A stretch of DNA of 64,000 nucleotides from Arthrobacter echini (GTDB taxonomy: Bacteria > Actinomycetota > Actinomycetes > Actinomycetales > Micrococcaceae). Below are positions 1-64,000 of this stretch, in pieces. The first letter of the stretch is position 1; each line of letters starts with the position of its first letter. Under the pieces are notes generated by a model, which searched no databases, was not told where the DNA came from, and saw only the letters and a program-made list of their open reading frames with translations. The DNA is taken from positions 372,001 to 436,000 of the forward strand of contig NZ_SSWH01000001.1 of NCBI RefSeq assembly GCF_004803505.1, given 5' to 3'. The translations under genes were made by a program, and so were the position numbers.

Positions 1-1
1 T

Positions 2-328
2 CTCGCGGGCGGTGCCGGAGTCCTCGTGGGTCGGTTGACCCGTGGCGTGACGGGTAATCGTGACTCGCACAAGAGTTCCCGCTCGGAGCAGAGCGGAAGA
101 TCCCGATCGACGGCCGACGCCTCCCGGACGTCCGAGTACGCGGGATACACCGAGGTGGACTCCGAGGCATACAGTGGCACTCCCGCCACCGCCGGAGTCG
201 GCGGCACCATGCAGAACAGCTCGGTCGAGTCGAACCCCGCCTTCGTCGACCCCGCCGATGACTACCCGACCATCCCGCCGGGAACCCCGCCCGTGGGTAT
301 CCGCCCGAATGACGGAGGTCTGCGCTGA
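2..328 (+). CDS. C-terminal end of a membrane-associated hypothetical protein (5' truncated)
   Basis: The open frame enters from the left edge with no start inside the window. The first residues (LAGGAGVLVGRL) look like the end of a glycine-rich membrane helix. They are followed by a long polar Ser/Thr/Gly-rich, probably disordered tail ending in a proline-rich stretch. The stop overlaps the next start by one base (TGATG), so it is probably translated together with the holin-like protein. A GTG at 26 could open a 100-residue protein, but it would cut the hydrophobic segment, so I prefer a truncated gene. No family recognised. Confidence 0.6.
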   Translation, partial: LAGGAGVLVGRLTRGVTGNRDSHKSSRSEQSGRSRSTADASRTSEYAGYTEVDSEAYSGTPATAGVGGTMQNSSVESNPAFVDPADDYPTIPPGTPPVGIRPNDGGLR

Positions 329-771
329 TGACGGAGACAACCAGCGGTGCCCATCAGGCAACCGCTCCCTCGAGCAGCAGTGCGGACGGGGGGTCCGATC
401 GATCGCTCGGTGAACTGCTGAGCGAAGTGACGAAGGACCTCTCGACGCTCATGCAGCAGGAGGTCGCTCTGGCGAAGGCCGAGGCGACCGAATCGGCGAA
501 GAATGCAGGGAAGGGTGCCGGGATGTTCGCCGGCGCCGCCGTGGGCGGTCACTTCCTCCTCCTCTTCCTCTCCCTCGCGGCCATGTGGGGCCTCGGAGAA
601 CTCATGGCGCTGGGCTGGGCTGCCCTGATCGTCGCCGTGGTCTGGGGCATCATCGCTGCTGTGCTCGCACTCACGGGCCGGAAGGAAATGAAGAAGGTCA
701 AGGGTCTGCCGCAGACAGCGGAGACCGTCAAGGAAATCCCGCCGACACTGAAACCAGGTGAGACACGATGA
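328..771 (+). CDS. Phage-holin-like membrane protein (DUF1469 family)
   Basis: 147 residues. A polar N-terminus contains an amphipathic helix typical of the family (LGELLSEVTKDLSTLMQQEVALAKAE split by charged turns). Two membrane helices follow (about residues 70–92 and 95–115) and then a charged tail. This matches the actinobacterial phage holin family / DUF1469 proteins, which are chromosomal membrane proteins of unknown role despite the name. It overlaps its upstream neighbour by 1 base and the following DUF3618 gene by 4 bases (ATGA), so the three form one operon. That pairing is common in actinobacteria and suggests an envelope or stress role; this is inference. Confidence 0.8.
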   Translation: MTETTSGAHQATAPSSSSADGGSDRSLGELLSEVTKDLSTLMQQEVALAKAEATESAKNAGKGAGMFAGAAVGGHFLLLFLSLAAMWGLGELMALGWAALIVAVVWGIIAAVLALTGRKEMKKVKGLPQTAETVKEIPPTLKPGETR

Positions 772-1433
772 GCCAGTCCCCGGATGAGATCCGTGCAGAG
801 ATCGAACGTACCCGCCAGGAGCTCGGGGCGGATGTGGACGAGATGGCGGACAGGGTGAATCCCTCCAATATCGCGCACCGCCAGACCGAGAAGGTGAAGA
901 ACAGCTTCAGCAACGTGAAGGAGACCATCATGGGCAAGGCTGAGGACGTCAAGGACTCCGTGATCGGCAAGGCCGAGGACGTCAGGGACTCCGCGGCCGG
1001 CAAGGCCGAGGACGTCAAGGACTCGGTCAAGGACCGGGCCGGACAGACCAGGGACAGGATGAGTAGCGGACGCGCGAACTCCGCATCCACTTCCGACTCC
1101 GCCAAGGCCAAGACGGCCGGGAATCCCTTTGCCGCCGGCCTGATCGCCTTCGGTGCCGGTCTCCTCGTGGCCTCACTCATCCCGGCGAGCGAGAAGGAGC
1201 AGGAACTGGCCTCGCAGCTCAAGGACCAGGCAGCTCCGCTGAAGGACACACTGACCGATGCGGCCAAGCAGGTCGGGGAGGAAGTCAAGGAACCGGCCCA
1301 GGAAGCCGTCCAGTCCGTGAAGGAATCCGCCACCGAGTCGGCCAAGACCGTTAAGGACGAGGGACAGCAGGCCGCCGGCGACGTGAAGGGCAGCGCCCAG
1401 GAGTCGACCTCCCGCGTGCAGCAGAAGAGCTGA
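768..1433 (+). CDS. DUF3618 domain protein with 11-residue helical repeats
   Basis: 221 residues. The N-terminal 35 residues match the DUF3618 signature (PDEIRAEIERTRQEL…DVDEMADRVNP). Residues 55–87 carry three tandem 11-residue repeats of the form xGKAEDVKDSV, and further Lys/Glu/Ala-rich heptad-like helix follows. A single membrane helix spans about 121–138. The C-terminal ~80 residues are again charged, amphipathic and LEA/apolipoprotein-like. The start overlaps the holin-like gene (ATGA). Such proteins are thought to lie along the inner face of the membrane; function unknown. Composition is low-complexity but the reading frame is clearly coding. Confidence 0.82.
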   Translation: MSQSPDEIRAEIERTRQELGADVDEMADRVNPSNIAHRQTEKVKNSFSNVKETIMGKAEDVKDSVIGKAEDVRDSAAGKAEDVKDSVKDRAGQTRDRMSSGRANSASTSDSAKAKTAGNPFAAGLIAFGAGLLVASLIPASEKEQELASQLKDQAAPLKDTLTDAAKQVGEEVKEPAQEAVQSVKESATESAKTVKDEGQQAAGDVKGSAQESTSRVQQKS

Positions 1434-1596
1434 GCGCGTCCGTCCGCCCCGGCTTCGGCAGTGAATACTAAGCGTGCTTTCAATTCACTGCCGAGTATGC
1501 CTACTCTAGAGGCCGGTGGTTCTCAGGACTCGAGGTCCTCGCGGAATCAGAAACCGGCAGTTCCACACCCTGACAGATATTCAGAAGGAGAAGGAA

Positions 1597-2454
1597 ATGA
1601 TCAACCAGCAAAATATCGACACCCTGCTCAGCAACGGCGGCGACGTCCTCGGATCCGACGGGGACAAGATCGGTTCCGTCGGCCAGATCTACCTCGACGA
1701 TCAGACCGGAGACCCGAGCTGGGTCACCGCGAAGACCGGTCTCTTCGGTACCTCGGAGTCGTTCGTTCCCCTGCAGGGGGCGAATGTGGAGGGCAACGAC
1801 GTGCGTGTTCCCTACACCAAGGCTCAGGTCAAGGACGCCCCGCGGGTCGAGTCCGACGGCAACCTCAGCCCCGAGGAAGAAGACCGCCTGTACCGCCACT
1901 ACGAGATCGGTGGCGTCACGAGTGGTCGTACCGACACGACGGGAGTCGTCGACGACAACCGCACCGACAGGACGACCACGGGTCTTGTCGACAATGATCG
2001 CGACCGGACCACCGACACGGGTCGTGGAACCGTAGGTCGCGACACCTCGGGCCCCACGACCGACGATGCGATGACGCGCTCGGAGGAGCAGCTTCGCGTC
2101 GGCACCGAGCGTGCGGAGACCGGACGTGCACGTATGCGCAAGTACGTCGTCACCGAGAACGTCAGCACGACGGTGCCGGTGAGCCACGAGGAAGCCAGGG
2201 TCGTCCGGGAGCCCATCACCGACGCCAATCGCGGCGACGCAGTCGATGGTCCGGGGATCAGCGAGGAGGAGCACGAAGTCACGCTCCACGGCGAGCGCGC
2301 CGTCGCCGACAAGGAGACCGTTCCCGTGGAACGGGTCCGCCTCGACAAGGAGACCGTCACCACCAACGAGACGGTCAGTGACGATGTCCGCAAGGAGAAG
2401 ATCGAGGTCGACGGTGTCGACGAGACCCGTTCGGGCAAGAACGACAACCGCTAA
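1597..2454 (+). CDS. PRC-barrel and DUF2382 (YsnF/AvaK) domain stress protein
   Basis: 285 residues. The ATG at 1597 is preceded by a strong AGAAGGAG; the longer frame upstream has no ribosome site. Residues ~5–85 form a PRC-barrel (VLGSDGDKIGSVGQIYLDD, then GTSESFVPL). A Thr/Asp/Arg-rich linker follows. The C-terminal ~115 residues contain the paired DUF2382 repeats (RMRKYVVTENVSTTVPVSHEEARVV and ERAVADKETVPVERVRLDKETV). Family members are general-stress proteins of unknown biochemistry. It stands alone, 163 bases after the DUF3618 gene, and is followed by a clear terminator. Confidence 0.88.
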   Translation: MINQQNIDTLLSNGGDVLGSDGDKIGSVGQIYLDDQTGDPSWVTAKTGLFGTSESFVPLQGANVEGNDVRVPYTKAQVKDAPRVESDGNLSPEEEDRLYRHYEIGGVTSGRTDTTGVVDDNRTDRTTTGLVDNDRDRTTDTGRGTVGRDTSGPTTDDAMTRSEEQLRVGTERAETGRARMRKYVVTENVSTTVPVSHEEARVVREPITDANRGDAVDGPGISEEEHEVTLHGERAVADKETVPVERVRLDKETVTTNETVSDDVRKEKIEVDGVDETRSGKNDNR

Positions 2455-2470
2455 GTAGCCGCAGGACAGC

Positions 2471-2506
2471 GGAGGGCCCGGGGCGTTGCTCCGGGCCCTC
2501 CTTCAT
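2471..2506 (+). terminator. Rho-independent terminator after the PRC-barrel gene
   Basis: Perfect 11-bp stem GGAGGGCCCGG (2471–2481) / CCGGGCCCTCC (2491–2501) with a short GC-containing loop, followed by TTCATT. It lies 16 bases after the stop at 2454. Confidence 0.8.
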
Positions 2507-2671
2507 TGGCGGACCCCGGTCACGGAGTCCGATCGGCTCGTGCGCAGGCCCATCAGGGTGTCGTCGAGAACGGACGACCAACCGGACGCGTCCTTCCCCG
2601 GAACCGAGGGGCCATGCGGAAGACGCGCCGGGTGCGTGACGCATCACAAAGAGGTAAGGACACCGAACATC

Positions 2672-3094
2672 GTGCCGGAGTTGAATGATTGGTCGACCAG
2701 CCGCCTACTGACCACCGCGGCCCGCATCGTGGAGCACTCATGGAACGAAAAGCTCCTGAGCATCGGCGTCACGCATGCGGGACTCACCACACTGGTGGTC
2801 CTTGAGCGTGAGGGCACCGTGACCGGCGTACGGCTGGCGCAGCTCGTCCATGTGCAGGCCCAGACAGTGGGGCGGACGCTCGACCGGCTCGAGAAGCGAG
2901 GCTTCGTCACCCGCCTGCGGAACAGCGCTGACCGGCGGAGTCAACGCATCACCATCACCCCGGCCGGCAGGGAGGCCATCGAGCGCGCGAAGAACATCGA
3001 GCACGACCTCATGGCGGACGACGGCCTCGCCTCGCAGGAACTCCGCGATTCTCTTGCCACTGTCATCAACGAACTCGGACCGAAGAAGGACTAG
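2672..3094 (+). CDS. MarR-family transcriptional regulator (paralogue 1)
   Basis: About 140 residues. GTG at 2672 preceded by GAGGTAAGGA. It carries a winged helix with the MarR wing (NSADRRSQRITITPAGREAI) and a recognition helix region (VHVQAQTVGRTLDRLEKRGFV). It is strikingly similar along its whole length to the MarR protein at 18804–19244, including the N-terminal WSTSRLLTTAAR, so the two are paralogues. Ligand unknown. The gene stops convergently against dnaB, the two stop codons sharing the sequence CTAG, with no intergenic space. A start further upstream (2486) would run into the PRC-gene terminator and is rejected. Confidence 0.85.
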   Translation: MPELNDWSTSRLLTTAARIVEHSWNEKLLSIGVTHAGLTTLVVLEREGTVTGVRLAQLVHVQAQTVGRTLDRLEKRGFVTRLRNSADRRSQRITITPAGREAIERAKNIEHDLMADDGLASQELRDSLATVINELGPKKD

Positions 3095-4467
3095 TACCCG
3101 CCGGTGTCGGCCGCCATGTTGTTGAACCGGGAGTAATGCCCCTGGAAGCCGACGACGATCGTCTTGGTCGGTCCGTTGCGATGTTTGGCCACGATGACGT
3201 CGGCCTCGCCGGCCCGTGCGGACTCCTTGTCGTAGACGTCATCTCGGTGGAGCAGGATCACCATGTCGGCGTCCTGCTCGATCGAGCCGGACTCGCGGAG
3301 ATCCGAGACCTGCGGGCGCTTGTCCGTCCGCTGCTCGGAGCCACGATTGAGCTGCGAGAGTGCGACGACGGGCACGTCGAGTTCCTTGGCCAGCAGCTTC
3401 AGTGCCCGCGAGAACTCCGACACCTCCTGCTGACGGGACTCGACACGTTTGCCCGAGGACATCAGCTGCAGGTAGTCGAGGACGACGAGCTTCAGGTCGT
3501 GTCTCTGCTTGAGGCGCCTGCACTTGGCCCGGATCTCCATCAGTGACATGTTGGGGCTGTCGTCGATGAACAGTGGCGCGTCATTCATCCGACCCATCGT
3601 GGTTGCGATCTTGCCCCACTGCTCGTCCTTGATGGTTCCCTTGCGGAGATCCTGCAGGCCGATCGTGGCCTCCGCCGACAACAGCCGCATCGCGATCTCG
3701 TTCCGGCCCATCTCGAGCGAGAAGAAGACCGTTGCCAGATTGTGCTTGATGGCGGCGGAGCGTGCCCAGTCCAGCGCGAACGTCGACTTGCCCATGGCTG
3801 GTCGTGCCGCGACGACGATCATCTGTCCACCGTGCAGGCCCTGGGTCAGTTCGTCGAGCTCATAGAAGCCGGTGGGCACCCCCGTCATGCCCTCCCCGCG
3901 GTGGCCTGCGGACTCGATCTCGTCGACCGTGCCCTCGATGATGTCCTTCAGTGCTACGTAATCCTCGGCCGTGCGCCGCTCGGCAACGGCGTACACCTCC
4001 GCCTGCGCGGCGTTGACCAGATCGTCGACCTCGCCGTCGTTCGAGTAGCCGAGCTGCACGATCTTCGTTCCGGCGTCGACCAACCGGCGCAGGACCGCCC
4101 TCTCGCGTACGATCTCGGCGTAGAAGCCGGCGTTCGCCGCAGTGGGCACCGATTGGATGAGCGTGTGGAGATACGCCGGGCCGCCGATGCGGGAGATCTC
4201 CCCGCGCTTGGTCAGTTCGTCCGAGACCGTGACCGCGTCCGCGGGCTCTCCGCGCCCGTAGAGATCGATGATGGCCTCGTAGATGCTCTCGTGCGACGGG
4301 CGATAGAAATCGAGCCCCCTGAGGACCTCGACACAGTCGGCGATGGCGTCCTTCGACAGCATCATCCCGCCGAGCACCGATTGCTCCGCGACGAGATCCT
4401 GGGGCGGTGTGCGGGAGAACTCCGGGGACCGAGTGTCCGTTGCTGAGTCTGCAGATGCCAGGGACAC
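3091..4467 (-). CDS. dnaB: Replicative DNA helicase DnaB
   Basis: About 458 residues from a GTG at 4467 preceded by GAGAAAGG; an in-frame upstream ATG (4533) has no ribosome site and would add an atypical tail. N-terminal DnaB domain (TPPQDLVAEQSVLGGMML). RecA-like helicase domain with Walker A ARPAMGKST (around residues 221–229), Walker B LVVLDYLQLM and the QEVSEFSRALKLLAKELDVPV…SQLNRGSEQR motif. No intein, although many actinobacterial dnaB genes carry one. It lies downstream of rplI as usual, but behind a 550-base spacer with its own DnaA-box-like sites. The partner loader is probably DciA (58772–59305). Confidence 0.96.
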   Translation of the reverse strand: MSLASADSATDTRSPEFSRTPPQDLVAEQSVLGGMMLSKDAIADCVEVLRGLDFYRPSHESIYEAIIDLYGRGEPADAVTVSDELTKRGEISRIGGPAYLHTLIQSVPTAANAGFYAEIVRERAVLRRLVDAGTKIVQLGYSNDGEVDDLVNAAQAEVYAVAERRTAEDYVALKDIIEGTVDEIESAGHRGEGMTGVPTGFYELDELTQGLHGGQMIVVAARPAMGKSTFALDWARSAAIKHNLATVFFSLEMGRNEIAMRLLSAEATIGLQDLRKGTIKDEQWGKIATTMGRMNDAPLFIDDSPNMSLMEIRAKCRRLKQRHDLKLVVLDYLQLMSSGKRVESRQQEVSEFSRALKLLAKELDVPVVALSQLNRGSEQRTDKRPQVSDLRESGSIEQDADMVILLHRDDVYDKESARAGEADVIVAKHRNGPTKTIVVGFQGHYSRFNNMAADTGGY

Positions 4468-4958
4468 TGAAGGGCCTTTCTCGTGCTGGGGGTGACGGTA
4501 TTGCTGGGACTGTGTGCTGCGGACGGTATCCACCGGGATGACTGCCCCACGGGCTTGTTTCCGATGGACCCGGTCCTATCACCCCTCACCCTCACTATCG
4601 GGAGTCTTCGGCAACCGTAGACCCTCCTGGGGATGGACCGAAACGCTGGACCAACAGGGGGTGTGGGTAAGTGTGAATAAGCTGTGGATTCTGCGGCGTG
4701 TCTTGTGCACAGGATGGGGACAAGCCTGTGGACAATAAATACTTTTGCTTGTGGAATACGGTCTGACATGGGGAAACTTCATGCAGGCCCTGTGGAGGAA
4801 GAATACTGCAGTGCTGCTCCCGTCCACAGAGACACTGTTGACAACCGCGCTGGAGCGGTAGTGGATCCACTGGACCGACCGACGGCACGACCCGCGACAC
4901 CGCACCGCTTCCTACAACCCCGCCGTGTCTCGCCGGGAGGATCCTCCTGCAGATCGAA
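4468..4958. promoter_or_regulatory. dnaB upstream region with DnaA-box-like sites
   Basis: Non-coding spacer between rplI and dnaB. On the strand opposite to that shown it contains TTATTCACA (4672–4680), which fits the general DnaA box TTATNCACA, and TTGTCCACA (4727–4735), the box form common in actinobacteria. Weaker matches are GAATCCACA (4683–4691) and several CTGTGG motifs nearby. An AT-rich tract (ATAAATACTTTTG) follows directly at 4734–4746. No credible gene seen. The likely role is the dnaB promoter with possible control by DnaA; inference. Confidence 0.5.
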
Positions 4959-4996
4959 CCACGGGAAGCCCCCACTTCCGTGAGGGCTTCCCGTGG
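4959..4996 (-). terminator. Terminator of the rpsF–ssb–rpsR–rplI operon
   Basis: Perfect 13-bp inverted repeat CCACGGGAAGCCC (4959–4971) / GGGCTTCCCGTGG (4984–4996) with a 12-base loop, 28 bases beyond the rplI stop. The following U-tract is weak. Confidence 0.7.
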
Positions 4997-5024
4997 TCGG
5001 TTGCGGCCAGCAGGCCGCGGCGTA

Positions 5025-5474
5025 CTAGCTCGCGACGACGTCCAGGTCGATCACTGCGGCTACGTCCTCGTGGAGACGGACGTTGGCCTGGTATGAGCCG
5101 ACGGACTTGATGTGTGCCGGCAGTTCGACCTTGCGCTTGTCGATCGTGCCCAGTCCGGCGGCCTCGACCGCCTTGGCGACGTCGTCCGCCTTGACCGTGC
5201 CGAACAGGCGGCCGGAGCCACCTGCCTTGACGGACAGAGTGACGGGCTTGGCCGAGAGTGCCGCGGCCTGCCGCTGGGCGTCCTCGAGGGAGGCGTGCTC
5301 GCGGGCCGACCGTGCTGCCTTGATCGATTCGACCTGCTTCTCGCCGCCCTTGCTCCACGTGAGGGCGAAGCCACGGGGCAGCAGATAGTTACGCGCGTAA
5401 CCGTTCTTCACCTCGACGACATCGCCCGCGGCACCGAGCCCGGTGATTTCCTGGGTCAGAATGAGTTTTGACAT
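5025..5474 (-). CDS. rplI: 50S ribosomal protein L9
   Basis: 149 residues, normal length. N-terminal rRNA-binding domain with [34 protein letters not shown], then the long connecting helix ([18 protein letters not shown]) and a C-terminal domain with [16 protein letters not shown]. Last gene of the rpsF–ssb–rpsR–rplI operon; 15 bases after rpsR and followed by a hairpin terminator. Confidence 0.98.
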
Positions 5475-5489
5475 GGTGTGTCCCTTTCC

Positions 5490-5729
5490 CTAGCCGCGGC
5501 CGGCGCCGGAGTACGGCAGGAGCGCGACCTCGCGGGCGTTCTTGATTGCCTGGGCGATCTTGCGCTGCTCCTGTACGGTCACGCCCGTGACACGACGAGC
5601 ACGGATCTTTCCGCGATCGGAGATGAACTTGCGCAGCAGTGCTACGTCCTTGTAGTCGATGACGGTGACGTCAGCGGCCTTCAGGGGGTTGGACTTTGGT
5701 TTGGGCTTACGGAGTTCAGCCTTGGCCAT
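5490..5729 (-). CDS. rpsR: 30S ribosomal protein S18, cysteine-free form
   Basis: 79 residues. The conserved core [26 protein letters not shown]…[21 protein letters not shown] identifies S18. There is no cysteine anywhere, so this is a zinc-independent (C–) form, unlike the zinc-binding S18 found in the same operon in mycobacteria. It lies between ssb and rplI and partners S6 on the small-subunit platform. Confidence 0.97.
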
Positions 5730-5834
5730 CGTGGTGCTCCTTCGTGTGGTGGAGCCCGCAGAACGATTCTGCGGGATGGGAAGTGCCAGTCACTCGTGTG
5801 ACTGCGGCAGAGGTTCCGGGATCGGAACCCTTGC

Positions 5835-6395
5835 CTAGAAGGGCGGCTCGGAATCGGGGCCGTTACCCCAACCCTGCGAGTTGCCGCCCGAGTTTCCACC
5901 GGCGGGAGCGCCCCAAGGGTCGTCCGCCGGTTGCTGGGCCTGCTGTCCGCCGCCCCAGCCGGAACCGGATTGAGCATTCGATCCTCCACCGGAGTTGCCA
6001 CCGAAGCCCCCGCTGTTCCCGCCGCCTGAGCGCTGGGCACGGGTCACCTTGGCGGACGCGTAGCGCAGTGACGGGCCGATCTCGTCGACCTCGAGCTCCA
6101 TGACGGTACGCTTCTCGCCCTCCTTGGTGTCGAACGAACGCGACTTCAGCCGGCCCTGGGCGACCACACGGGTTCCCTTGGTGAGGGTCTCGGCGACGTT
6201 CTCCGCAGCCTCACGCCACACCGAGGCCCGGAGGAACAGCGTTTCGCCGTCCTTCCAGTCACTGGTCTGGCGATCGAAGGTGCGGGGAGTGGACGCGATG
6301 GTGAAGTTCGCCACCGCCGATCCCGACGGCGTGAAACGCAGTTCGGGATCGTTGGTGAGATTGCCGACCACCGTGATGACTGTCTCGCCTGCCAT
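5835..6395 (-). CDS. ssb: Single-stranded DNA-binding protein
   Basis: 186 residues. The OB-fold (about 1–110) starts [24 protein letters not shown] Gly/Asn/Gln/Trp-rich flexible linker follows, and the protein ends in the acidic tip DSEPPF that docks partner proteins. Encoded between rpsF and rpsR as in most bacteria. Acts in replication, repair and recombination. Confidence 0.97.
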
Positions 6396-6455
6396 GGTGC
6401 CTCCTGGGGTGACGTCCCGCCGGGGCGGGGTGGATGGTGAAAGAGTCCGCCGGAA

Positions 6456-6761
6456 CTACTCGGCGGAGACCTTCTGCTCCTCGGGGCGGATGATCTTGGT
6501 CCGCATGATCGTCTCGTTCAAGCCCAGCTGGCGGTCCAGCTCGGCAGCCACGGCCGGAGTTGCCGTGAAGTTCACGACGGCGTAGATGCCCTCGGTCTTC
6601 TTCTGGATCTCGTAGGCGAGGCGCCTGCGACCCCAGATGTCCACCTTGTCCACCGTGCCTCCGCCATTGCGGACCACGTTGAGGAACTTCTCGAGTGTCG
6701 GGTCGATCGAACGTTCCTCGACATCGGGGTCGATGATGACCATCAATTCATATGCACGCAT
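6456..6761 (-). CDS. rpsF: 30S ribosomal protein S6
   Basis: 101 residues, starting [19 protein letters not shown] at ATG 6761 behind a strong GAAGGAGGTGG. The in-frame extension upstream to 7013 is spurious. It contains the family core ([30 protein letters not shown]). First gene of the rpsF–ssb–rpsR–rplI operon; partners S18 in the ribosome. Confidence 0.97.
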
Positions 6762-6939
6762 GTGTGAACCCACCTCCTTCGGGCTGAGCGGTCGCGGTCC
6801 TTCCGCAACAGGAGGTTCTCTAGCGTTGGTCCGGCCGCCGCCTTCGGCGGGTACCGCAGGCACGGCGTTACACGGACTTGTCAATGATACCGGACCGATG
6901 TCCGGGCCCGAACTTGGCGTCGGCCCTGTGGATACTGGG

Positions 6940-8223
6940 CTACTGCATGCCGCGGAAGAAGCCCGAGGTGACTTTCGCAAGGTACCCGGGGTCGTCCACA
7001 CCGCACAGTTCACGGGCGGAGTGCATCGACAGCAGCGGGATTCCGACGTCGACGGTCCGGATGCCCAGCCGGGTCGCCGTCAGCGGACCGATGGTGGAAC
7101 CGCACGGCACGGCATTGTTGGAGACGAACTCCTGGTAGGGCACCTCGGCCTCCCGGCACAGGCCCGCCCAGAACGCGGCACCCGGGGCATCCGTGGTGTA
7201 CCGCTGGTTCGCGTTGATCTTCAGCAGCGGCCCACCGTTGAGCACCGGCAGATTCACCGGATCGTGACGCTCCGCGTAATTGGGGTGGACGGCGTGCCCG
7301 GCATCGGCCGAGACACAGAACGACGACGCCAGCGCCCGGAGCCGCTCCTCCTCCCCGGCGCCGAGACCGAGCGAGATGCGCCGGAGCATGTCCTCGAGCA
7401 ACGGTCCGCTGGCTCCCGAGCGCGAGGCGCTGCCGACTTCCTCGTGGTCGAAGGCCGCGAGGACGGCGATCGGTCCGCCCGGGGACCTCGCCGCGGCAGT
7501 CTCGATGAGCGCGGTGAGCCCGGCGTGGACCGAGGAGAGATTGTCGAGTCGTCCCGAGGCGAAGAATCGACCGTCGGCGCCGAAGACGCGCGGTTCCTGG
7601 GTGTCGGCGACGACGACGTCGAACCCGCCCACCTGGTCCGGTTCCACCCCGGTAGCTGCTGCGAGCAGCCCGACCAGATCCGCTCCCGAGGGATCGCCCA
7701 GTCCCCACACCGGGTTCATGTGACGCTGCTTGTCGAGGGCGAGGCCCTCGTTCACGGCACGGTCGAGGTGGATGGCCAGTTGCGGGAAGCGCAGCAGCGG
7801 CCCTGTGGCGACGAGGTGTTCACTGCCGCCCTGCAGGGTCAGGCGTCCGGCGAGCGCGAGCTCGCGGTCCAGCCAGGAGTTCAGCAGCGGCCCTCCGTAG
7901 ACCTCCACACCTGCCTGCAGCCAGCCGAATCTGCCGGTGGTGGGCTTCGGCTTGAGCTTGAACGACGGCGAGTCGGTGTGGGCACCGAGGATGTGGAACG
8001 CCGTCGTCGGCTCCGCGTCCGGGGGAACCACCCAGGCGACGATGGCACCGTCGCGGATGACGAAGTAGTTGCCCGTCCCGCCCTGCCAGGCGTCCCGTTC
8101 CTCCAGCTGCACGAATCCCCGCTCCGCGAGCCGCCGTCCGGCCTCTGCTGCGGCGTGGTAGCTCGATGGCGCTGCGGAGACATAGGCGCCGAGGTCCTGG
8201 ATATGGGCTGGAGTGGGGCTCAT
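6940..8223 (-). CDS. M18-family aminopeptidase
   Basis: 427 residues from ATG 8223 ([23 protein letters not shown]); a TTG at 8235 is an alternative. Di-zinc metallopeptidase of the M18 (aspartyl aminopeptidase, PepC/ApeB-like) family. Metal and catalytic motifs are visible: [28 protein letters not shown] and [14 protein letters not shown]. Removes N-terminal, usually acidic, residues from peptides in the cytosol. The family forms large tetrahedral dodecamers. It stands alone downstream of nothing obvious, divergent from the TasA-like gene. Confidence 0.92.
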
Positions 8224-8456
8224 CCTCCGATTCAATCAGATGCCCGGCGCGCCCACCGGCCCCGTGCCGCCGCTCTCCTTCGCTCCGCCTTCAGCTGTTC
8301 TTCGGTTTCGGCGCGGTCTTCGCTGTTCCTTCGCGCAGGATTCGCAGGTACGGCAGGGCACGATTTAGCTTCGGTGGCCATATTTGGTGTCAGCAGCACC
8401 GGGTCCCGCTGGGGGAACCGGGCCCCACCGATCGATCCACACGAAAAGGTCTCACC

Positions 8457-9092
8457 ATGGCACGCACGCCCCGCATCTCGATGAAGTCCACCTCCGGCAA
8501 GGTCCTCGCGTCCGTCGCGCTGCTCGGCGTCGCGGCATCCGTTGCCGGCCTCGGCACGTACGGTTCGTTCACCTCCACCACCTCCGCGAGCGAGACCGTC
8601 AGCTCCGGCACGGTCGATATCCAGCTCGGCGCGGCGGGAACGGCAGCCAACCGCCTCACCGTCGGGGCCAGCAATATCGTCCCGGGTGACAGCGTGCAGC
8701 GGGTGGCGACCATCACCAACACCGGCAGCCAGGGCTTCGGTGGCGTCACGCTGAGCACCACGCCGGTGAACACCCCCTCGAAGCTCACCACCGACGCCGT
8801 CAACGGTCTCCAGCTCACCGTCGACGCCTGCAGTGTCCCCTGGACCGAAGCCGGCACCGCGGCTGCGTACACCTACACGTGTTCCGGGACCGTCACCACC
8901 GTCCTGCCGAGCCGCGCGATCATCGGCACCGACGTCGCGTTGGCCAACCTCGCTTCCTTCGCCCCGGCGAAGTCCGACTACCTGCGCTTCACGGCAGCTC
9001 TCCCGATGGCCGCGGACAACAGCTTCCAGGGGCTCACGAGCACCGTGAACTTCGCCTTCACCGCCACGCAGCGCGCGGCCACCAGCCGCTAG
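8457..9092 (+). CDS. TasA/CalY-like secreted protein with SipW-type signal peptide
   Basis: 211 residues from ATG 8457, preceded by AAAAGG. A Lys/Ser-rich N-region and hydrophobic segment VLASVALLGVAASVAGL lead into GTYGSFTSTTSASETVSSG, the pattern of SipW-dependent signal peptides and camelysin/TasA-like proteins. The rest is a β-rich, Thr/Ser/Val-rich domain containing NIVPGDSVQRVATITNTGSQ, typical of this group. In Bacillus, TasA forms matrix fibres after cleavage by SipW. The only SipW-type peptidase seen in the window is ~18 kb away (26755). Surface or fibre role is inference. Confidence 0.78.
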   Translation: MARTPRISMKSTSGKVLASVALLGVAASVAGLGTYGSFTSTTSASETVSSGTVDIQLGAAGTAANRLTVGASNIVPGDSVQRVATITNTGSQGFGGVTLSTTPVNTPSKLTTDAVNGLQLTVDACSVPWTEAGTAAAYTYTCSGTVTTVLPSRAIIGTDVALANLASFAPAKSDYLRFTAALPMAADNSFQGLTSTVNFAFTATQRAATSR

Positions 9093-9167
9093 TACCGGAT
9101 CCGGTGCCCGACTCGCCGGGCGCCGGATCACCCTGTCCATCCGAGCGACCACCGAGGGAATCCGATC

Positions 9168-9617
9168 ATGAGCCGACACCGTGCAGGCGGGACGACCCGC
9201 CTTCCACGTCGGTTGCGGTTCCTGGCGAAGCTCCTGGTCGCCGTCGTCGTCCTCACCCTGGTGCCCACGGTCGCGCAGGCCGCGTTCTCCAACAGGGAGG
9301 CCGGCAGCACGGTCCTGGGGACGTACAACATCCCCACGCCCACCGGCGTCGACGCCTCGTACACCTGCTCCACGTCCTCACGCCGGTCGGCCACGGTGAC
9401 GGTCAGGGACTTCACCGCGGTGGCACGCGCCACCGGGTACACCGTGACGCTCACCGCCCCGGATCGAAAGGTCCAGACCGTCGAGCTGGCCGCCTCGAAA
9501 CGGGCGACGACGCTCTCCGTCGCGTCCACCACCAGCGGCAAGTACGTGCTGTCCGTCCGGGCCAACGTCGGATCCTGGACAGGGAAGGATCCGGCGGTCT
9601 TCTCGTTCACCTGCTGA
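9168..9617 (+). CDS. Small secreted β-rich protein of the TasA/SipW locus
   Basis: 149 residues. The signal peptide has an Arg-rich N-region, hydrophobic FLAKLLVAVVVLTLVPTVAQA and an Ala-rich cleavage region. It is followed by AFSNREAGSTVLGTYNIP, the start seen in SipW-processed proteins. The mature part reads like one fibronectin-III/Ig-type β-sandwich with two cysteines (YTCST near the start and the terminal FTC) that could bridge. It is 75 bases downstream of the TasA-like gene and its stop abuts the stop of the convergent response regulator (TGATCA). Exact function unknown. Confidence 0.65.
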   Translation: MSRHRAGGTTRLPRRLRFLAKLLVAVVVLTLVPTVAQAAFSNREAGSTVLGTYNIPTPTGVDASYTCSTSSRRSATVTVRDFTAVARATGYTVTLTAPDRKVQTVELAASKRATTLSVASTTSGKYVLSVRANVGSWTGKDPAVFSFTC

Positions 9618-10325
9618 TCAGTGCATCGGGCCCGGCACGACGATGCCGTTCTCGTAGGCGAACACCACGGCCTGCACGCGGTCACGCAGGTCGAGTTTCG
9701 TGAGGATCCGCCGGACGTGTGTCTTGATGGTCGCCTCGGACACGAAGAACCTCGCCGCCAGCTCGGCGTTGGACAGGCCACCGGCGATCGCCTCCAGCAC
9801 TTCCCTCTCCCGGGGCGTGAGCTCGGCCAGGCGTGGATCCCGGATGGTCGATGCAGTCGGTGGAAGGGATCTGACGTAGGTCTCGAGCAACCGCTGAGTC
9901 ACGCGGGGGGCGACGACGGCATCGCCGCTGGCCACGACGCGCACGGCACGGACCAGTTCCTCGGGCGCCACGTCCTTCAGCAGGAACGCCGACGCACCGG
10001 CCTGCAGACCGGCGAAGGCGTACTCGTCCAGGTCGAAGGTCGTCAGGATGATGATGCGCGAGCAGGAGCCCGCCGCGGTGATCTGCCGGGTGGCCTCGAT
10101 CCCGTCGCCCCGCGGCATCCGCACGTCCATGAGGACGACGTCGGGGCAGAGCTGTGCGGAGAGACCCACCGCCTCCTCCCCCGTGGACGCCTCGCCGGCG
10201 ATCCGAAGATCCGGCTCACCCTCGAGGATGAGTCTGAAGCCCATCCTCAGCAGCGGCTGGTCGTCAGCGAGCAGCACCCTGATCGGCGTGGCTGCTGTGG
10301 CCTGCATGCTCTCCTGCGCGCTCAT
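9618..10325 (-). CDS. NarL/LuxR-family two-component response regulator
   Basis: 235 residues. Receiver domain (about 15–130) with acidic pocket DD (21–22), phospho-acceptor Asp67 (VVLMDVRMP) and the conserved Lys of LLKD. C-terminal LuxR helix-turn-helix (LTPREREVLEAIAGGLSNAELAARFFVSEATIKTHV split around the turn). The start overlaps the end of the sensor kinase by 62 bases; ATG 10307 is an alternative start. It acts with the adjacent kinase and probably controls the ABC transporter just upstream; the target is inference. Confidence 0.92.
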   Translation of the reverse strand: MSAQESMQATAATPIRVLLADDQPLLRMGFRLILEGEPDLRIAGEASTGEEAVGLSAQLCPDVVLMDVRMPRGDGIEATRQITAAGSCSRIIILTTFDLDEYAFAGLQAGASAFLLKDVAPEELVRAVRVVASGDAVVAPRVTQRLLETYVRSLPPTASTIRDPRLAELTPREREVLEAIAGGLSNAELAARFFVSEATIKTHVRRILTKLDLRDRVQAVVFAYENGIVVPGPMH

Positions 10326-11586
10326 CCTTCTCGTTCCCCCGTTGGTTCCCCGACCCGGCGTCGGGGACGCTCAGACGCACCTCCACGATCCAGCCGCCCG
10401 AGGCACGCCGGCCGCACTCCACGGAGCCCGCGTAGATCGCCGCGCGTTCGCGTATGCCCGCCAGACCCCGACCCGAGCCGAGCGGGACCACCGGCTCCAT
10501 GGCGCTCGCGCCGTCGTCCACCACGCGCAGTGTGACGGCGTCGCCGACCCTGATGATCGAGATGTCCACCAGCGTAACGCCGTTGCCGTAGCGCAGGACG
10601 TTAGTGAGCGATTCCTGGAGGATCCGGTACACGGTGAGCTGGAAGGCGGGATCCTCCGGCAGGCGCGGACCGCTGGTCGTGACGCGGAGCGGGAGACCCG
10701 CCGCACGGAAACCCTCCAGGAGCTGGGCCATCGAGCTCGAGGCCGGTAGCGGGGACAGTGCCTCGTCGGCCGCCTCGGGCCGGAGGACGCCGAGGACCCG
10801 ACGCATGTCGGCGATCGCGGTGCGTCCCGTGGTGGAGAGCTCACCCAGCACGTCTTCCGCGCGCTCGGGGTTGCGCTTCATGACGACGGCGGCGCCGTCG
10901 GACAGGGCGACCATGACCGTGAGCGAGTGCGCGACGACGTCGTGCATCTCCCGGGCGATACGGTTGCGTTCCCCTGCCGACGCCAGTTCCGCGTTGCGCG
11001 CTGCCCACTCACGTAGTTCACGCTCGTGCTCGCGATCGCGCCTCACGGTCACGCCGACGCCGACAGCGATGGCCAGGAACATCACGATGAAGGCGCTGAG
11101 GAGCCAGCGCACACCGGGGGCGTCGGCGAAGATCTCGACCGGCAGGACGAACAGGGCGCCCACGGAGACGATCACGGTGGAACCGGCCGCGATCAGCGCT
11201 GTCCGCAGCGGATATGCGGCAGCGACGGAGTACAGCGCGAAGGCCGTTGCGACACCGCTGCCCCCGCCCTCCGTGCCGATGCTGACGGCGTTGTCGAGGA
11301 CGGTGGTGACCACCAGCACCAGCAGGGGCCGGTCACGTCGGAGGACGAGCGCACCGCCTGCCAGCGCACCACCGATCAGGGCACCCCAGTCGCCGTCGTC
11401 GATCACGAGGAACAGGGCGTTCGGGAGGGTCAAGAAGGTGAAGACCAGGATGACGACGGCGTCCGTGGCGCGCGGATGACTGCGGAAGAACCGCCGGACA
11501 GGACCCAGCCTGCGGGCATTGAGCTCGGTGAAGGAGACCGCGGCGGGTTGCTCCGCGGCCTCCTTCAGCACGGCTGTGGCATGCAC
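10264..11586 (-). CDS. Sensor histidine kinase (HisKA_3 type)
   Basis: 440 residues. About four to six membrane helices fill residues 42–180. The dimerisation/phospho-acceptor helix has EMHDVVAHSL with His215. The C-terminal HATPase_c domain includes the ALTNVLRYGN-like N-box (ESLTNVLRYGNGV) and the G-box GSGRGLAGIRERA. Typical of kinases that signal to NarL/LuxR regulators and often govern ABC transporters of the BceAB/drug type. Operon order is ATPase–permease–kinase–regulator, with only 33 bases between the permease stop and the kinase start. Confidence 0.92.
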   Translation of the reverse strand: MHATAVLKEAAEQPAAVSFTELNARRLGPVRRFFRSHPRATDAVVILVFTFLTLPNALFLVIDDGDWGALIGGALAGGALVLRRDRPLLVLVVTTVLDNAVSIGTEGGGSGVATAFALYSVAAAYPLRTALIAAGSTVIVSVGALFVLPVEIFADAPGVRWLLSAFIVMFLAIAVGVGVTVRRDREHERELREWAARNAELASAGERNRIAREMHDVVAHSLTVMVALSDGAAVVMKRNPERAEDVLGELSTTGRTAIADMRRVLGVLRPEAADEALSPLPASSSMAQLLEGFRAAGLPLRVTTSGPRLPEDPAFQLTVYRILQESLTNVLRYGNGVTLVDISIIRVGDAVTLRVVDDGASAMEPVVPLGSGRGLAGIRERAAIYAGSVECGRRASGGWIVEVRLSVPDAGSGNQRGNEKDERAGEHAGHSSHADQGAAR

Positions 11587-11619
11587 GGCGGTGGTACCCC
11601 GGGATCAGCTCAGGAGCGC

Positions 11620-12507
11620 CTAGATGTCCCGCTTCTTGGCGACGAGCAGGGCCACGATCAGGAGTCCGAGCGCCCACGCCGCCATGACGAGCCCGCCCTC
11701 CCACTGCGTGAGATCGTCGTCCATGATCTCGATGGCCACCAACTGTGTTCCTGCGAAGGACGGCAGGAAACGTGCCGCGTCCATAACCCAGTCGGCCAGA
11801 CCCGAGAGCAACTGGACGATCAGCGGCAGCACGAAGAAGATGCCGACGGCCGTGACGACGCCGCCTGCCGTGTTGCGCAGCAGGATGCCGATGGCCATGG
11901 AGAGGACCGCGACGAGCGCGAGGTAGGTGCCGGTGTTGATGATGCTCGGGAAGACGCCGTCCTCCGTGATCGCGAAGTCGATGTTCTCGCCGGCCAGGAT
12001 CGGCTGGGCGATCAGATAGGAGAGCAGGGCACTGCCGAAGCCCACGAGGAACGCGATGACGGCGGCGACGATGACCTTCCCGAGCAGGGCCGGTGTGCGC
12101 CTGGGGACGGCGACCATGGTGGAGCGGATCATGCCCGTGGTCCATTCGGAGGTGATCAGCACCACGGCCAGGGCAGCGATGAGCAGCTGGCCGAAGACCA
12201 GGCCCGACGAGGGCGCCGTGAATGCGTCGAAGCCCGGGCTGCCCGGCCCCTCGGCGGGCGGACGGAACTCGGCCGGGAAGTCCGGATCGTTGAGTGCGTC
12301 CGCGGTGATCGATACGCTCCACGCGAAGAGCGCAGCGAGGCCCACCATCACCACGACCGTGCAGACGATGAGGATGACGGTCGAGGGAACCGTGGTGACC
12401 TTGATCCACTCGGACTTCAGCACCCGGCCGAAGGTGACGCCGGATCCCGTGGTGCTCTCCTGCCGCGGCCGTCGCTGGGCGGGGGCGGGCTGGGTCGATG
12501 TCGCCAT
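11620..12507 (-). CDS. ABC-2 type transporter permease
   Basis: 295 residues from ATG 12507. The N-terminal cytosolic stretch is Gln/Pro-rich, then about six membrane helices, starting near VILIVCTVVVMVGLAALFAW. A large extracytosolic loop follows helix 1, and the conserved ITSEWTTGMIRSTMVAVPRR cytosolic coupling segment typical of ABC-2 permeases is present. It follows its ATPase by two bases. Substrate unknown; the coupled two-component system suggests an inducible efflux or lipid/peptide-stress function. Confidence 0.88.
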   Translation of the reverse strand: MATSTQPAPAQRRPRQESTTGSGVTFGRVLKSEWIKVTTVPSTVILIVCTVVVMVGLAALFAWSVSITADALNDPDFPAEFRPPAEGPGSPGFDAFTAPSSGLVFGQLLIAALAVVLITSEWTTGMIRSTMVAVPRRTPALLGKVIVAAVIAFLVGFGSALLSYLIAQPILAGENIDFAITEDGVFPSIINTGTYLALVAVLSMAIGILLRNTAGGVVTAVGIFFVLPLIVQLLSGLADWVMDAARFLPSFAGTQLVAIEIMDDDLTQWEGGLVMAAWALGLLIVALLVAKKRDI

Positions 12508-12509
12508 GA

Positions 12510-13511
12510 TCAGCGTCCTTTCACTGTGGTGGGTGCCTGCGGGGCCGGGTCCTGGGTGCCGGCGAGGTCGGGGTCTGCGAACACGTCCCCGATCGGACCT
12601 GCCGCCGGGTCCCCGGAGTGGTACTCGACCTCGCCCTGGGTGAGCTGCATGTAGGCGTCCTCGAGGGACACCTGGATGGGGGTCAGCTCGTAGATCAGCA
12701 CCTTGTCCCGCAGGGCGATCTCGGCGATCCGGCGCGGCTCCACCCCGATGACCTCGACCAGTTCGGGTTCGAGGACCTGCGAGGTCACGCCGTCGCCGGC
12801 CAGACTGCCGAGCAGATCCTGCGGGCGATCGGCCCGTACGCGCACACGGACCGTGCCCTGCCCGTCGATGACTGACTGGATGGGCGCGTCGGCGATGATG
12901 CGTCCGCGACCGATGACGATCAGGTGATCCGCGGTCTGCGCCATCTCCGACATCAGGTGCGAGGACAGGAAGACCGTGCGGCCCTCCGACGCGAGTCCCC
13001 TGGCTAGGTGCCTGACCCACTGCACACCCTCGGGGTCGAGTCCGTTGACCGGCTCGTCGAGGATGACGGTGTGCGGATCGCCCAGCAGGGCGACGGCGAT
13101 GCCGAGCCGCTGCCCCATCCCGAGGGAGAATCCGCCCACGCGCTTCTTCGCCACCGGGCCGAGACCCGTGAGATCGATGACCTCCTTCACGCGGCTGTTC
13201 GGGATGCCGTGCGTGGCCGCCATGGCGCGCAGGTGGTTGTAGGCGGAGCGCTTGGTATGGACGGCCTTGGCGTCCAGCAGCGCGCCGACCTCGCGCAGCG
13301 GGGCCCGGTGCCGGGCGTAGGGTGCCCCGTTGACCGTGACATGGCCACCGCTCGGGTTGTCGAGGCCGACGATCATGCGCATGGTCGTGGACTTGCCCGC
13401 GCCGTTCGGGCCGAGGAAGCCGGTCACCTTCCCCGGCTGCACGGTGAAGGTGACGGCGTCCACGGCTGTTTTCGCGCCGTATCGCTTGGAGAGGGCCTGG
13501 GCCTCGATCAT
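12510..13511 (-). CDS. ABC transporter ATP-binding protein
   Basis: 333 residues from ATG 13511, preceded by GAAGGAAC; the longer frame to 13538 is not needed. Walker A FLGPNGAGKST, signature FSLGMGQRLGIA, Walker B VILDEPVNGLDPEG and the switch His of FLSSHLMSEM are all present. The ~100-residue C-terminal extension is common in ABC-2 exporters. First gene of the ATPase–permease–kinase–regulator operon. Confidence 0.92.
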   Translation of the reverse strand: MIEAQALSKRYGAKTAVDAVTFTVQPGKVTGFLGPNGAGKSTTMRMIVGLDNPSGGHVTVNGAPYARHRAPLREVGALLDAKAVHTKRSAYNHLRAMAATHGIPNSRVKEVIDLTGLGPVAKKRVGGFSLGMGQRLGIAVALLGDPHTVILDEPVNGLDPEGVQWVRHLARGLASEGRTVFLSSHLMSEMAQTADHLIVIGRGRIIADAPIQSVIDGQGTVRVRVRADRPQDLLGSLAGDGVTSQVLEPELVEVIGVEPRRIAEIALRDKVLIYELTPIQVSLEDAYMQLTQGEVEYHSGDPAAGPIGDVFADPDLAGTQDPAPQAPTTVKGR

Positions 13512-13676
13512 GGGAAGTTCCTTCGGTCTCGTCAGCACGCGGGGTCCCCGCTGATGGGTGTTCCTGTCAACACTAGGCCCGCCGAAGGCGGCTGTAACCG
13601 ACCCCAGGGCTGATTCCCGCCCGTGGCGCCGTACCCCTTCAGGAGGACGGCGGTGGCTCTCGGATGGCCCGGAGAA

Positions 13677-14555
13677 CTACCGCGAGCTGATCGAGGCGAA
13701 CTTCCGGATGCACAGCGGTACGAAGACGACCAGCAGCACCACGACGCCGACCAGGACCGTCGGGAGCGCGTTCTGCATGGGCCAGGCATCCGGCACGGGC
13801 ACGGAGCCCGTGTTGCCGAACAGTTCGCGTACCGCCTGCACGAGCGCGGAGACCGGATTCCAGTTCGCGAACGTCTCGAGCGGACCCGGGAGAGTCTGCG
13901 GCTGCACGAATGCGTTCGAGATGAAGGTCAGCGGGAACAGGATGATGAAGGTCGCGTTGTTGATGACCTCCGGGGATCTCACCGACATGCCGAGCAGTGC
14001 CATGACCCAGCTGAAGGCATAGGAGAACAGCAGCAGGAGCACGATACCGGCCAGAGCACTCCCGGCGTCGGTGGTCACGCGCCACCCCACCAGGAAGCCG
14101 GTGCCCATCATGATCACGACCGAGAGCGTGTTGAGGACGAGGTCGCTGTTGGTGCGGCCGATCAACACCGCCGAGGAACTCATGGGCAGCGTCCTGAAGC
14201 GGTCGATGATGCCGTCCTTGAGATCCTGGGCCATTGCCGACCCCGAGAACGTGGACCCGAAGATCACGGTCTGGGCGAAGATGCCCGCCATGAGGTACTG
14301 CGTGTAGTCACTGCCCGCCACCTGGATGGATCCACCGTAGATCTGGCTGAAGAGCAGCACGAACATGATCGGCTGGAGGACCGCGAAGACCAGCATGTCC
14401 GGCGACCGCTTGAGCTTGGTGAGATTCCGCCGGGTCACGATCCACCCGTCGGAGAGCCACAGAGTGACGGTGGAGGACGCCTCCGCAGGCGGCCCGTCCG
14501 ACGCCGTGGCCGGTCGATCGACGGACCGCCGGCCTCCCGGGGCCCTGACGCTCAT
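13677..14555 (-). CDS. DrrB-like ABC-2 transporter permease
   Basis: 292 residues with six predicted membrane helices. The N-terminal cytosolic segment TLWLSDGWIVTRRNLTKLKRSPDML precedes helix 1 (VFAVLQPIMFVLLF). It contains the FxxxFSGSAMAQDLKDGIIDRFRTLPMS coupling region typical of daunorubicin-resistance (DrrB) permeases. It overlaps its ATPase gene by 4 bases. Probably a hydrophobic-compound or lipid exporter; substrate not predictable. Confidence 0.88.
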   Translation of the reverse strand: MSVRAPGGRRSVDRPATASDGPPAEASSTVTLWLSDGWIVTRRNLTKLKRSPDMLVFAVLQPIMFVLLFSQIYGGSIQVAGSDYTQYLMAGIFAQTVIFGSTFSGSAMAQDLKDGIIDRFRTLPMSSSAVLIGRTNSDLVLNTLSVVIMMGTGFLVGWRVTTDAGSALAGIVLLLLFSYAFSWVMALLGMSVRSPEVINNATFIILFPLTFISNAFVQPQTLPGPLETFANWNPVSALVQAVRELFGNTGSVPVPDAWPMQNALPTVLVGVVVLLVVFVPLCIRKFASISSR

Positions 14556-15577
14556 GCCGCCGTCTCCGTCCCGGCCGCCGACGTCCTGCCGTTCCTACTG
14601 CCTCCGGGATCCGCGGCGACCGCGGCATCGTCGGCGCTGCGTCCGGTGAGCCTGAGGAAGACGTCGTCGAGGCTCGGGCGCCGCATACCGGCGTCGTGCA
14701 GGTCGATGCCGGCCTCCCCCAGATCGGCGAGGATGAGTTGCAGTGCCCGCGGCCCGTCGCTGACGGCGACCTCGATGCTGCGGCCGTCGTCATCGGCGAC
14801 GGGATCGCCCTCACCATGGCGGCCGAGGATGTCCCGCGCGACGGAAGCATCAGCGGGATCAACCACGGAGACCACAGCGCGGTGCCCGCCGATCTGTGCC
14901 TTGAGCTCGTCCGACGTGCCTTCGGCAATGGCCCTGCCTCCGTCGATCACCACGATGTCGTCGGAGAGCTGGTCGGCCTCCTCCAGGTACTGCGTGGTCA
15001 GCAGCAGCGTGGTCCCGTCCCGGACGAGATCCTTGATGATGCCCCAGAGAGAGATCCTGCTCCTGGGATCCAGTCCTGTGGTCGGTTCGTCCAGGAAGAG
15101 GATCTTCGGCTTGATGACGAGCGCTCCGGCCAGGTCGATGCGCCGCCGCATACCTCCGGAGAAGCCCTTCACCGGACGATTGCCGGCCTCCGTGAGTTCG
15201 AACTGGTCGATCAGTTCCCGTGCCCGGCGCCTGGACGCTGCAGCGCTGAGATGGTAAAGCCGTCCCACCATGTCGAGGTTCTCGAAGCCCGTCAGATTCT
15301 CGTCGACGGCCGAGTACTGGCCGGAGACACCGATGATCCGCCGGACCGCCCCGGGATCGCCCACGACGTCGATGCCGTCCACGCGAGCGGTACCGGCTGT
15401 CGGCCGGATGAGGGTGGTGAGGATCTTCACCACCGTGGTCTTGCCCGCCCCGTTCGGGCCCAGCAGCGCCTTGACCGTACCCTGGGGGACGGTGAGATCC
15501 ATGCTGTCGAGGGCATGGACGGGTCCGCTCTTGGACGAATAGGTCTTCTGCAGACCCTCCGCCTCGATGATCGCCAT
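14552..15577 (-). CDS. DrrA-like ABC transporter ATP-binding protein
   Basis: 341 residues. Walker A LLGPNGAGKTT, signature FSGGMRRRIDLAGAL, Walker B LFLDEPTTGLDPRSR and LTTQYLEEADQL mark it as a DrrA-type ATPase. The C-terminal third carries the regulatory domain usual for the family (…LRRPSLDDVFLRLTGR). Forms a two-gene operon with the permease at 13677–14555. Independent of the neighbouring two-component-linked transporter. Confidence 0.92.
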   Translation of the reverse strand: MAIIEAEGLQKTYSSKSGPVHALDSMDLTVPQGTVKALLGPNGAGKTTVVKILTTLIRPTAGTARVDGIDVVGDPGAVRRIIGVSGQYSAVDENLTGFENLDMVGRLYHLSAAASRRRARELIDQFELTEAGNRPVKGFSGGMRRRIDLAGALVIKPKILFLDEPTTGLDPRSRISLWGIIKDLVRDGTTLLLTTQYLEEADQLSDDIVVIDGGRAIAEGTSDELKAQIGGHRAVVSVVDPADASVARDILGRHGEGDPVADDDGRSIEVAVSDGPRALQLILADLGEAGIDLHDAGMRRPSLDDVFLRLTGRSADDAAVAADPGGSRNGRTSAAGTETAA

Positions 15578-15609
15578 GCCTCAAGGGTAGGGCTGCGGGG
15601 ACGTCAGAC

Positions 15610-16830
15610 CTAGGACTTCTCGTCGGTGACCACCCGTATCGCTCCGGTCGACGTCGACCGCTCCCGGGCAGCCGGGGCGACGAGGAACGACGCGAGCACT
15701 GCGACGCCGACCGCGAGCAGGGCCGAGCGGATACCGACGAGGTCCCCGAGGAAGCCGAGCAGCGGCGGCCCGGCCAGGAACGCGGTGTAGCCGACCGTGG
15801 AGACGACCGAGACCCGGGCGGCCGCGCGCTCGGGATCATCCGCTGCGGCTGACATGCCCATGGGGAAACCGAGCGCTGCTCCCGCACCCCAGAGGACGGC
15901 GCCGGCTGCGGCCAGGAGCGCATTCGGTGCGGTGACGAACAGGACGAGCCCTACGAGCGAGGAGCCCAGGCTCGCCTGGAGGACACGCACCCGGCCGAAA
16001 CGGTCGATCACGGGGCCTCCGACGAAGCGCACCAGCGTCATCGCCGCGACGAAGACCGCGAACATGATGGCACCGGTGCTCTCGGTGGTTCCGAGTCCGT
16101 CGACGCTCGCCTTCGCCACCCAGTCGTTCGCGGCTCCCTCGGTGAGTGCCGCTCCGAGTACCACGAGACCCAGCAGTAGCGTGCGTGATTCCCCCCACGC
16201 GCCGAATCTCCCGGCGCGGTCCCGGTCGGGTTCCGGACCGGAGGAGCTGGAGTCCGATGACGCCCGCTCGGGCAGGAAGGAGCGCGGGACCCACAGCGAG
16301 ACGGTGAGGCTGAGGACGGTGACGACGACGAGATGCGCGGAGAAGGAGACCTCCAGTGCCGACAGACCCGCTCCGACCAGCGCCCCCACGAAGGCTCCGC
16401 CACTGAACGCGGCGTGGAAGCGCGGCAGGATGGTCCTGTTCAGCAGCCGCTCCACCGCGGCACCCTCGATGTTCTGCCCCACGTCCCACAGCGCGATCCC
16501 GCAGCCGAACAGGAACAGACCCGCAGCCACCACGGGCACGGAGACCAGGGCCAGCCCGAGCGCCACGGCGCTCGCGCCGGCAGCTGCCACGGTCCCGCCG
16601 ATGCGTACCGTGTTCGCCGTGCCGAAGCGTGCAGCGATGGCGCCCGCGAGCGGGAGGGAGATGACCGATCCGACAGCCGCCACCAGTAACAGCCCGCCCG
16701 TCTGGCCGGCGCCGAGTCCCAGCGTGCTCGACGCGGCCGGGATCCTCGAGGCCCAACTCGCGAAGACCAGGCCATTGAGCCCGAAGATGGCATAGGTGGC
16801 GATCGTGGCGGCGTGCACGGCTGGTTTCAC
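15610..16830 (-). CDS. Major facilitator superfamily transporter
   Basis: 406 residues with 12 hydrophobic helices in two halves separated by a polar Ser/Pro/Asp-rich loop (about residues 190–212). The first helices contain GLNGLVFASWASRIP and the conserved inter-helix motif GAIAARFGTANTVR. The second half repeats it as GGPVIDRFGRVRVL. This is the fucose-permease/YbjJ-like branch of MFS. Substrate unknown. It lies 107 bases downstream of the ABC-F gene, separated by a near-perfect hairpin. Confidence 0.85.
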   Translation of the reverse strand: MKPAVHAATIATYAIFGLNGLVFASWASRIPAASSTLGLGAGQTGGLLLVAAVGSVISLPLAGAIAARFGTANTVRIGGTVAAAGASAVALGLALVSVPVVAAGLFLFGCGIALWDVGQNIEGAAVERLLNRTILPRFHAAFSGGAFVGALVGAGLSALEVSFSAHLVVVTVLSLTVSLWVPRSFLPERASSDSSSSGPEPDRDRAGRFGAWGESRTLLLGLVVLGAALTEGAANDWVAKASVDGLGTTESTGAIMFAVFVAAMTLVRFVGGPVIDRFGRVRVLQASLGSSLVGLVLFVTAPNALLAAAGAVLWGAGAALGFPMGMSAAADDPERAAARVSVVSTVGYTAFLAGPPLLGFLGDLVGIRSALLAVGVAVLASFLVAPAARERSTSTGAIRVVTDEKS

Positions 16831-16880
16831 TCCTCAACCGTAGGCTCGCGGCACCACGTCCCCCAATCGAGCTTCCTCTG

Positions 16881-16911
16881 CAGGGTTATCCACCGATTGT
16901 GGACAACCCTG
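16881..16911. promoter_or_regulatory. Inverted pair of DnaA-box-like sites between ABC-F and MFS genes
   Basis: CAGGGTTATCCAC (16881–16893) and GTGGACAACCCTG (16899–16911) form a 13-bp inverted repeat with a single mismatch and a 5-base loop. One arm reads TTATCCACC (one mismatch to the DnaA box); the other, on the opposite strand, is TTGTCCACA exactly (16898–16906). It could equally fold as a transcription terminator for the ABC-F gene, though no U-tract follows. Confidence 0.5.
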
Positions 16912-16937
16912 TGGAGAGTGTGTGGACGAACATCCGG

Positions 16938-18620
16938 TCAGCGGGCGCGCACGACCCTGCTCTCGTCCCAGACCGGTTCCTCGGTCTCGTACACTGTGCC
17001 GTCGGACCCGAACACGAGGAACCGGTCGAAACTGCGTGCGAACCATCTGTCATGGGTCACCGCGAGGACGGTCCCGTCGAAGGCGTCGATGGCATGCTCG
17101 AGCGCCTCCGCGGAATGCAGATCGAGATTGTCCGTGGGTTCATCGAGGAGCAGGAGGGTGGCACCGGAGAGTTCGAGCAGCAGGATCTGCAGCCGGGCCT
17201 GCTGGCCGCCGGAGAGGGAATCGTAGGCTTGCTCGGCCTGGGAGGCGAGTCCGTAGCGGTCGAGCACGGCGGACGCGGCTTCGCGGCCCAGCCCCGAGCG
17301 GTGCTCATCGCCGCGGTGGAGGATCTCCACGAGCGTGCGCCCGAGCAGATCGGGCCGGGAGTGGGTCTGCGCGAAGAATCCGGGACGGATGCGCGCACCG
17401 AGTTTCACGGAGCCCTCGTGGGGAACTGCGGCGATGTCGACGTCGGACACGGGCAGGTGTTCGACGTCGGGATCGGAGCCGCCCCGGGCGAGCAGCCTGA
17501 GGAAATGGGATTTGCCGGAGCCGTTGGACCCGAGCACACCCACCCGATCCCCGTACCAGATCTCGGTGCTGAAGGGCTTCATCAAGCCCGTCAGTTCGAG
17601 CTTCGTCGCCACCACTGCGCGCTTGGCCGTGCGTCCACCCGCCAGGCGCATCGAGACATTCTGCTCGAGGGGGATGGCCTCGGGTGGTCCTGCCTCGAGG
17701 AACCTGGCAAGGCGGGTCTGGGCCGCGTGGTACCGGTTGGCCATGTCGGAGCGGAACGCCGCCTTGTTCTTGTACATGGTGACGAGTTCCTTGAGCTTGA
17801 CATGCTCCTCGTCCCAGCGCTTGCGCAGCTCCTCGAAGCGCTGGTTCCGGTCCTGCCGCGCCTTCAGGTACGTGTCGAAGCCGCCACCGTGCGTCCACGA
17901 CGACGCGCCGAGGACGCCGGGTTCGAGCGTCACGATCCGGGTGGCCGCATTCGCGAGCAGTTCCCGGTCGTGGCTCACGAAGAGGACCGATTTCTTCGAC
18001 TCGGCGAGTTTCGCCTCCAGCCAGCGCTTCCCGGGCACGTCGAGGTAGTTGTCCGGCTCGTCGAGGAGGAGAAGTTCGTCGGGTCCGGAGAACAGTGCTT
18101 CGAGGACGAGGCGCTTCTGCTCTCCTCCCGACAGGGTCGAGGCCGCCCTGTGCTGCGCACGGTCGTAGGGGACGCCGAGCGCGGACATGGTGACCTCGTC
18201 CCACGTGGTCTCGAGCTCGTAGCCACCGACGTCCCCCCAGTCGGCGATCGCCTGGGCGTACTCGAGCTGCGTCGGTTCGTCGTCGGCCTCCATCATGGCC
18301 AGTTCGGCGGCGTCGACCCGCTGTGCCACCGCTGCCAGGACGGGCGGCGCTGCCGAGACCAGCAGATCGCGCACGCTCGTGCCGTCGCGCACCTGGCCGA
18401 CGAACTGCCGCATGATGCCCAGCTGCCCCGAGCGGGTCACCGACCCATCGTCCGCGGTGAGTTCTCCGGAGATGATCCGCAGCAGGGTGGTCTTGCCGGT
18501 GCCGTTCGGCCCGACCAGGGCGCTCTTGTGGCCCTCCCCGACCCTGAAGGCCACGGAATTGAGCAGCTGCCTGCCGTCGGAGAGGAAGTAGTCGATGCCG
18601 GAGATGTCGAGATGAGCCAC
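16938..18620 (-). CDS. ABC-F family ATPase
   Basis: 560 residues from GTG 18620. Two nucleotide-binding domains and no membrane helices. NBD1 has VGPNGTGKTT, signature LSGGEQKRLVLE and LLLLDEPDNYLD; NBD2 has GSNGSGKSH, signature LSGGQQARLQ and LLLLDEPTDNLD. A charged linker (~residues 235–320; LKARQDRNQRFEELRKRWDEE) joins them and would reach into the ribosome. ABC-F proteins act on translating ribosomes, either in translational control or in antibiotic protection; which one cannot be told here. A MarR gene starts divergently 183 bases away. Confidence 0.9.
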   Translation of the reverse strand: MAHLDISGIDYFLSDGRQLLNSVAFRVGEGHKSALVGPNGTGKTTLLRIISGELTADDGSVTRSGQLGIMRQFVGQVRDGTSVRDLLVSAAPPVLAAVAQRVDAAELAMMEADDEPTQLEYAQAIADWGDVGGYELETTWDEVTMSALGVPYDRAQHRAASTLSGGEQKRLVLEALFSGPDELLLLDEPDNYLDVPGKRWLEAKLAESKKSVLFVSHDRELLANAATRIVTLEPGVLGASSWTHGGGFDTYLKARQDRNQRFEELRKRWDEEHVKLKELVTMYKNKAAFRSDMANRYHAAQTRLARFLEAGPPEAIPLEQNVSMRLAGGRTAKRAVVATKLELTGLMKPFSTEIWYGDRVGVLGSNGSGKSHFLRLLARGGSDPDVEHLPVSDVDIAAVPHEGSVKLGARIRPGFFAQTHSRPDLLGRTLVEILHRGDEHRSGLGREAASAVLDRYGLASQAEQAYDSLSGGQQARLQILLLELSGATLLLLDEPTDNLDLHSAEALEHAIDAFDGTVLAVTHDRWFARSFDRFLVFGSDGTVYETEEPVWDESRVVRAR

Positions 18621-18627
18621 ACCACCA

Positions 18628-18675
18628 GTGTCCCATTCGAGGAGTGTCCCGTTCGAGGAGTGTCCCGTTCGAGCG
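18628..18675. repeat. Three tandem 16-bp repeats in front of the ABC-F gene
   Basis: GTGTCCCATTCGAGGA (18628–18643), GTGTCCCGTTCGAGGA (18644–18659) and GTGTCCCGTTCGAGCG (18660–18675) follow one another without gap. The copies differ by one to three bases. They lie directly upstream of the ABC-F start codon, inside the divergent promoter region shared with the second MarR gene. Confidence 0.85.
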
Positions 18676-18803
18676 CTGCCGCACGCCGCCGTGGTGTCGC
18701 GCCCCGCGATTCTTCGGTTTCCTGATAGCGGAAATTTGAGGATCGACCGGCAGAATGAGCGAGAATAATACGTGGGACAGCTATGTTTTCTGGAGGAAAC
18801 CCG

Positions 18804-19244
18804 ATGTCAGAACTCGAAGAGTGGTCAACCAGCCGACTGCTCACCACTGCCGCGCGCCTCGTCGATCATGCCTGGAACGAGCGTCTGCTCGATATCGGGA
18901 TCACCCACGCCGGATACACCACCCTCGGTGTCCTCTCGCGTCAGGGCACGATGACGGGCGTCAAGCTGGCCCTTGCCATGCATGTGCAGGCGCAGACCAT
19001 CGGCAAGACCATCGAGAAGCTGGAGCGGCAGGGCCTCATCTCGAAGATCCGCGACAGCAGTGACCGGCGAAGCCAGCGCATCACCATCACGGCGGCGGGC
19101 ATCGACGCCCTTGCGCGGGCCGAGGACATCGAGCGGACCCTGATGGTCGGCGCCGGGCTGGAGTCCTCCGACCTGCGTCATCTGCTGCACGGGATCATCG
19201 ATGAACTGGCCCCACAGCGGCATAAATCTGCAGCCGCCGGCTGA
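18804..19244 (+). CDS. MarR-family transcriptional regulator (paralogue 2)
   Basis: 146 residues from ATG 18804, preceded by CTGGAGGAAA. Winged helix with the MarR wing SSDRRSQRITITAAGIDAL. Highly similar to the MarR at 2672–3094: both start (L/E)xxWSTSRLLTTAAR and share VQAQTxGxTxxxLExxG. It is divergent from the ABC-F gene, so it may control that gene and itself from the shared 183-base region, which also holds three 16-bp repeats. Ligand unknown. Confidence 0.88.
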   Translation: MSELEEWSTSRLLTTAARLVDHAWNERLLDIGITHAGYTTLGVLSRQGTMTGVKLALAMHVQAQTIGKTIEKLERQGLISKIRDSSDRRSQRITITAAGIDALARAEDIERTLMVGAGLESSDLRHLLHGIIDELAPQRHKSAAAG

Positions 19245-19316
19245 TCGTGTAATCGCGCGAGCAGGCCTTCCGCCGGTATCGCCTCGGCACGCGTGTCCGG
19301 CTCCGTCGCTATCGGC

Positions 19317-20690
19317 TCAGCACTCCACCACGTTCAGCGCCAACCCGCCGCGCGCGGTCTCCTTGTACTTGTCCATCATGTCCGCACCGGTGTCGCGCAT
19401 GGTCTTGATCGCGATGTCGAGCGAGACGTGGTGCTGGCCGTCTCCCCGGACGGCCATGCGGGCTGCCGTGATCGCCTTGATCGCGCCGACCGCATTGCGC
19501 TCGATGCAGGGAATCTGGACGAGCCCGCCGACGGGATCGCAGGTCAGGCCGAGATTGTGCTCGATGCCGATCTCGGCCGCGTTCTCGACCTGTTCCGGCG
19601 TGCCTCCGAGCACCTCCGCGAGTGCTCCCGCAGCCATGGCGCACGCCGAACCGACCTCACCCTGGCATCCCACCTCGGCCCCCGAGATGGACGCGTTCTT
19701 CTTGAACAGGGAACCGACCGCGGTGGCGGCCAGGAGGAAGCGAACCACACCGTCCTCGTCGGCGCCCGGGACGAACTCGAGGTAGTAGTTCAGCACGGCC
19801 GGGATGATGCCCGCTGCTCCATTGGTCGGTGCGGTGACCACGCGCCCGCCGGCGGCGTTCTCCTCGTTGACCGCGAGGGCGAACAATGTGACCCACTCCA
19901 TGGTGCCGAGCCGATCGTCCGGATCATGGGCCTTCTCGAGCAGTTGCCGCTGCCGTTCGGCGCGCCGCCGTACGCTCAGCCCGCCCGGAAGGATCCCCCC
20001 CGTCGTCGTGCCCCGCCGGATGGTGTCCTGCATGACCGACCAGATCTCCAGCAGCCCTGTCCGCACCTCCTCCTCGGAGCGCCAGGACAGCTCATTGGCC
20101 AGGACGATCTCCGAGAAGGACATCCCCGTGGACCGGCACAATTCGAGCAGCTGATCCGCGGTGTCGAAGGGATGGGAGACCGGCACAGTCGGCAGATCGG
20201 CGGTCTCGGACCCGATCTGGTCCTCGTCCAGCACGAACCCACCTCCGACGGAGAAGTATTCCCTGGTGCGCATGAGCTCGTTGTCACCGGTATATGCCGA
20301 GAAACGCATACCATTGGTGTGGTAGTCCAGCCGCTGGCCCCGGTGCAGCAGGACATCGGTCTCGGGGTCGAAGGTGATGGGCCGCTGCCCTGCCAGCTTC
20401 AGGGACTTCTGCTCACCGATGTAGGCGACGCGCGCATCGGCCGACGTCGGATCCACCAGATGCGGTTGCTCCCCCTCCAACCCGAGCAGGACGGCCTTGA
20501 CCGTCCCGTGGCCGTGACCGGTCACACCGAGCGAACCGAAGAGATCCACCTGCACACGACCGACGTCGGCGAGCAGCTCCTCGGTGCGCAGCACCTCCGT
20601 GAAGAGGTAGGCCGCGGTCATCGGCCCGCCGGTGTGCGAGCTCGAGGGCCCGATGCCGATCTTGAAGAGATCGAAGGCGCTGATATTCAT
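19317..20690 (-). CDS. sdaA: L-serine ammonia-lyase (single-chain, iron–sulfur)
   Basis: 457 residues from ATG 20690 ([20 protein letters not shown]). The frame stays open far upstream through gcvT, but this start, its ribosome site and the 4-base overlap with gcvT are decisive. Fused β and α domains as in SdaA/SdaB. The Cys ligands of a [4Fe–4S] cluster are visible in [18 protein letters not shown] and [18 protein letters not shown]. Converts L-serine to pyruvate and ammonia. In the glycine-riboswitch operon it would drain the serine made from glycine by the cleavage system plus serine hydroxymethyltransferase. Confidence 0.95.
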
Positions 20691-21817
20691 GAAGGACTCC
20701 CTGCCGGTTGACGCCGGTAGAACGGCGTGTCGACGACGGTGAAGGGTTCTGCGCGGCCGCGCAAATCCACCTTGACCTCGGTACCGACGCGCGCGTGCGC
20801 TGCATCGACGTACGCGAGAGCCACCGGGTAGCCGAGGGTCGGACTCGGCAGCCCCGAGGTCACCGTACCGATGGGGCCGTCGTCGCCGACGACGTCGTAC
20901 CCGGCACGAGCCGCGCGGCGACCGGCGGCCTTCAGCCCCACGAGCCGGCGCTCGGGTTCGGTCTGCTTCAGCGGCTCGAGAACCGCACGGCCCACGAAGT
21001 CGTCGGGCTTCTTCGTGCTCACCACGGCACCGAGTCCGGCCTCGAACGGATTGGTGGTGGGACCGAGCTCGTTGCCGTAGAGGGGCATTCCTGCTTCGAG
21101 TCGCAGTGAGTCGCGGGCCGCCAGACCGCATGGGACGAGCCCGTGGACCTGACCCACCTCGAGCGCGGCGTCCCAAAGTCGCACCGCGAAGTTGTTCCCG
21201 ATGTAGATCTCGAAACCGTCCTCCCCCGTGTACCCCGTACGCGCCAGCAGAACGGGAAGACCGGCGAGCTCGAGCTCCAGCAAGGAGTAGTACTTCATGG
21301 CGCGGATCGCCTCCGCGTCCCCGGGTCGGGCGAGCTCGAGAACCACCGCCTCGGCATGCGGACCCTGGACGGCGAGGAGTGAGGTCACCTCGGACTGGTC
21401 CTCGACGCCCACGTCGAAGCCGTCCGCCCGCAGTCGCAGCTCCTCCGCCACGACCGGCGCGTTCGACGCGTTGGGGACCACGAGGAAGGAATCCTCGGCG
21501 AGCCGGTAGGTGATGAGATCGTCGATCACCCCCCCCTCCGCGTTGCACAGCAGCGAGTACTTGGCCTTACTCACCGCGAGCACGGCGAGGTTGCTGACGA
21601 GCGCGTAGTTGAGGAAGGCAGCGGCCTGCGGACCGCTGACGAGAATCTCGCCCATGTGGGACAGGTCGAAGAGCCCGGCGGCTTTCCTGACCGTGTGGTG
21701 CTCCTCGAGTTCGCTGCGGTACTTCAGCGGCATCTGCCATCCGCCGAAATCGGTGAAGGAGGCTCCGTGCGCCTCGTGCTGCGTGTACAGGGGGGTCTGC
21801 TTGCTCTGCTCACTCAT
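20687..21817 (-). CDS. gcvT: Glycine cleavage system T protein (aminomethyltransferase)
   Basis: 376 residues. N-terminal folate-binding domain with [25 protein letters not shown] and [15 protein letters not shown]; later [13 protein letters not shown] and [19 protein letters not shown]. Transfers the methylene group from the lipoyl arm of GcvH to tetrahydrofolate and releases ammonia. It lies 15 bases after gcvP and overlaps sdaA. The gcvH gene that normally accompanies it is not in this operon. Confidence 0.96.
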
Positions 21818-21832
21818 GGAAGGGGCGTACTC

Positions 21833-24709
21833 CTAGTCTTCGAACGCTTCGATGGGCGGGCACGAGCAGATCAGATTGCGGTCCCCGTGGGCGCCGTCGA
21901 CCCTGCGCACCGGAGGGAAGTACTTGTCGTGCCGCAGCGAGCGGACCGGATAGGCGGCCTGCTCCCGCGAATAGGCCTGCGTCCACTCGTCGCCGACGAG
22001 CAGCTGGGCGGTGTGCGGTGCCTGGCGCAGCGGGCTCTCCTCGAGGGAGAAGTCCCCGCCAGCCACCTGGTCGATCTCGGCCTTGATGGAGATCATCGCA
22101 TCGATGAAGCGGTCGAGCTCCGCAAGATCCTCCGACTCGGTCGGTTCCACCATCAGCGTGCCTCCGACGGGGAAGGACAGTGTGGGAGCGTGGAAGCCGT
22201 AGTCGATCAGTCGCTTGGCCACGTCCTCCGCCGTGACACCCGTGGCCGCCGTCAGGGGCCGCAGGTCCAGGATGCACTCGTGTGCCACGAGTCCCTGCAC
22301 GCCGGTGTAGAGCACCGGGAAATGGTCATTGAGCCGGGCAGCGACGTAGTTCGCGCCCAGCAGCGCGTGCGCCGTCGCGCTGGTGAGCCCCTCCGAGCCC
22401 ATGAGCGCGATGTATGCCCACGAGATCGGTAGCACGCCGGCCGAACCGTACATCGACCCCGAGACGGGCGTGCCGCCGTCGGCATCGGGTCCGCCGTCGT
22501 CCGCGATGTCCCGGTTCGCATCTCCCGGGAGGAACGGAGCCAGGTGCGCGGCTACGGCCACGGGTCCGACGCCGGGTCCACCGCCCCCATGGGGAATACA
22601 GAAGGTCTTGTGCAGATTCAGGTGCGAGACGTCGCCGCCGAACTCACCGGGCTGTGCGAGACCGACCAGGGCGTTGAGATTGGCACCGTCGATGTAGACC
22701 TGGCCGCCGGCGCCGTGCACCTTCTCGCACACCCAGCGCACGTCCTCCTCGAACACGCCGTGCGTGGACGGGTAGGTGATCATGATCGCGGCCAGATTCT
22801 CTGCGTGCTGCTCGATCTTGGCCAGCAGATCGTCGTGGTCGATGTTGCCGTTGTCCGCCGTCCCGACCACCACGACCTTCATGCCCGCGAGCACTGCCGA
22901 CGCCGCATTGGTGCCGTGCGCCGAGGACGGGATGAGGCAGACGGTGCGGTTCTCCTCGTCGCGTGAGCGGTGGTACCCGCGGATGGCGAGCAGCCCGGCG
23001 AGCTCGCCCTGCGAGCCGGCATTGGGCTGCAGGGAGACGCGGTCGTACCCGGTGATCTCGGCGAGGCGCTCCTCGAGATCGGTGATCAGCTCACGCCAGC
23101 CCTCGGTCTGGGCCTCAGGAGCATAGGGGTGGATCGAAGCGAACTCAGGCCAGGAGATGGACTCCATCTCCACCGTCGCGTTGAGTTTCATGGTGCACGA
23201 GCCCAGCGGGATCATGGTGCGGTCCAGCGCGAGGTCCCGGTCCGAGAGTCTGCGCAGGTACCGCAGCATCGCGGTTTCCGAGCGGTACAGCGAGAACACC
23301 GGGTGCGTCATGAAGTCCGACGTACGGTGCAGGCTCTCCGGGATCCGCTCGCCCGTCGACTGAGCCGCCTCCGAGGTGGCCGACCCCCCGAACACCGCGG
23401 CGACGGCTGCGACGTGCTCCGGCGTCGTCGTCTCGTCGCAGGAGATGCCGAGGTGGTCCGCGTCGATCCGGCGGAGGTTGTACCCGGCGGCCTCGGCCCG
23501 GTCCGCGTACTCGTCGGCCCTGCCCGGCACGCGGACCAGGAGGGTGTCGAAGAACGCCTCGTGCACGACGGCGGCGTCCGTGGCCTCGAGGGCGGCGGCA
23601 AGCTCGACGGCGCGCTGGTGCGTGGTCCGGGCGATCGCCTTCAGGCCCTCCGGTCCGTGGTAGACGCCGTACATCGATGCGACGATCGCCAGCAGTGCCT
23701 GGGCGGTGCAGATGTTGCTCGTGGCCTTCTCGCGCCGGATGTGCTGCTCGCGCGTCTGCAGCGCGAGCCGGTAGCCGGGAGCGCCGTCGGCGTCCTTGGA
23801 CACGCCCACGAGTCGCCCGGGCAGCATGCGCTCGAGACCCTTGCGGACGGCCATGTAGGCCGCATGCGGGCCGCCGAAGAACAGCGGGACGCCGAAGCGC
23901 TGGGCGGAACCGACGGCGATGTCCGCGCCCTGCTCGCCCGGGGCCGTGATGAGGGTCAGGGACAGCAGATCGGCAGCGACCGTGACGAGTGCTCCGCGCT
24001 CCTTGGCGGCTGCGATGACCTCGGCGTGGTCGCGGAGTGCTCCGGAGGCACCGGGCTGCTGGAGGACGACGCCGTTGATGTCGCCGTCGGGCAGACCTGC
24101 GGAGAGGTCTGCGATCTCCACCTCGAAACCGAGAGCTTCCGCGCGGCCGCGCACGACCGCGACGGTCTGCGGGAGGGCATCGGCGTCGATGACGGTGCGG
24201 CCCTTGTTCTTGCCCGAGCGCCGCATGAGGAGCACTGCTTCGGCGACGGCGGAGGCTTCGTCGAGCAGGGAGGCGTTGGCGATGTCGAGCGCGGTGAGGT
24301 CCTGCACCATGGTCTGGAAGTTCAGCAGTGCCTCGAGGCGGCCCTGGGAGATCTCCGGCTGATAGGGCGTGTAGGCGGTGTACCAGGCGGGGGACTCCAG
24401 CACGTTGCGCCGGATCACCGGCGGGGTGACCGTGTCGAAGTACCCCTGACCGATCATCTGCACAGCGGTCCGGTTACGTCCGGCCATCCGGCGGAGCTCG
24501 GCGAGCACCTCGGTCTCGCTGAGTGCTCCGGGCAGCTTGAGCGATCGGTCGAGGCGGATGCTGGCGGGGACTGCCATGTCCACGAGTTTGTCGAGGCTCG
24601 GGTACCCGAGAACCTCGAGCATGTGCGAGGCCTCGGGGGTGCGCGGGCCGATATGCCGATCGGCAAAGGCCGAGGCGGGGCTGGAAACCTGGTCGGATAG
24701 GGCTGTCAT
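21833..24709 (-). CDS. gcvP: Glycine dehydrogenase (decarboxylating), P protein
   Basis: 958 residues from ATG 24709 ([22 protein letters not shown]), the usual length of a single-chain P protein. The frame runs on upstream to 25201 through the riboswitch, which is not coding. The PLP lysine lies in [21 protein letters not shown] and the conserved [19 protein letters not shown] is present. Decarboxylates glycine and loads the aminomethyl group on GcvH. First gene of gcvP–gcvT–sdaA under the tandem glycine riboswitch. Confidence 0.97.
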
Positions 24710-24760
24710 GGGAACTCCGTCGGTCGGGGCTGGGCGCAAGGGCGCGTACCTGGTCGGGTT

Positions 24761-24957
24761 CCTCCCCGCTCTGTAGGGAACCTGAGAGTTTCCGCAGGAC
24801 TGCCTGCTTGCACCGTCGGTGAGGTCCGGGCCGTGCCCGTCCCTGCTTTCCAGAGTTGCCTGTCCGCGACGGTACTGGGCCTGAGAGATTCCTGGGGAGG
24901 AGTTGCTCCTACGGCGCCTGCCGGTGTGTTCAACAGCAGAACTCTCCCGCTGCGGGT
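24761..24957 (-). promoter_or_regulatory. Tandem glycine riboswitch in the gcvP leader
   Basis: Read on the minus strand from 24957. The first aptamer starts GCGGGAGAGTTCTG and contains CGCCGTAGGAGCAACTCCTC, GGAATCTCTCAGG and TACCGTCGCGGACAGG, closing with CAACTCTGGAAAGC. The second contains CACCGACGGTGCAAGC, CGGAAACTCTCAGG and ACAGAGCGGGGAGG. These are the conserved blocks of the gcvT-motif glycine RNA in its two-aptamer arrangement. It ends about 50 bases before the gcvP start, leaving room for an expression platform at the ribosome site. Normally glycine binding switches the operon on. Confidence 0.92.
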
Positions 24958-25127
24958 CAAGGGCGTATTCAGTTGGGGATCGCGGCAGCATGGCCGTACT
25001 ACAGGGTACCGCCCTGCAGCGCCCGAGGCAATGACGAGGACGCCCGACCGGGGTGTCGGGACGGCAGCGTACTGGACGCGTGACAAGTGCGGGCGGCTCC
25101 TGCGGGACGGGGAGCGGACATGACCTG

Positions 25128-25147
25128 TTCCATGCATATGCATGGAA
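25128..25147. promoter_or_regulatory. Perfect 20-bp palindrome upstream of the LLM oxidoreductase gene
   Basis: TTCCATGCATATGCATGGAA reads the same on both strands, is AT-richer than its surroundings, and lies 71 bases before the oxidoreductase start. Its symmetry and placement suggest an operator for a dimeric regulator; no such regulator is adjacent. Confidence 0.6.
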
Positions 25148-25218
25148 TAACGGTGCTGCCTGCCTCGTTGTCCCAGCAGTGCCGGAACGAACCGGACGCA
25201 ACGAAAGGGAGCAACACC

Positions 25219-26250
25219 ATGGCAGGCGAACTGGAGTTCGGACTCGACACCTTCGGGGATGTCACGCGCGCGCAGGACGGCGGCGCAGTGCCCTATCCCC
25301 AGGTGATTCGCAATGTCGTCGCGGAAGCGGTCCTCGCCGATCAGGTCGGTATCGACTTCATCGGACTTGGTGAACACCACCGGGACGACTTCGCGGTCTC
25401 AGCTCCTGAAACCGTTCTCGCGGCGATCGCCGGGCAGACCTCGCGCATACGTCTGGGTTCCGCGGTGACGGTACTCAGCTCCGATGATCCCGTCCGCGTC
25501 TACCAGCGCTTCGCAACACTCGACGCCGTCTCCAACGGCCGTGCGGAGGTCATCCTGGGGCGTGGTTCCTTCACGGAGTCCTTTCCTCTCTTCGGCTACG
25601 ATCTCTCGGACTACGAGCGGCTTTTCGAGGAGAAGCTCGATCTCTTCTCCGAACTCATCAAGGAGGGTCCGGTCACCTGGTCCGGGAGCACCCGTCCGGG
25701 TCTGAACGCCCATGAGGTGTACCCGAAGACCGAGGGCGGACGGCTCAAGACCTGGATCGGCGTCGGCGGAAGCCCCGAATCCGTGGTCCGTGCCGCTCGC
25801 TACGGCATGCCGCTGATGCTCGCGATCATCGGTGGTGACCCCGCGCGGTTCGCGCCCTACGTGGAGCTGTACCATCGGGCCCTCACCCAGCTGGAACAGC
25901 CCACGCTGCCGATCGGCGTGCACTCGCCCGGCTACATCGCCGACTCCGACGAACAGGCACGCGAGGAACTATGGCCGGACAACCGGATCATGCGTGATCG
26001 CCTCGGTCGAGAGCGCGGCTGGGGCCCGACGAGCCGGGCCGAGTTCGACCGGGAGGCCGACAGCGGTTCGCTCTATGTGGGCTCGCCGGAGACCGTGGCG
26101 ACGAAGATCGTCTCGACGGTCAGGACCCTGGGGATCGACCGCTTCGACATGAAGTACAGCGCCGGTCCGCTGCCGCACGAGAACCTCATGCACAGCATCG
26201 AGCTGTACGGCACGAAGGTCATCCCCATGGTGCGGGAGATGCTCGCCTAG
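25219..26250 (+). CDS. LLM-class flavin-dependent oxidoreductase
   Basis: 343 residues from ATG 25219 behind GAAAGGGAG. A bacterial luciferase-like (α/β)8 monooxygenase: N-terminal [12 protein letters not shown], the strand [45 protein letters not shown], and [20 protein letters not shown] near the flavin site. The C-terminal part has [14 protein letters not shown]. Such enzymes use FMNH2 or F420 with varied substrates; which one cannot be told. It stands alone, divergent from the gcv operon, with a perfect palindrome in its upstream region. Confidence 0.9.
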
Positions 26251-26268
26251 ATCCTGCGCGGTGTGCCT

Positions 26269-26594
26269 CCGACCCCACTCTTCCGGCGCGAAGAGCGGGA
26301 TCGGGGGCTTTCCCGGGCCTGCGCGTCCGCCAATCCCACTCCTCCGGCGTGACAAGTGGGACCGGGCCTTCGATCCCACCCGCCGGCGCCGTGCACCGGG
26401 ATCGACCCTGGCGCCCGGCAGCACACAGCCCCCGATCCCACTCCTCAGGCGTGACAAGTCGGATCGGGGGCTTTCCCGGGTCTGCACGTCCACCAATCCC
26501 ACTCCCCGGACGCGAGAAGTGGGATCCGACGCTCGTTCCCACCCACCGGCGTCCTGCACCGGGAACGACCACAGACCCCACCAGAAATAGGGCC
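26269..26594. repeat. Two ~163-bp tandem repeats with internal hairpins
   Basis: In the 504-base gap before the signal peptidase gene, unit 1 starts CCGACCCCACTCTTCCGGCG (26269) and unit 2 starts CCGATCCCACTCCTCAGGCG (26432), a period of 163 bases. Each unit contains GGATCGGGGGCTTTCCCGGG and then a second block starting AATCCCACTCC. Within each block, ATCCCACT and AGTGGGA pair to form imperfect hairpins separated by about 14 bases, as in REP-like elements. The second unit is slightly diverged and shorter. No gene is seen here. Confidence 0.75.
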
Positions 26595-26754
26595 TTCGCT
26601 CTTTCTTCGGTCTACTTTCGCCGTTCCGGCACGACGCCTTTAGTCACGACGACCACAGTGGATACCAGGAGTTCAGCGCTCCGGTCCGTCCACCGGCAGA
26701 TGGGCGGTCCCGTCCGGCAATCGGTCGGGGTATCAGCGGCAGAAGGAGCAACGC

Positions 26755-27867
26755 GTGACGACGACAGACCTCCCGTCCATCGGCCCGGCGGTACGGACGG
26801 CGCAGCGACCTGCCGAGCACCGGCCGGCGTTCCCGACCGTACAAGCGATCGCAGGCCCGCTCTCCACTCGGCTGGCGTTCCCGACCGTACAACCGATCGC
26901 AGGCCCGCCCTCCACCAGGACTGCTCCCCCGGAGGCACAGCCAGCTGCGGACCGGCCCCCCATCGGGCAACGGATCGTGAGCCTGCTCGGCACGCTGCTC
27001 ATGATCACAGCCATCGCCGCCGTCCTGTTCTTCGCGATCGGTCCGCGCTTCTTCGGCTACCAGACCGCCACGATGCTCACCGGCAGCATGGCCCCGGAGA
27101 TCATGCCCGGGGACGTCGTCGTCACGACGCTGCAGCCCGTGAGCGAGGTCGCCGTGGGCGATGTGATCAGCTACCACATCCCAGTGGAGGACCACCGCGT
27201 CGAGACGCACCGCGTGATCGAGGTCATCAGGGATACGGACGGAACCACCGCCGTCCGCACCAAGGGCGACGCGAACGAATCCGTCGATCCCTGGACGGCA
27301 ACCCTCGAGGGGGACCACGTATACGAGGCGAGAGCCGTCATCCCCGAAGTCGGCTCCGTGATCCGCGCCCTCCGCACACCCATCGTCAGCCAGCTCCTGG
27401 TCTACGGAGTCCCGGCCGTCCTCGTCGGAGGTCTTCTGCTCATGATCTGGTCCCGCCCGAAGGACGACGACGCGACCACCCCCGTCGCTCCCGCGCCCAC
27501 CGATGCCACTATGGGCGCCGATCTGTCGCGGCTTCCCGTCCTCGACCGGCGGATCCTCGACGATCTCGGAGCGGAACTCTCGAGCCCGGAGGGAGCACTG
27601 CAGTTCGCCGGGATGTTCGTCGACATGCTCCCGCAGCGGATCCACGCCATCGACGTCGCGCTCTCGACGGGCGACGTCGACGCCGCCGTCGTGGCGCTGC
27701 TCAGCCTCAACGTCAGTGCCGCGATGGTGGGGGCGGTCCGGCTCGAGGAGGCGTCCTCCACGGCCCTGGAACTCGTCGGCGTACCCGATCACCAGCACCG
27801 GCTGATCGAACAGTTGCGGGAGCTCGGGTCCGAGTTTCAGTCGGCGCTGACCGGGATCATGCGGTAA
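26755..27867 (+). CDS. SipW-type signal peptidase I fused to a degenerate Hpt-like domain
   Basis: 370 residues from GTG 26755 behind AGAAGGAG. Residues 1–70 are a Pro-rich cytosolic tail with two 16-residue repeats (24–39, 40–55). Membrane helices lie at about 74–96 and 211–232. Between them is an ER/SipW-type peptidase domain: Ser111 in LTGSMAPEIMPGDVV, His152 in THRVI, and TKGDANESVDP. Residues ~262–368 form a helical domain whose pattern follows an Hpt domain: MFVDMLPQRIHAIDVALSTGD then LLSLNVSAAMVGAVRLEE. The phospho-acceptor His is replaced by Leu316, and the usual Lys and Gly by Asn319 and Val320. Its 3' end overlaps a convergent response regulator gene by 31 bases. Likely cleaves SipW-type substrates such as 8457. 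The Hpt assignment is my own motif alignment. Confidence 0.8.
   Translation: MTTTDLPSIGPAVRTAQRPAEHRPAFPTVQAIAGPLSTRLAFPTVQPIAGPPSTRTAPPEAQPAADRPPIGQRIVSLLGTLLMITAIAAVLFFAIGPRFFGYQTATMLTGSMAPEIMPGDVVVTTLQPVSEVAVGDVISYHIPVEDHRVETHRVIEVIRDTDGTTAVRTKGDANESVDPWTATLEGDHVYEARAVIPEVGSVIRALRTPIVSQLLVYGVPAVLVGGLLLMIWSRPKDDDATTPVAPAPTDATMGADLSRLPVLDRRILDDLGAELSSPEGALQFAGMFVDMLPQRIHAIDVALSTGDVDAAVVALLSLNVSAAMVGAVRLEEASSTALELVGVPDHQHRLIEQLRELGSEFQSALTGIMR
26824..26919. repeat. 48-bp in-frame tandem duplication in the peptidase N-terminus
   Basis: Two 48-bp copies (26824–26871 and 26872–26919) share GGCGTTCCCGACCGTACAA and CGATCGCAGGCCCG with few differences. They encode the 16-residue repeats beginning AFPTVQ and ending STR. 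High identity implies a recent duplication. Confidence 0.8.
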
Positions 27868-28619
27868 CCGACACCCCGCACCGTGCGGATGAATCTGGGT
27901 GCCTTCGTATCCTCATTGAGCTTCTTGCGGAGATTGCGCACATGCACCTCCACGAGGTGCTGGTCGTTCACCCAGCCCTCACCCCAGATGCGCGAGAGCA
28001 GGGTCTCGCGCTGCCAGACCCTCCGCGGACCCGACACGAGCAGGGCGAGCAGGTCGAACTCGATACGGGTGAGCGGGAGTTCCTCGCCGTCGAGCATCGC
28101 CACCCGACCCTCGATATCGATCTCGAGCGGTCCGTGGACCAGCAGTCCGGGCTCTCGATCAGCCCGCGTCGCCACCGCCGGGGCGTCGGACCGAGGGGTT
28201 CCGCTGACGTCGTTCGCGGACGGCGGACCACCGTCCCCGTTCCTCGGGCGCCGGAACATCGCGTTCACGCGGGCGCCGACCTCGCGCGGGCTGAAGGGTT
28301 TGACCACGAAGTCGTCCGCTCCGATCTCGAGGCCGATGAGGCGATCGATCTCGTCCTGACGAGCCGTGATCATGATGATGTACGCATCGGTCAGGGGGCG
28401 GATCTGGCGGCACACCTCCACCCCGTCGATGTCCGGGAGGTTGAGGTCGAGGGTCACGAGGTCGGGGCGGCGTTCACGGACCAGGGCGACTCCCTCGCGT
28501 CCGCTGGCGGCCTCGATGACGGTGAAGCCGTTCATGCCCAGGGTCATGACGAGGAGTTGGCGCACATCGGCGTCGTCTTCGATGATCAGTGCGACACGCG
28601 CGGCTGGTTCGGAAGTCAT
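27837..28619 (-). CDS. OmpR/PhoB-family response regulator, orphan
   Basis: 260 residues. Receiver domain (~8–125) with acidic residues EDD (14–16), phospho-acceptor Asp58 (LVTLDLNLPDIDG), the ITAR switch Thr and Lys in DFVVKPFSPREV. A ~45-residue polar linker follows, then a winged-helix DNA-binding domain (LPLTRIEFDLLALL…RVWQRETLLSRIWG…VEVHVRNLRKKL…IRTVRGVGYRM). No histidine kinase gene is adjacent; its convergent neighbour is the signal peptidase with an Hpt-like domain, overlapping by 31 bases. Regulon unknown. Confidence 0.92.
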   Translation of the reverse strand: MTSEPAARVALIIEDDADVRQLLVMTLGMNGFTVIEAASGREGVALVRERRPDLVTLDLNLPDIDGVEVCRQIRPLTDAYIIMITARQDEIDRLIGLEIGADDFVVKPFSPREVGARVNAMFRRPRNGDGGPPSANDVSGTPRSDAPAVATRADREPGLLVHGPLEIDIEGRVAMLDGEELPLTRIEFDLLALLVSGPRRVWQRETLLSRIWGEGWVNDQHLVEVHVRNLRKKLNEDTKAPRFIRTVRGVGYRMIPVSAD

Positions 28620-28731
28620 GGTTCACACATTGCCAGATGTTCAGCTGTGCACGGATCGTATCGACACTCTTCGCCTGCGTGTTCCCCGGACGTCCGCTGA
28701 CAGGTCCATGCCCCGACCCGATCGACCGCTG

Positions 28732-30171
28732 TCACAGCCCCAGTGCCGGTACGGGCAGTCCGAATTCGCGCTCGAGTGCCAGCCGCGCGGCATTCAGCCC
28801 GGCCATCCCGTGCACGCCGGGTCCGGGCGGCGTCGATTGCGAACAGAGGTAGACACCCGGTAACGGGGTTGCCCACGGTTGCAGCGAGGGCACTGGCCTG
28901 GCGATGATCTGCCGCAGGTTCACCGCTCCACTGCTGAAGTCCCCACCCACGTAGTTCGCGTCGTAGGCCTCGAGTCCGGCGGCGGTCAGCGTGTGGGTGC
29001 GCACGACGACGTCCCGGAAACCGGGGGCGAATCTCTCGATCTGCGCCGTGACGGCCTCCGCCATGTCACGGGTGGAGCCGCGCGGCACATGGCAGTAGGT
29101 CCACAGGATGTGACGTCCCTCGGGCGCACGGGTCGGATCGAACGTCGAGGGCTGGGACAGCAGGACGTAGGGGCTCGACGGGTGCTCGCCCCGTCTGACC
29201 TGCCGCTCCCCGACGGCGATCTCCTCGCGCGTGCCGCCGAGGTGGGCCGTGCCGGCGCGGTGCAGTTCCGGGTGTGCCCAGGGCACCGGCCCGGACAGGA
29301 TGAAGTCCACCTTGCAGGCCGCATTGCCGTAGGTGAAGGCGGACAGGGCCCTCTCGTAGGCTGCCGGCAACCGCCCTCGGGACATGGCCTGGAACGTCCT
29401 GGGAGCAACATCCAGAAGTACCACCCGGGCACCGGAGACCTCCGCGAGGGTGTCGATGCGGCTGTCGGTGATGATGCGCCCATCGTGCTGCCGCAGGTCG
29501 AGGGCCAGGGCTTCGGCGATGGACTGGGAGCCTCCGACCGGAATCGGCCACCCCACCGTGTGCGCGAGAAGATGCAGGACCAGCCCCGCACCGGCGCCGG
29601 CGAGCGAGGGAAGAGTTCCCACGGGGTGAGCCATGACGCCCGTGAGCAGTGCTCTGGCTTCGTCGGTGCTGAACCGCCTGTTCCACCAGGGCAGTCCCTG
29701 CTCCAGCACGGCGAGCGCGAACCGCACGGCGGCTTCCGGCCTGCGGGGAAACCGGAGCACGTGATGCAGGGCGAAGTCCAGGACGTCCTGGTCCCGATCG
29801 CTCAGGGGCTGCAGGAGACGGCGGTAGGCCTCGCCGTCGACGCCGAGTCCGGCGACCGTCCGTTCCATGCTGCGGTACGCGACCCCGGCCCGTCCGCCGT
29901 CGAGCGGATGGGCGAACGACACCTCGGGAACGGCGAATCCGATGCGCCGGGAGAGTTGGAAGTCCCGGAAGAACGGGGATGCCAGCGCCATGGGATGAAC
30001 AGCGGAACCGACGTCGTGGACGTGGTCCTGCTCCATGAGCTCGCGGGTTCGTGTCCCACCGCCGATCGTCGGACCGGCCTCGCGCACGCGGACGCTCAAG
30101 CCGGCACGGGCCATGACGACCGCCGCTGCAAGGCCGTTCGGGCCCGCCCCGACCACTTCGACGTCGATCAC
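28732..30171 (-). CDS. CrtI/PYROXD2-like FAD-dependent oxidoreductase
   Basis: 479 residues from GTG 30171, preceded by GGGAGGTGG and overlapping the Fem-type gene by 4 bases (GTGA). The N-terminal dinucleotide fold is VEVVGAGPNGLAAAVVMARAG…VREA. The C-terminal motif PGVYLCSQSTPPGPGVHGMAGLNAARLAL is typical of phytoene-desaturase-like proteins. The substrate is not predictable; no carotenoid synthesis gene (crtB, crtE) is nearby. Longer in-frame starts upstream would run through the neighbouring gene. Confidence 0.88.
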   Translation of the reverse strand: MIDVEVVGAGPNGLAAAVVMARAGLSVRVREAGPTIGGGTRTRELMEQDHVHDVGSAVHPMALASPFFRDFQLSRRIGFAVPEVSFAHPLDGGRAGVAYRSMERTVAGLGVDGEAYRRLLQPLSDRDQDVLDFALHHVLRFPRRPEAAVRFALAVLEQGLPWWNRRFSTDEARALLTGVMAHPVGTLPSLAGAGAGLVLHLLAHTVGWPIPVGGSQSIAEALALDLRQHDGRIITDSRIDTLAEVSGARVVLLDVAPRTFQAMSRGRLPAAYERALSAFTYGNAACKVDFILSGPVPWAHPELHRAGTAHLGGTREEIAVGERQVRRGEHPSSPYVLLSQPSTFDPTRAPEGRHILWTYCHVPRGSTRDMAEAVTAQIERFAPGFRDVVVRTHTLTAAGLEAYDANYVGGDFSSGAVNLRQIIARPVPSLQPWATPLPGVYLCSQSTPPGPGVHGMAGLNAARLALEREFGLPVPALGL

Positions 30172-31265
30172 GGGCCACCTCCCGATCCGCGTCGCTCCTG
30201 GAGTTGCTTCAGGGCGGACATGCCGCGCTGCCGGGCCGACCCTGCCGCTGCAGCCGCCGACCGGCGGGCACGCAGCACACCAGCGACAATTGCGTACCGC
30301 CTCCGGCGGAGGGGGATGTCGTACGTCGTCGGTACCACCACCACGTCCCTGGAGAAATTCCGCTTGAAGGTGGTGACATTGGCCAGCTCCGGATAGTTCT
30401 CGCTGACGATACCGGTCAGTCCGCACGCGGTATTGCCTGCCTCCCTGAGCACGCGGAATGCCTCCCACAACAGCAGGTACGGAGCGAAGAGCCGGCGGGC
30501 CTGGTGCGTGCTGCCCGCGAAGTAGTACACCGAATAGCCCCTGTACTCCGTGGTGATGAGCCAGCTGAGCGGTTCACCGTCCCGGTAGGCGACGAGCATC
30601 CTCAGGTGGTCGCCGAGCACGTTCAGCAGCGTCTCGTAGTACGACGAGTCGAAGGACTGGAAGCCGTCCCGCTCAGCCGTTTCACGCATGATCGGGAAGA
30701 GCTCAGCAACGAACACCGAGTTCCATTCCGTACGCGGAATATGCCGCACCTCGACTCCATTGCGCTGCGCGCGCCGGATGCTGTTGCGTGCATTGGGCCT
30801 GAAGCTCTTCAGGAGTTCGGCCTCGGACATGGCGAGGTCGACGACGATCTCCCGCTCGTACCACCCGTGCTCGATCGGACCGGTGGCTGGGAACTGCGGG
30901 GTCGCGACCTGCATGCGGACATAGAGCGGATCCACGGACCGGTGGTCGTCGAACTGGTCACGCACGGTTTCCATCAGCACGCGTTCGGCAGCAGGCGTGC
31001 GCTCCGCGAACCAGACGGGCCCGTTGACCACCACGACGGATTCGCGCAGACGCCTCCGCACCTGGACGAAGCTCGCCGTGGCGATCAGCACCCCGCTGCT
31101 GTCCGTGTAGGCCCAGATACCGAGCGCCGCGCGCCCGAGTGCCTGCTCGAAGAGGACCCACGCCGGCGTCTGCTCGATCGGGATCCTCACCTCGGGGTGG
31201 GCTGCCGCGATCGCCTCGAAGCCGTCGTCGTCGAGCAGGGTGTAGGTCAGAGGTTCTGCACTCAC
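30168..31265 (-). CDS. FemA/FemX-family peptidoglycan bridge aminoacyltransferase
   Basis: 365 residues from GTG 31265 behind GGAAGAG; an ATG at 31310 is a poorer alternative. Two GNAT-like subdomains: IPIEQTPAWVLFEQALGR, then VVDLAMSEAELLKSFRPNARNSIRRAQRNGVEV, which is the family's signature region, then YSVYYFAGSTHQARRLFAPYLLLWEAFR. The C-terminus is basic and Ala/Arg-rich. Fem enzymes add amino acids from aminoacyl-tRNA to lipid II to build the interpeptide bridge. Which amino acid cannot be told. Co-transcribed with the CrtI-like oxidoreductase. Confidence 0.88.
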   Translation of the reverse strand: MSAEPLTYTLLDDDGFEAIAAAHPEVRIPIEQTPAWVLFEQALGRAALGIWAYTDSSGVLIATASFVQVRRRLRESVVVVNGPVWFAERTPAAERVLMETVRDQFDDHRSVDPLYVRMQVATPQFPATGPIEHGWYEREIVVDLAMSEAELLKSFRPNARNSIRRAQRNGVEVRHIPRTEWNSVFVAELFPIMRETAERDGFQSFDSSYYETLLNVLGDHLRMLVAYRDGEPLSWLITTEYRGYSVYYFAGSTHQARRLFAPYLLLWEAFRVLREAGNTACGLTGIVSENYPELANVTTFKRNFSRDVVVVPTTYDIPLRRRRYAIVAGVLRARRSAAAAAGSARQRGMSALKQLQERRGSGGGP

Positions 31266-31653
31266 TGATTCTCTTCCGCTGGTCTTCACATGTGCCGCCG
31301 CTCGCTCCACCCGGGTTCACCGGCCCTCACGTGGATGTGGACGCCCCGAGTGCCTTGTGCGACGGGTCTTCCACGGCCCTGCCAGCCTAGCGGGTGCCCC
31401 GGCACAGCTCGGAGCCTGATTCCGGGCTCCTGACCGCTCCGCTGCGGCTGCACGGCCGACGGAGGTCACGAGCGCTGATGATGACCCATGGTCAGTCTCC
31501 CGAGTGGGCACCACCGCCGGCGCGGCCAGGGCGCGCGGGGAATACGCACGCTGCCATGCGCGCTGCGAACTGAACGTAGACTTGTAGTTCCCGCCGCCCC
31601 TATTCCTGGGAAATGCCGACGGGCGCATACTCAACTGGCTTTCGAGGAGAACT
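31266..31653. promoter_or_regulatory. Divergent intergenic region between fem-type gene and ino1
   Basis: 388 bases without a credible gene, holding the promoters of both divergent genes. A TAGACT hexamer at 31577–31582 could be a -10 for ino1, giving a leader of about 65–70 bases, but no good -35 is visible. Nothing else stands out. Confidence 0.35.
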
Positions 31654-32739
31654 GTGGGACAGAACCCCATTCGCGTGGCAATCATTGGAGTCGGCAACTG
31701 TGCCGCGTCGCTCGTACAGGGTGTGCACTACTATCGTGATGCCGATCCCACGGGTTCCATCCCGGGTCTGATGCATGTCGAGTTCGGCAAGTACCACGTG
31801 GGCGACGTCGAGTTCGTCGCCGCGTTCGACGTCGACGGCAAGAAGGTGGGCCACGACCTCGCGGAAGCCATCGGCGCCAGCGAGAACAACACCATCAAGA
31901 TCGTCGACGTCCCGCCCACCGGCGTCATCGTCCAGCGCGGCCACACCCTCGACGGCCTGGGCAAGTACTACCGCGAGACCATCGTCGAGTCGGACGAGGA
32001 GCCCGTCGACATCGTCGCCCAGCTCAAGGATTCCAGAGCCGATGTCCTCGTCTGCTACCTGCCCGTCGGCTCGGAGCACGCCGCCAAGTACTACGCACAG
32101 TGCGCCATCGATGCAGGGGTCGCATTCGTCAACGCTCTTCCCGTCTTCATCGCCGGGACGAAGGAGTGGGCGGACAAGTTCACCGAGGCCGGCGTCCCGA
32201 TCGTCGGTGACGACATCAAGAGCCAGATCGGCGCGACGATCACCCACCGGGTCATGGCGAAGCTGTTCGAGGATCGCGGCGTCACCCTGGATCGCACGTA
32301 CCAGCTCAATGTGGGCGGCAACATGGACTTCAAGAACATGCTCGAGCGCGATCGCCTCGAATCCAAGAAGGTCTCCAAGACGCAGGCCGTGACCTCCAAT
32401 GTGAAAGCCGAGCTGCACGCCGACGACGTCCATATCGGCCCCTCGGACTACGTGGCCTGGCTCGACGACCGGAAGTGGGCCTTCGTACGCCTGGAAGGAC
32501 GCAACTTCGGGGATGCTCCGGTCTCGCTGGAGTACAAGCTCGAGGTGTGGGACTCGCCCAACTCCGCCGGAGTCATCATCGACGCCATCCGCGCAGCGAA
32601 GATCGCCCTTGATCGCGGCATCGGCGGACCGATCCTTTCCGCCTCCAGCTACTTCATGAAGTCGCCGCCGGAGCAGTACGCGGACGATATCGCCCATGAG
32701 AGGGTCGAGGCGTTCATCCGCGGCGAGCTCGACCGCTAA
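31654..32739 (+). CDS. ino1: Inositol-3-phosphate synthase
   Basis: 361 residues from GTG 31654 behind CGAGGAGA. Actinobacterial-type myo-inositol-1-phosphate synthase: NAD-binding start [19 protein letters not shown], then [41 protein letters not shown], and [26 protein letters not shown] near the active site with its lysines. Converts glucose-6-phosphate to inositol-1-phosphate, which MshA uses as acceptor in mycothiol synthesis and which also feeds phosphatidylinositol. mshA is 2.6 kb away. Confidence 0.96.
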
Positions 32740-32761
32740 CTGTTCTTCCCACGGACGCTGC

Positions 32762-32794
32762 GGCCTCGGACCGCCCCTCCGGGGCCTCCGGCCG
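32762..32794. terminator. Possible bidirectional terminator between ino1 and fhs
   Basis: An imperfect GC-rich hairpin (GGCC-t-CGGA-ccg-CCCC pairing with GGGG-cc-TCCG-GCC) lies in the 75-base gap between the convergent ino1 and fhs genes. No U-tract on either side. Confidence 0.4.
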
Positions 32795-32814
32795 GGTGTC
32801 GCGGCGACAGTTCG

Positions 32815-34482
32815 CTAGAACAGACCGACCGCCTGCCCGTCGGCGTCGACGTCCATCCGCAGCGCGGCGGGTTCCTTCGGCAGCCCCGGCATGGTCATCA
32901 CCGCGCCGGTCGTCACGACGACGAAGCCCGCTCCGGTCCTGATGACGAGATCCCTGACGTGGAGGTCGAACCCCGTCGGGGCCCCGAGCAGCGTCGGATC
33001 GTCCGAGAACGAGTACTGCGTCTTCGCCATGCACACCGGCAGCGCATCCCAGCCATTGGCCCTGATCTCCGCCAGTCGCCGCAGGGCGGCGGCGGAGAAG
33101 TCGACGTTGCCGGCCCCGTAGATCTCACGGGCGATGGTGCGGATCTTGTCCTCCACGGGCAGCTCGAGCGGGTACAGGTGCGAGAAGTCCACCGGTCGGT
33201 CCAGGGCTGCGAGGACCTTCGCCGCGAGTTCGTCGCCGCCGGGCCCCCCTCCGCCCTGACCCCACACGTCGGCCACTGCGGCGTCGATCCCCTCGGTCCG
33301 GCACCAGCCCAGCAGCCAGTCCAGTTCCTCCTCGGAGTCCGTGCCGAACTGATTGACGGCCACGACCGGCGAGAGACCGAACTTCTCGATGTTCCGGACG
33401 TGCCGGAGCAGATTCGCCGTTCCTGCGGCGACCGCCTCCACGTTCGACGCGGCCAGCTCGGTCTTCGCGACGCCCCCGTGCATCTTCAGCGCGCGGATGG
33501 TGGCCACGATGACGACGGCGCCGGGTGCGAAGCCTGCAGCACGCGCCTTGATGTCGAGGAACTTCTCGGCGCCCAGATCCGCGCCGAAACCCGCCTCGGT
33601 CACCACGATGTCCGCCAGCTGCCGGGCCGTGCGCGTCGCGATCACCGAGTTGCAGCCGTGGGCGATGTTGGCGAACGGGCCCCCGTGGACCAGCGCGGGG
33701 GTCCCGGCGATGGTCTGGACGAGATTCGGCTTGATGGCGTCCTTGAGCAGCAGGGTCAGCGCCCCTTCGACGCCGAGATCGCGCACGGTCAGGGGAGTGC
33801 GCTCGTAGGTGTAGCCGAACGTGATGTTGCCGAGCCGTTCCCTCAGGTCGTCGAGATCCTGGGCCAGACAGAAGACCGCCATGACCTCGGAGGCCACCGT
33901 GATGTCGAAGCCGTCCTGGCGTGGGGTTCCCTCCGTGGGGCCGCCGAGGCCGATGACCACCTCGCGCAGCGCCCGGTCGTTGACGTCGAGGACCCGCTTG
34001 AACGTGACGCGTCTCGGATCGATGCCGAGGATGTTGCCCTGGTGGATGTGGTTGTCGATCAGTGCCGCCAGGGCGTTGTTCGCCGCCGTGATGGCGTGGA
34101 AGTCACCCGTGAAGTGCAGATTGATCTCGTCCATGGGCAGCACCTGGGAGTACCCGCCTCCCGTGGCACCGCCCTTCATGCCGAGCACCGGCCCGAGGGA
34201 CGGCTCGCGGAGGGCGATCATGACCCGCTGACCCGCCCGGGCCAGGGAATCGGCCAGTCCCACCGTGCACGTGGACTTGCCCTCGCCTGCAGGGGTGGGA
34301 CTCATCGCGCTGACGAGTACCACCTGGCCCGGGACGCCGTCGTCCTCGGGTAGCAGGCGCGGGTCGATCTTCGCCTTGTAGCGTCCGTGGAACTCGACGG
34401 CTTCCCGCGGGATGCCCGCGGCGTCGGCGATGTCCTCGATGGGCCTGACCGCAGCGCTGCGGGCAATCTCAAGATCGCTCAT
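32815..34482 (-). CDS. fhs: Formate–tetrahydrofolate ligase
   Basis: 555 residues, normal length. ATP site [19 protein letters not shown]; formate/folate motifs [30 protein letters not shown] (split as two adjacent blocks) and [17 protein letters not shown]. The C-terminal [12 protein letters not shown] is conserved. Makes 10-formyl-tetrahydrofolate from formate, ATP and tetrahydrofolate, linking to the one-carbon pool also supplied by the glycine cleavage system. Single gene, convergent with ino1. Confidence 0.97.
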
Positions 34483-34507
34483 GGGCCCAACCTATCAGTG
34501 GCCCGGC

Positions 34508-35278
34508 TCACACCGGAGGCATCCCCGCCCGTGTCAGGACGTAGTCGATCAGGGGCCCGTACAATCCTGGCGGAACGTTGTCGTCCAGTGGCACGGCGAC
34601 CTCCAGTTGCCCCTGGGCCTCGGCGACGAACAGACCGGGATCGTTGCAGTCCGCGAAGCCGATGGTTCGAAGGCCCGAGCTCGCCGCCTGCCCCGCCCAG
34701 CCATGATCGGCCACCACGAGATCCGGCGGAGCGAGTCCGTCGTCGGCCAGGGTCTGAAGGCTCAGCCGCATCGGCGCGGGGAAGTGCGTGTGCATCAGGC
34801 CACCGTGCTGGTGCCAGACCAGGACGCCGAAGATCTGGCGGATGTCCCCCTCGCCGAACGGTCGGCCCTCGGGTACCTCCACCACCGTGGCGCCGGCTGC
34901 CGCAGCAGAACGCGCGAAGGCTGCGTGGACGGGCAGCAGACCGGCAGGATGCCCCGTCGCGAAGAGGATGCGCTCGCTTCTGCTCACCGCGGCACCGAGG
35001 ACGTCGGCGAACCGGTCGAGCGATGCAACACACTTCGCTGCATCGATGGTGTCCTGGCCCCGGACATGGGCACGATCGGGATCGATTCCCACCCGGTCGT
35101 GCATGAGGTCGAAGACGTCGTCGTAGCTCCACTCGCGCGTACGGGTGACGCCGAACTCGAGGTGCTCGTTGCCCTCGAGGAAGAGGTGCATGTGCCTCAG
35201 GTTGTCCTGGCGTGGTGTGGCGACGTCTCCGGTGATGCGCACGGAATCGAGGTATTCGGCCAGCTCGGTGGGAAGCAC
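34508..35278 (-). CDS. Conserved actinobacterial phosphatase-like protein
   Basis: 256 residues. I recognise it as a Micrococcaceae/actinobacterial family usually labelled only phosphatase. Visible features: DLMHDRVGIDPDRAHVRG near the N-terminus, RSERILFATGHPAGLLPVHAAFARSA, a His pair in VWHQHGGLMHTHFPAPM, and VVADHGWAGQAASSGLRTIGFADCNDPGL, whose DHGW/DCND residues could bind metal or phosphate. It is 28 bases upstream of mshA's 3' end on the same strand, i.e. immediately downstream of mshA. This makes it a candidate for the unassigned GlcNAc-Ins-phosphate phosphatase of mycothiol synthesis; inference. Confidence 0.7.
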   Translation of the reverse strand: MLPTELAEYLDSVRITGDVATPRQDNLRHMHLFLEGNEHLEFGVTRTREWSYDDVFDLMHDRVGIDPDRAHVRGQDTIDAAKCVASLDRFADVLGAAVSRSERILFATGHPAGLLPVHAAFARSAAAAGATVVEVPEGRPFGEGDIRQIFGVLVWHQHGGLMHTHFPAPMRLSLQTLADDGLAPPDLVVADHGWAGQAASSGLRTIGFADCNDPGLFVAEAQGQLEVAVPLDDNVPPGLYGPLIDYVLTRAGMPPV

Positions 35279-35306
35279 GGTCCTATCCTACGGCGCGGGA
35301 AGGGCC

Positions 35307-36554
35307 CTACTTCGGGGTCCCGATGGGGAAGTGCTCGACAGCCTTCCGGTAACTCTGGGCCGTGAGCAGCGCCGTGCGCTGCCAGCCGAAACCGAGTGCG
35401 TGGAGGGCTGCACCCCTGCCGAGGCAGGCGCGCAGGGCCTCGTCGTCGTGCAGTCCCTCGAGAGCACGCGCCCAGGCAGCGGGGCTGTGCCCGTCCACGA
35501 GGAGACCACTGCGTCCGTCGCTGACGGCCTGGGGCAGGCCGCCCACGTTGGCCGCGACCACCGGGGTACCGCAGGCCTGCGCCTCGAGCGCCACCAGCCC
35601 GAACGACTCGCTGAAGGACGGCATGACGACGGCGTCCGCGGCCCTGAACCACTGGGCCAGATGTGCCGCGGTCACCGGCGGATAGAGCCGCACGGTCTCC
35701 CCGAGGCCGGCGTCGTCGATGAGGGGCTGGAGCGCGAACAGCTCGGACCCGCTGCCGGAGCCGAGAATGCTGACGACCAGTGGGATGTCGGGTCGACGCG
35801 AGCGCAGTTCGGCTGCCGCCGACACCAGCACCTGCGGACCCTTGAGTTTCTGGATCCTGCCGGCGAAGACCACATGGAACTGCTCGGGTGGAAAGGCCAG
35901 GGACGCGCGCGCTGCACGCCGGTCGCCCGGGTGGAACGTGGCGAGATCGACTCCCGGGGCGACCACGTCGATGCGTCCCGGGTCGGCACCGTAGAGCGAG
36001 ACGAGTTCGGTGGCTTCGGTACTCGTGTTCGCCAGGAGCCGTGTCGAGCCGACCACGATGGACTGCTCGCCGGTGATCCTGTCGGCGGGTTCGGGCGAAC
36101 TGATCGTCCTCATGCGCAGATTCTTGACCTTGGCCATGGTGTGCATGGAGTGCACGAGCGGCAGGTCGAGTTTCCTGCTCAGGTTCAGCCCCACGGCACC
36201 GGAGACCCAGTAGTGGGAGTGCAGCACATCGAAGTGACCGTCCGCGCGCAGTCCCGCGGTATCGGCGATGGCGTCGGCGAAAATCTCCGCCAGCCCGGGC
36301 AGAGCTTCCTTCGGGATGGGCCGGGGCGGGCCTGCATCGAGGTGATGCACCAGCACGCCGTCCTGCAGGATCTCCCGGCGTGGCCGTCCTTCACCGACGC
36401 CCCGCGTGAAGATCTCCACCTCGACGCCCGCCCTCGCCAGTTCCAGCGCTGTACTTCTGACGTAGACGTTCATCCCACCGGCGTCACCCCTGCCGGGCTG
36501 CTCCAGGGGCGAGGAATGAAGGGACAGCATGGCCACGCGCCTGACGCCGGTCAC
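35307..36554 (-). CDS. mshA: D-inositol-3-phosphate glycosyltransferase MshA
   Basis: 415 residues from GTG 36554 behind GGAAGGGAGA. GT4-family fold: N-terminal loop GRGDAGGMNVYVRSTALELARAGVEVEIFTR, LLHSHYWVSG-like VLHSHYWVSGAVG, then VVFAGRIQKLKGPQVLV and the donor site PSFSESFGLVALEAQACGTPVVAANVGGLP with the E-x7-E pattern. Couples UDP-GlcNAc to inositol-1-phosphate, the first step of mycothiol synthesis. Flanked by two phosphatase-like genes. Confidence 0.96.
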   Translation of the reverse strand: MTGVRRVAMLSLHSSPLEQPGRGDAGGMNVYVRSTALELARAGVEVEIFTRGVGEGRPRREILQDGVLVHHLDAGPPRPIPKEALPGLAEIFADAIADTAGLRADGHFDVLHSHYWVSGAVGLNLSRKLDLPLVHSMHTMAKVKNLRMRTISSPEPADRITGEQSIVVGSTRLLANTSTEATELVSLYGADPGRIDVVAPGVDLATFHPGDRRAARASLAFPPEQFHVVFAGRIQKLKGPQVLVSAAAELRSRRPDIPLVVSILGSGSGSELFALQPLIDDAGLGETVRLYPPVTAAHLAQWFRAADAVVMPSFSESFGLVALEAQACGTPVVAANVGGLPQAVSDGRSGLLVDGHSPAAWARALEGLHDDEALRACLGRGAALHALGFGWQRTALLTAQSYRKAVEHFPIGTPK

Positions 36555-36740
36555 ACCCTCTCCCTTCCGACCGGCTGTGGGATCTGTGCCGTTCGATAGT
36601 CCACCCCGACACTACAACGCCGTACTGCCGGCTCTCATTCCGGTATCGGATTCCGGCACGGACAGGCGCGCCGGTACCGTGCCGCAAGGGAAGCGACCCA
36701 CGAATCGTGCCGTGGGTCGCTCAGTACGCGGGTGTTGGTC

Positions 36741-37391
36741 CTAGAGGTTCCAGTGCACGATCGCGGGCGTGCGCTTGTCCCAGCCGAGTGCGCAGACGGC
36801 AGCCGTACCCAGGACGAACCGACGTCCCTCGATCCCGCCGAACTGCAGCCAGCGGGCGGAGAGAACCCTGAGGAAATGACCGTGTGCCACGAGCAGCGCG
36901 TTCTGTACGGGGGTGGCATCGGAATCGCGGTCCGCCGGTGTTCCGCATCCGGCCTGGACACGTGCGATCACGCGGTCCGCCCGCTCCGAGACCTGATCCA
37001 GCGTCTCGCCGTTCGGGACGCCGTCGTTCCAGATCAGGTAGCCCGGGTTCTCTTCCCGCACCGTCGCGCTGTTGCGGCCCTCGTTGTCCCCGTAGTCCCA
37101 CTCGTGGGCGTACGGCAGCACCTCGGCGTCGGGGAATCCGGCGAGCTCGGCGGTGCGCACCGCGCGCTGCAGGGGCGAGGTGAGCACGAGATCGAAGTCG
37201 ACGCCCTCGAGGTGCTCGCGGGCCGCCAATGCCTGCTTCTCGCCGTTCTCGGTGAGTGCGAGGTCGGTGAGACCCGTGTAGCGACCGTCCCTGGACCACT
37301 CGGTCTCTCCGTGCCGGAGCAGCCACAGCCGGGGAAGAGGTGTTCCGGCCGGGGTCAGATCCGGTGCTGCTGCACCTGACAAAGGTCTCAT
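36741..37391 (-). CDS. Histidine phosphatase (phosphoglycerate-mutase-like) family protein
   Basis: 216 residues from ATG 37391 behind AAGGAGAG, overlapping pcnB by 4 bases. Catalytic RHG motif LLRHGETEWSRDGRYTG, TSPLQRAVRTAEL, the proton-donor region HEWDYGDNEGR and second His in LLVAHGHFLRVL. Acts on a small phosphorylated substrate; specificity unknown. It lies 186 bases upstream of mshA on the same strand. A phosphoglycerate mutase-like gene also lies near mshA in mycobacteria, so a link to mycothiol synthesis is possible. Confidence 0.88.
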   Translation of the reverse strand: MRPLSGAAAPDLTPAGTPLPRLWLLRHGETEWSRDGRYTGLTDLALTENGEKQALAAREHLEGVDFDLVLTSPLQRAVRTAELAGFPDAEVLPYAHEWDYGDNEGRNSATVREENPGYLIWNDGVPNGETLDQVSERADRVIARVQAGCGTPADRDSDATPVQNALLVAHGHFLRVLSARWLQFGGIEGRRFVLGTAAVCALGWDKRTPAIVHWNL

Positions 37392-38833
37392 TGCGTACTC
37401 TCCTTGGATTCGGGCTGCTCGCGCCACCAGGAGCGAAGCATGGTTTCGGCCTCGGCGTGGCTCAGCGGCCCGTGCTCCATGCGCTCCTCGAGGAGGAAGC
37501 GATAGGCACGTCCCACCACGGGGCCCGGGGATATCCCGAGCAGGGCCATGATCTGCTCACCGTCGAGATCAGGGCGGATCGACGCGAGTTCTTCCTGCTC
37601 CGCCAGCGCACTGATCCGTGCCTCGAGATCATCGTAGGCGAAGGCCAGCCGCTCGGCCTTGCGCCGGTTCCGCGTGGTGACATCGGAGCGCGTGAGCCGG
37701 TGCAGCCGCTCGAGGAGGGGACCGGCGTCGCTCACGTACCGCCTGACGGCCGAGTCGCTCCAGCCCGCCTCGCCGTATCCGTAGAACCGCATGTGCAGCT
37801 CCACCAGGCGCGCAACGGCCTTGACGGTGTCGTTGTCGAAACGCAGTGCGCGCAGTCGCTTCGCTGCCAGCTTCGCTCCGACCGTGTCGTGATGGCGGAA
37901 AGTGACAGCGCCGCCGGGTTCGAACTTCCGGGTGGCCGGTTTCCCGATGTCGTGGAGGAGGGCCGCCAGACGCAGGACGACGTCGGGCCCGGGAACGGGG
38001 CCGTCCTCGCCCGTCTCCAGCTCGCACGCCTGACGCAGCACGGTCAGCGAGTGCTGGTAGACGTCCTTGTGCCGATGGTGCTCATCCGTCTCGAGGCGTA
38101 GCGCCGCCACCTCCGGCAGCACATGATCGGCAAGGCCTGTCGCGACCATGAGATCCATCCCGGCGTCGGGCGCCCTGCCGCGAAGGAGCTTCACCAGCTC
38201 ATCGCGCACCCGTTCGGCCGAGATGATGGAGATGCGCCCGGCCATGTCCGTCATGGCCTCCGAGACCTCGGGGGCCACGCTCACACCCAGCTGGGAGACG
38301 AAGCGTGCGGCGCGCATCATGCGCAGCGGGTCGTCGGAGAACGACGACGACGGCGTCCCGGGTGTCCGCAGGAATCCTCCGTGGAGATCCCGCACGCCCC
38401 CGAACGGATCGACGAGTTCGAGGGACGGGAGCCTCAGTGCCATGGCGTTGATCGTGAAGTCGCGGCGCAGCAGATCGTCCTCGAGACTCGTTCCGAAGGC
38501 GACCGTCGGGTTCCTGGACCCGGGATCGTAGGCCTCTGCGCGGTAGGTGGTGATCTCGATCTGGTATCCCATCCTGCGAAGACCGATCGTTCCGAATGCG
38601 CGTCCGATCTCCCAGTAGGCGTCCGCCCACCCCTTGATGACGGCGACGGTCTGATCCGGGTCGGCGTCCGTGGTGAAGTCGAGATCGGGTGAGACCCTAC
38701 CGAGGAACAGATCCCGAACCGGTCCGCCGACGAGGGAGAGGTCATGGCCGGCGGCATTGAAGAGTTCGCCGACCTCGAGGACCACGGGAGGCAGGGAAGC
38801 GGTGAATGAGGACGTGTCCGAAAGGCGCGACAT
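37388..38833 (-). CDS. pcnB: CCA tRNA nucleotidyltransferase / poly(A) polymerase family
   Basis: 481 residues. Nucleotidyltransferase head with LVGGPVRDLFLGRVSPDLDFTTDA (the GG and DxD motifs) and the RRDFTINAMAL block, then a C-terminal HD domain (RLAALLHDIGKPATRKF…FRHHDTVGA). The HD domain is usual in bacterial CCA-adding enzymes of this type. Maintains the 3' CCA end of tRNAs. Divergent from the NUDIX gene, as in mycobacteria (pcnB / mutT4). Confidence 0.95.
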   Translation of the reverse strand: MSRLSDTSSFTASLPPVVLEVGELFNAAGHDLSLVGGPVRDLFLGRVSPDLDFTTDADPDQTVAVIKGWADAYWEIGRAFGTIGLRRMGYQIEITTYRAEAYDPGSRNPTVAFGTSLEDDLLRRDFTINAMALRLPSLELVDPFGGVRDLHGGFLRTPGTPSSSFSDDPLRMMRAARFVSQLGVSVAPEVSEAMTDMAGRISIISAERVRDELVKLLRGRAPDAGMDLMVATGLADHVLPEVAALRLETDEHHRHKDVYQHSLTVLRQACELETGEDGPVPGPDVVLRLAALLHDIGKPATRKFEPGGAVTFRHHDTVGAKLAAKRLRALRFDNDTVKAVARLVELHMRFYGYGEAGWSDSAVRRYVSDAGPLLERLHRLTRSDVTTRNRRKAERLAFAYDDLEARISALAEQEELASIRPDLDGEQIMALLGISPGPVVGRAYRFLLEERMEHGPLSHAEAETMLRSWWREQPESKESTQ

Positions 38834-38970
38834 AGTCCTTCAAGGGTGCCAGACCGCGTGCCGATTCCCACAGCGGACGCCCGGTGCCACCGACGTGGAA
38901 TGCACGCGGCGCCGGCAGCGGGAGTCTCCTGGACCGACCCGGACCGTCGGCAGCTCCATTCAAAGATCGT

Positions 38971-38983
38971 TAGAGTGGTCTGC
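38971..38983 (+). promoter_or_regulatory. Possible -10 element of a leaderless NUDIX transcript
   Basis: TAGAGT at 38971–38976 lies 7 bases before the ATG at 38984, the spacing expected when transcription starts at the start codon. No Shine–Dalgarno sequence precedes that ATG. No clear -35. Confidence 0.35.
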
Positions 38984-39511
38984 ATGGACCGACCCGTTCC
39001 GAGTGCACCGAAACGCACCCCGTTGACAGTGTCAATGGGAACCACGGGTATGCCTGCAGTGCATCAGCTGCCCACGGTGGAGGAGATCTCGTCCGGAGGG
39101 GTGGTCATCGATGCTTCGAAGGACACTCTCGACGTCGCCATCATCGCCCGACTGAACCGCGGCGGACGCCTCGAATGGTGCCTGCCGAAGGGTCATCCCG
39201 AGGGTACCGAGAACAATGAGGATGCAGCCGTCCGGGAGATCGCCGAGGAAACCGGGATCGAGGGCAGGATCGTGTCCACGCTCGGAAGCATCGACTACTG
39301 GTTCACGGTCAGCGGCCACCGCGTGCACAAGACGGTGCATCATTTCCTGCTCATCGCGACGGGCGGCGAGCTCACCATCGAGAACGATCCCGATCACGAG
39401 GCCGTCGACGTCGCATGGGTACCCCTGCACGAACTCGGCCGCCGCCTGTCCTTCCCCAACGAACGCCGCATCGCGGATCTGGCCCGTGAGGCGCTGCCGG
39501 AACACCTCTGA
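38984..39511 (+). CDS. NUDIX hydrolase (MutT4-like)
   Basis: 175 residues from ATG 38984. Complete NUDIX box GHPEGTENNEDAAVREIAEETGI (G-x5-E-x7-REUxEExGU, residues ~68–90). Substrate unknown; members cleave nucleoside diphosphates linked to another group. The position between pcnB and murJ matches mutT4 of mycobacteria. The large membrane-linked protein (Rv3909-like) that separates the NUDIX gene and murJ there is absent; murJ starts 58 bases downstream. ATG 39032 is an alternative start. Confidence 0.92.
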   Translation: MDRPVPSAPKRTPLTVSMGTTGMPAVHQLPTVEEISSGGVVIDASKDTLDVAIIARLNRGGRLEWCLPKGHPEGTENNEDAAVREIAEETGIEGRIVSTLGSIDYWFTVSGHRVHKTVHHFLLIATGGELTIENDPDHEAVDVAWVPLHELGRRLSFPNERRIADLAREALPEHL

Positions 39512-39569
39512 GTCTGCTGTACTGCCGGCGGTGCGCTCGCGGGCTACCCGGGTGAGACGATAGGGAGCG

Positions 39570-41297
39570 ATGTCCGACACGAACACAGCCTCCACCCCCC
39601 TAGCGGACGGCACACCGGCACCTCGCGCTGATCCCTCCGCTCCCCGCAGCGGCTCCACCGCCCGTGCCAGCGCGATCATGGCCGCGGGCACCCTCGCCTC
39701 CCGGCTCCTCGGGCTCGTCAGGGTGGCGTTGCTGGCAACCGCCATCGGCGCGGCCGGGCAGGTGTCGGACCTCTTCACCTCGGCCAACAACCTGCCCAAC
39801 TTCCTGTACCTGATGCTTGCCGGCGGAGTCTTCAACGCCGTGCTGGTGCCCCAGATCATCCGTGCCAGCCGACAGCCCGATCGCGGCGCCGACTATGTGA
39901 GCAGACTCCTCACCCTCGCCGTCGTCGCCCTTCTGGTCCTGACCGTGCTCGTGACGATCGCCGCGCCGATCATCGTCGAGGTGACCACGAGCTTCACCGG
40001 CGCCAGGCTGACCCTGACCACGGTGTTCGCATACTGGTGCCTGCCGCAGATCTTCTTCTACGGCATCTACGCGGTGACCGGGCAGATCCTCAATGCCAAC
40101 GGTTCCTTCGGCCCCTACATGTGGGCTCCGGTCGCCAACAACATCGTCTCGATCGGCTTTCTCCTGGCCTTCATCGCGCTCATGGGGACCGAGCAGGTGG
40201 AACGCCACAGCCCCGACTCCTGGACCGGCGAGCAGACACTGCTGCTCGCCGGCGGAACGACGCTCGGCATCATCGTCCAGGCCGCCGTGCTGATCGTTCC
40301 GCTCAAACGCCTGAACCTCGGTCTTCGCCCGAAGTTCGGTCTCCGTGGCTCGGGGTTGGGCCGCACAGGGAAGCTGGCATCCGTGACGATCGTGACCATG
40401 CTCGTCGGCAACGGGCTCTACCTGGTCAACCTGAGGATCGCGACGATTGCCTCCGATGCCAGGCCGGCTCTTCTCGCGCAGGATCCGCCGGTGGAGATCG
40501 CCGGTTCCACGAATCTCGAGTTCGGCACCATGCTGTACCAGTTGCCGCACGCCGTGATCGCCCTGTCCCTGGCCACCGTCATGTTCAACCAGCTCTCCTC
40601 GGCCCATGCCGACAATGATCTACCGGCCGTGCGGGCCACCCTGTCCCACGGCCTGCGCACCATCGGCGTCGCGACCGTCTTCGGTGCAGCCGCACTGCTG
40701 ACCTTCGCGGGCCCCCTCGGGGTCCTGTTCAGCGAGTCGCCCGAGGTCGCGGCGATCAACGGCGTGATCATCGCGATCCTCGCCGTGGGAGCGCCCTTCC
40801 TCAGCGCCAACTTCTTCCTCAACCGCGTCTTCTACGCCAGTGAGGACGTGAAGACGCCGCTGAAGATCCAGCTGATCCTCTCCGTGGTCGGGGTGACTCT
40901 CGCGCTCGCGGCCGGCATGTTCGATCCACGCCTGATCGTGCCGATGCTGGCCCTCGCCTACTCTCTGGGAAACGTGATCGCGGTCCTGGTCAGTCACGTG
41001 TTCCTGACCCGTGTCATCGGCTCCTATGGCGCGGGGCATGTCTTCGACGTCCATGTCCGCCTGATCGTCGCCGGTATCGCCGCAGCCCTCGTGGGTACCG
41101 TCCTGTGCTGGGGCTTCGGAGGGTACAGCGACACCGGGTTCCTGTGGCAGTCCAGGCTCAACGCCGTCGTCGTGCTCGCGATGGGCGGGACAGTCATGGC
41201 AGCCGTCTATCTGCTCATGCTCAGGCTGCTCAGAGTGACCGAACTGCAGGACTTCGTAGCGCCACTGTTCGCGCGTTTCAGGCGGAGCACAGGCTGA
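39570..41297 (+). CDS. murJ: Lipid II flippase MurJ
   Basis: 575 residues with about 14 membrane helices. Conserved SRLLGLVRVALLATAIGAAGQVSDLFTSANNLPNFLYLMLAGGVFNAVLVPQI pattern (in shorter blocks) carrying the key Arg and the MurJ N-lobe signature; later NFFLNRVFYASEDVKTPLKI. Moves lipid II across the membrane for peptidoglycan synthesis. Unlike mycobacterial MurJ, it lacks the cytosolic pseudokinase tail. That part is found, reduced, as the separate next gene. Confidence 0.95.
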   Translation: MSDTNTASTPLADGTPAPRADPSAPRSGSTARASAIMAAGTLASRLLGLVRVALLATAIGAAGQVSDLFTSANNLPNFLYLMLAGGVFNAVLVPQIIRASRQPDRGADYVSRLLTLAVVALLVLTVLVTIAAPIIVEVTTSFTGARLTLTTVFAYWCLPQIFFYGIYAVTGQILNANGSFGPYMWAPVANNIVSIGFLLAFIALMGTEQVERHSPDSWTGEQTLLLAGGTTLGIIVQAAVLIVPLKRLNLGLRPKFGLRGSGLGRTGKLASVTIVTMLVGNGLYLVNLRIATIASDARPALLAQDPPVEIAGSTNLEFGTMLYQLPHAVIALSLATVMFNQLSSAHADNDLPAVRATLSHGLRTIGVATVFGAAALLTFAGPLGVLFSESPEVAAINGVIIAILAVGAPFLSANFFLNRVFYASEDVKTPLKIQLILSVVGVTLALAAGMFDPRLIVPMLALAYSLGNVIAVLVSHVFLTRVIGSYGAGHVFDVHVRLIVAGIAAALVGTVLCWGFGGYSDTGFLWQSRLNAVVVLAMGGTVMAAVYLLMLRLLRVTELQDFVAPLFARFRRSTG

Positions 41298-41371
41298 TCG
41301 GCCCAGCAGGTCATGGGTCTGCCGACCGGTAGCATGGGTAGGAATCAGCAGGGTAGTGCCGGGAGGAACAC

Positions 41372-42880
41372 GTGTCGGAAGCAGTAGACGTCGGGTCAGT
41401 ACTGGGTGGTCGGTACCGGGTGACCGCCCATGTCCTGACATCTGCTCAGCAGGATCTCGTGCTCGACGGCGTGGACCAGGTACTGAATCGCCCGGTCAGC
41501 ATCCTCGTTGCTTCGGAGCCCAACGCCGAGCAGGCCTTGGTCAGTGCCAGGGAGCTGGCTACAGGAGACCGGAACGAGAAGATCCAGGTCCTCGACCTGC
41601 TGACCACGGATATCGGCACGGCTCTGATCACGAACCGCACCCCGGCTGCCGGCATGCTCGACCTCATCCTGGACCAGGACGCCCCTATGGACGACACCCC
41701 GGCGGAGGATGGACCGTATGGGGATGCGGAGGACGAGCCGTATGTGGAGCCGTTCTTCACCGATACTCTGGGATCGGAGATCTTCGGCCGCCCCCGCTCC
41801 ACGGAACCGGAGGCCTCGGACGACGAGGACTACGAGGAGGTCCGTCCTCAGTCCCGGTGGTCGTCGGGGTTCTCGGCCCTCCGGCGACGTTTCGACCGAC
41901 AGGCGCAGGAGCAGGGCGACGACTCCGCGGAGATCGGACCCGTCGAGGCCGCGCCGGCGGCTGATTCCCGACCGACGTCGCACCTCGTCCCGCCGCCTCC
42001 CAGCAGCCGGCCGAGCTCCTACCGCGGCGGGGACGAGGCGCAGGATCAGGAGGAACCTCAGGTCCGTGAAGCTGTGGCAGCCGGTGCGGTGGGAGCAACG
42101 GCGGCCGGAGCGACGGACCGGGAAGCATCCCGTTTCCCCTTCTTCGACCCCCGCGACGAAGAAGGGGAGGACGAGAGCTATCCGGACGATGAGGATCCGG
42201 CCGACGGCGGCAGACCGTTCACGCGTGTTCTCCTCGGCGTGCTGCTGAGCATCGTCCTGGTGATCGCCGTCGTGCTCGTGGCCACACAGCTCGGATCCCT
42301 CTTCGGCGGGGAGCCGACCGCCGAGGAGCAGCCGGACCAGGGCACCAGTGCTCCGGCGACCCCTGTCCCGACAGCGGCGCCGACGACCGCGGCCGCCGAC
42401 CCGGAACCTGAACCGGTTCAACCGGTCATCACCGGTATTGCGCGGGTCGTTCCGGACAATCCGGGGCTCGACGCCGGCAATGATGTGAACCTGCCCCGGA
42501 TCATCGACGGAGATCCCGCGACGTTCTGGGGGAACCAGGTGTATGCGAGCGATACCTTCGGAGGTCTGGCGTCCAACCTGGCGCTCGTCGTCGAGCTCGA
42601 GGAGGAATCGGCCGTCTCACAGGTCACCATCGACCAGCTCAACGGTTCCGGGGGTGCATTCACGGTTCTCGTCAACGACGAACCGACGATCGAGGGGGCG
42701 GAGGAAGTAGCCCAGGGGAGCTTCACGTCGCCCTCGATCAGCCTTCCCGTCCCCGAGGGCGACGACGGCCCACCCACCGGCAGCTACGTCATCATCGATG
42801 TCACCCGGCTTCCGCTGCTCTCGAACATTCAGGCGCAGTATCCGTTCGGCCTCAGGATCGCCGAGATAGCCGTGGAGTGA
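41372..42880 (+). CDS. Membrane protein with partial pseudokinase and C-terminal β-domain (MurJ partner)
   Basis: 502 residues from GTG 41372 behind GGGAGGAACAC. Residues ~8–100 resemble the N-lobe of a protein kinase (VGSVLGGRYRVTAHV…LVLDGVDQVLNRPVSILVA) without catalytic loop or DFG. A long acidic Pro/Ser/Asp-rich linker follows, one membrane helix at ~284–306, a Thr/Pro-rich stretch, then a galactose-binding/F5-8-type β-domain (VNLPRIIDGDPATFWGNQVY…). This matches the extra parts of mycobacterial MurJ (MviN) as a separate protein. The likely role is control of MurJ or a FhaA-like adaptor; inference. It lies 74 bases after murJ. Confidence 0.8.
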   Translation: MSEAVDVGSVLGGRYRVTAHVLTSAQQDLVLDGVDQVLNRPVSILVASEPNAEQALVSARELATGDRNEKIQVLDLLTTDIGTALITNRTPAAGMLDLILDQDAPMDDTPAEDGPYGDAEDEPYVEPFFTDTLGSEIFGRPRSTEPEASDDEDYEEVRPQSRWSSGFSALRRRFDRQAQEQGDDSAEIGPVEAAPAADSRPTSHLVPPPPSSRPSSYRGGDEAQDQEEPQVREAVAAGAVGATAAGATDREASRFPFFDPRDEEGEDESYPDDEDPADGGRPFTRVLLGVLLSIVLVIAVVLVATQLGSLFGGEPTAEEQPDQGTSAPATPVPTAAPTTAAADPEPEPVQPVITGIARVVPDNPGLDAGNDVNLPRIIDGDPATFWGNQVYASDTFGGLASNLALVVELEEESAVSQVTIDQLNGSGGAFTVLVNDEPTIEGAEEVAQGSFTSPSISLPVPEGDDGPPTGSYVIIDVTRLPLLSNIQAQYPFGLRIAEIAVE

Positions 42881-43020
42881 ACCTACGGACGGTTCTGGAC
42901 GGCGCAGCTGTGATTGCAACGGAATAATCACTCCGCAGAATCGGTTGTTGGAGATGTCCCCGGAGATGGCCGGCTCGGCCGGATCGATTGATGGAAAAGA
43001 CAGAAAGGTCGTTCGACAAC

Positions 43021-44079
43021 GTGACTACAGATACCGACGTCCAGGTGGACAGTCCCACTGCAACCGATCCCGGCGGTGAGTCGAAGATCCACGACGTGAT
43101 CATCGTGGGCTCGGGTCCTTCGGGATATACGGCAGCCGTCTACACGGCGCGAGCCAATCTCAAGCCCGTCATGATCGCCAGCTCCGTCAAGGCCGGCGGA
43201 GAGCTCATGAACACCACCGACGTCGAGAACTTCCCGGGATTCCCGGAGGGGGTCATGGGGCCGGACCTCATGGACCAGTTCGAGCAGCAGGCGCGGCGGT
43301 TCGGCACGGAGATCCTGTACGAGGACGTCGTCGCCGCAGAACTCGAGGGTGAGATCAAGAAGCTCATCACAGCCAATGGCGATGAGTACCTCGCCCGTGC
43401 CGTGATCATCTCCACCGGTTCCGAGTACCGTGAGATCGGACTCGAGAACGAGAAGCGGCTCTCCGGTCATGGCGTGAGCTGGTGTGCGACGTGTGACGGC
43501 TTCTTCTTCCGCAACCAGGACATCGCCGTCGTAGGAGGCGGGGACTCTGCTATGGAGGAAGCACTGTTCCTCACGAAGTTCGCCCGCTCCGTCACGGTCA
43601 TCCATCGCAGGGATTCGCTCCGCGCATCGAAGATCATGCAGGACCGGGCCTTCGCCCACGAGAAGATCAACTTCCTCTGGAACTCGGAGGTCACGGAGAT
43701 CCACGGTGGGGACAAGGTGACGTCGCTGACCCTTGCCAGCACGATCGACGGATCCACCAGCGAGGTGGAGGTGAGCGGTGTATTCGTTGCTATCGGCAAC
43801 GACCCCCGTGTCGATCTGGTCCGTTCCCAGCTCGAGCTGACGTCGGAGGGGACCATCGCGGTGAACGGACGGACGTCGAAGACTTCTCTCCCCGGAGTCT
43901 TCGCCGCGGGCGATGTCATCGATCCCACCTATCGTCAGGCCATCACTGCCGCCGGAAGCGGCTGCGTGGCGGCGCTCGACGTCGAGCATTATCTCGCAGA
44001 CACCGTGAGCGCCTCCAAGACCGCAGCCCGCGTCCCGACTCCTCCCGCCGAGGCGGTCTCCGAATCCCCCGTATTCTGA
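43021..44079 (+). CDS. trxB: Thioredoxin reductase
   Basis: About 352 residues from GTG 43021; ATG 42991 is an alternative. FAD fold VIIVGSGPSGYTAAVYTARANL, active-site pair in SWCATCDGFFFR (CATC), NADPH fold VVGGGDSAMEEALFL and the C-terminal FAAGDVIDPTYRQAITAAGSGC. Reduces thioredoxin with NADPH. It is 35 bases upstream of trxA in the conserved murJ–trxB–trxA block. Confidence 0.95.
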   Translation: MTTDTDVQVDSPTATDPGGESKIHDVIIVGSGPSGYTAAVYTARANLKPVMIASSVKAGGELMNTTDVENFPGFPEGVMGPDLMDQFEQQARRFGTEILYEDVVAAELEGEIKKLITANGDEYLARAVIISTGSEYREIGLENEKRLSGHGVSWCATCDGFFFRNQDIAVVGGGDSAMEEALFLTKFARSVTVIHRRDSLRASKIMQDRAFAHEKINFLWNSEVTEIHGGDKVTSLTLASTIDGSTSEVEVSGVFVAIGNDPRVDLVRSQLELTSEGTIAVNGRTSKTSLPGVFAAGDVIDPTYRQAITAAGSGCVAALDVEHYLADTVSASKTAARVPTPPAEAVSESPVF

Positions 44080-44114
44080 TCGAGTCTGATCGGTACAAGA
44101 CAGGAAGTATCACT

Positions 44115-44441
44115 ATGAGCAATGCAAAAGATGTCACAGACGCCTCGTTCGGCGTGGACGTGCTTCAGGCCGAGAAGCCCGTGATCGTCGACTTCTGGGC
44201 GGAATGGTGCGGTCCGTGCCGGATGCTGACCCCGATCCTCGACGAGATCGCGTCCGAACATGCGGAGAAGGTCGACGTCGTCAAGGTCAATGTGGATGAC
44301 AATCCGGCTATCGCAGCCAAGTACGGTATTACATCGATCCCCGCCGTCTATGTCTTCCAGGGCGGCGAAGTGGCAGCCACATCGATCGGCGCGAAGCCCA
44401 AGAAGGTGCTCGAGCAGGAGTTCCGGGCCTTCCTCGACTGA
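44115..44441 (+). CDS. trxA: Thioredoxin
   Basis: 108 residues from ATG 44115 behind CAGGAAG. Active site WAEWCGPCRML, cis-Pro in GITSIPAVYVF and the C-terminal GAKPKKVLEQEF. Substrate of the adjacent TrxB. Followed within 10 bases by a strong terminator that ends the murJ–trxA block. Confidence 0.97.
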   Translation: MSNAKDVTDASFGVDVLQAEKPVIVDFWAEWCGPCRMLTPILDEIASEHAEKVDVVKVNVDDNPAIAAKYGITSIPAVYVFQGGEVAATSIGAKPKKVLEQEFRAFLD

Positions 44442-44450
44442 GGCCTGTAG

Positions 44451-44500
44451 GTCGACGAAGAGAAGGGCCCGTACGCGGACGGGCCCTTCTCTTCGTCGAC
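44451..44500. terminator. Strong terminator after trxA
   Basis: A perfect 22-bp inverted repeat, 44451–44472 with 44479–44500, separated by the loop ACGCGG. Each arm ends in GTCGAC and contains GAAGAGAAGGGCCCGT. The same structure can also end transcription of the converging P450 gene, whose stop is 62 bases away. Confidence 0.88.
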
Positions 44501-44562
44501 TGCAGTTCTGTTCGGCTGCGCAGCGCGGAGCCACCGCGTGTCGACTGCCGGTCGCGCTGCCC

Positions 44563-45792
44563 CTAGCGTGAGATCACGAAGCCACTGCGTGGAAGTGACG
44601 GAAACCGGCTTAGGGGCACGGTCAGGTCCTGGCTGGGCACCGTGTAGCCGGCCCTGGAAAGAAGCACCACTGCCCGCTTCATGAGTTCCACCGTGCTCCA
44701 TTCACCGGGGCAACGATGACTTGATTCGTGCCTACCCGCTCCCTGCGCAATCAAGCTGTAGGGGTTGTCATCCCAGCTCCAGCCTCGGAAACGCTCGGGC
44801 TGGAAGCTGTCGGGGTCCTGGAATAGCCGGGGATCATGGCAGGTACCGTAGATGTCGAGGATGACCATCGCTCCCTTGCGGAAGTCATGATCTCGCCAGC
44901 GGAACTGATCCTTGACCCTGCCGGGTACAGCGGGGAAGAACGGATAATGACGTCGTACCTCCTGAACGAACGGTTCGACGTCGTCGACGTTCCCTGACGC
45001 GAAGGTATCGCGCCACTTCGGGTTCTCGTGGAGCGCAACCGCTGCGAAGACGATGAATCGGGAGACCGCCAGGATCGGCCGAAGGATGTTGATGATCTCG
45101 ACCGCCGCGACCTCGGGCGACAGGAGTTCCCCATCGACGTCCCGATGATGGGAGAAAACGTCCAGGGTGGAGCCCTCGCGGGGACTCAGTTCACCCGAGC
45201 GCACCTGTTCCACCATCCCCGCCACCCAGCTCTCCGTCCCGCGACGGCGAAGCTGGGCATACCAGTTACGCGGACCGAAGCGGGCCACCTGGTCGATCAT
45301 GAGGGAGAGTTCCTGCGTGATCCGAGGTACGTCCTGCTCGGGCAGCGGCACGCCCGCCCACTGGCATGCTGCTCGCGTGAGGATCTCACGCACCATGTCG
45401 TGCAGCTTCACTGATCCGCGTCCGAGCCGGCGCTTCTCCACCTTCTGCCACTCACTCTCGAACACATCGCCGAGACCATCCATCGCAGCAGGCGACATCA
45501 ATGACATGAAGGCTCGCTTGCGCACTCTGTGGGCGTCTCCTTCGAGGGTCTGCACCGATCCCTTGTCCTGGAGCAGGTGCTGGATGGTGGGCGGCATCGC
45601 TCCTTCCCTCGTGAATCGATCCTCGCCGTAGAACTTCTCTGCGGCGTCGGCGCCACGGATGAAAATCACCGGCACCACGAGACCGAGCCGGCTGGAGAAG
45701 AGGTCCTTGCCCACGGCGTCACATCTGCTCGAGATGAATGGGTAGCCTTCCCTCAGGAAAGGAATGGTGCTGTCGAACGGCGTGCTCTTCAT
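44563..45792 (-). CDS. Cytochrome P450 of the CYP152 (fatty-acid peroxygenase) family
   Basis: 409 residues from ATG 45792 behind GGAGGCC. The heme-binding loop QGAGRHESSHRCPGEW carries Cys361. The I-helix has Arg238-Pro239 (NILRPILAVSRF) in place of the usual acid–alcohol pair, the hallmark of H2O2-using CYP152 enzymes. VQTLEGDAHRVRKRAFMSLM places Gln81 where P450BSβ has Gln85 and the decarboxylase OleT has His85. It therefore more likely hydroxylates fatty acids than makes alkenes. It is alone between trxA and the parS region, where mycobacteria carry cwlM. No redox partner is nearby, consistent with peroxide use. Confidence 0.88.
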   Translation of the reverse strand: MKSTPFDSTIPFLREGYPFISSRCDAVGKDLFSSRLGLVVPVIFIRGADAAEKFYGEDRFTREGAMPPTIQHLLQDKGSVQTLEGDAHRVRKRAFMSLMSPAAMDGLGDVFESEWQKVEKRRLGRGSVKLHDMVREILTRAACQWAGVPLPEQDVPRITQELSLMIDQVARFGPRNWYAQLRRRGTESWVAGMVEQVRSGELSPREGSTLDVFSHHRDVDGELLSPEVAAVEIINILRPILAVSRFIVFAAVALHENPKWRDTFASGNVDDVEPFVQEVRRHYPFFPAVPGRVKDQFRWRDHDFRKGAMVILDIYGTCHDPRLFQDPDSFQPERFRGWSWDDNPYSLIAQGAGRHESSHRCPGEWSTVELMKRAVVLLSRAGYTVPSQDLTVPLSRFPSLPRSGFVISR

Positions 45793-46088
45793 CGGGGCCT
45801 CCATGTCCTCGGAACAGTACGAGACTTCAACGTAGCATCGCAGTGCCCGAGGAATCGCGAAACGGGATGAAAGGTAACCGGCTTGACAGATCATCGCGCC
45901 ACCGCGCGCGACTGTCGCCACATTGCTGCGTCAACAGGGCATCAGGTGCCGGCCCGCTCAGCGTCATGATCCACCTGCAGTAGTGCACGAAGTACCTACT
46001 TCTTCGGTCAAGCGATACCCTGGGAGAATCCGACAATGGGGAGGTCCACCTCTTCCGGGCAGAACGCCGGTGGTGGGCGAGAGGTAGA

Positions 46089-46104
46089 CGTTTCACGTGA
46101 AACG
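46089..46104. promoter_or_regulatory. parS site 1
   Basis: CGTTTCACGTGAAACG, a perfect 16-bp palindrome containing the ParB-binding core GTTTCACGTGAAAC. Confidence 0.95.
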
Positions 46105-46506
46105 TTGCAAGCGCCCAAAGGAGCGAGGACGGATGCGTTCAACCTGGAGAAGGATCGACGTGCCGCGGTCTCGCAGTCCCCGATCACGGAGAAGATACCG
46201 TCTTGCACAGCCGACGTCGGATGGTACCAGCGAGCCCAGTACTCTCTGCGCATGGACGCGTACCGCCGAGCTTAGTCTGATCCGTCTGGCCTGCAGGTGG
46301 GGCACCAGCGGGGACGTGGCCGTTTCGCCAGCGTGCCGCAGACTCCGAATCTTCACAGCACGGGCGGAGCGCAGTCACATGGCACTGCCTTGCCGTGGAG
46401 CCACGCGGCAACATTCCGGAGCTATGCCGACCAGCTGCAGGGCTCGAGTGGGCTGATGCAGGTCATGGAAGAGCGCCGATGTGAACCATTTGCTGTCAGT
46501 GTCGGC

Positions 46507-46522
46507 CGTTTCACGTGAAACA
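46507..46522. promoter_or_regulatory. parS site 2
   Basis: CGTTTCACGTGAAACA; the 14-bp ParB-binding core GTTTCACGTGAAAC is exact. Confidence 0.95.
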
Positions 46523-47209
46523 GTCGTTGGGCAGACGTTGAGTGCAGGTCGGGCCGCTGGCAGGAGCACACACGAAGGCAATTCCAGTGCACGGCACTGC
46601 GCTCGATGTGCCACGATTCCCATCGCGTGACGACCAGGACTGCATCGCCGGCCCGGTCACAACTGTCAGTCGCCGTCGGCATCCCGCCCTCGTCCCGCCG
46701 CCCGGAGAGCGCTGACGCTCTATTCCAGCGCAAGCGCGGAAGCAGCGTGGCACTCGCGGCAGGAAGCGGCGAGCAGTGCCTGCCGGTGGTGCGGCATGCA
46801 GTCCCCGCCCGTGATGAGGTGCGCGGCTCATCGCCAGAGCGGACCCCCCAGGCTCCACCGGCCAGGCTGAGAACGCCGATCTTTGTAGCGTCTGAGCACG
46901 TCAGCATCGCGGGAAGGGAGCGTCCTTCAACGCTTGCGGCCTCTCGACGTGGACTGTGGCGTGCCCTCTTCATTCCTCGCCACATCAGGCCCGCGATCCT
47001 ACGACCGTTGAGCAGTCCACAGGTGGGGAATCCAGGTCGTCGCCGCCTCGGACCCTCGGCTCAGTCGGGCGTCTACTTCGCCAGCCGCTTTACCTACTAC
47101 ACCTCGACAGCGCTACGCTACCGTTTCACCCCACCTGGTGACACGGTCCGGTCCCGCCCATCAGCACGTCACGGCGGCTACTGCTCTCATAGCGCTGAGG
47201 ACAGTTCAT

Positions 47210-47225
47210 CGTTTCACGTGAAACC
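47210..47225. promoter_or_regulatory. parS site 3
   Basis: CGTTTCACGTGAAACC; exact 14-bp core, about 280 bases downstream of the parB stop. Confidence 0.95.
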
Positions 47226-47507
47226 ATCGTGCCGGGCCGATGGAACGCCGACAGCCTGGAAGTCCAGGACACGAAGTTGATGGAGAGACATGACGGTGCT
47301 CTTTGGGTGTCCTGTCATCAGCCTACCCGTCACTCGATATGCGGCACACCGGGCAGGCCCGCGGCGTGGCATGAACATCACACGCTCGGACACACTGTTC
47401 GTTCTCGTTGCCACCCGATGAACCCGTCATCAGAGTCCGAACGCAGGCGGGCGAGCACCACAGCCGGCGTCATCGCCCCGCCGGACTGAATAAGGATCCG
47501 AAGCGCG

Positions 47508-48794
47508 CTAGTCTCCGGACGGCGCGATGACGCCGATGATCCGGTTCAGATCGTCGACGGAAGCAAATTCGATGCTCACGCGCCCTTTCTTGGCTCCCAG
47601 CGAGATCTTGACATTCGTATCCAGGCGATCGGACAGGGAGGTGGCCAAGTAATCGAGTCGCTCGTGGCGAGCCGTTGCGGCCGGCCTGGAGGCCTTGGGA
47701 GCCTGCCGTAGCCCCGAACTCATCGCAACGATCTCCTCCGTGGATCGCACGGAGAGACCTTCCGCGACTATACGCTGTGCGAGCCGCTCCATTTCGGCCG
47801 GGTCGCTCAGGCCAAGAAGCGCCCTCGAGTGCCCTGCGCTCAGGACGCCCGCCGCTACCCTTCGCTGTACGAGCGGCGGCAGTCGGAGCAGGCGAAGTGT
47901 GTTGGATATCTGCGGACGCGACCGCCCGAGACGACCCGCGAGTTCCTCGTGGGAGCAACTGAAGTCGTCCAGCAACTGCTGGTAGGCGGCGGCTTCCTCA
48001 AGCGGGTTCAACGCACTCCTGTGGAGATTTTCCAAGAGCGCGTCGCGCAGCAGGTCGTCGTCGAGCGTGGACCGGATGATGGCAGGAATCCTCGTCAGAC
48101 CCGCCTCCTTGGAGGCGCGCCAGCGACGTTCTCCCATCACCAGCTCGTACGCGACAGGGCCGCCGTCGTCGAGCGGGCGTACCACGACCGGTTGCAGGAC
48201 CCCGACCTCACGTATCGAGTGCACGAGCTCACTCAGTTCGTCCTCGTCGAACTCGACCCGCGGTTGCCGGCGGTTCGCTCGAATCGCCGCCAGATCCACT
48301 TCGGCGAAACTCGCACCCGGTACGTCCACCAGCTCCGGTGCACTCTGTCCTCGCGCTGAGGAGCCACTCGATGCTGCCGCCGCAGCAGATGTCCGGCGAG
48401 TTTCACGTGAAACACTACTGCTGGTCGTGGTGTCGTCACCGTCGTTAGGTGAAGGTGCCGGATACGCTAGCGTTGCAGCCGCAGCGTCGATGCGGTCCTT
48501 GGACTTCGCAACCTTCTTCGTTTGTGCATCACGAACGTTCTTGTCGATACCGCTTTTCAGTGCCGAGGAGTACGATCGCGGTGCATCATCGGCGACATCG
48601 GCTCCCACGCTCTCGAAGAACAGGTCGACCGGACGTGTTCCCTGCGGCCTCGGAGCGCCGGTCGTACCTTCAGCGGACGATCCAGCCTGCTCGCCGCGCT
48701 TTCTCTCCGGTGCCGGTTCGGGGACCTCTTCCATAGGGGCACTGGGTATGAGAGCACCAAGCCCTCGTCCGAGACCGCGCCGCTTTTCCACCAT
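47508..48794 (-). CDS. parB: Chromosome-partitioning protein ParB
   Basis: About 428 residues from ATG 48794 behind GGAAGG, starting [20 protein letters not shown]. An unusually long variable N-terminal region (~150 residues) precedes the ParB core. CTP-binding motifs include NRRQPR and [16 protein letters not shown], then a helix-turn-helix that reads parS (…[26 protein letters not shown]) and a C-terminal dimer domain. Loads on parS and slides along DNA. A parS site lies inside its own coding sequence (48400). Confidence 0.95.
48399..48414. promoter_or_regulatory. parS site 4, inside parB
   Basis: AGTTTCACGTGAAACA; exact 14-bp core (48400–48413). In the parB frame it encodes part of the variable linker (SVSRETRR), so it does not disturb the conserved domains. 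Confidence 0.95.
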
Positions 48795-48867
48795 CACATA
48801 CCTTCCAAGTCCTCGGATCAGATCGATCGGTACTTCCAACGGCTCCGGCACTCCTCTTCAGCCGGGT

Positions 48868-49854
48868 TCAGGAGCGGGAGGTGATCTCCACCGCTGCTTC
48901 CTGGTAGGACAACGCCCCGCTCGAGGACGGGTCATAGGTCATGACCGTCTGCTGGTAGCTCGGCGCCTCCGAGATCCGCACCGAACGTGGAATGACGGCC
49001 TTCAGAACCTGATCCGGGAAGTGCTCGCGCACCTCCGCCGCGACCTGCGCTGCAAGGTTCGTCCGTCCGTCATACATCGTGAGCAGGATCGTCGATACGA
49101 TCAGCTCCGCATTCAGGTGCTTCTGGATCATCTCGATGTTCTTCAGAAGCTGGCTCAATCCCTCCAATGCGTAGTACTCGCTCTGGATCGGTATGAGCAC
49201 CTCCTTCGCAGCGACGAAGGCGTTGACGGTGAGAAGACCGAGACTGGGTGGACAGTCGATGAGCACGAAGTCCAGTCGCGGCTCTCCTCGTGTCTCACGT
49301 GTCCTGGCGTAGGCCTCGATCGCCCGTCGTAGCCGTTGTTCCCGAGCAACAAGGGAAACCAGTTCGATCTCGGCGCCGGCGAGGTGAATGGTTGCCGGAG
49401 CGCAGATCAGGTTGGCGACATCAGGGCACGGTGCCACCACCTCACTCAACGGGACGTCGTCGATCAGCACGTCGTAGATGGAAGCTATCTCCGCGTGGTG
49501 GTCGATGTTCAGCGCCGTCGACGCATTGCCCTGAGGATCGATGTCGATCACCAGTACCTGCAAGCCCGCGCCGGCCAGGGCAGCGGCGATGTTCACCGTC
49601 GTCGTCGTCTTGCCCACACCGCCCTTCTGATTGCTCACGGTCATGATGCGGGTGCTCTTGGGCCGTGGAAGAGCCTTTCCCGCCAGCTTCTCCCGCCGCT
49701 TCGCCTCGCGCGCAAGTTCACGCCCCAGCGGGGACGAGTCGTCCATGGTCTCGATCACGCTTCGCTCGCGATCTCTCGTCGTCGAATTCGTCGCCAGATA
49801 CGTCCGTTCCGCACTGGTTCCGGTGCTCTTCAGGGGGACGTCATCAATCGTCAC
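48868..49854 (-). CDS. parA: Chromosome-partitioning ATPase ParA
   Basis: 328 residues from GTG 49854. N-terminal ~65-residue polar extension, then deviant Walker A SNQKGGVGKTTTTVNIAAAL, VLVIDIDPQGNAST, VLIDCPPSLGLLT and IPIQSEYYALEGL. Binds DNA nonspecifically in the ATP form and moves ParB–parS complexes. It is 73 bases upstream of parB and follows rsmG, in the rsmG–parA–parB order usual near oriC. Confidence 0.96.
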   Translation of the reverse strand: MTIDDVPLKSTGTSAERTYLATNSTTRDRERSVIETMDDSSPLGRELAREAKRREKLAGKALPRPKSTRIMTVSNQKGGVGKTTTTVNIAAALAGAGLQVLVIDIDPQGNASTALNIDHHAEIASIYDVLIDDVPLSEVVAPCPDVANLICAPATIHLAGAEIELVSLVAREQRLRRAIEAYARTRETRGEPRLDFVLIDCPPSLGLLTVNAFVAAKEVLIPIQSEYYALEGLSQLLKNIEMIQKHLNAELIVSTILLTMYDGRTNLAAQVAAEVREHFPDQVLKAVIPRSVRISEAPSYQQTVMTYDPSSSGALSYQEAAVEITSRS

Positions 49855-49953
49855 TCACAAACTCACTCTCACGGGCCAGGCTTCGTTATCTACAAGGGTA
49901 GCCGGAAGAGCACATGTGGCCTTGCAGGACATCGGACCATACGCGGCTCATTC

Positions 49954-50628
49954 CTATCTGGACAGGACCGGGATGCGCACGACAGTGGTGGGTGTGGCGA
50001 GTACCTCGTTCCCCGCAGACACGAGTCGGGCCTCGCCGCCACCGAGTCTTGCGACTACTTCTCGTGCCTTGTCGATCTCCTCCTGCGCAGAACGTCCCTT
50101 GATGGCCAGCACCTCTCCGCCGGCCCTGGTCAGGGGAATCATCCACGACACGAGCGTGGGAAGTGCGGATACCGCCCGGGCAGTGGAGTAGTCGCCGGCA
50201 ATCTTGCCCGCCATCTGCTCCGCCCGGGCGCGATGCACTTCGACATTGTCCAGTCCGAGGTCGTCGATCACTTCCGCCAACCATCTGGTACGCCGCTCGA
50301 GGGGCTCCACCAGGTGAAGTCGGAGATCGGCGCGAGCAATGGCGATCGCCAGCCCCGGCAGTCCCGCTCCACTTCCCACGTCGACGACGGCGGATCCCTC
50401 CGTCATCAGCTCCGAGACCACGGCGCAATTGAGCACATGCCGATCCCACAGCCGCGGGACTTCTCGCGGTCCGAGTAGTCCCCGTTCGATACCCGACGTC
50501 GCCAGATGCTCCACGAATCGGAGCGCGAGCTCCATCCGCTCACCGAACATTGCAGCGGCGGCGCGCTGCTCCACCGTCGTCAGCGCCGGAACGCCTCCGC
50601 ACGGATGGACCGAGCCGTCAGTCATCAC
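49954..50628 (-). CDS. rsmG: 16S rRNA (guanine-N7) methyltransferase RsmG
   Basis: About 224 residues; start GTG 50628 or ATG 50625, both overlapping the end of jag, which suggests coupled translation. Rossmann SAM-binding fold with VVDVGSGAGLPGLAIAIARADLRLHLVEPLERRTRWL; also LWDRHVLNCA and ARAVSALPTLVSW. Methylates G527 of 16S rRNA; loss gives low-level streptomycin resistance in other bacteria. Confidence 0.96.
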   Translation of the reverse strand: MMTDGSVHPCGGVPALTTVEQRAAAAMFGERMELALRFVEHLATSGIERGLLGPREVPRLWDRHVLNCAVVSELMTEGSAVVDVGSGAGLPGLAIAIARADLRLHLVEPLERRTRWLAEVIDDLGLDNVEVHRARAEQMAGKIAGDYSTARAVSALPTLVSWMIPLTRAGGEVLAIKGRSAQEEIDKAREVVARLGGGEARLVSAGNEVLATPTTVVRIPVLSR

Positions 50629-51178
50629 TCGGGGAGATCACGATGTGCCGACCCCGGCCCTCGCCCTCGGACTCACTCGAGAATCCCAGTTCGGCGACGA
50701 CGTCGTGCACGATCTTCCGCTCGTAGGCCGACATAGGGGGTAGCGCCACGTTTTTTCCGGAGTTCCTGACCTTGTCCACGGCGCCCTGAGCCATGTCGGT
50801 CAACTCACGCTCGCGCCGGCTGCGATAGCCGTCCACATCCAGCACGAGGCGACTACGTGAATCAGTCGCAGTGAGCACACTCAGCCGGGTGAGCTCCTGC
50901 AGTGCCTCGAGCACCTCCCCGTCCCTGCCGACGAGTGAGCTCAATCCGGTATCGGAGGAGTCCTCGGAGACGATGGAGAGGTACGACCGACCGTTCCGGA
51001 CCTCGATGTCGATATCACCGTCGATGTCCGCGATATCGAGCAGTTCCTCGAGGTAATCGGCCGCCACGTCCCCCTCCTCGTCCAGCCTCGAGACCTTCGC
51101 CTCGCCCTCGGTCGCGGTCTCGTCGGCGTCCCCCGGCTCTTCGGGCGCCGACATCTGCTCTTCATGTGCCGCGGTCAT
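50618..51178 (-). CDS. jag: Jag/KhpB (EloR) RNA-binding protein
   Basis: 186 residues. An acidic N-terminus replaces the usual Jag_N domain. Then a KH domain (DIDIEVRNGRSYLSIVSEDSSDTGLSSLVGRDGEVLEALQEL) and an R3H domain (RELTDMAQGAVDKV…LPPMSAYERKIVHDVVAEL). Overlaps yidC (ATGA) and rsmG. Proteins of this kind bind RNA and affect cell elongation in Gram-positive bacteria. Confidence 0.94.
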   Translation of the reverse strand: MTAAHEEQMSAPEEPGDADETATEGEAKVSRLDEEGDVAADYLEELLDIADIDGDIDIEVRNGRSYLSIVSEDSSDTGLSSLVGRDGEVLEALQELTRLSVLTATDSRSRLVLDVDGYRSRRERELTDMAQGAVDKVRNSGKNVALPPMSAYERKIVHDVVAELGFSSESEGEGRGRHIVISPSDD

Positions 51179-52137
51179 CGCTTCTTCCTCTTCTTACGCT
51201 GGGGCTGAACACGCTGGGCCCGCACCGGCGGAGCGGATTCGACGGCGGGTTCGGCCTTCCGCTCGCCCAGCAGGGGAGCCGGCGGCAGTCCCTTCTTCGC
51301 GCGACGCTCTGCAAGAGCCTTGGCGGCGGGTGATCCGGGGGTAGGCATCTTGCGGATCACGTAGAACTGCTGAACCATCGTCCAGAGATTCGTCGTGGTC
51401 CAGTAGACCAGGACACCGATCGGGAAATTGATACCGCCGATGCCGAAGACCAGGGGAAGAATGTAGAGCATGATCTTCTGCTGACGCATGAAGGGGCTCT
51501 GCAGTGCCTCCTCCGACATGTTCCTCGCCATGATCTGCTTCTGCGTGATGAACTGCGACGCCGTCATCGCCAGGATCATGACCAGCGACAGGATGATCAC
51601 GCTGAGGTTGCCGCCGGCGCCGAAGCTGCCCAGGAAGGTGGACGACAGCGGAGCTCCGAAGATCGTCGCGTTGTCGAACTGACGGACGGACTCGACCGAC
51701 AGGGCACCGATGGTCGCACCTTCGGCGCTTGCCCGAGAGATCCCGTTGAGAACGTTGAAGAGGGCGAAGAAGAACGGCATCTGGATGATGATGGGAAGGC
51801 AGGCGGCGAACGGGTTCGTCCCATGCTTCTTGTACAGCGCCATCTGTTCCTGCGTCATGGCCTGACGGGACAACTGGTCGGTCTTGCCCTTGTACTTCTG
51901 CTGCAGTTTTCGCAGATCGGGCTGCAGTGCCTGCATTCCTCGCTGAGCCTTGATCTGTTTCACGAAGACCGGGATCAGCGCGGCGCGGATGATGACCACC
52001 AGGCCGACGATCGACAGGACCCATGTCCAGCCGGACGCCGGGTTCATACCGATGAACGTGAATCCCTCGTGGAACATGAACATGATCCACGACACCAGCC
52101 ACCTGAAGGGTGCCAGAATCGTTCCGAAAAAACCCAT
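51175..52137 (-). CDS. yidC: Membrane protein insertase YidC
   Basis: 320 residues. Five or six membrane helices, with the conserved Arg in IVGLVVIIRAALIPVFVKQI, the cytosolic helical hairpin KAQRGMQALQPDLRKLQQKYKGK and a basic C-terminus (RAQRVQPQRKKRKKR) that may touch the ribosome. Inserts membrane proteins alone or with SecYEG. Lies in the rpmH–rnpA–yidD–yidC–jag–rsmG–parAB series. Confidence 0.96.
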   Translation of the reverse strand: MGFFGTILAPFRWLVSWIMFMFHEGFTFIGMNPASGWTWVLSIVGLVVIIRAALIPVFVKQIKAQRGMQALQPDLRKLQQKYKGKTDQLSRQAMTQEQMALYKKHGTNPFAACLPIIIQMPFFFALFNVLNGISRASAEGATIGALSVESVRQFDNATIFGAPLSSTFLGSFGAGGNLSVIILSLVMILAMTASQFITQKQIMARNMSEEALQSPFMRQQKIMLYILPLVFGIGGINFPIGVLVYWTTTNLWTMVQQFYVIRKMPTPGSPAAKALAERRAKKGLPPAPLLGERKAEPAVESAPPVRAQRVQPQRKKRKKR

Positions 52138-52151
52138 AGTCAGTTAGCTCC

Positions 52152-52502
52152 TCAGGCCGCGGGGCGGCTTTCATCATCGGCCGGGATCACCGGGTGATTC
52201 AAAACGACGATCCAGGGCGTCTTACCCGGTGGAAAACTTCTGGACCCGGCCGGCACAGGATCCACGCCGCCATCGTTCCAGGGATTGCACCGTACGAGTC
52301 TCCGGGAGCCGAGCGCGATCCCACGTACCGCTCCGTGGACCGTCACTGCCTCGAGTGCGTAGGCGGAGCAGCTGGGATAGAACCGGCACACCGGTCCGTA
52401 CAACGGAGAGACGACCTTTCGGTATGCGATCAGCATTCCGATCACCATCAGTCGAGGAAGCCCCCAGAAGAAGCCCAGCGATCTGACGCTGATGTCTCTC
52501 AC
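52152..52502 (-). CDS. yidD: Membrane protein insertion efficiency factor YidD
   Basis: 116 residues from GTG 52502, overlapping rnpA by 4 bases. Conserved VSPLYGPVCRFYPSCSAYALEAVTVHG…RLVRCNPWNDGGVDPVP with three invariant cysteines. The N-terminal hydrophobic LPRLMVIGMLIAYRKV would lie on the membrane. Assists YidC-mediated insertion. Confidence 0.95.
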   Translation of the reverse strand: MRDISVRSLGFFWGLPRLMVIGMLIAYRKVVSPLYGPVCRFYPSCSAYALEAVTVHGAVRGIALGSRRLVRCNPWNDGGVDPVPAGSRSFPPGKTPWIVVLNHPVIPADDESRPAA

Positions 52503-52879
52503 GATACTCCGCCTTTCCTTCGCGCTACGTCCGAGCGCTCGAGCTTGCGCACCACGGAGGTCAGGGCACTGGTGAAGTCCCCCCGCAGGGACGACCAGTC
52601 ACTCGTCTGCGCCGCGGGCAGGGCACGGGCAACGAAGTCGTACCCGTAGGGATGCGCGGTCAGGCATTCCGCCGACACTTCACGGAGTCTTCGTCTAACG
52701 AGGTTCCGGGTCACCGCGTTCCCCACGCCCTTCCCGACGATGAACCCCACCCTCGAAGGAGAAGCGCATGCGGTTCGGACGCCGTACAGCAGTACGTTCC
52801 GGCGCCCTGACCGGGCACCGGAACGTACTGTATGGGTGAAATCTGCCGCTGTGCGCACCCGGTGGATCACCGGGAGCAT
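52499..52879 (-). CDS. rnpA: Ribonuclease P protein component
   Basis: 126 residues. Contains VGFIVGKGVGNAVTRNLVRRRLREV, the RNR motif helix that contacts RNase P RNA, and the N-terminal HRVRTAADFTHTVRSG. Matures tRNA 5' ends. Lies 81 bases downstream of rpmH as in almost all bacteria. Confidence 0.96.
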   Translation of the reverse strand: MLPVIHRVRTAADFTHTVRSGARSGRRNVLLYGVRTACASPSRVGFIVGKGVGNAVTRNLVRRRLREVSAECLTAHPYGYDFVARALPAAQTSDWSSLRGDFTSALTSVVRKLERSDVARRKGGVS

Positions 52880-52960
52880 GGCTGCATCCGTCGCGCTGCC
52901 GGGTTCAGGGATCCTGCGACGACACGATCATCCATCGGATGCATGACCGACAGGGGCGCC

Positions 52961-53098
52961 TTACGCCGAGAGTTCGGTGCGACCCTTGCCGCGACGAGCT
53001 GAGAGGATCGCACGTCCTGCTCGGGTCCGCATGCGAAGACGGAAACCGTGCTTCTTGGCACGGCGGCGGTTATTCGGCTGAAAAGTCCGCTTGCTCAC
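52961..53098 (-). CDS. rpmH: 50S ribosomal protein L34
   Basis: 45 residues from GTG 53098: [20 protein letters not shown] then [25 protein letters not shown]. Highly basic and of standard size. First gene of the leftward rpmH–rnpA–yidD–yidC series, divergent from dnaA across a 456-base spacer. Confidence 0.97.
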
Positions 53099-53554
53099 TG
53101 TAGTTACTCCAGAACGATCTTGGGATGCGTCCGGCCCGCTACAACAGGAACAGGGGAACAGACCGACGCGTGAAGGTGGTCGTCCGGCATCCGATGTGTT
53201 CGTCCCTTCCCCGATCCGTTACCCGGGGCATCATCGGGACGGCACGCAGAATGCAGACATGATGGAGTGCACAACGTTAGGGGATACGCGCAGGAAGCGT
53301 CAAACCGCTCTCTTCCAGGCTGTGGGCGACCGCACCCACAGCCTGTGGACAACTAGCCGTGACCGACTCTGTCCGGGACTGAGGAGAAGTTGCTGCTCTC
53401 CGGGAGCTACCGTCCCCCCGACCCGGAACTGCGCTATCTTCTGCACTTTGCATCCTCTAGTCTTGGCCATGGTCCGATCATCCACGACCTGTGCACAACT
53501 CTGTGGATGACGGACCTTTTCAAGTGTGAGCAACACAGTCAAGAGGGGTCTTTC
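53099..53554. promoter_or_regulatory. rpmH–dnaA divergent promoter region with DnaA-box-like sites
   Basis: 456 bases without a gene. An 11-bp perfect hairpin CAGGCTGTGGG (53316–53326) / CCCACAGCCTG (53335–53345) is followed directly by TTGTCCACA on the opposite strand (53344–53352). Further near-matches are TTGTGCACA (53490–53498) and TCATCCACA (53502–53510), close to the dnaA start. This fits autoregulation of dnaA by DnaA. Confidence 0.7.
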
Positions 53555-54964
53555 GTGGGTACAGACGAGATAAACGACGTCGGGAGCTCCTGGCGCAAGG
53601 TCATCCGAACCCTCGAACAGGATGATCGCGTGACCCCGCGACAGCGGGGATTCATGGTTCTCACCCAGGCGCAGGGGCTCATCGGTACGACGATGCTGAT
53701 CGCAGTGCCGAACGAACTGACGCGCGAAGTCCTGCAGACCCAGCTCAAGGGCTCACTCGACGAAGCACTCAAGGACGTCTTTCAGGAAGACATCCAGTGT
53801 GCTTTCGTGATCGACCCCGAATTGACGCCTCTCGATGAGCCGGCGGAACCCGCTGTCGAAGACGTCGTCCCGGAGCCCCGTACCGACACGAAGCCGTCGC
53901 CCACACCACCGAGCAACTCGCACGAGTTCGGCCGGCTGAATCCCAAGTACATCTTCGACACCTTCGTGATCGGCTCGTCGAACCGCTTCGCACATGCTGC
54001 GGCCGTGGCAGTCGCCGAAGCACCCGCGAAGGCCTACAACCCGCTGTTCATCTACGGTGACTCGGGTCTGGGGAAGACCCACCTCCTGCATGCGATCGGC
54101 CACTATGCGCGACACCTGTATACGGGGATCCGCGTGAGATACGTCAATTCCGAAGAGTTCACCAACGACTTCATCAACTCGATCCGCGACGACGAGGGTT
54201 CGAGCTTCAAGCAGACCTATCGCAACGTGGACATCCTCCTGATCGACGACATCCAGTTCCTCTCCGGTAAGGACCGCACCATGGAGGAGTTCTTCCACAC
54301 CTTCAACGCCCTGCACAACCACAGCAAGCAGGTCGTCATCACCTCGGATCTGCCGCCCAAGCAGCTCATCGGCTTCGAGGAGCGCATGCGGTCGCGCTTC
54401 GAGTGGGGGCTGCTCACGGACATCCAGCCACCCGAGCTGGAAACCCGCATCGCGATCCTGCGGAAGAAAGCCATCAGCGACAGCCTCAGCGCGCCCGACG
54501 ACGTACTCGAGTACATCGCCTCGAAGATCGCCACGAACATCCGCGAACTCGAGGGGGCTCTGATCCGGGTCACTGCCTTCGCCAGCCTGAATCGCCAGCA
54601 GGTCGATGTGAACCTGGCGGAGATCGTGCTCAAGGATCTGATCTCGGACGACGGGGCGCGGGAGATCACCTCGACGGTGATCATGGCCCAGACTGCGGAC
54701 TACTTCCAGATCAGCCTCGAGGAACTGTGCAGCAAGTCCAGGACGAGGACGCTCGTGACCGCCCGGCAGATCGCGATGTATCTGTGCCGCGAGCTGACGG
54801 ACATGTCGCTGCCGAAGATCGGCCTCGAGCTGGGCGGTCGTGACCACACCACCGTGATCCATGCGGACCGCAAGATCCGCGAACTCATGGCGGAACGACG
54901 TGCCATCTTCAATCAGGTGACCGAGCTCACCAACAGGATCAAACACAAGCAACGCGAGGCATGA
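53555..54964 (+). CDS. dnaA: Chromosomal replication initiator DnaA
   Basis: 469 residues from GTG 53555 behind AGAGGGG; in-frame upstream starts have no ribosome site and run into promoter sequence. Domain I ~1–90, acidic/Pro-rich domain II ~91–122, AAA+ domain with Walker [12 protein letters not shown] (168–175) and [13 protein letters not shown], then domain IV with the DnaA-box reader [16 protein letters not shown]. Opens oriC, which lies immediately downstream. Confidence 0.98.
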
Positions 54965-55441
54965 CGCATCGGCAGTCCATCGCCCCGTGATCGACACCTG
55001 TGGACCGTTCTGTGGATAACTACCCTCCACCCCCCGCACAAACTGAGGAAAACCGGCCTCAGGCCTGTGGATGACCAGTAGACCCCGAGATCTCTCCACA
55101 GAGGTCCGTAGGCGCCGGGTGCTCGGATGCACACCTTATCCACAGGCAGGAACAGCGTGACTCCGGCGGTCAGCCCGGTTATCCACAGAATCCACAGCAG
55201 TTATTAACACCACCAACCTTTAAACTTCACGAATTTCCAGATAACACTTCTGCTCCACCCGCCCCGACCTCGCACGACCGAGAACATCGACACCGCCGGC
55301 CTACCGGATCCGCTGTGCGACCGCCCTCCCACGCAGTAGGGTTGTACTTCGTTGTGTCCGAACTCGCACGCGGATGCAGCCCACTCCTGCTGTCGGCCCC
55401 TCACCGACGGTTCTCCATCAGTCGAAAGGCGGCGCAGCTCC
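54965..55441. other. oriC: Replication origin oriC (dnaA–dnaN spacer)
   Basis: 477 bases between dnaA and dnaN. Exact DnaA boxes TTATCCACA occur at 55011–55019 (minus), 55136–55144 (plus) and 55179–55187 (plus). One-mismatch or weaker sites include 55066–55074 (TCATCCACA, minus), GAATCCACA at 55188–55196 and several CTCCACA/CTGTGG motifs. An AT-rich stretch at about 55199–55252 (TTATTAACA…CTTTAAACTTC…) next to the right-hand boxes is the likely unwinding element. Location and content match oriC of other actinobacteria. Confidence 0.92.
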
Positions 55442-56566
55442 GTGAAATTCAGGGTTGAGCGGGATGTACTCGCAGAGGCTGTGTCCTGGACCGCTCGTTC
55501 GCTGTCACCGAGACCACCCGTGCCTGTCCTCGCCGGACTGCTCATCAGGGCCGAAAGCGGAACCCTGAGCCTGGCCAGCTTCGACTACGAGATATCCGCC
55601 CGCCTCGAGATCGCTGCGGACGTGCTGGAAGAAGGAACCGTTCTCGTCTCGGGTCGGCTCCTCGCCGACATCTGCCGGAGCCTGCCCTCGGCCCCGGTCG
55701 AGGTCACCACGGATGGCTCCAAAGTGACGCTGACCTGCCGGAACAGCCGCTTCAACCTGGCAACCATGCCCGAGGCGGAGTACCCGGAACTGCCGCGCCT
55801 GCCCGATGTCAGCGGCGTCGTCGACGGCGAAGCATTCGCACAGGCCGTGTCGCAGGTGATCATCGCCGCGAGCCGCGATGACACCCTGCCGATCCTCACC
55901 GGGGTCCGTCTCGAGATCGAGGACGATCTCATCACGCTTCTCGCGACGGACCGGTACCGTCTGGCGCTTCGGGAAGTCTCCTGGAAACCCAGTACCCCCG
56001 GAATCTCGACAACGGCGCTCGTGAAAGCCAAGACGCTCAACGAGGTCGCGAAAACGCTCGGCGGCGCGGGCGAGCTCAACATCGCCTTCTCACCCGATTC
56101 CGAACTCATCGGATTCGAGTCCGGCGGCCGACGCACGACGTCACTCCTGGTCGACGGCGACTATCCGAAGATCCGGTCGCTGTTCCCCGAGACCACCCCG
56201 ATCCACGCCATGGTGCAGACGCCCCTGCTGGCCGAAGCGGTACGGCGTGTGTCCCTCGTCGCGGAACGCAACACCCCTGTGAGGCTGGCCTTCACCGAGG
56301 GCCAGGTGACACTCGATGCCGGAACGGGCGAGGACGCACAGGCTTCCGAGGTGATCGAGGCGATGCTCGACGGCGACGACATCACCGTCGCGTTCAATCC
56401 CCAGTACCTGGGTGAGGGTCTGGGCGCATTCAACAGCCCCTACGTGCGATTCTCCTTCACCTCACCGCCCAAGCCGGCGGTCATCTCGGCCCAGGACGAG
56501 GCAACCGGCGATGATCGCGGGGACTACAGATACCTGTTGATGCCGGTGCGGCTTCCCAATCAATAG
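55442..56566 (+). CDS. dnaN: DNA polymerase III sliding clamp (β subunit)
   Basis: 374 residues from GTG 55442 (MKFRVERDVLAEAVSW). Three clamp domains; LATDRYRLALREVSW and the C-terminal YRYLLMPVRLPNQ are characteristic. The DNA-encircling ring tethers polymerase III and other partners. Follows oriC in the canonical dnaA–oriC–dnaN order. Confidence 0.98.
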   Translation: MKFRVERDVLAEAVSWTARSLSPRPPVPVLAGLLIRAESGTLSLASFDYEISARLEIAADVLEEGTVLVSGRLLADICRSLPSAPVEVTTDGSKVTLTCRNSRFNLATMPEAEYPELPRLPDVSGVVDGEAFAQAVSQVIIAASRDDTLPILTGVRLEIEDDLITLLATDRYRLALREVSWKPSTPGISTTALVKAKTLNEVAKTLGGAGELNIAFSPDSELIGFESGGRRTTSLLVDGDYPKIRSLFPETTPIHAMVQTPLLAEAVRRVSLVAERNTPVRLAFTEGQVTLDAGTGEDAQASEVIEAMLDGDDITVAFNPQYLGEGLGAFNSPYVRFSFTSPPKPAVISAQDEATGDDRGDYRYLLMPVRLPNQ

Positions 56567-56627
56567 CGGGTTCGTCGACCTTCACCTGCATCAACCGACC
56601 ATTCGTTGGACCCACAAGGAGAAATAC

Positions 56628-57524
56628 ATGCACATCGGCCTCATCGGACTCGGGAAAATGGGCTTCAACATGAGGGGGCGGCTTCGTGAAAGAGGCATCG
56701 ACGTCACCGGATTCGACCGCAATCCTGAAGTGACCGATGTTCCCGACCTCGAACAGCTCGTCTCGGCGCTGTCCGCTCCCCGCATCATCTGGGTCATGGT
56801 CCCTGCAGGACAGATCACCGACGGCGTCGTCCAGGAACTCTCGGAGCTCCTGGACGAGGGAGATCTGGTCATCGACGGCGGCAATTCGAAGTTCACCGAC
56901 GACCAGATCCACGCAACACTGCTGGCCCAGAAGAAGATTCGATTCATCGATTGCGGTGTTTCCGGTGGTGTCTGGGGTCTGTCGAACGGATACGGTCTGA
57001 TGGCCGGCGGCAGCAAGGAGGACATCGCCCTGACGATGCCGATCTTCGACGCTCTGCGCCCCGAGGGGGATCGGGCCGACAGCTTCGTCCACGTGGGCGA
57101 CGTAGGAGCCGGCCACTACGCGAAGATGGTCCACAACGGGATCGAGTACGGACTGATGCAGTCCTACGCCGAAGGGTACGAACTGCTCGAGGCGAAGGAG
57201 ATCGTCAAGGACGTCGAAGGAACCTTCGCGGCATGGCAGAAGGGCACGGTCGTGCGGTCGTGGTTGCTGGATCTCCTCGTCAAGGCACTCCACGAGGATC
57301 CGGATCTGTCGCAGATTGCCGGGTACGTCGAGGATTCGGGCGAAGGTCGTTGGACGGTCGAGGAAGCGATCGCCAATTCCATCCCTGCTCCCGCCATCAC
57401 CGCCGCGTTGTTCGCCCGCTTCTCGTCGCGGGAGTCGGACGCTCCGGCAATGAAGATGGTGGCGGCACTCCGCCAGCAGTTCGGCGGCCATGCTGTGAAG
57501 CCCTCCGGTCAGCTCCCTGAGTAA
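56628..57524 (+). CDS. gnd: 6-phosphogluconate dehydrogenase (short, decarboxylating type)
   Basis: 298 residues, the short GntZ-like form. NAD(P) fold MHIGLIGLGKMGFNMRGRLRERG; IDGGNSKFTDD and DCGVSGGVWGLSNGYGLMAGG form the substrate site; catalytic Lys in HYAKMVHNGIEYG. Oxidatively decarboxylates 6-phosphogluconate to ribulose-5-phosphate. It sits between dnaN and recF as in many actinobacteria and is 10 bases before recF. Confidence 0.94.
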   Translation: MHIGLIGLGKMGFNMRGRLRERGIDVTGFDRNPEVTDVPDLEQLVSALSAPRIIWVMVPAGQITDGVVQELSELLDEGDLVIDGGNSKFTDDQIHATLLAQKKIRFIDCGVSGGVWGLSNGYGLMAGGSKEDIALTMPIFDALRPEGDRADSFVHVGDVGAGHYAKMVHNGIEYGLMQSYAEGYELLEAKEIVKDVEGTFAAWQKGTVVRSWLLDLLVKALHEDPDLSQIAGYVEDSGEGRWTVEEAIANSIPAPAITAALFARFSSRESDAPAMKMVAALRQQFGGHAVKPSGQLPE

Positions 57525-57534
57525 GCGGTGACCG

Positions 57535-58779
57535 GTGTACGTCGAGCACCTCTCGCTCACCGGGTTCCGGAGCTATCCTCAACTCGATCTCGCGATCGAG
57601 CCCGGCGTCACGGTCTTCGTCGGTCCGAACGGCGTCGGGAAGACCAACATCGTCGAGGCCATCGGTTATCTGGCGACACTCTCCTCGCATCGCGTCAGCA
57701 CCGACAGGCCACTGATCGGTTTCGCTGAGGAACGGGCGATCGTCCGCGGGCGGCTGGTCCGTGGTTCCCGGCGGACCAGTCTGGAGGTCGAGATCAACGC
57801 GGAATCGGCCAACAGGGCACGTATCAACAGGGCCAACCCGGTCAGGGCGCGAGATGCGGCGGGCATTCTCAGAACGGTCCTCTTCGCACCGGAGGATCTA
57901 TCGCTCGTCAAGGGTGATCCTTCGCTCCGGCGTCGCTACCTCGACGAGGTCATGGCGTCGTTGGTACCTCACCAGAGCGCCCTCCGTGCGGACTACGAAC
58001 GCGTTCTGAAGCAACGCAACGCCCTGCTCAAATCTGCCCGCTCCGCCGGAAGGTTCTCCACGGCCCACGAATCGACGCTCGATGTCTGGGACCAGCATCT
58101 CGTGGGGGCCGGAGTGCGTCTGGTGTCCGCACGCCTCAGGTTGGTCGAGCAACTGCGGCCCCTCGTCGTCAGCGCCTACCACCACCTCACGGATGGGTCC
58201 AAACCGGTGGATCTCGCCTACTCCTCCAGCATCTCGTCCTCCAGCGCTCTGTCGTACGACGACGCGGTTGCCGGCACGACGCATGTCGAGAACGGATTGG
58301 CCGGTCTCCAGGAGTCCGACCTCGCTGCGATGTTCAGTGCTGCTCTCCTGCTCCATCGTAGGAAAGAGCTCGAGCGCGGTGTCTCACTCGTGGGACCGCA
58401 TCGCGACGAACTCACCCTGATGCTGGGAAGTGTGCCGGTGAAGGGGTACGCCTCCCACGGGGAGACCTGGTCCATGGCTCTGGCACTCCGACTGGCGTCC
58501 TACCACCTGCTGCTCGAGGAGGACCAGACTCCGGGATCGGAGCCGGTGCTCATCCTCGACGACGTCTTCGCCGAGCTCGACGTGGAGCGGAGAACGCGTC
58601 TGGCTTCCGTCGTGGCAAGGGCGGAACAGGTACTGGTCACGGCCGCAGTGACGGAGGACATACCGGCATCCCTGGTCGGTCGCCAGATCCGGGTAGTTGC
58701 CGGAGGTGTCGAGCAAAGCCGTGCGACCGATCCCGATCCTGACCCGGTCCGGTACCCACCCGGAGATACAGGTGCCTGA
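57535..58779 (+). CDS. recF: DNA replication and repair protein RecF
   Basis: 414 residues from GTG 57535. SMC-like ATPase: Walker A VFVGPNGVGKTNIVEAIGYL, signature region with SHGETWSMALALRLASYHLL, Walker B PVLILDDVFAELD. Loads RecA at single-strand gaps with RecO/RecR. Overlaps the start of dciA by 8 bases. Confidence 0.97.
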   Translation: MYVEHLSLTGFRSYPQLDLAIEPGVTVFVGPNGVGKTNIVEAIGYLATLSSHRVSTDRPLIGFAEERAIVRGRLVRGSRRTSLEVEINAESANRARINRANPVRARDAAGILRTVLFAPEDLSLVKGDPSLRRRYLDEVMASLVPHQSALRADYERVLKQRNALLKSARSAGRFSTAHESTLDVWDQHLVGAGVRLVSARLRLVEQLRPLVVSAYHHLTDGSKPVDLAYSSSISSSSALSYDDAVAGTTHVENGLAGLQESDLAAMFSAALLLHRRKELERGVSLVGPHRDELTLMLGSVPVKGYASHGETWSMALALRLASYHLLLEEDQTPGSEPVLILDDVFAELDVERRTRLASVVARAEQVLVTAAVTEDIPASLVGRQIRVVAGGVEQSRATDPDPDPVRYPPGDTGA

Positions 58780-59305
58780 GCAGGCTCCGAACGAGGACCA
58801 TCCCGATCAGGCGGATCGGGATGCCCCGCGCACTCTGTTGAACAGACTTCGGGACGCTTCACAGGCCCGTGGAACACTTAGGGAATCTCCTTCCAGGAGC
58901 AGAAAAGAAGGATTTCGCCGAGGCAATATGCCGGACTCGGCATATACAGGGCGTGATCCCGAAGGTGTTGGTGACGTGTTCTCCCGCATGCTCGCCGAAC
59001 GAGGGTGGAGGTCGCCGGTGGCGATCGGTGCGGTTCTGGGGAGGTGGCACGAGATCGTCGGTGCAGAGATCGGGGCGCACTGCGTACCGGAGAGTTTCGA
59101 TGCGGACACCGTTCTGGTGCGCTGCGACTCGACGGCCTGGGCCACCCAGTTGCGCCTCATCACACCCCAGGTCCTCCAGCGCTTCGAGGCGGAGCTCGGC
59201 GTCGGGGTGGTGAAGAAGCTCTCGGTGATCGGGCCTGCTGCGCCGAGTTGGCGAAAGGGCGGCCGATCCGTGCGTGGACGTGGTCCACGCGACACCTATG
59301 GCTGA
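58772..59305 (+). CDS. dciA: DciA-type (DUF721) replicative helicase loader
   Basis: 177 residues from GTG 58772 behind CGGAGA, overlapping recF. A polar N-terminal ~60 residues precede the DUF721 domain (VGDVFSRMLAERGWRSPVAIGAVLGRWHEIVG…LVRCDSTAWATQLRLI). DciA is the ancestral loader of DnaB in bacteria that lack DnaC/DnaI. No dnaC or dnaI gene is seen here, so it likely serves DnaB encoded at 3091–4467. Confidence 0.92.
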   Translation: MPEQAPNEDHPDQADRDAPRTLLNRLRDASQARGTLRESPSRSRKEGFRRGNMPDSAYTGRDPEGVGDVFSRMLAERGWRSPVAIGAVLGRWHEIVGAEIGAHCVPESFDADTVLVRCDSTAWATQLRLITPQVLQRFEAELGVGVVKKLSVIGPAAPSWRKGGRSVRGRGPRDTYG

Positions 59306-59455
59306 CGGGAGCCGGCGGAACGAGCCGCAGTCCACTGGCGGCCTTCAGCGTAGCTGGATGTGCTCCGGTGGTATCGGGCCTCATGAGTGGTCCTGGTATC
59401 GGCTCTGAACCGGCTTCTTCGGCCGCTCAGTGGTTGTTCGTGCGAGATTGTAGCC

Positions 59456-61579
<2,124 letters not shown>

Positions 61580-61676
61580 GGCTGTTCATCGCGGCCTCCT
61601 CCGGAGGCACGCTGCAGCCAGCGCCCGGCTACGAAAACATCTCCGGGCATTCGATCCTGACGAACGGAACTGATCC

Positions 61677-64000
61677 ATGAGCGACGAGACCATCGGCAAC
61701 GGGCCGGACGAACCGATCGACGGCGAGGTCCTGACGGACCGCGTGGAGCAGGTGGACCTGCAGACGGAGATGCAGCGGTCCTACCTGGACTACGCCATGG
61801 CGGTCATCGTGGGACGCGCGCTGCCCGACGTACGCGACGGTCTCAAGCCCGTACACCGTCGTGTCCTCTACGCGATGTTCGACGGCGGCTACCGCCCCGA
61901 CCGGTCCTTCAACAAGTGTGCCCGCGTGGTGGGCGAGGTCATGGGGCAGTACCACCCGCATGGGGATTCCGCGATCTACGATGCACTGGTCCGGCTCATC
62001 CAGGACTGGACGATGCGCTATCCGCTCGCACTCGGGCAGGGCAACTTCGGTTCACCGGGCAACGACGGCGCCGCGGCCCCGCGCTACACGGAGACGAAGA
62101 TGGCTCCCCTGGCGATGGAGATGGTGCGGGACATCGACGAGGAGACCGTCGACTTCCAGGACAACTACGACGGCAAGAACCAGGAACCGACGATCCTGCC
62201 CTCGCGCTTCCCGAATCTGCTCGCCAACGGGTCCTCGGGCATCGCCGTCGGAATGGCCACCAACATCCCGCCGCACAATCTGCGGGAGGTCGCCGACGGC
62301 GTCCAGTGGTACCTGGAGAACCCGGGTGCCTCCAAGGAGGAGCTGCTCGAAGCACTGATCCTCCGGATCAAGGGTCCCGATTTCCCCACCGGTGCCCAGA
62401 TCCTGGGTCACCGTGGCATCGAGGACGCCTACCGGACCGGTCGCGGTTCCATCACGATGCGGGCGGTGGTCAACGTGGAGGAGATCCAGAACCGTACCTG
62501 CCTCGTCGTCACGGAACTTCCCTACCAGGCGAATCCGGACAATCTCGCGGTCAAGATCGCCGAGCTGGTCAAGGACGGAAAGATCAGCGGTATCGCGGAT
62601 CTCCGGGACGAGACCTCGGGCAGGACGGGTCAGCGCCTGGTGATCGTGCTCAAGCGGGATGCGATCGCCAAGGTGGTCCTCAACAATCTCTACAAGCACA
62701 CACAGCTGCAGGACAACTTCAGCGCCAACATGCTGGCCATCGTCGACGACGTGCCCCGCACGCTGAGCCTCGACGCGTTCATCAGGCACTGGGTGACCCA
62801 TCAGCTCGAGGTCATCGTGCGCCGTACGCGCTACAGACTGCGCAAGGCCGAGGAGGAGGCCCATATCCTCCGAGGTCTCCTCAAGGCGCTGGATGCCCTC
62901 GACGAGGTCATCGCCCTGATCCGCGCGTCCTCGACCACCGAGGAGGCCCGCGACGGACTGATCACGCTGCTCTCCATCGACGAGCTGCAGGCGACCGCCA
63001 TCCTCAACATGCAGCTGCGCCGGCTGGCGGCACTCGAGCGGCAGAAGATCCAGGACCGCCACGCCGAACTGGAGTCCACGATCGTCGAGTTCCACCGCAT
63101 CCTCGCGTCGGAGGACGTCCAGCGCGGCATCGTGAGTACGGAACTCGCAGAGATCGTCGCGAAGTTCGGCGACGACAGGCGCACCACGATCCTCCAGGGG
63201 TACGACGGCGACATGAGCATGGAGGACCTGATCCCGGAGGAGGAGATGGTCGTCACGATCACCCGCGGCGGCTATGTGAAGCGCACGCGGAGCGACAACT
63301 ACCGTCAGCAGGCGCGCGGCGGTAAGGGGATCAAGGGAGCACAGCTTCGCGGGGACGACGTCGTCGAGCACTTCTTCGTGACCACCACGCACCACTGGCT
63401 GCTGTTCTTCACGAACCTCGGCAGGGTGTACCGGGCCAAGGCGTACGAACTGGTCGAGGCGGCACGCGATGCGAAGGGCCAGCACGTGGCCAATCTGCTG
63501 GCCTTCCAGCCGGACGAGACGATCGCCCAGGTTCTCGATCTGCGCGACTACCAGCAGTCGCCGTATCTGGTTCTGGCGACCAGGCGGGGACTGGTCAAGA
63601 AGACACGCCTGGAGGACTACGACACCAACCGGACCGCCGGCGTGATCGCCATCAATCTCCGCGACGACGACGAACTCGTCTCGGCCCAGCTGGTCTCGAG
63701 CGCCGACGACATCCTGCTGGTCTCGCGGAAGGGCCAGTCCATCCGCTTCACCGCCGACGACGACGCGCTGCGCCCCATGGGGCGGGCGACCTCGGGCGTG
63801 ACCGGAATGAAGTTCCGCAGCGATGACGAGTTGCTGGCGGCGAAGGTGGTCACCGACAACTCGTTCGTCTTCATCGTCACCGAGGGTGGCTTCGCGAAGC
63901 GCACCAGGGTGGACGACTATCGGGTGCAGGGCCGCGGGGGTCTGGGTATCAAGGTGGCCAAGCTGGCCGAGGAGCGGGGTGATCTGGTAGGCGCCCTCGT
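61677..64000 (+). CDS. gyrA: DNA gyrase subunit A (3' truncated by window edge)
   Basis: 774 complete residues from ATG 61677 are in the window; the frame is open at the right edge. Catalytic Tyr137 in APRYTE; the quinolone-determining region [13 protein letters not shown] carries Ser98 and Asp102, the unmutated residues. Later come the coiled-coil ([12 protein letters not shown]…) and several β-pinwheel blades; the GyrA-box-like stretch is [11 protein letters not shown]. Lies 97 bases after gyrB. Confidence 0.97.

Follow-up and report, generated by a model that had tools for sequence, protein, structure and literature searches.

Mycothiol is an antioxidant of bacteria, and mshA is the first gene of its synthesis. 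The question raised by this locus is whether either of the two phosphatase-like genes that flank mshA encodes the phosphatase of mycothiol synthesis, a step named MshA2 in the accessible parts of the literature. According to the accessible text of PMC2834668, the pathway lacks a predicted phosphatase, which bears out the premise of the initial annotation that this enzyme has no assigned gene. A literature search with most subscription journals outside its scope, and with papers accessible in part, returned no locus assigned to MshA2; it likewise returned no mention of PF15698, the family of the gene that follows mshA.

The window, that is, the whole stretch of 64,000 nucleotides analysed, comes from Arthrobacter echini. 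Coordinates and profile scores confirmed the arrangement that had been read from it (Table 1). The stop codon of mshA and the PF15698 gene, hereafter PHOS, are separated by 28 bases, and the histidine phosphatase gene and the start of mshA by 186 bases, in both cases on the same strand; ino1 is nearby, with fhs lying between it and PHOS. A sigma-70 and terminator scan of the locus gave no match, and the stem-loop upstream of mshA was absent from its output.

Table 1 Features of the mshA locus in the window (positions are those of the window)
Feature	Position	Strand	Evidence and remarks
ino1, inositol-3-phosphate synthase	31654..32739	+	TIGR03450 686.4 bits, cutoff 638
fhs, formate-tetrahydrofolate ligase, first gene downstream of PHOS	32815..34482	-	PF01268 841.6 bits
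TAGGTT, -10-like hexamer	34489..34494	-	6 nt before the fhs ATG; read from sequence
PHOS, PF15698 'Phosphatase' gene, 256 aa	34508..35278	-	Pfam 312.8 bits, cutoff 28.4
TAGGAT, -10-like hexamer, candidate leaderless promoter	35285..35290	-	6 nt before the PHOS GTG; read from sequence
mshA, D-inositol-3-phosphate glycosyltransferase	35307..36554	-	GTG start; TIGR03449 488.3 bits, above the cutoff of 462.5
13-bp stem-loop between histidine phosphatase and mshA, without T run	36691..36722	-	RNA fold, 71 nt, z-score -3.46
Histidine phosphatase	36741..37391	-	PF00300 149.4 bits, cutoff 21.7; ATG overlaps cca stop (ATGA)
cca, CCA tRNA nucleotidyltransferase	37388..38833	-	TIGR02692 724 bits, cutoff 438.8

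The histidine phosphatase passes the PF00300 cutoff, and LLRHGETEW, with the RHG motif, can be read in its translation. Its nearest solved structure is 2a6p (E 1.6e-35), which we take to be M. tuberculosis Rv3214, and this points to a likeness to GPM2-type acid phosphatases; against the acid phosphatase model NF009993, however, it scored 167.5, below the curated cutoff of 226. The depositors of 2a6p named it a possible phosphoglycerate mutase GPM2. The proposal that this gene encodes the mycothiol phosphatase drew on its closeness to mshA on the same strand, and its relatives include acid phosphatases without known specific substrate. Nevertheless, we consider the proposal very improbable. The start codon (ATG at 37391) overlaps the stop codon of cca (37390-37388), and the gene is therefore a member of the cca unit; all 12 named Arthrobacter loci have this ATGA start. 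Among 79 mapped stretches the gene occurred in nine, always beside cca, and only 7 of the 19 PHOS-carrying stretches contained it. Its distance from mshA varied between 0.1 and 2.3 kb in 12 Arthrobacter loci, and in the window the stem-loop separates the two genes. We therefore rejected the histidine phosphatase as the mycothiol phosphatase, its linkage to mshA being poor.

PHOS is better linked to mshA, as the initial annotation had held. It was carried by 19 of the sampled Micrococcaceae genomes and followed mshA directly in all 18 that could be assessed, the remaining one being cut by a contig end. An mshA match was listed 42-165 bases from PHOS in 15 of these 19 genomes, and three more pairs were recognized from the gene map. 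Likewise, of 23 named Micrococcaceae loci, which overlap partly with the sampled genomes, 22 had PHOS beside mshA, and the 23rd ends at a contig edge. Upstream of the 18 pairs we found the cca unit (7), a tsaD-type cluster (8), other genes (2), or a contig end (1), where the labels tsaD, proC, PAC2, and UppP are our presumed identifications from the sequences. The pairing thus persisted across context changes in seven genera, and in PHOS-less genomes, of which 20 loci were read, the gene after mshA was variable. In the phylum sample, 27 of 28 PHOS-mshA pairs on a common contig were within 21 kb of each other, a count that excludes the genome of the window (71 bases) and five genomes of the Streptomyces-like lineage f5 (0.4-0.9 Mb). 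The pairing in Micrococcaceae is real and beyond chance, and it is found in at least three settings. Even so, adjacency in 18 of 18 genomes is weaker evidence than it appears, because it would reflect one origin and few rearrangements. In a tree from which one short row (L102) was left out, PHOS of Micrococcaceae formed a single clade with moderate support (87/94), next to Brevibacterium.

The initial annotation had preferred this gene for its tight linkage. All 12 named Arthrobacter loci carry a hexamer of the form TANNNT at position -12/-13 ahead of the PHOS start, against a background of 0.5%, and a -10-like element with the same placing preceded fhs in seven of the 12. None of the 12 loci had the element before the histidine phosphatase, whether counted from its ATG or from an upstream GTG. 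The hexamer ahead of PHOS is a candidate leaderless-type promoter. Because PHOS in Arthrobacter is preceded by a promoter-like element of its own, the argument for an mshA-PHOS operon is weakened, and to speak of tight linkage overstates co-expression.

If PHOS were the mycothiol phosphatase in general, it should be present wherever the mycothiol genes are. In the Micrococcaceae sample, PF15698 was found in 19 of 100 genomes although mshC was present in all 100, and mshA at E 1e-100 was listed for at least 77. One Micrococcaceae genome with the same gene order lacks PHOS (G426, L082), and C. glutamicum has mshA and mshC without PHOS. Across the phylum, PF15698 was present in 33 of 88 genomes having both a strong mshA and an MshC-like gene. 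For these counts, strong mshA means the matches listed, the lowest at 346.5 bits, with weaker relatives below this (e.g., in lineage f18 and Brevibacterium). The line for MshC-like genes was our working choice of 340 bits, as CysS of distant genomes also matches the MshC profile. One PF15698 match under the curated cutoff (G043) was removed before counting, and genome fragmentation may have caused miscounts. PHOS cannot be the general mycothiol phosphatase.

The co-occurrence of the family with mshA, which the initial annotation had proposed as a check, gave a divided answer. An association stood, since strong mshA was found in 68 of 94 genomes with PF15698 versus 82 of 302 without it (among the matches listed and uncorrected for kinship). 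On the other hand, 26 of the 94 carried PF15698 without a strong mshA among the mshA matches listed, which partly refutes the proposal by the initial annotation's own standard. In lineage f18, 16 of 38 genomes had PF15698 and none had a strong mshA or an MshC-like gene; 13 of the 16 carriers had no mshA match better than 1e-36, and the other three had matches of E 1e-77 to 1e-96. Linkage to mshA did not extend to Streptomyces or Brevibacterium. Five f5 genomes had the two genes on one contig, and there the nearest PHOS was 0.4-0.9 Mb from mshA; all 10 Brevibacterium genomes that were searched had PHOS without mshA beside it, mshC being present. The neighbours of PHOS in other lineages include a deacetylase-type gene next to Streptomyces copy 1 and in several further lineages (cluster c3; one member tested, PF00850) and an enoyl-CoA hydratase gene in f18. 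Streptomyces copy 2 has neighbours that we take to be speB, tesB, and an acyl-CoA carboxylase gene.

Such different neighbours, together with the carriers without strong mshA, the single clade in Micrococcaceae, and the separate promoter element, suggest that PHOS may have a substrate unrelated to mycothiol; its place beside mshA would then go back to a single event in an ancestor and have simply been inherited since. We give this reading a probability not far short of even. It has to contend with a pairing that outlasts changes of context in seven genera, with the variety of genes that follow mshA in PHOS-less loci, and with the phylum-wide association of PF15698 and mshA, which still stands.

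The step itself may be performed mainly by a phosphatase encoded elsewhere. Candidates are the HAD hydrolase encoded next to mshC, a histidine phosphatase of the MSMEG_4193 type, and an inositol monophosphatase, and there may be redundancy among them. We rate this slightly above an even chance; it could be true under either reading of PHOS, and its odds therefore overlap with theirs. Of the family loci, 10 of the 19 that carry PHOS and 9 of the 11 that lack it have a HAD gene near mshC, among them that of the genome of the window (L207:7310-8002). Its best NCBIfam match is a sugar phosphatase, at a score below the cutoff (74.4 vs 282). At E 1e-30, TIGR03848 had a match in 63 of the 100 family genomes, and 59 passed its cutoff. 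Neither HAD nor TIGR03848, however, tracks mshC completely. As strict complements of PHOS, both fell short: the HAD counts did not support such a role, and TIGR03848 was rejected as a stand-in, being present in 63 of 100 family genomes and, together with PHOS, in that of the window. As for the inositol monophosphatases, impC is considered for GlcNAc-Ins-P as phosphatase substrate in the accessible text of PMC2834668, whose abstract reports unchanged mycothiol in inositol monophosphatase mutants.

The protein encoded by PHOS matches PF15698 over its full length (residues 6-252) and above the gathering cutoff; 30 of 30 aligned relatives also matched the family. The motifs TGHP, HTH, DHG, DxND, and DD, defined in this analysis rather than by Pfam, are present in the PHOS of the window and invariant or nearly so in sets of 30 and 46 sequences; in the alignment of 30 diverse members, 20 residues are invariant. 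In the high-confidence structure model (pLDDT 96.9), the invariant Asp and His residues that belong to the motifs are found mainly where strands end, as they would be in an enzyme. The predicted fold is that of ribosomal protein uS2. The best 50 of 772 Foldseek matches and the best 50 of 826 VIA matches to the model were uS2 or ribosome-entry chains, with no phosphatase among them, and a viral fold library gave no match at E <=0.001. In hhalign, residues 72-107 aligned with a segment of uS2 (E 5.4e-4, probability 30%), ahead of 15 other families (next best E 0.025). Because uS2 against SIS gave E 0.0018 as a control, the sequence signal alone is weak. Kinship of PHOS with SIS (PF01380) was unsupported, its hhalign E of 0.085 being no better than the controls.

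Our best explanation, offered tentatively and rated clearly below even, sees in PHOS a dispensable hydrolase of particular lineages, with the MshA product as its possible substrate. It would be a probably metal-dependent enzyme on the alpha/beta fold of uS2, with an active site formed by the invariant His and Asp residues, mostly at C-terminal strand ends. The gene would have joined mshA once, in the ancestor of Micrococcaceae, stayed beside it through changes of setting, and been lost several times. Its reaction, as a best guess, would be the removal of phosphate from GlcNAc-Ins-P or from the surrounding inositol-phosphate pool, a replaceable step that other phosphatases would perform in other lineages. 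The adjacency, the single clade, the association with mshA, and the invariant strand-end residues favour this explanation. It is weakened by the absence of PHOS from 81 of the 100 family genomes although each of them has mshC, by the unlinked copies in f5 and Brevibacterium, by PF15698 without strong mshA in f18, by the separate promoter element, and by the lack of phosphatases among the best 50 structural matches. Another possibility is that PHOS acts on inositol-1-phosphate, the substrate of MshA, and thereby limits or balances mycothiol synthesis. The presence of ino1 near PHOS in many loci would fit, as would the fact that losing an Ins-1-P phosphatase gene would be tolerated, but ino1 is on the opposite strand and none was seen near PHOS in Rothia loci, and we judge this improbable.

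A conserved, mshA-linked candidate in genera that are harmless and culturable makes the MshA2 step directly testable. Since lineages with mshC differ in the candidate phosphatases that they carry, our results suggest that a search for one universal mycothiol phosphatase may fail. PHOS resembles MshA2 in that its gene directly follows mshA in Micrococcaceae; MshA2, however, is defined by activity, whereas the phosphatase activity of PHOS is putative, the word being here only the name of the family, and PHOS does not generally co-occur with mshA and mshC. Sequence searches gave PF15698 no clear relative of known structure, and its closest likeness is the structural one to uS2 (PF00318; VIA Z 12.8, rmsd 3.0 over 171 residues; Foldseek E 6e-5), from which it differs in that the PF00318 profile does not take it in (best E 0.36, from one of 30 members). 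PF15698 might stem from uS2 or share an ancestor with it, and hydrolyse GlcNAc-Ins-P in Micrococcaceae and related sugar-inositol or other phosphates elsewhere; we regard this extended scenario as unlikely. If true, a family of enzyme-like proteins with the uS2 fold would be of interest for protein evolution, with PHOS as a probably free-standing enzyme on a fold that uS2 uses as part of the ribosome.

PHOS, the PF15698 'Phosphatase' gene, stands on the minus strand of the window in the order cca, histidine phosphatase, mshA, PHOS, fhs, with ino1 on the plus strand beyond fhs. Curated mycothiol models were passed by mshA (TIGR03449) and ino1 (TIGR03450). The initial annotation placed these genes correctly, including the gaps of 28 bases between mshA and PHOS and 186 bases between the histidine phosphatase and mshA. 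The closest named relatives are Arthrobacter of the agilis/echini/bussei group. Further downstream lie a flavin amine-oxidase-like and a FemAB-like gene.

Coordinates of features at the mshA-PHOS locus and of the HAD gene near mshC
Feature	Sequence	Position	Strand
Flavin amine-oxidase-like and FemAB-like genes	window	28732-31310	-
fhs -10-like element, just before ATG	window	34489-34494	
PHOS (PF15698)	window	34508-35278	-
mshA	window	35307-36554	-
Histidine phosphatase	window	36741-37391	-
HAD hydrolase gene near mshC	L207 (window's genome)	7310-8002	

Among 100 genomes labelled f1, which we took to be Micrococcaceae because the tree showed named loci of Haematomicrobium sanguinis and Rothia kristinae to be identical to genomes of this label, PF15698 was found in 19 (7 of 32 genera). 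A listed mshA match lay 42-165 bases from it on the same strand in 15 of these carriers, and maps placed mshA directly upstream in three more (L049, L050, L066); in the remaining one (G475, L061) the contig ends at the locus. The 80 named loci, which partly overlap with the family sample, include 23 from Micrococcaceae, and mshA was directly upstream of PHOS in 22 of them (L147 is cut off). Upstream of the pair lay the cca unit in seven stretches (one of them the window), a putative tsaD-type cluster in eight, other genes in two and a contig end in one. In the 396-genome phylum sample, leaving aside the window's genome and the Streptomyces-like lineage f5, 27 of 28 same-contig PF15698-mshA pairs lay within 21 kb, with several genes in between. 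In the five f5 genomes where both genes share a contig, 0.4-0.9 Mb separate mshA from the closest PF15698 gene.

The histidine phosphatase is associated with cca. Its ATG overlaps the cca stop in the window, its start reads ATGA in 12/12 named Arthrobacter loci, and the two gene clusters occupy nine mapped loci each, adjoining. Its distance to mshA ranges from 0.1 to 2.3 kb across the 12 Arthrobacter loci, and a 13-bp stem-loop separates the two genes in the window. It was undetected by tblastn in the Rothia, Kocuria and Haematomicrobium loci. PHOS remains, as initially proposed, the better of the two candidate phosphatases flanking mshA. A HAD hydrolase gene near mshC, recurring across Micrococcaceae and in some other families, is a further candidate phosphatase.

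A TANNNT hexamer was located 12-13 bases before the PHOS start in all 12 named Arthrobacter loci and in the window, although much of the sequence around it varies between loci. Leaderless actinobacterial genes carry a -10 hexamer 6-7 bases ahead of the start codon. At the equivalent position, TANNNT occurred in 7/12 Arthrobacter loci for fhs and in none for mshA (0/12), cca (0/12), ino1 (0/11) or the histidine phosphatase (0/12, either start); the background was 0.5% of all ATG/GTG triplets. The PHOS element was also present in Kocuria (3/3 loci), but not in Rothia (0/6) or the Haematomicrobium locus. The conserved leaderless-type placing suggests that PHOS in Arthrobacter probably has a transcript of its own and is perhaps additionally co-transcribed with mshA.

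The distribution of PF15698 argues against PHOS as a general mycothiol phosphatase: mshC exceeded its cutoff in 100/100 family genomes, and therefore 81 carry mshC without PF15698. One of the family genomes (G426) has the window's gene order with PHOS absent. Mapped onto a tree of mshC from 37 family members, whose backbone is weakly supported, the presence and absence of PHOS required four changes. The control genome of C. glutamicum carries mshA and mshC; PF15698 was not found in it. In the phylum sample, PF15698 occurred in 94 genomes, strong mshA (among the matches listed, down to 346.5 bits) in 150 and both in 68; 92 had an MshC-like gene at a working line of 340 bits, chosen because the MshC profile also picks up CysS in distant genomes. 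Of the 88 genomes combining strong mshA with an MshC-like gene, 33 carried PF15698. Sixty-two of the 150 strong-mshA genomes lacked an MshC-like gene at this line, and 35 of them have PF15698; in such genomes MshA may contribute to a different product.

In Brevibacterium, 10/10 genomes had mshC over its cutoff, and 10/10 had an mshA relative that stayed below the mshA cutoff. No mshA stood beside PHOS in the Brevibacterium stretches examined (in L159 a 57-bit match lies at 4.6 kb), and on a complete chromosome (L150) the distance between PHOS and mshA was about 1.16 Mb. In six of the ten genomes (G494-G497, G501, G502), PF15698 lay 25-56 kb from mshC on the same contig, which in a single genus is perhaps mere synteny. 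In several lineages a second PF15698 subfamily has a deacetylase-type gene next to it or close by (cluster c3, typed by a PF00850 match in the single member scanned), at L107, L109, L111 (Streptomyces-like copy 1), L089, L094 and other phylum loci.

In lineage f18, PF15698 was found in 16 of 38 genomes, none with strong mshA or an MshC-like gene; among the 16 carriers, weaker mshA relatives occur in three (E 1e-77 to 1e-96), and in 13 no match is better than 1e-36. We tentatively consider, at somewhat less than an even chance, that PHOS acts on the MshA product or on inositol phosphate beside it, and give an unrelated substrate similar odds.

A PDB sequence search with PHOS gave no clear relative. 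Its AlphaFold2 model (46 alignment rows) reached pLDDT 96.9 and pTM 0.94, and the best 50 of 772 Foldseek matches (E from 6e-5) and best 50 of 826 VIA-align matches (Z up to 12.8, rmsd 3.0 over 171 residues) were all uS2 or chains of ribosome entries. By hhalign, PHOS matched uS2 at E 5.4e-4 (probability 30%) versus 0.025 or worse for 15 other families. This signal is partly due to a shared nucleotide-binding-like fold, because uS2 also matched SIS (E 0.0018) and mshA (E 0.0055) in the same test. Pfam Ribosomal_S2 gave a best E of 0.36 with one of 30 PHOS members, and a PDB profile search listed uS2 at E 0.15, after three chains of one unrelated protein (0.11). The profile data point, weakly, in the direction of the structural matches. 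Most of the invariant residues (T108, H110, P111, H163, H165, D191, H192, G193, D210, D213, D232, D233) are placed at the C-terminal ends of the modelled strands 103-107, 187-191, 205-209 and 227-230 or beyond them, and a set of this kind suggests a putative active site, probably metal-dependent.

A literature search, with most subscription journals outside its scope, found no mention of PF15698. The postulated phosphatase for the MshA product GlcNAc-Ins-P is named MshA2 in PMC2628429, PMC4360819, PMC10826361 and PMC9736012, and MshA2 serves as a gene name in PMC10893638; the passages of these five papers give no locus. PHOS is a lineage-bound mshA partner and a candidate worth an assay, though it is not a general mycothiol phosphatase. 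A passage of PMC2834668 describes the pathway as missing a phosphatase that is predicted for it, and impC had been considered.
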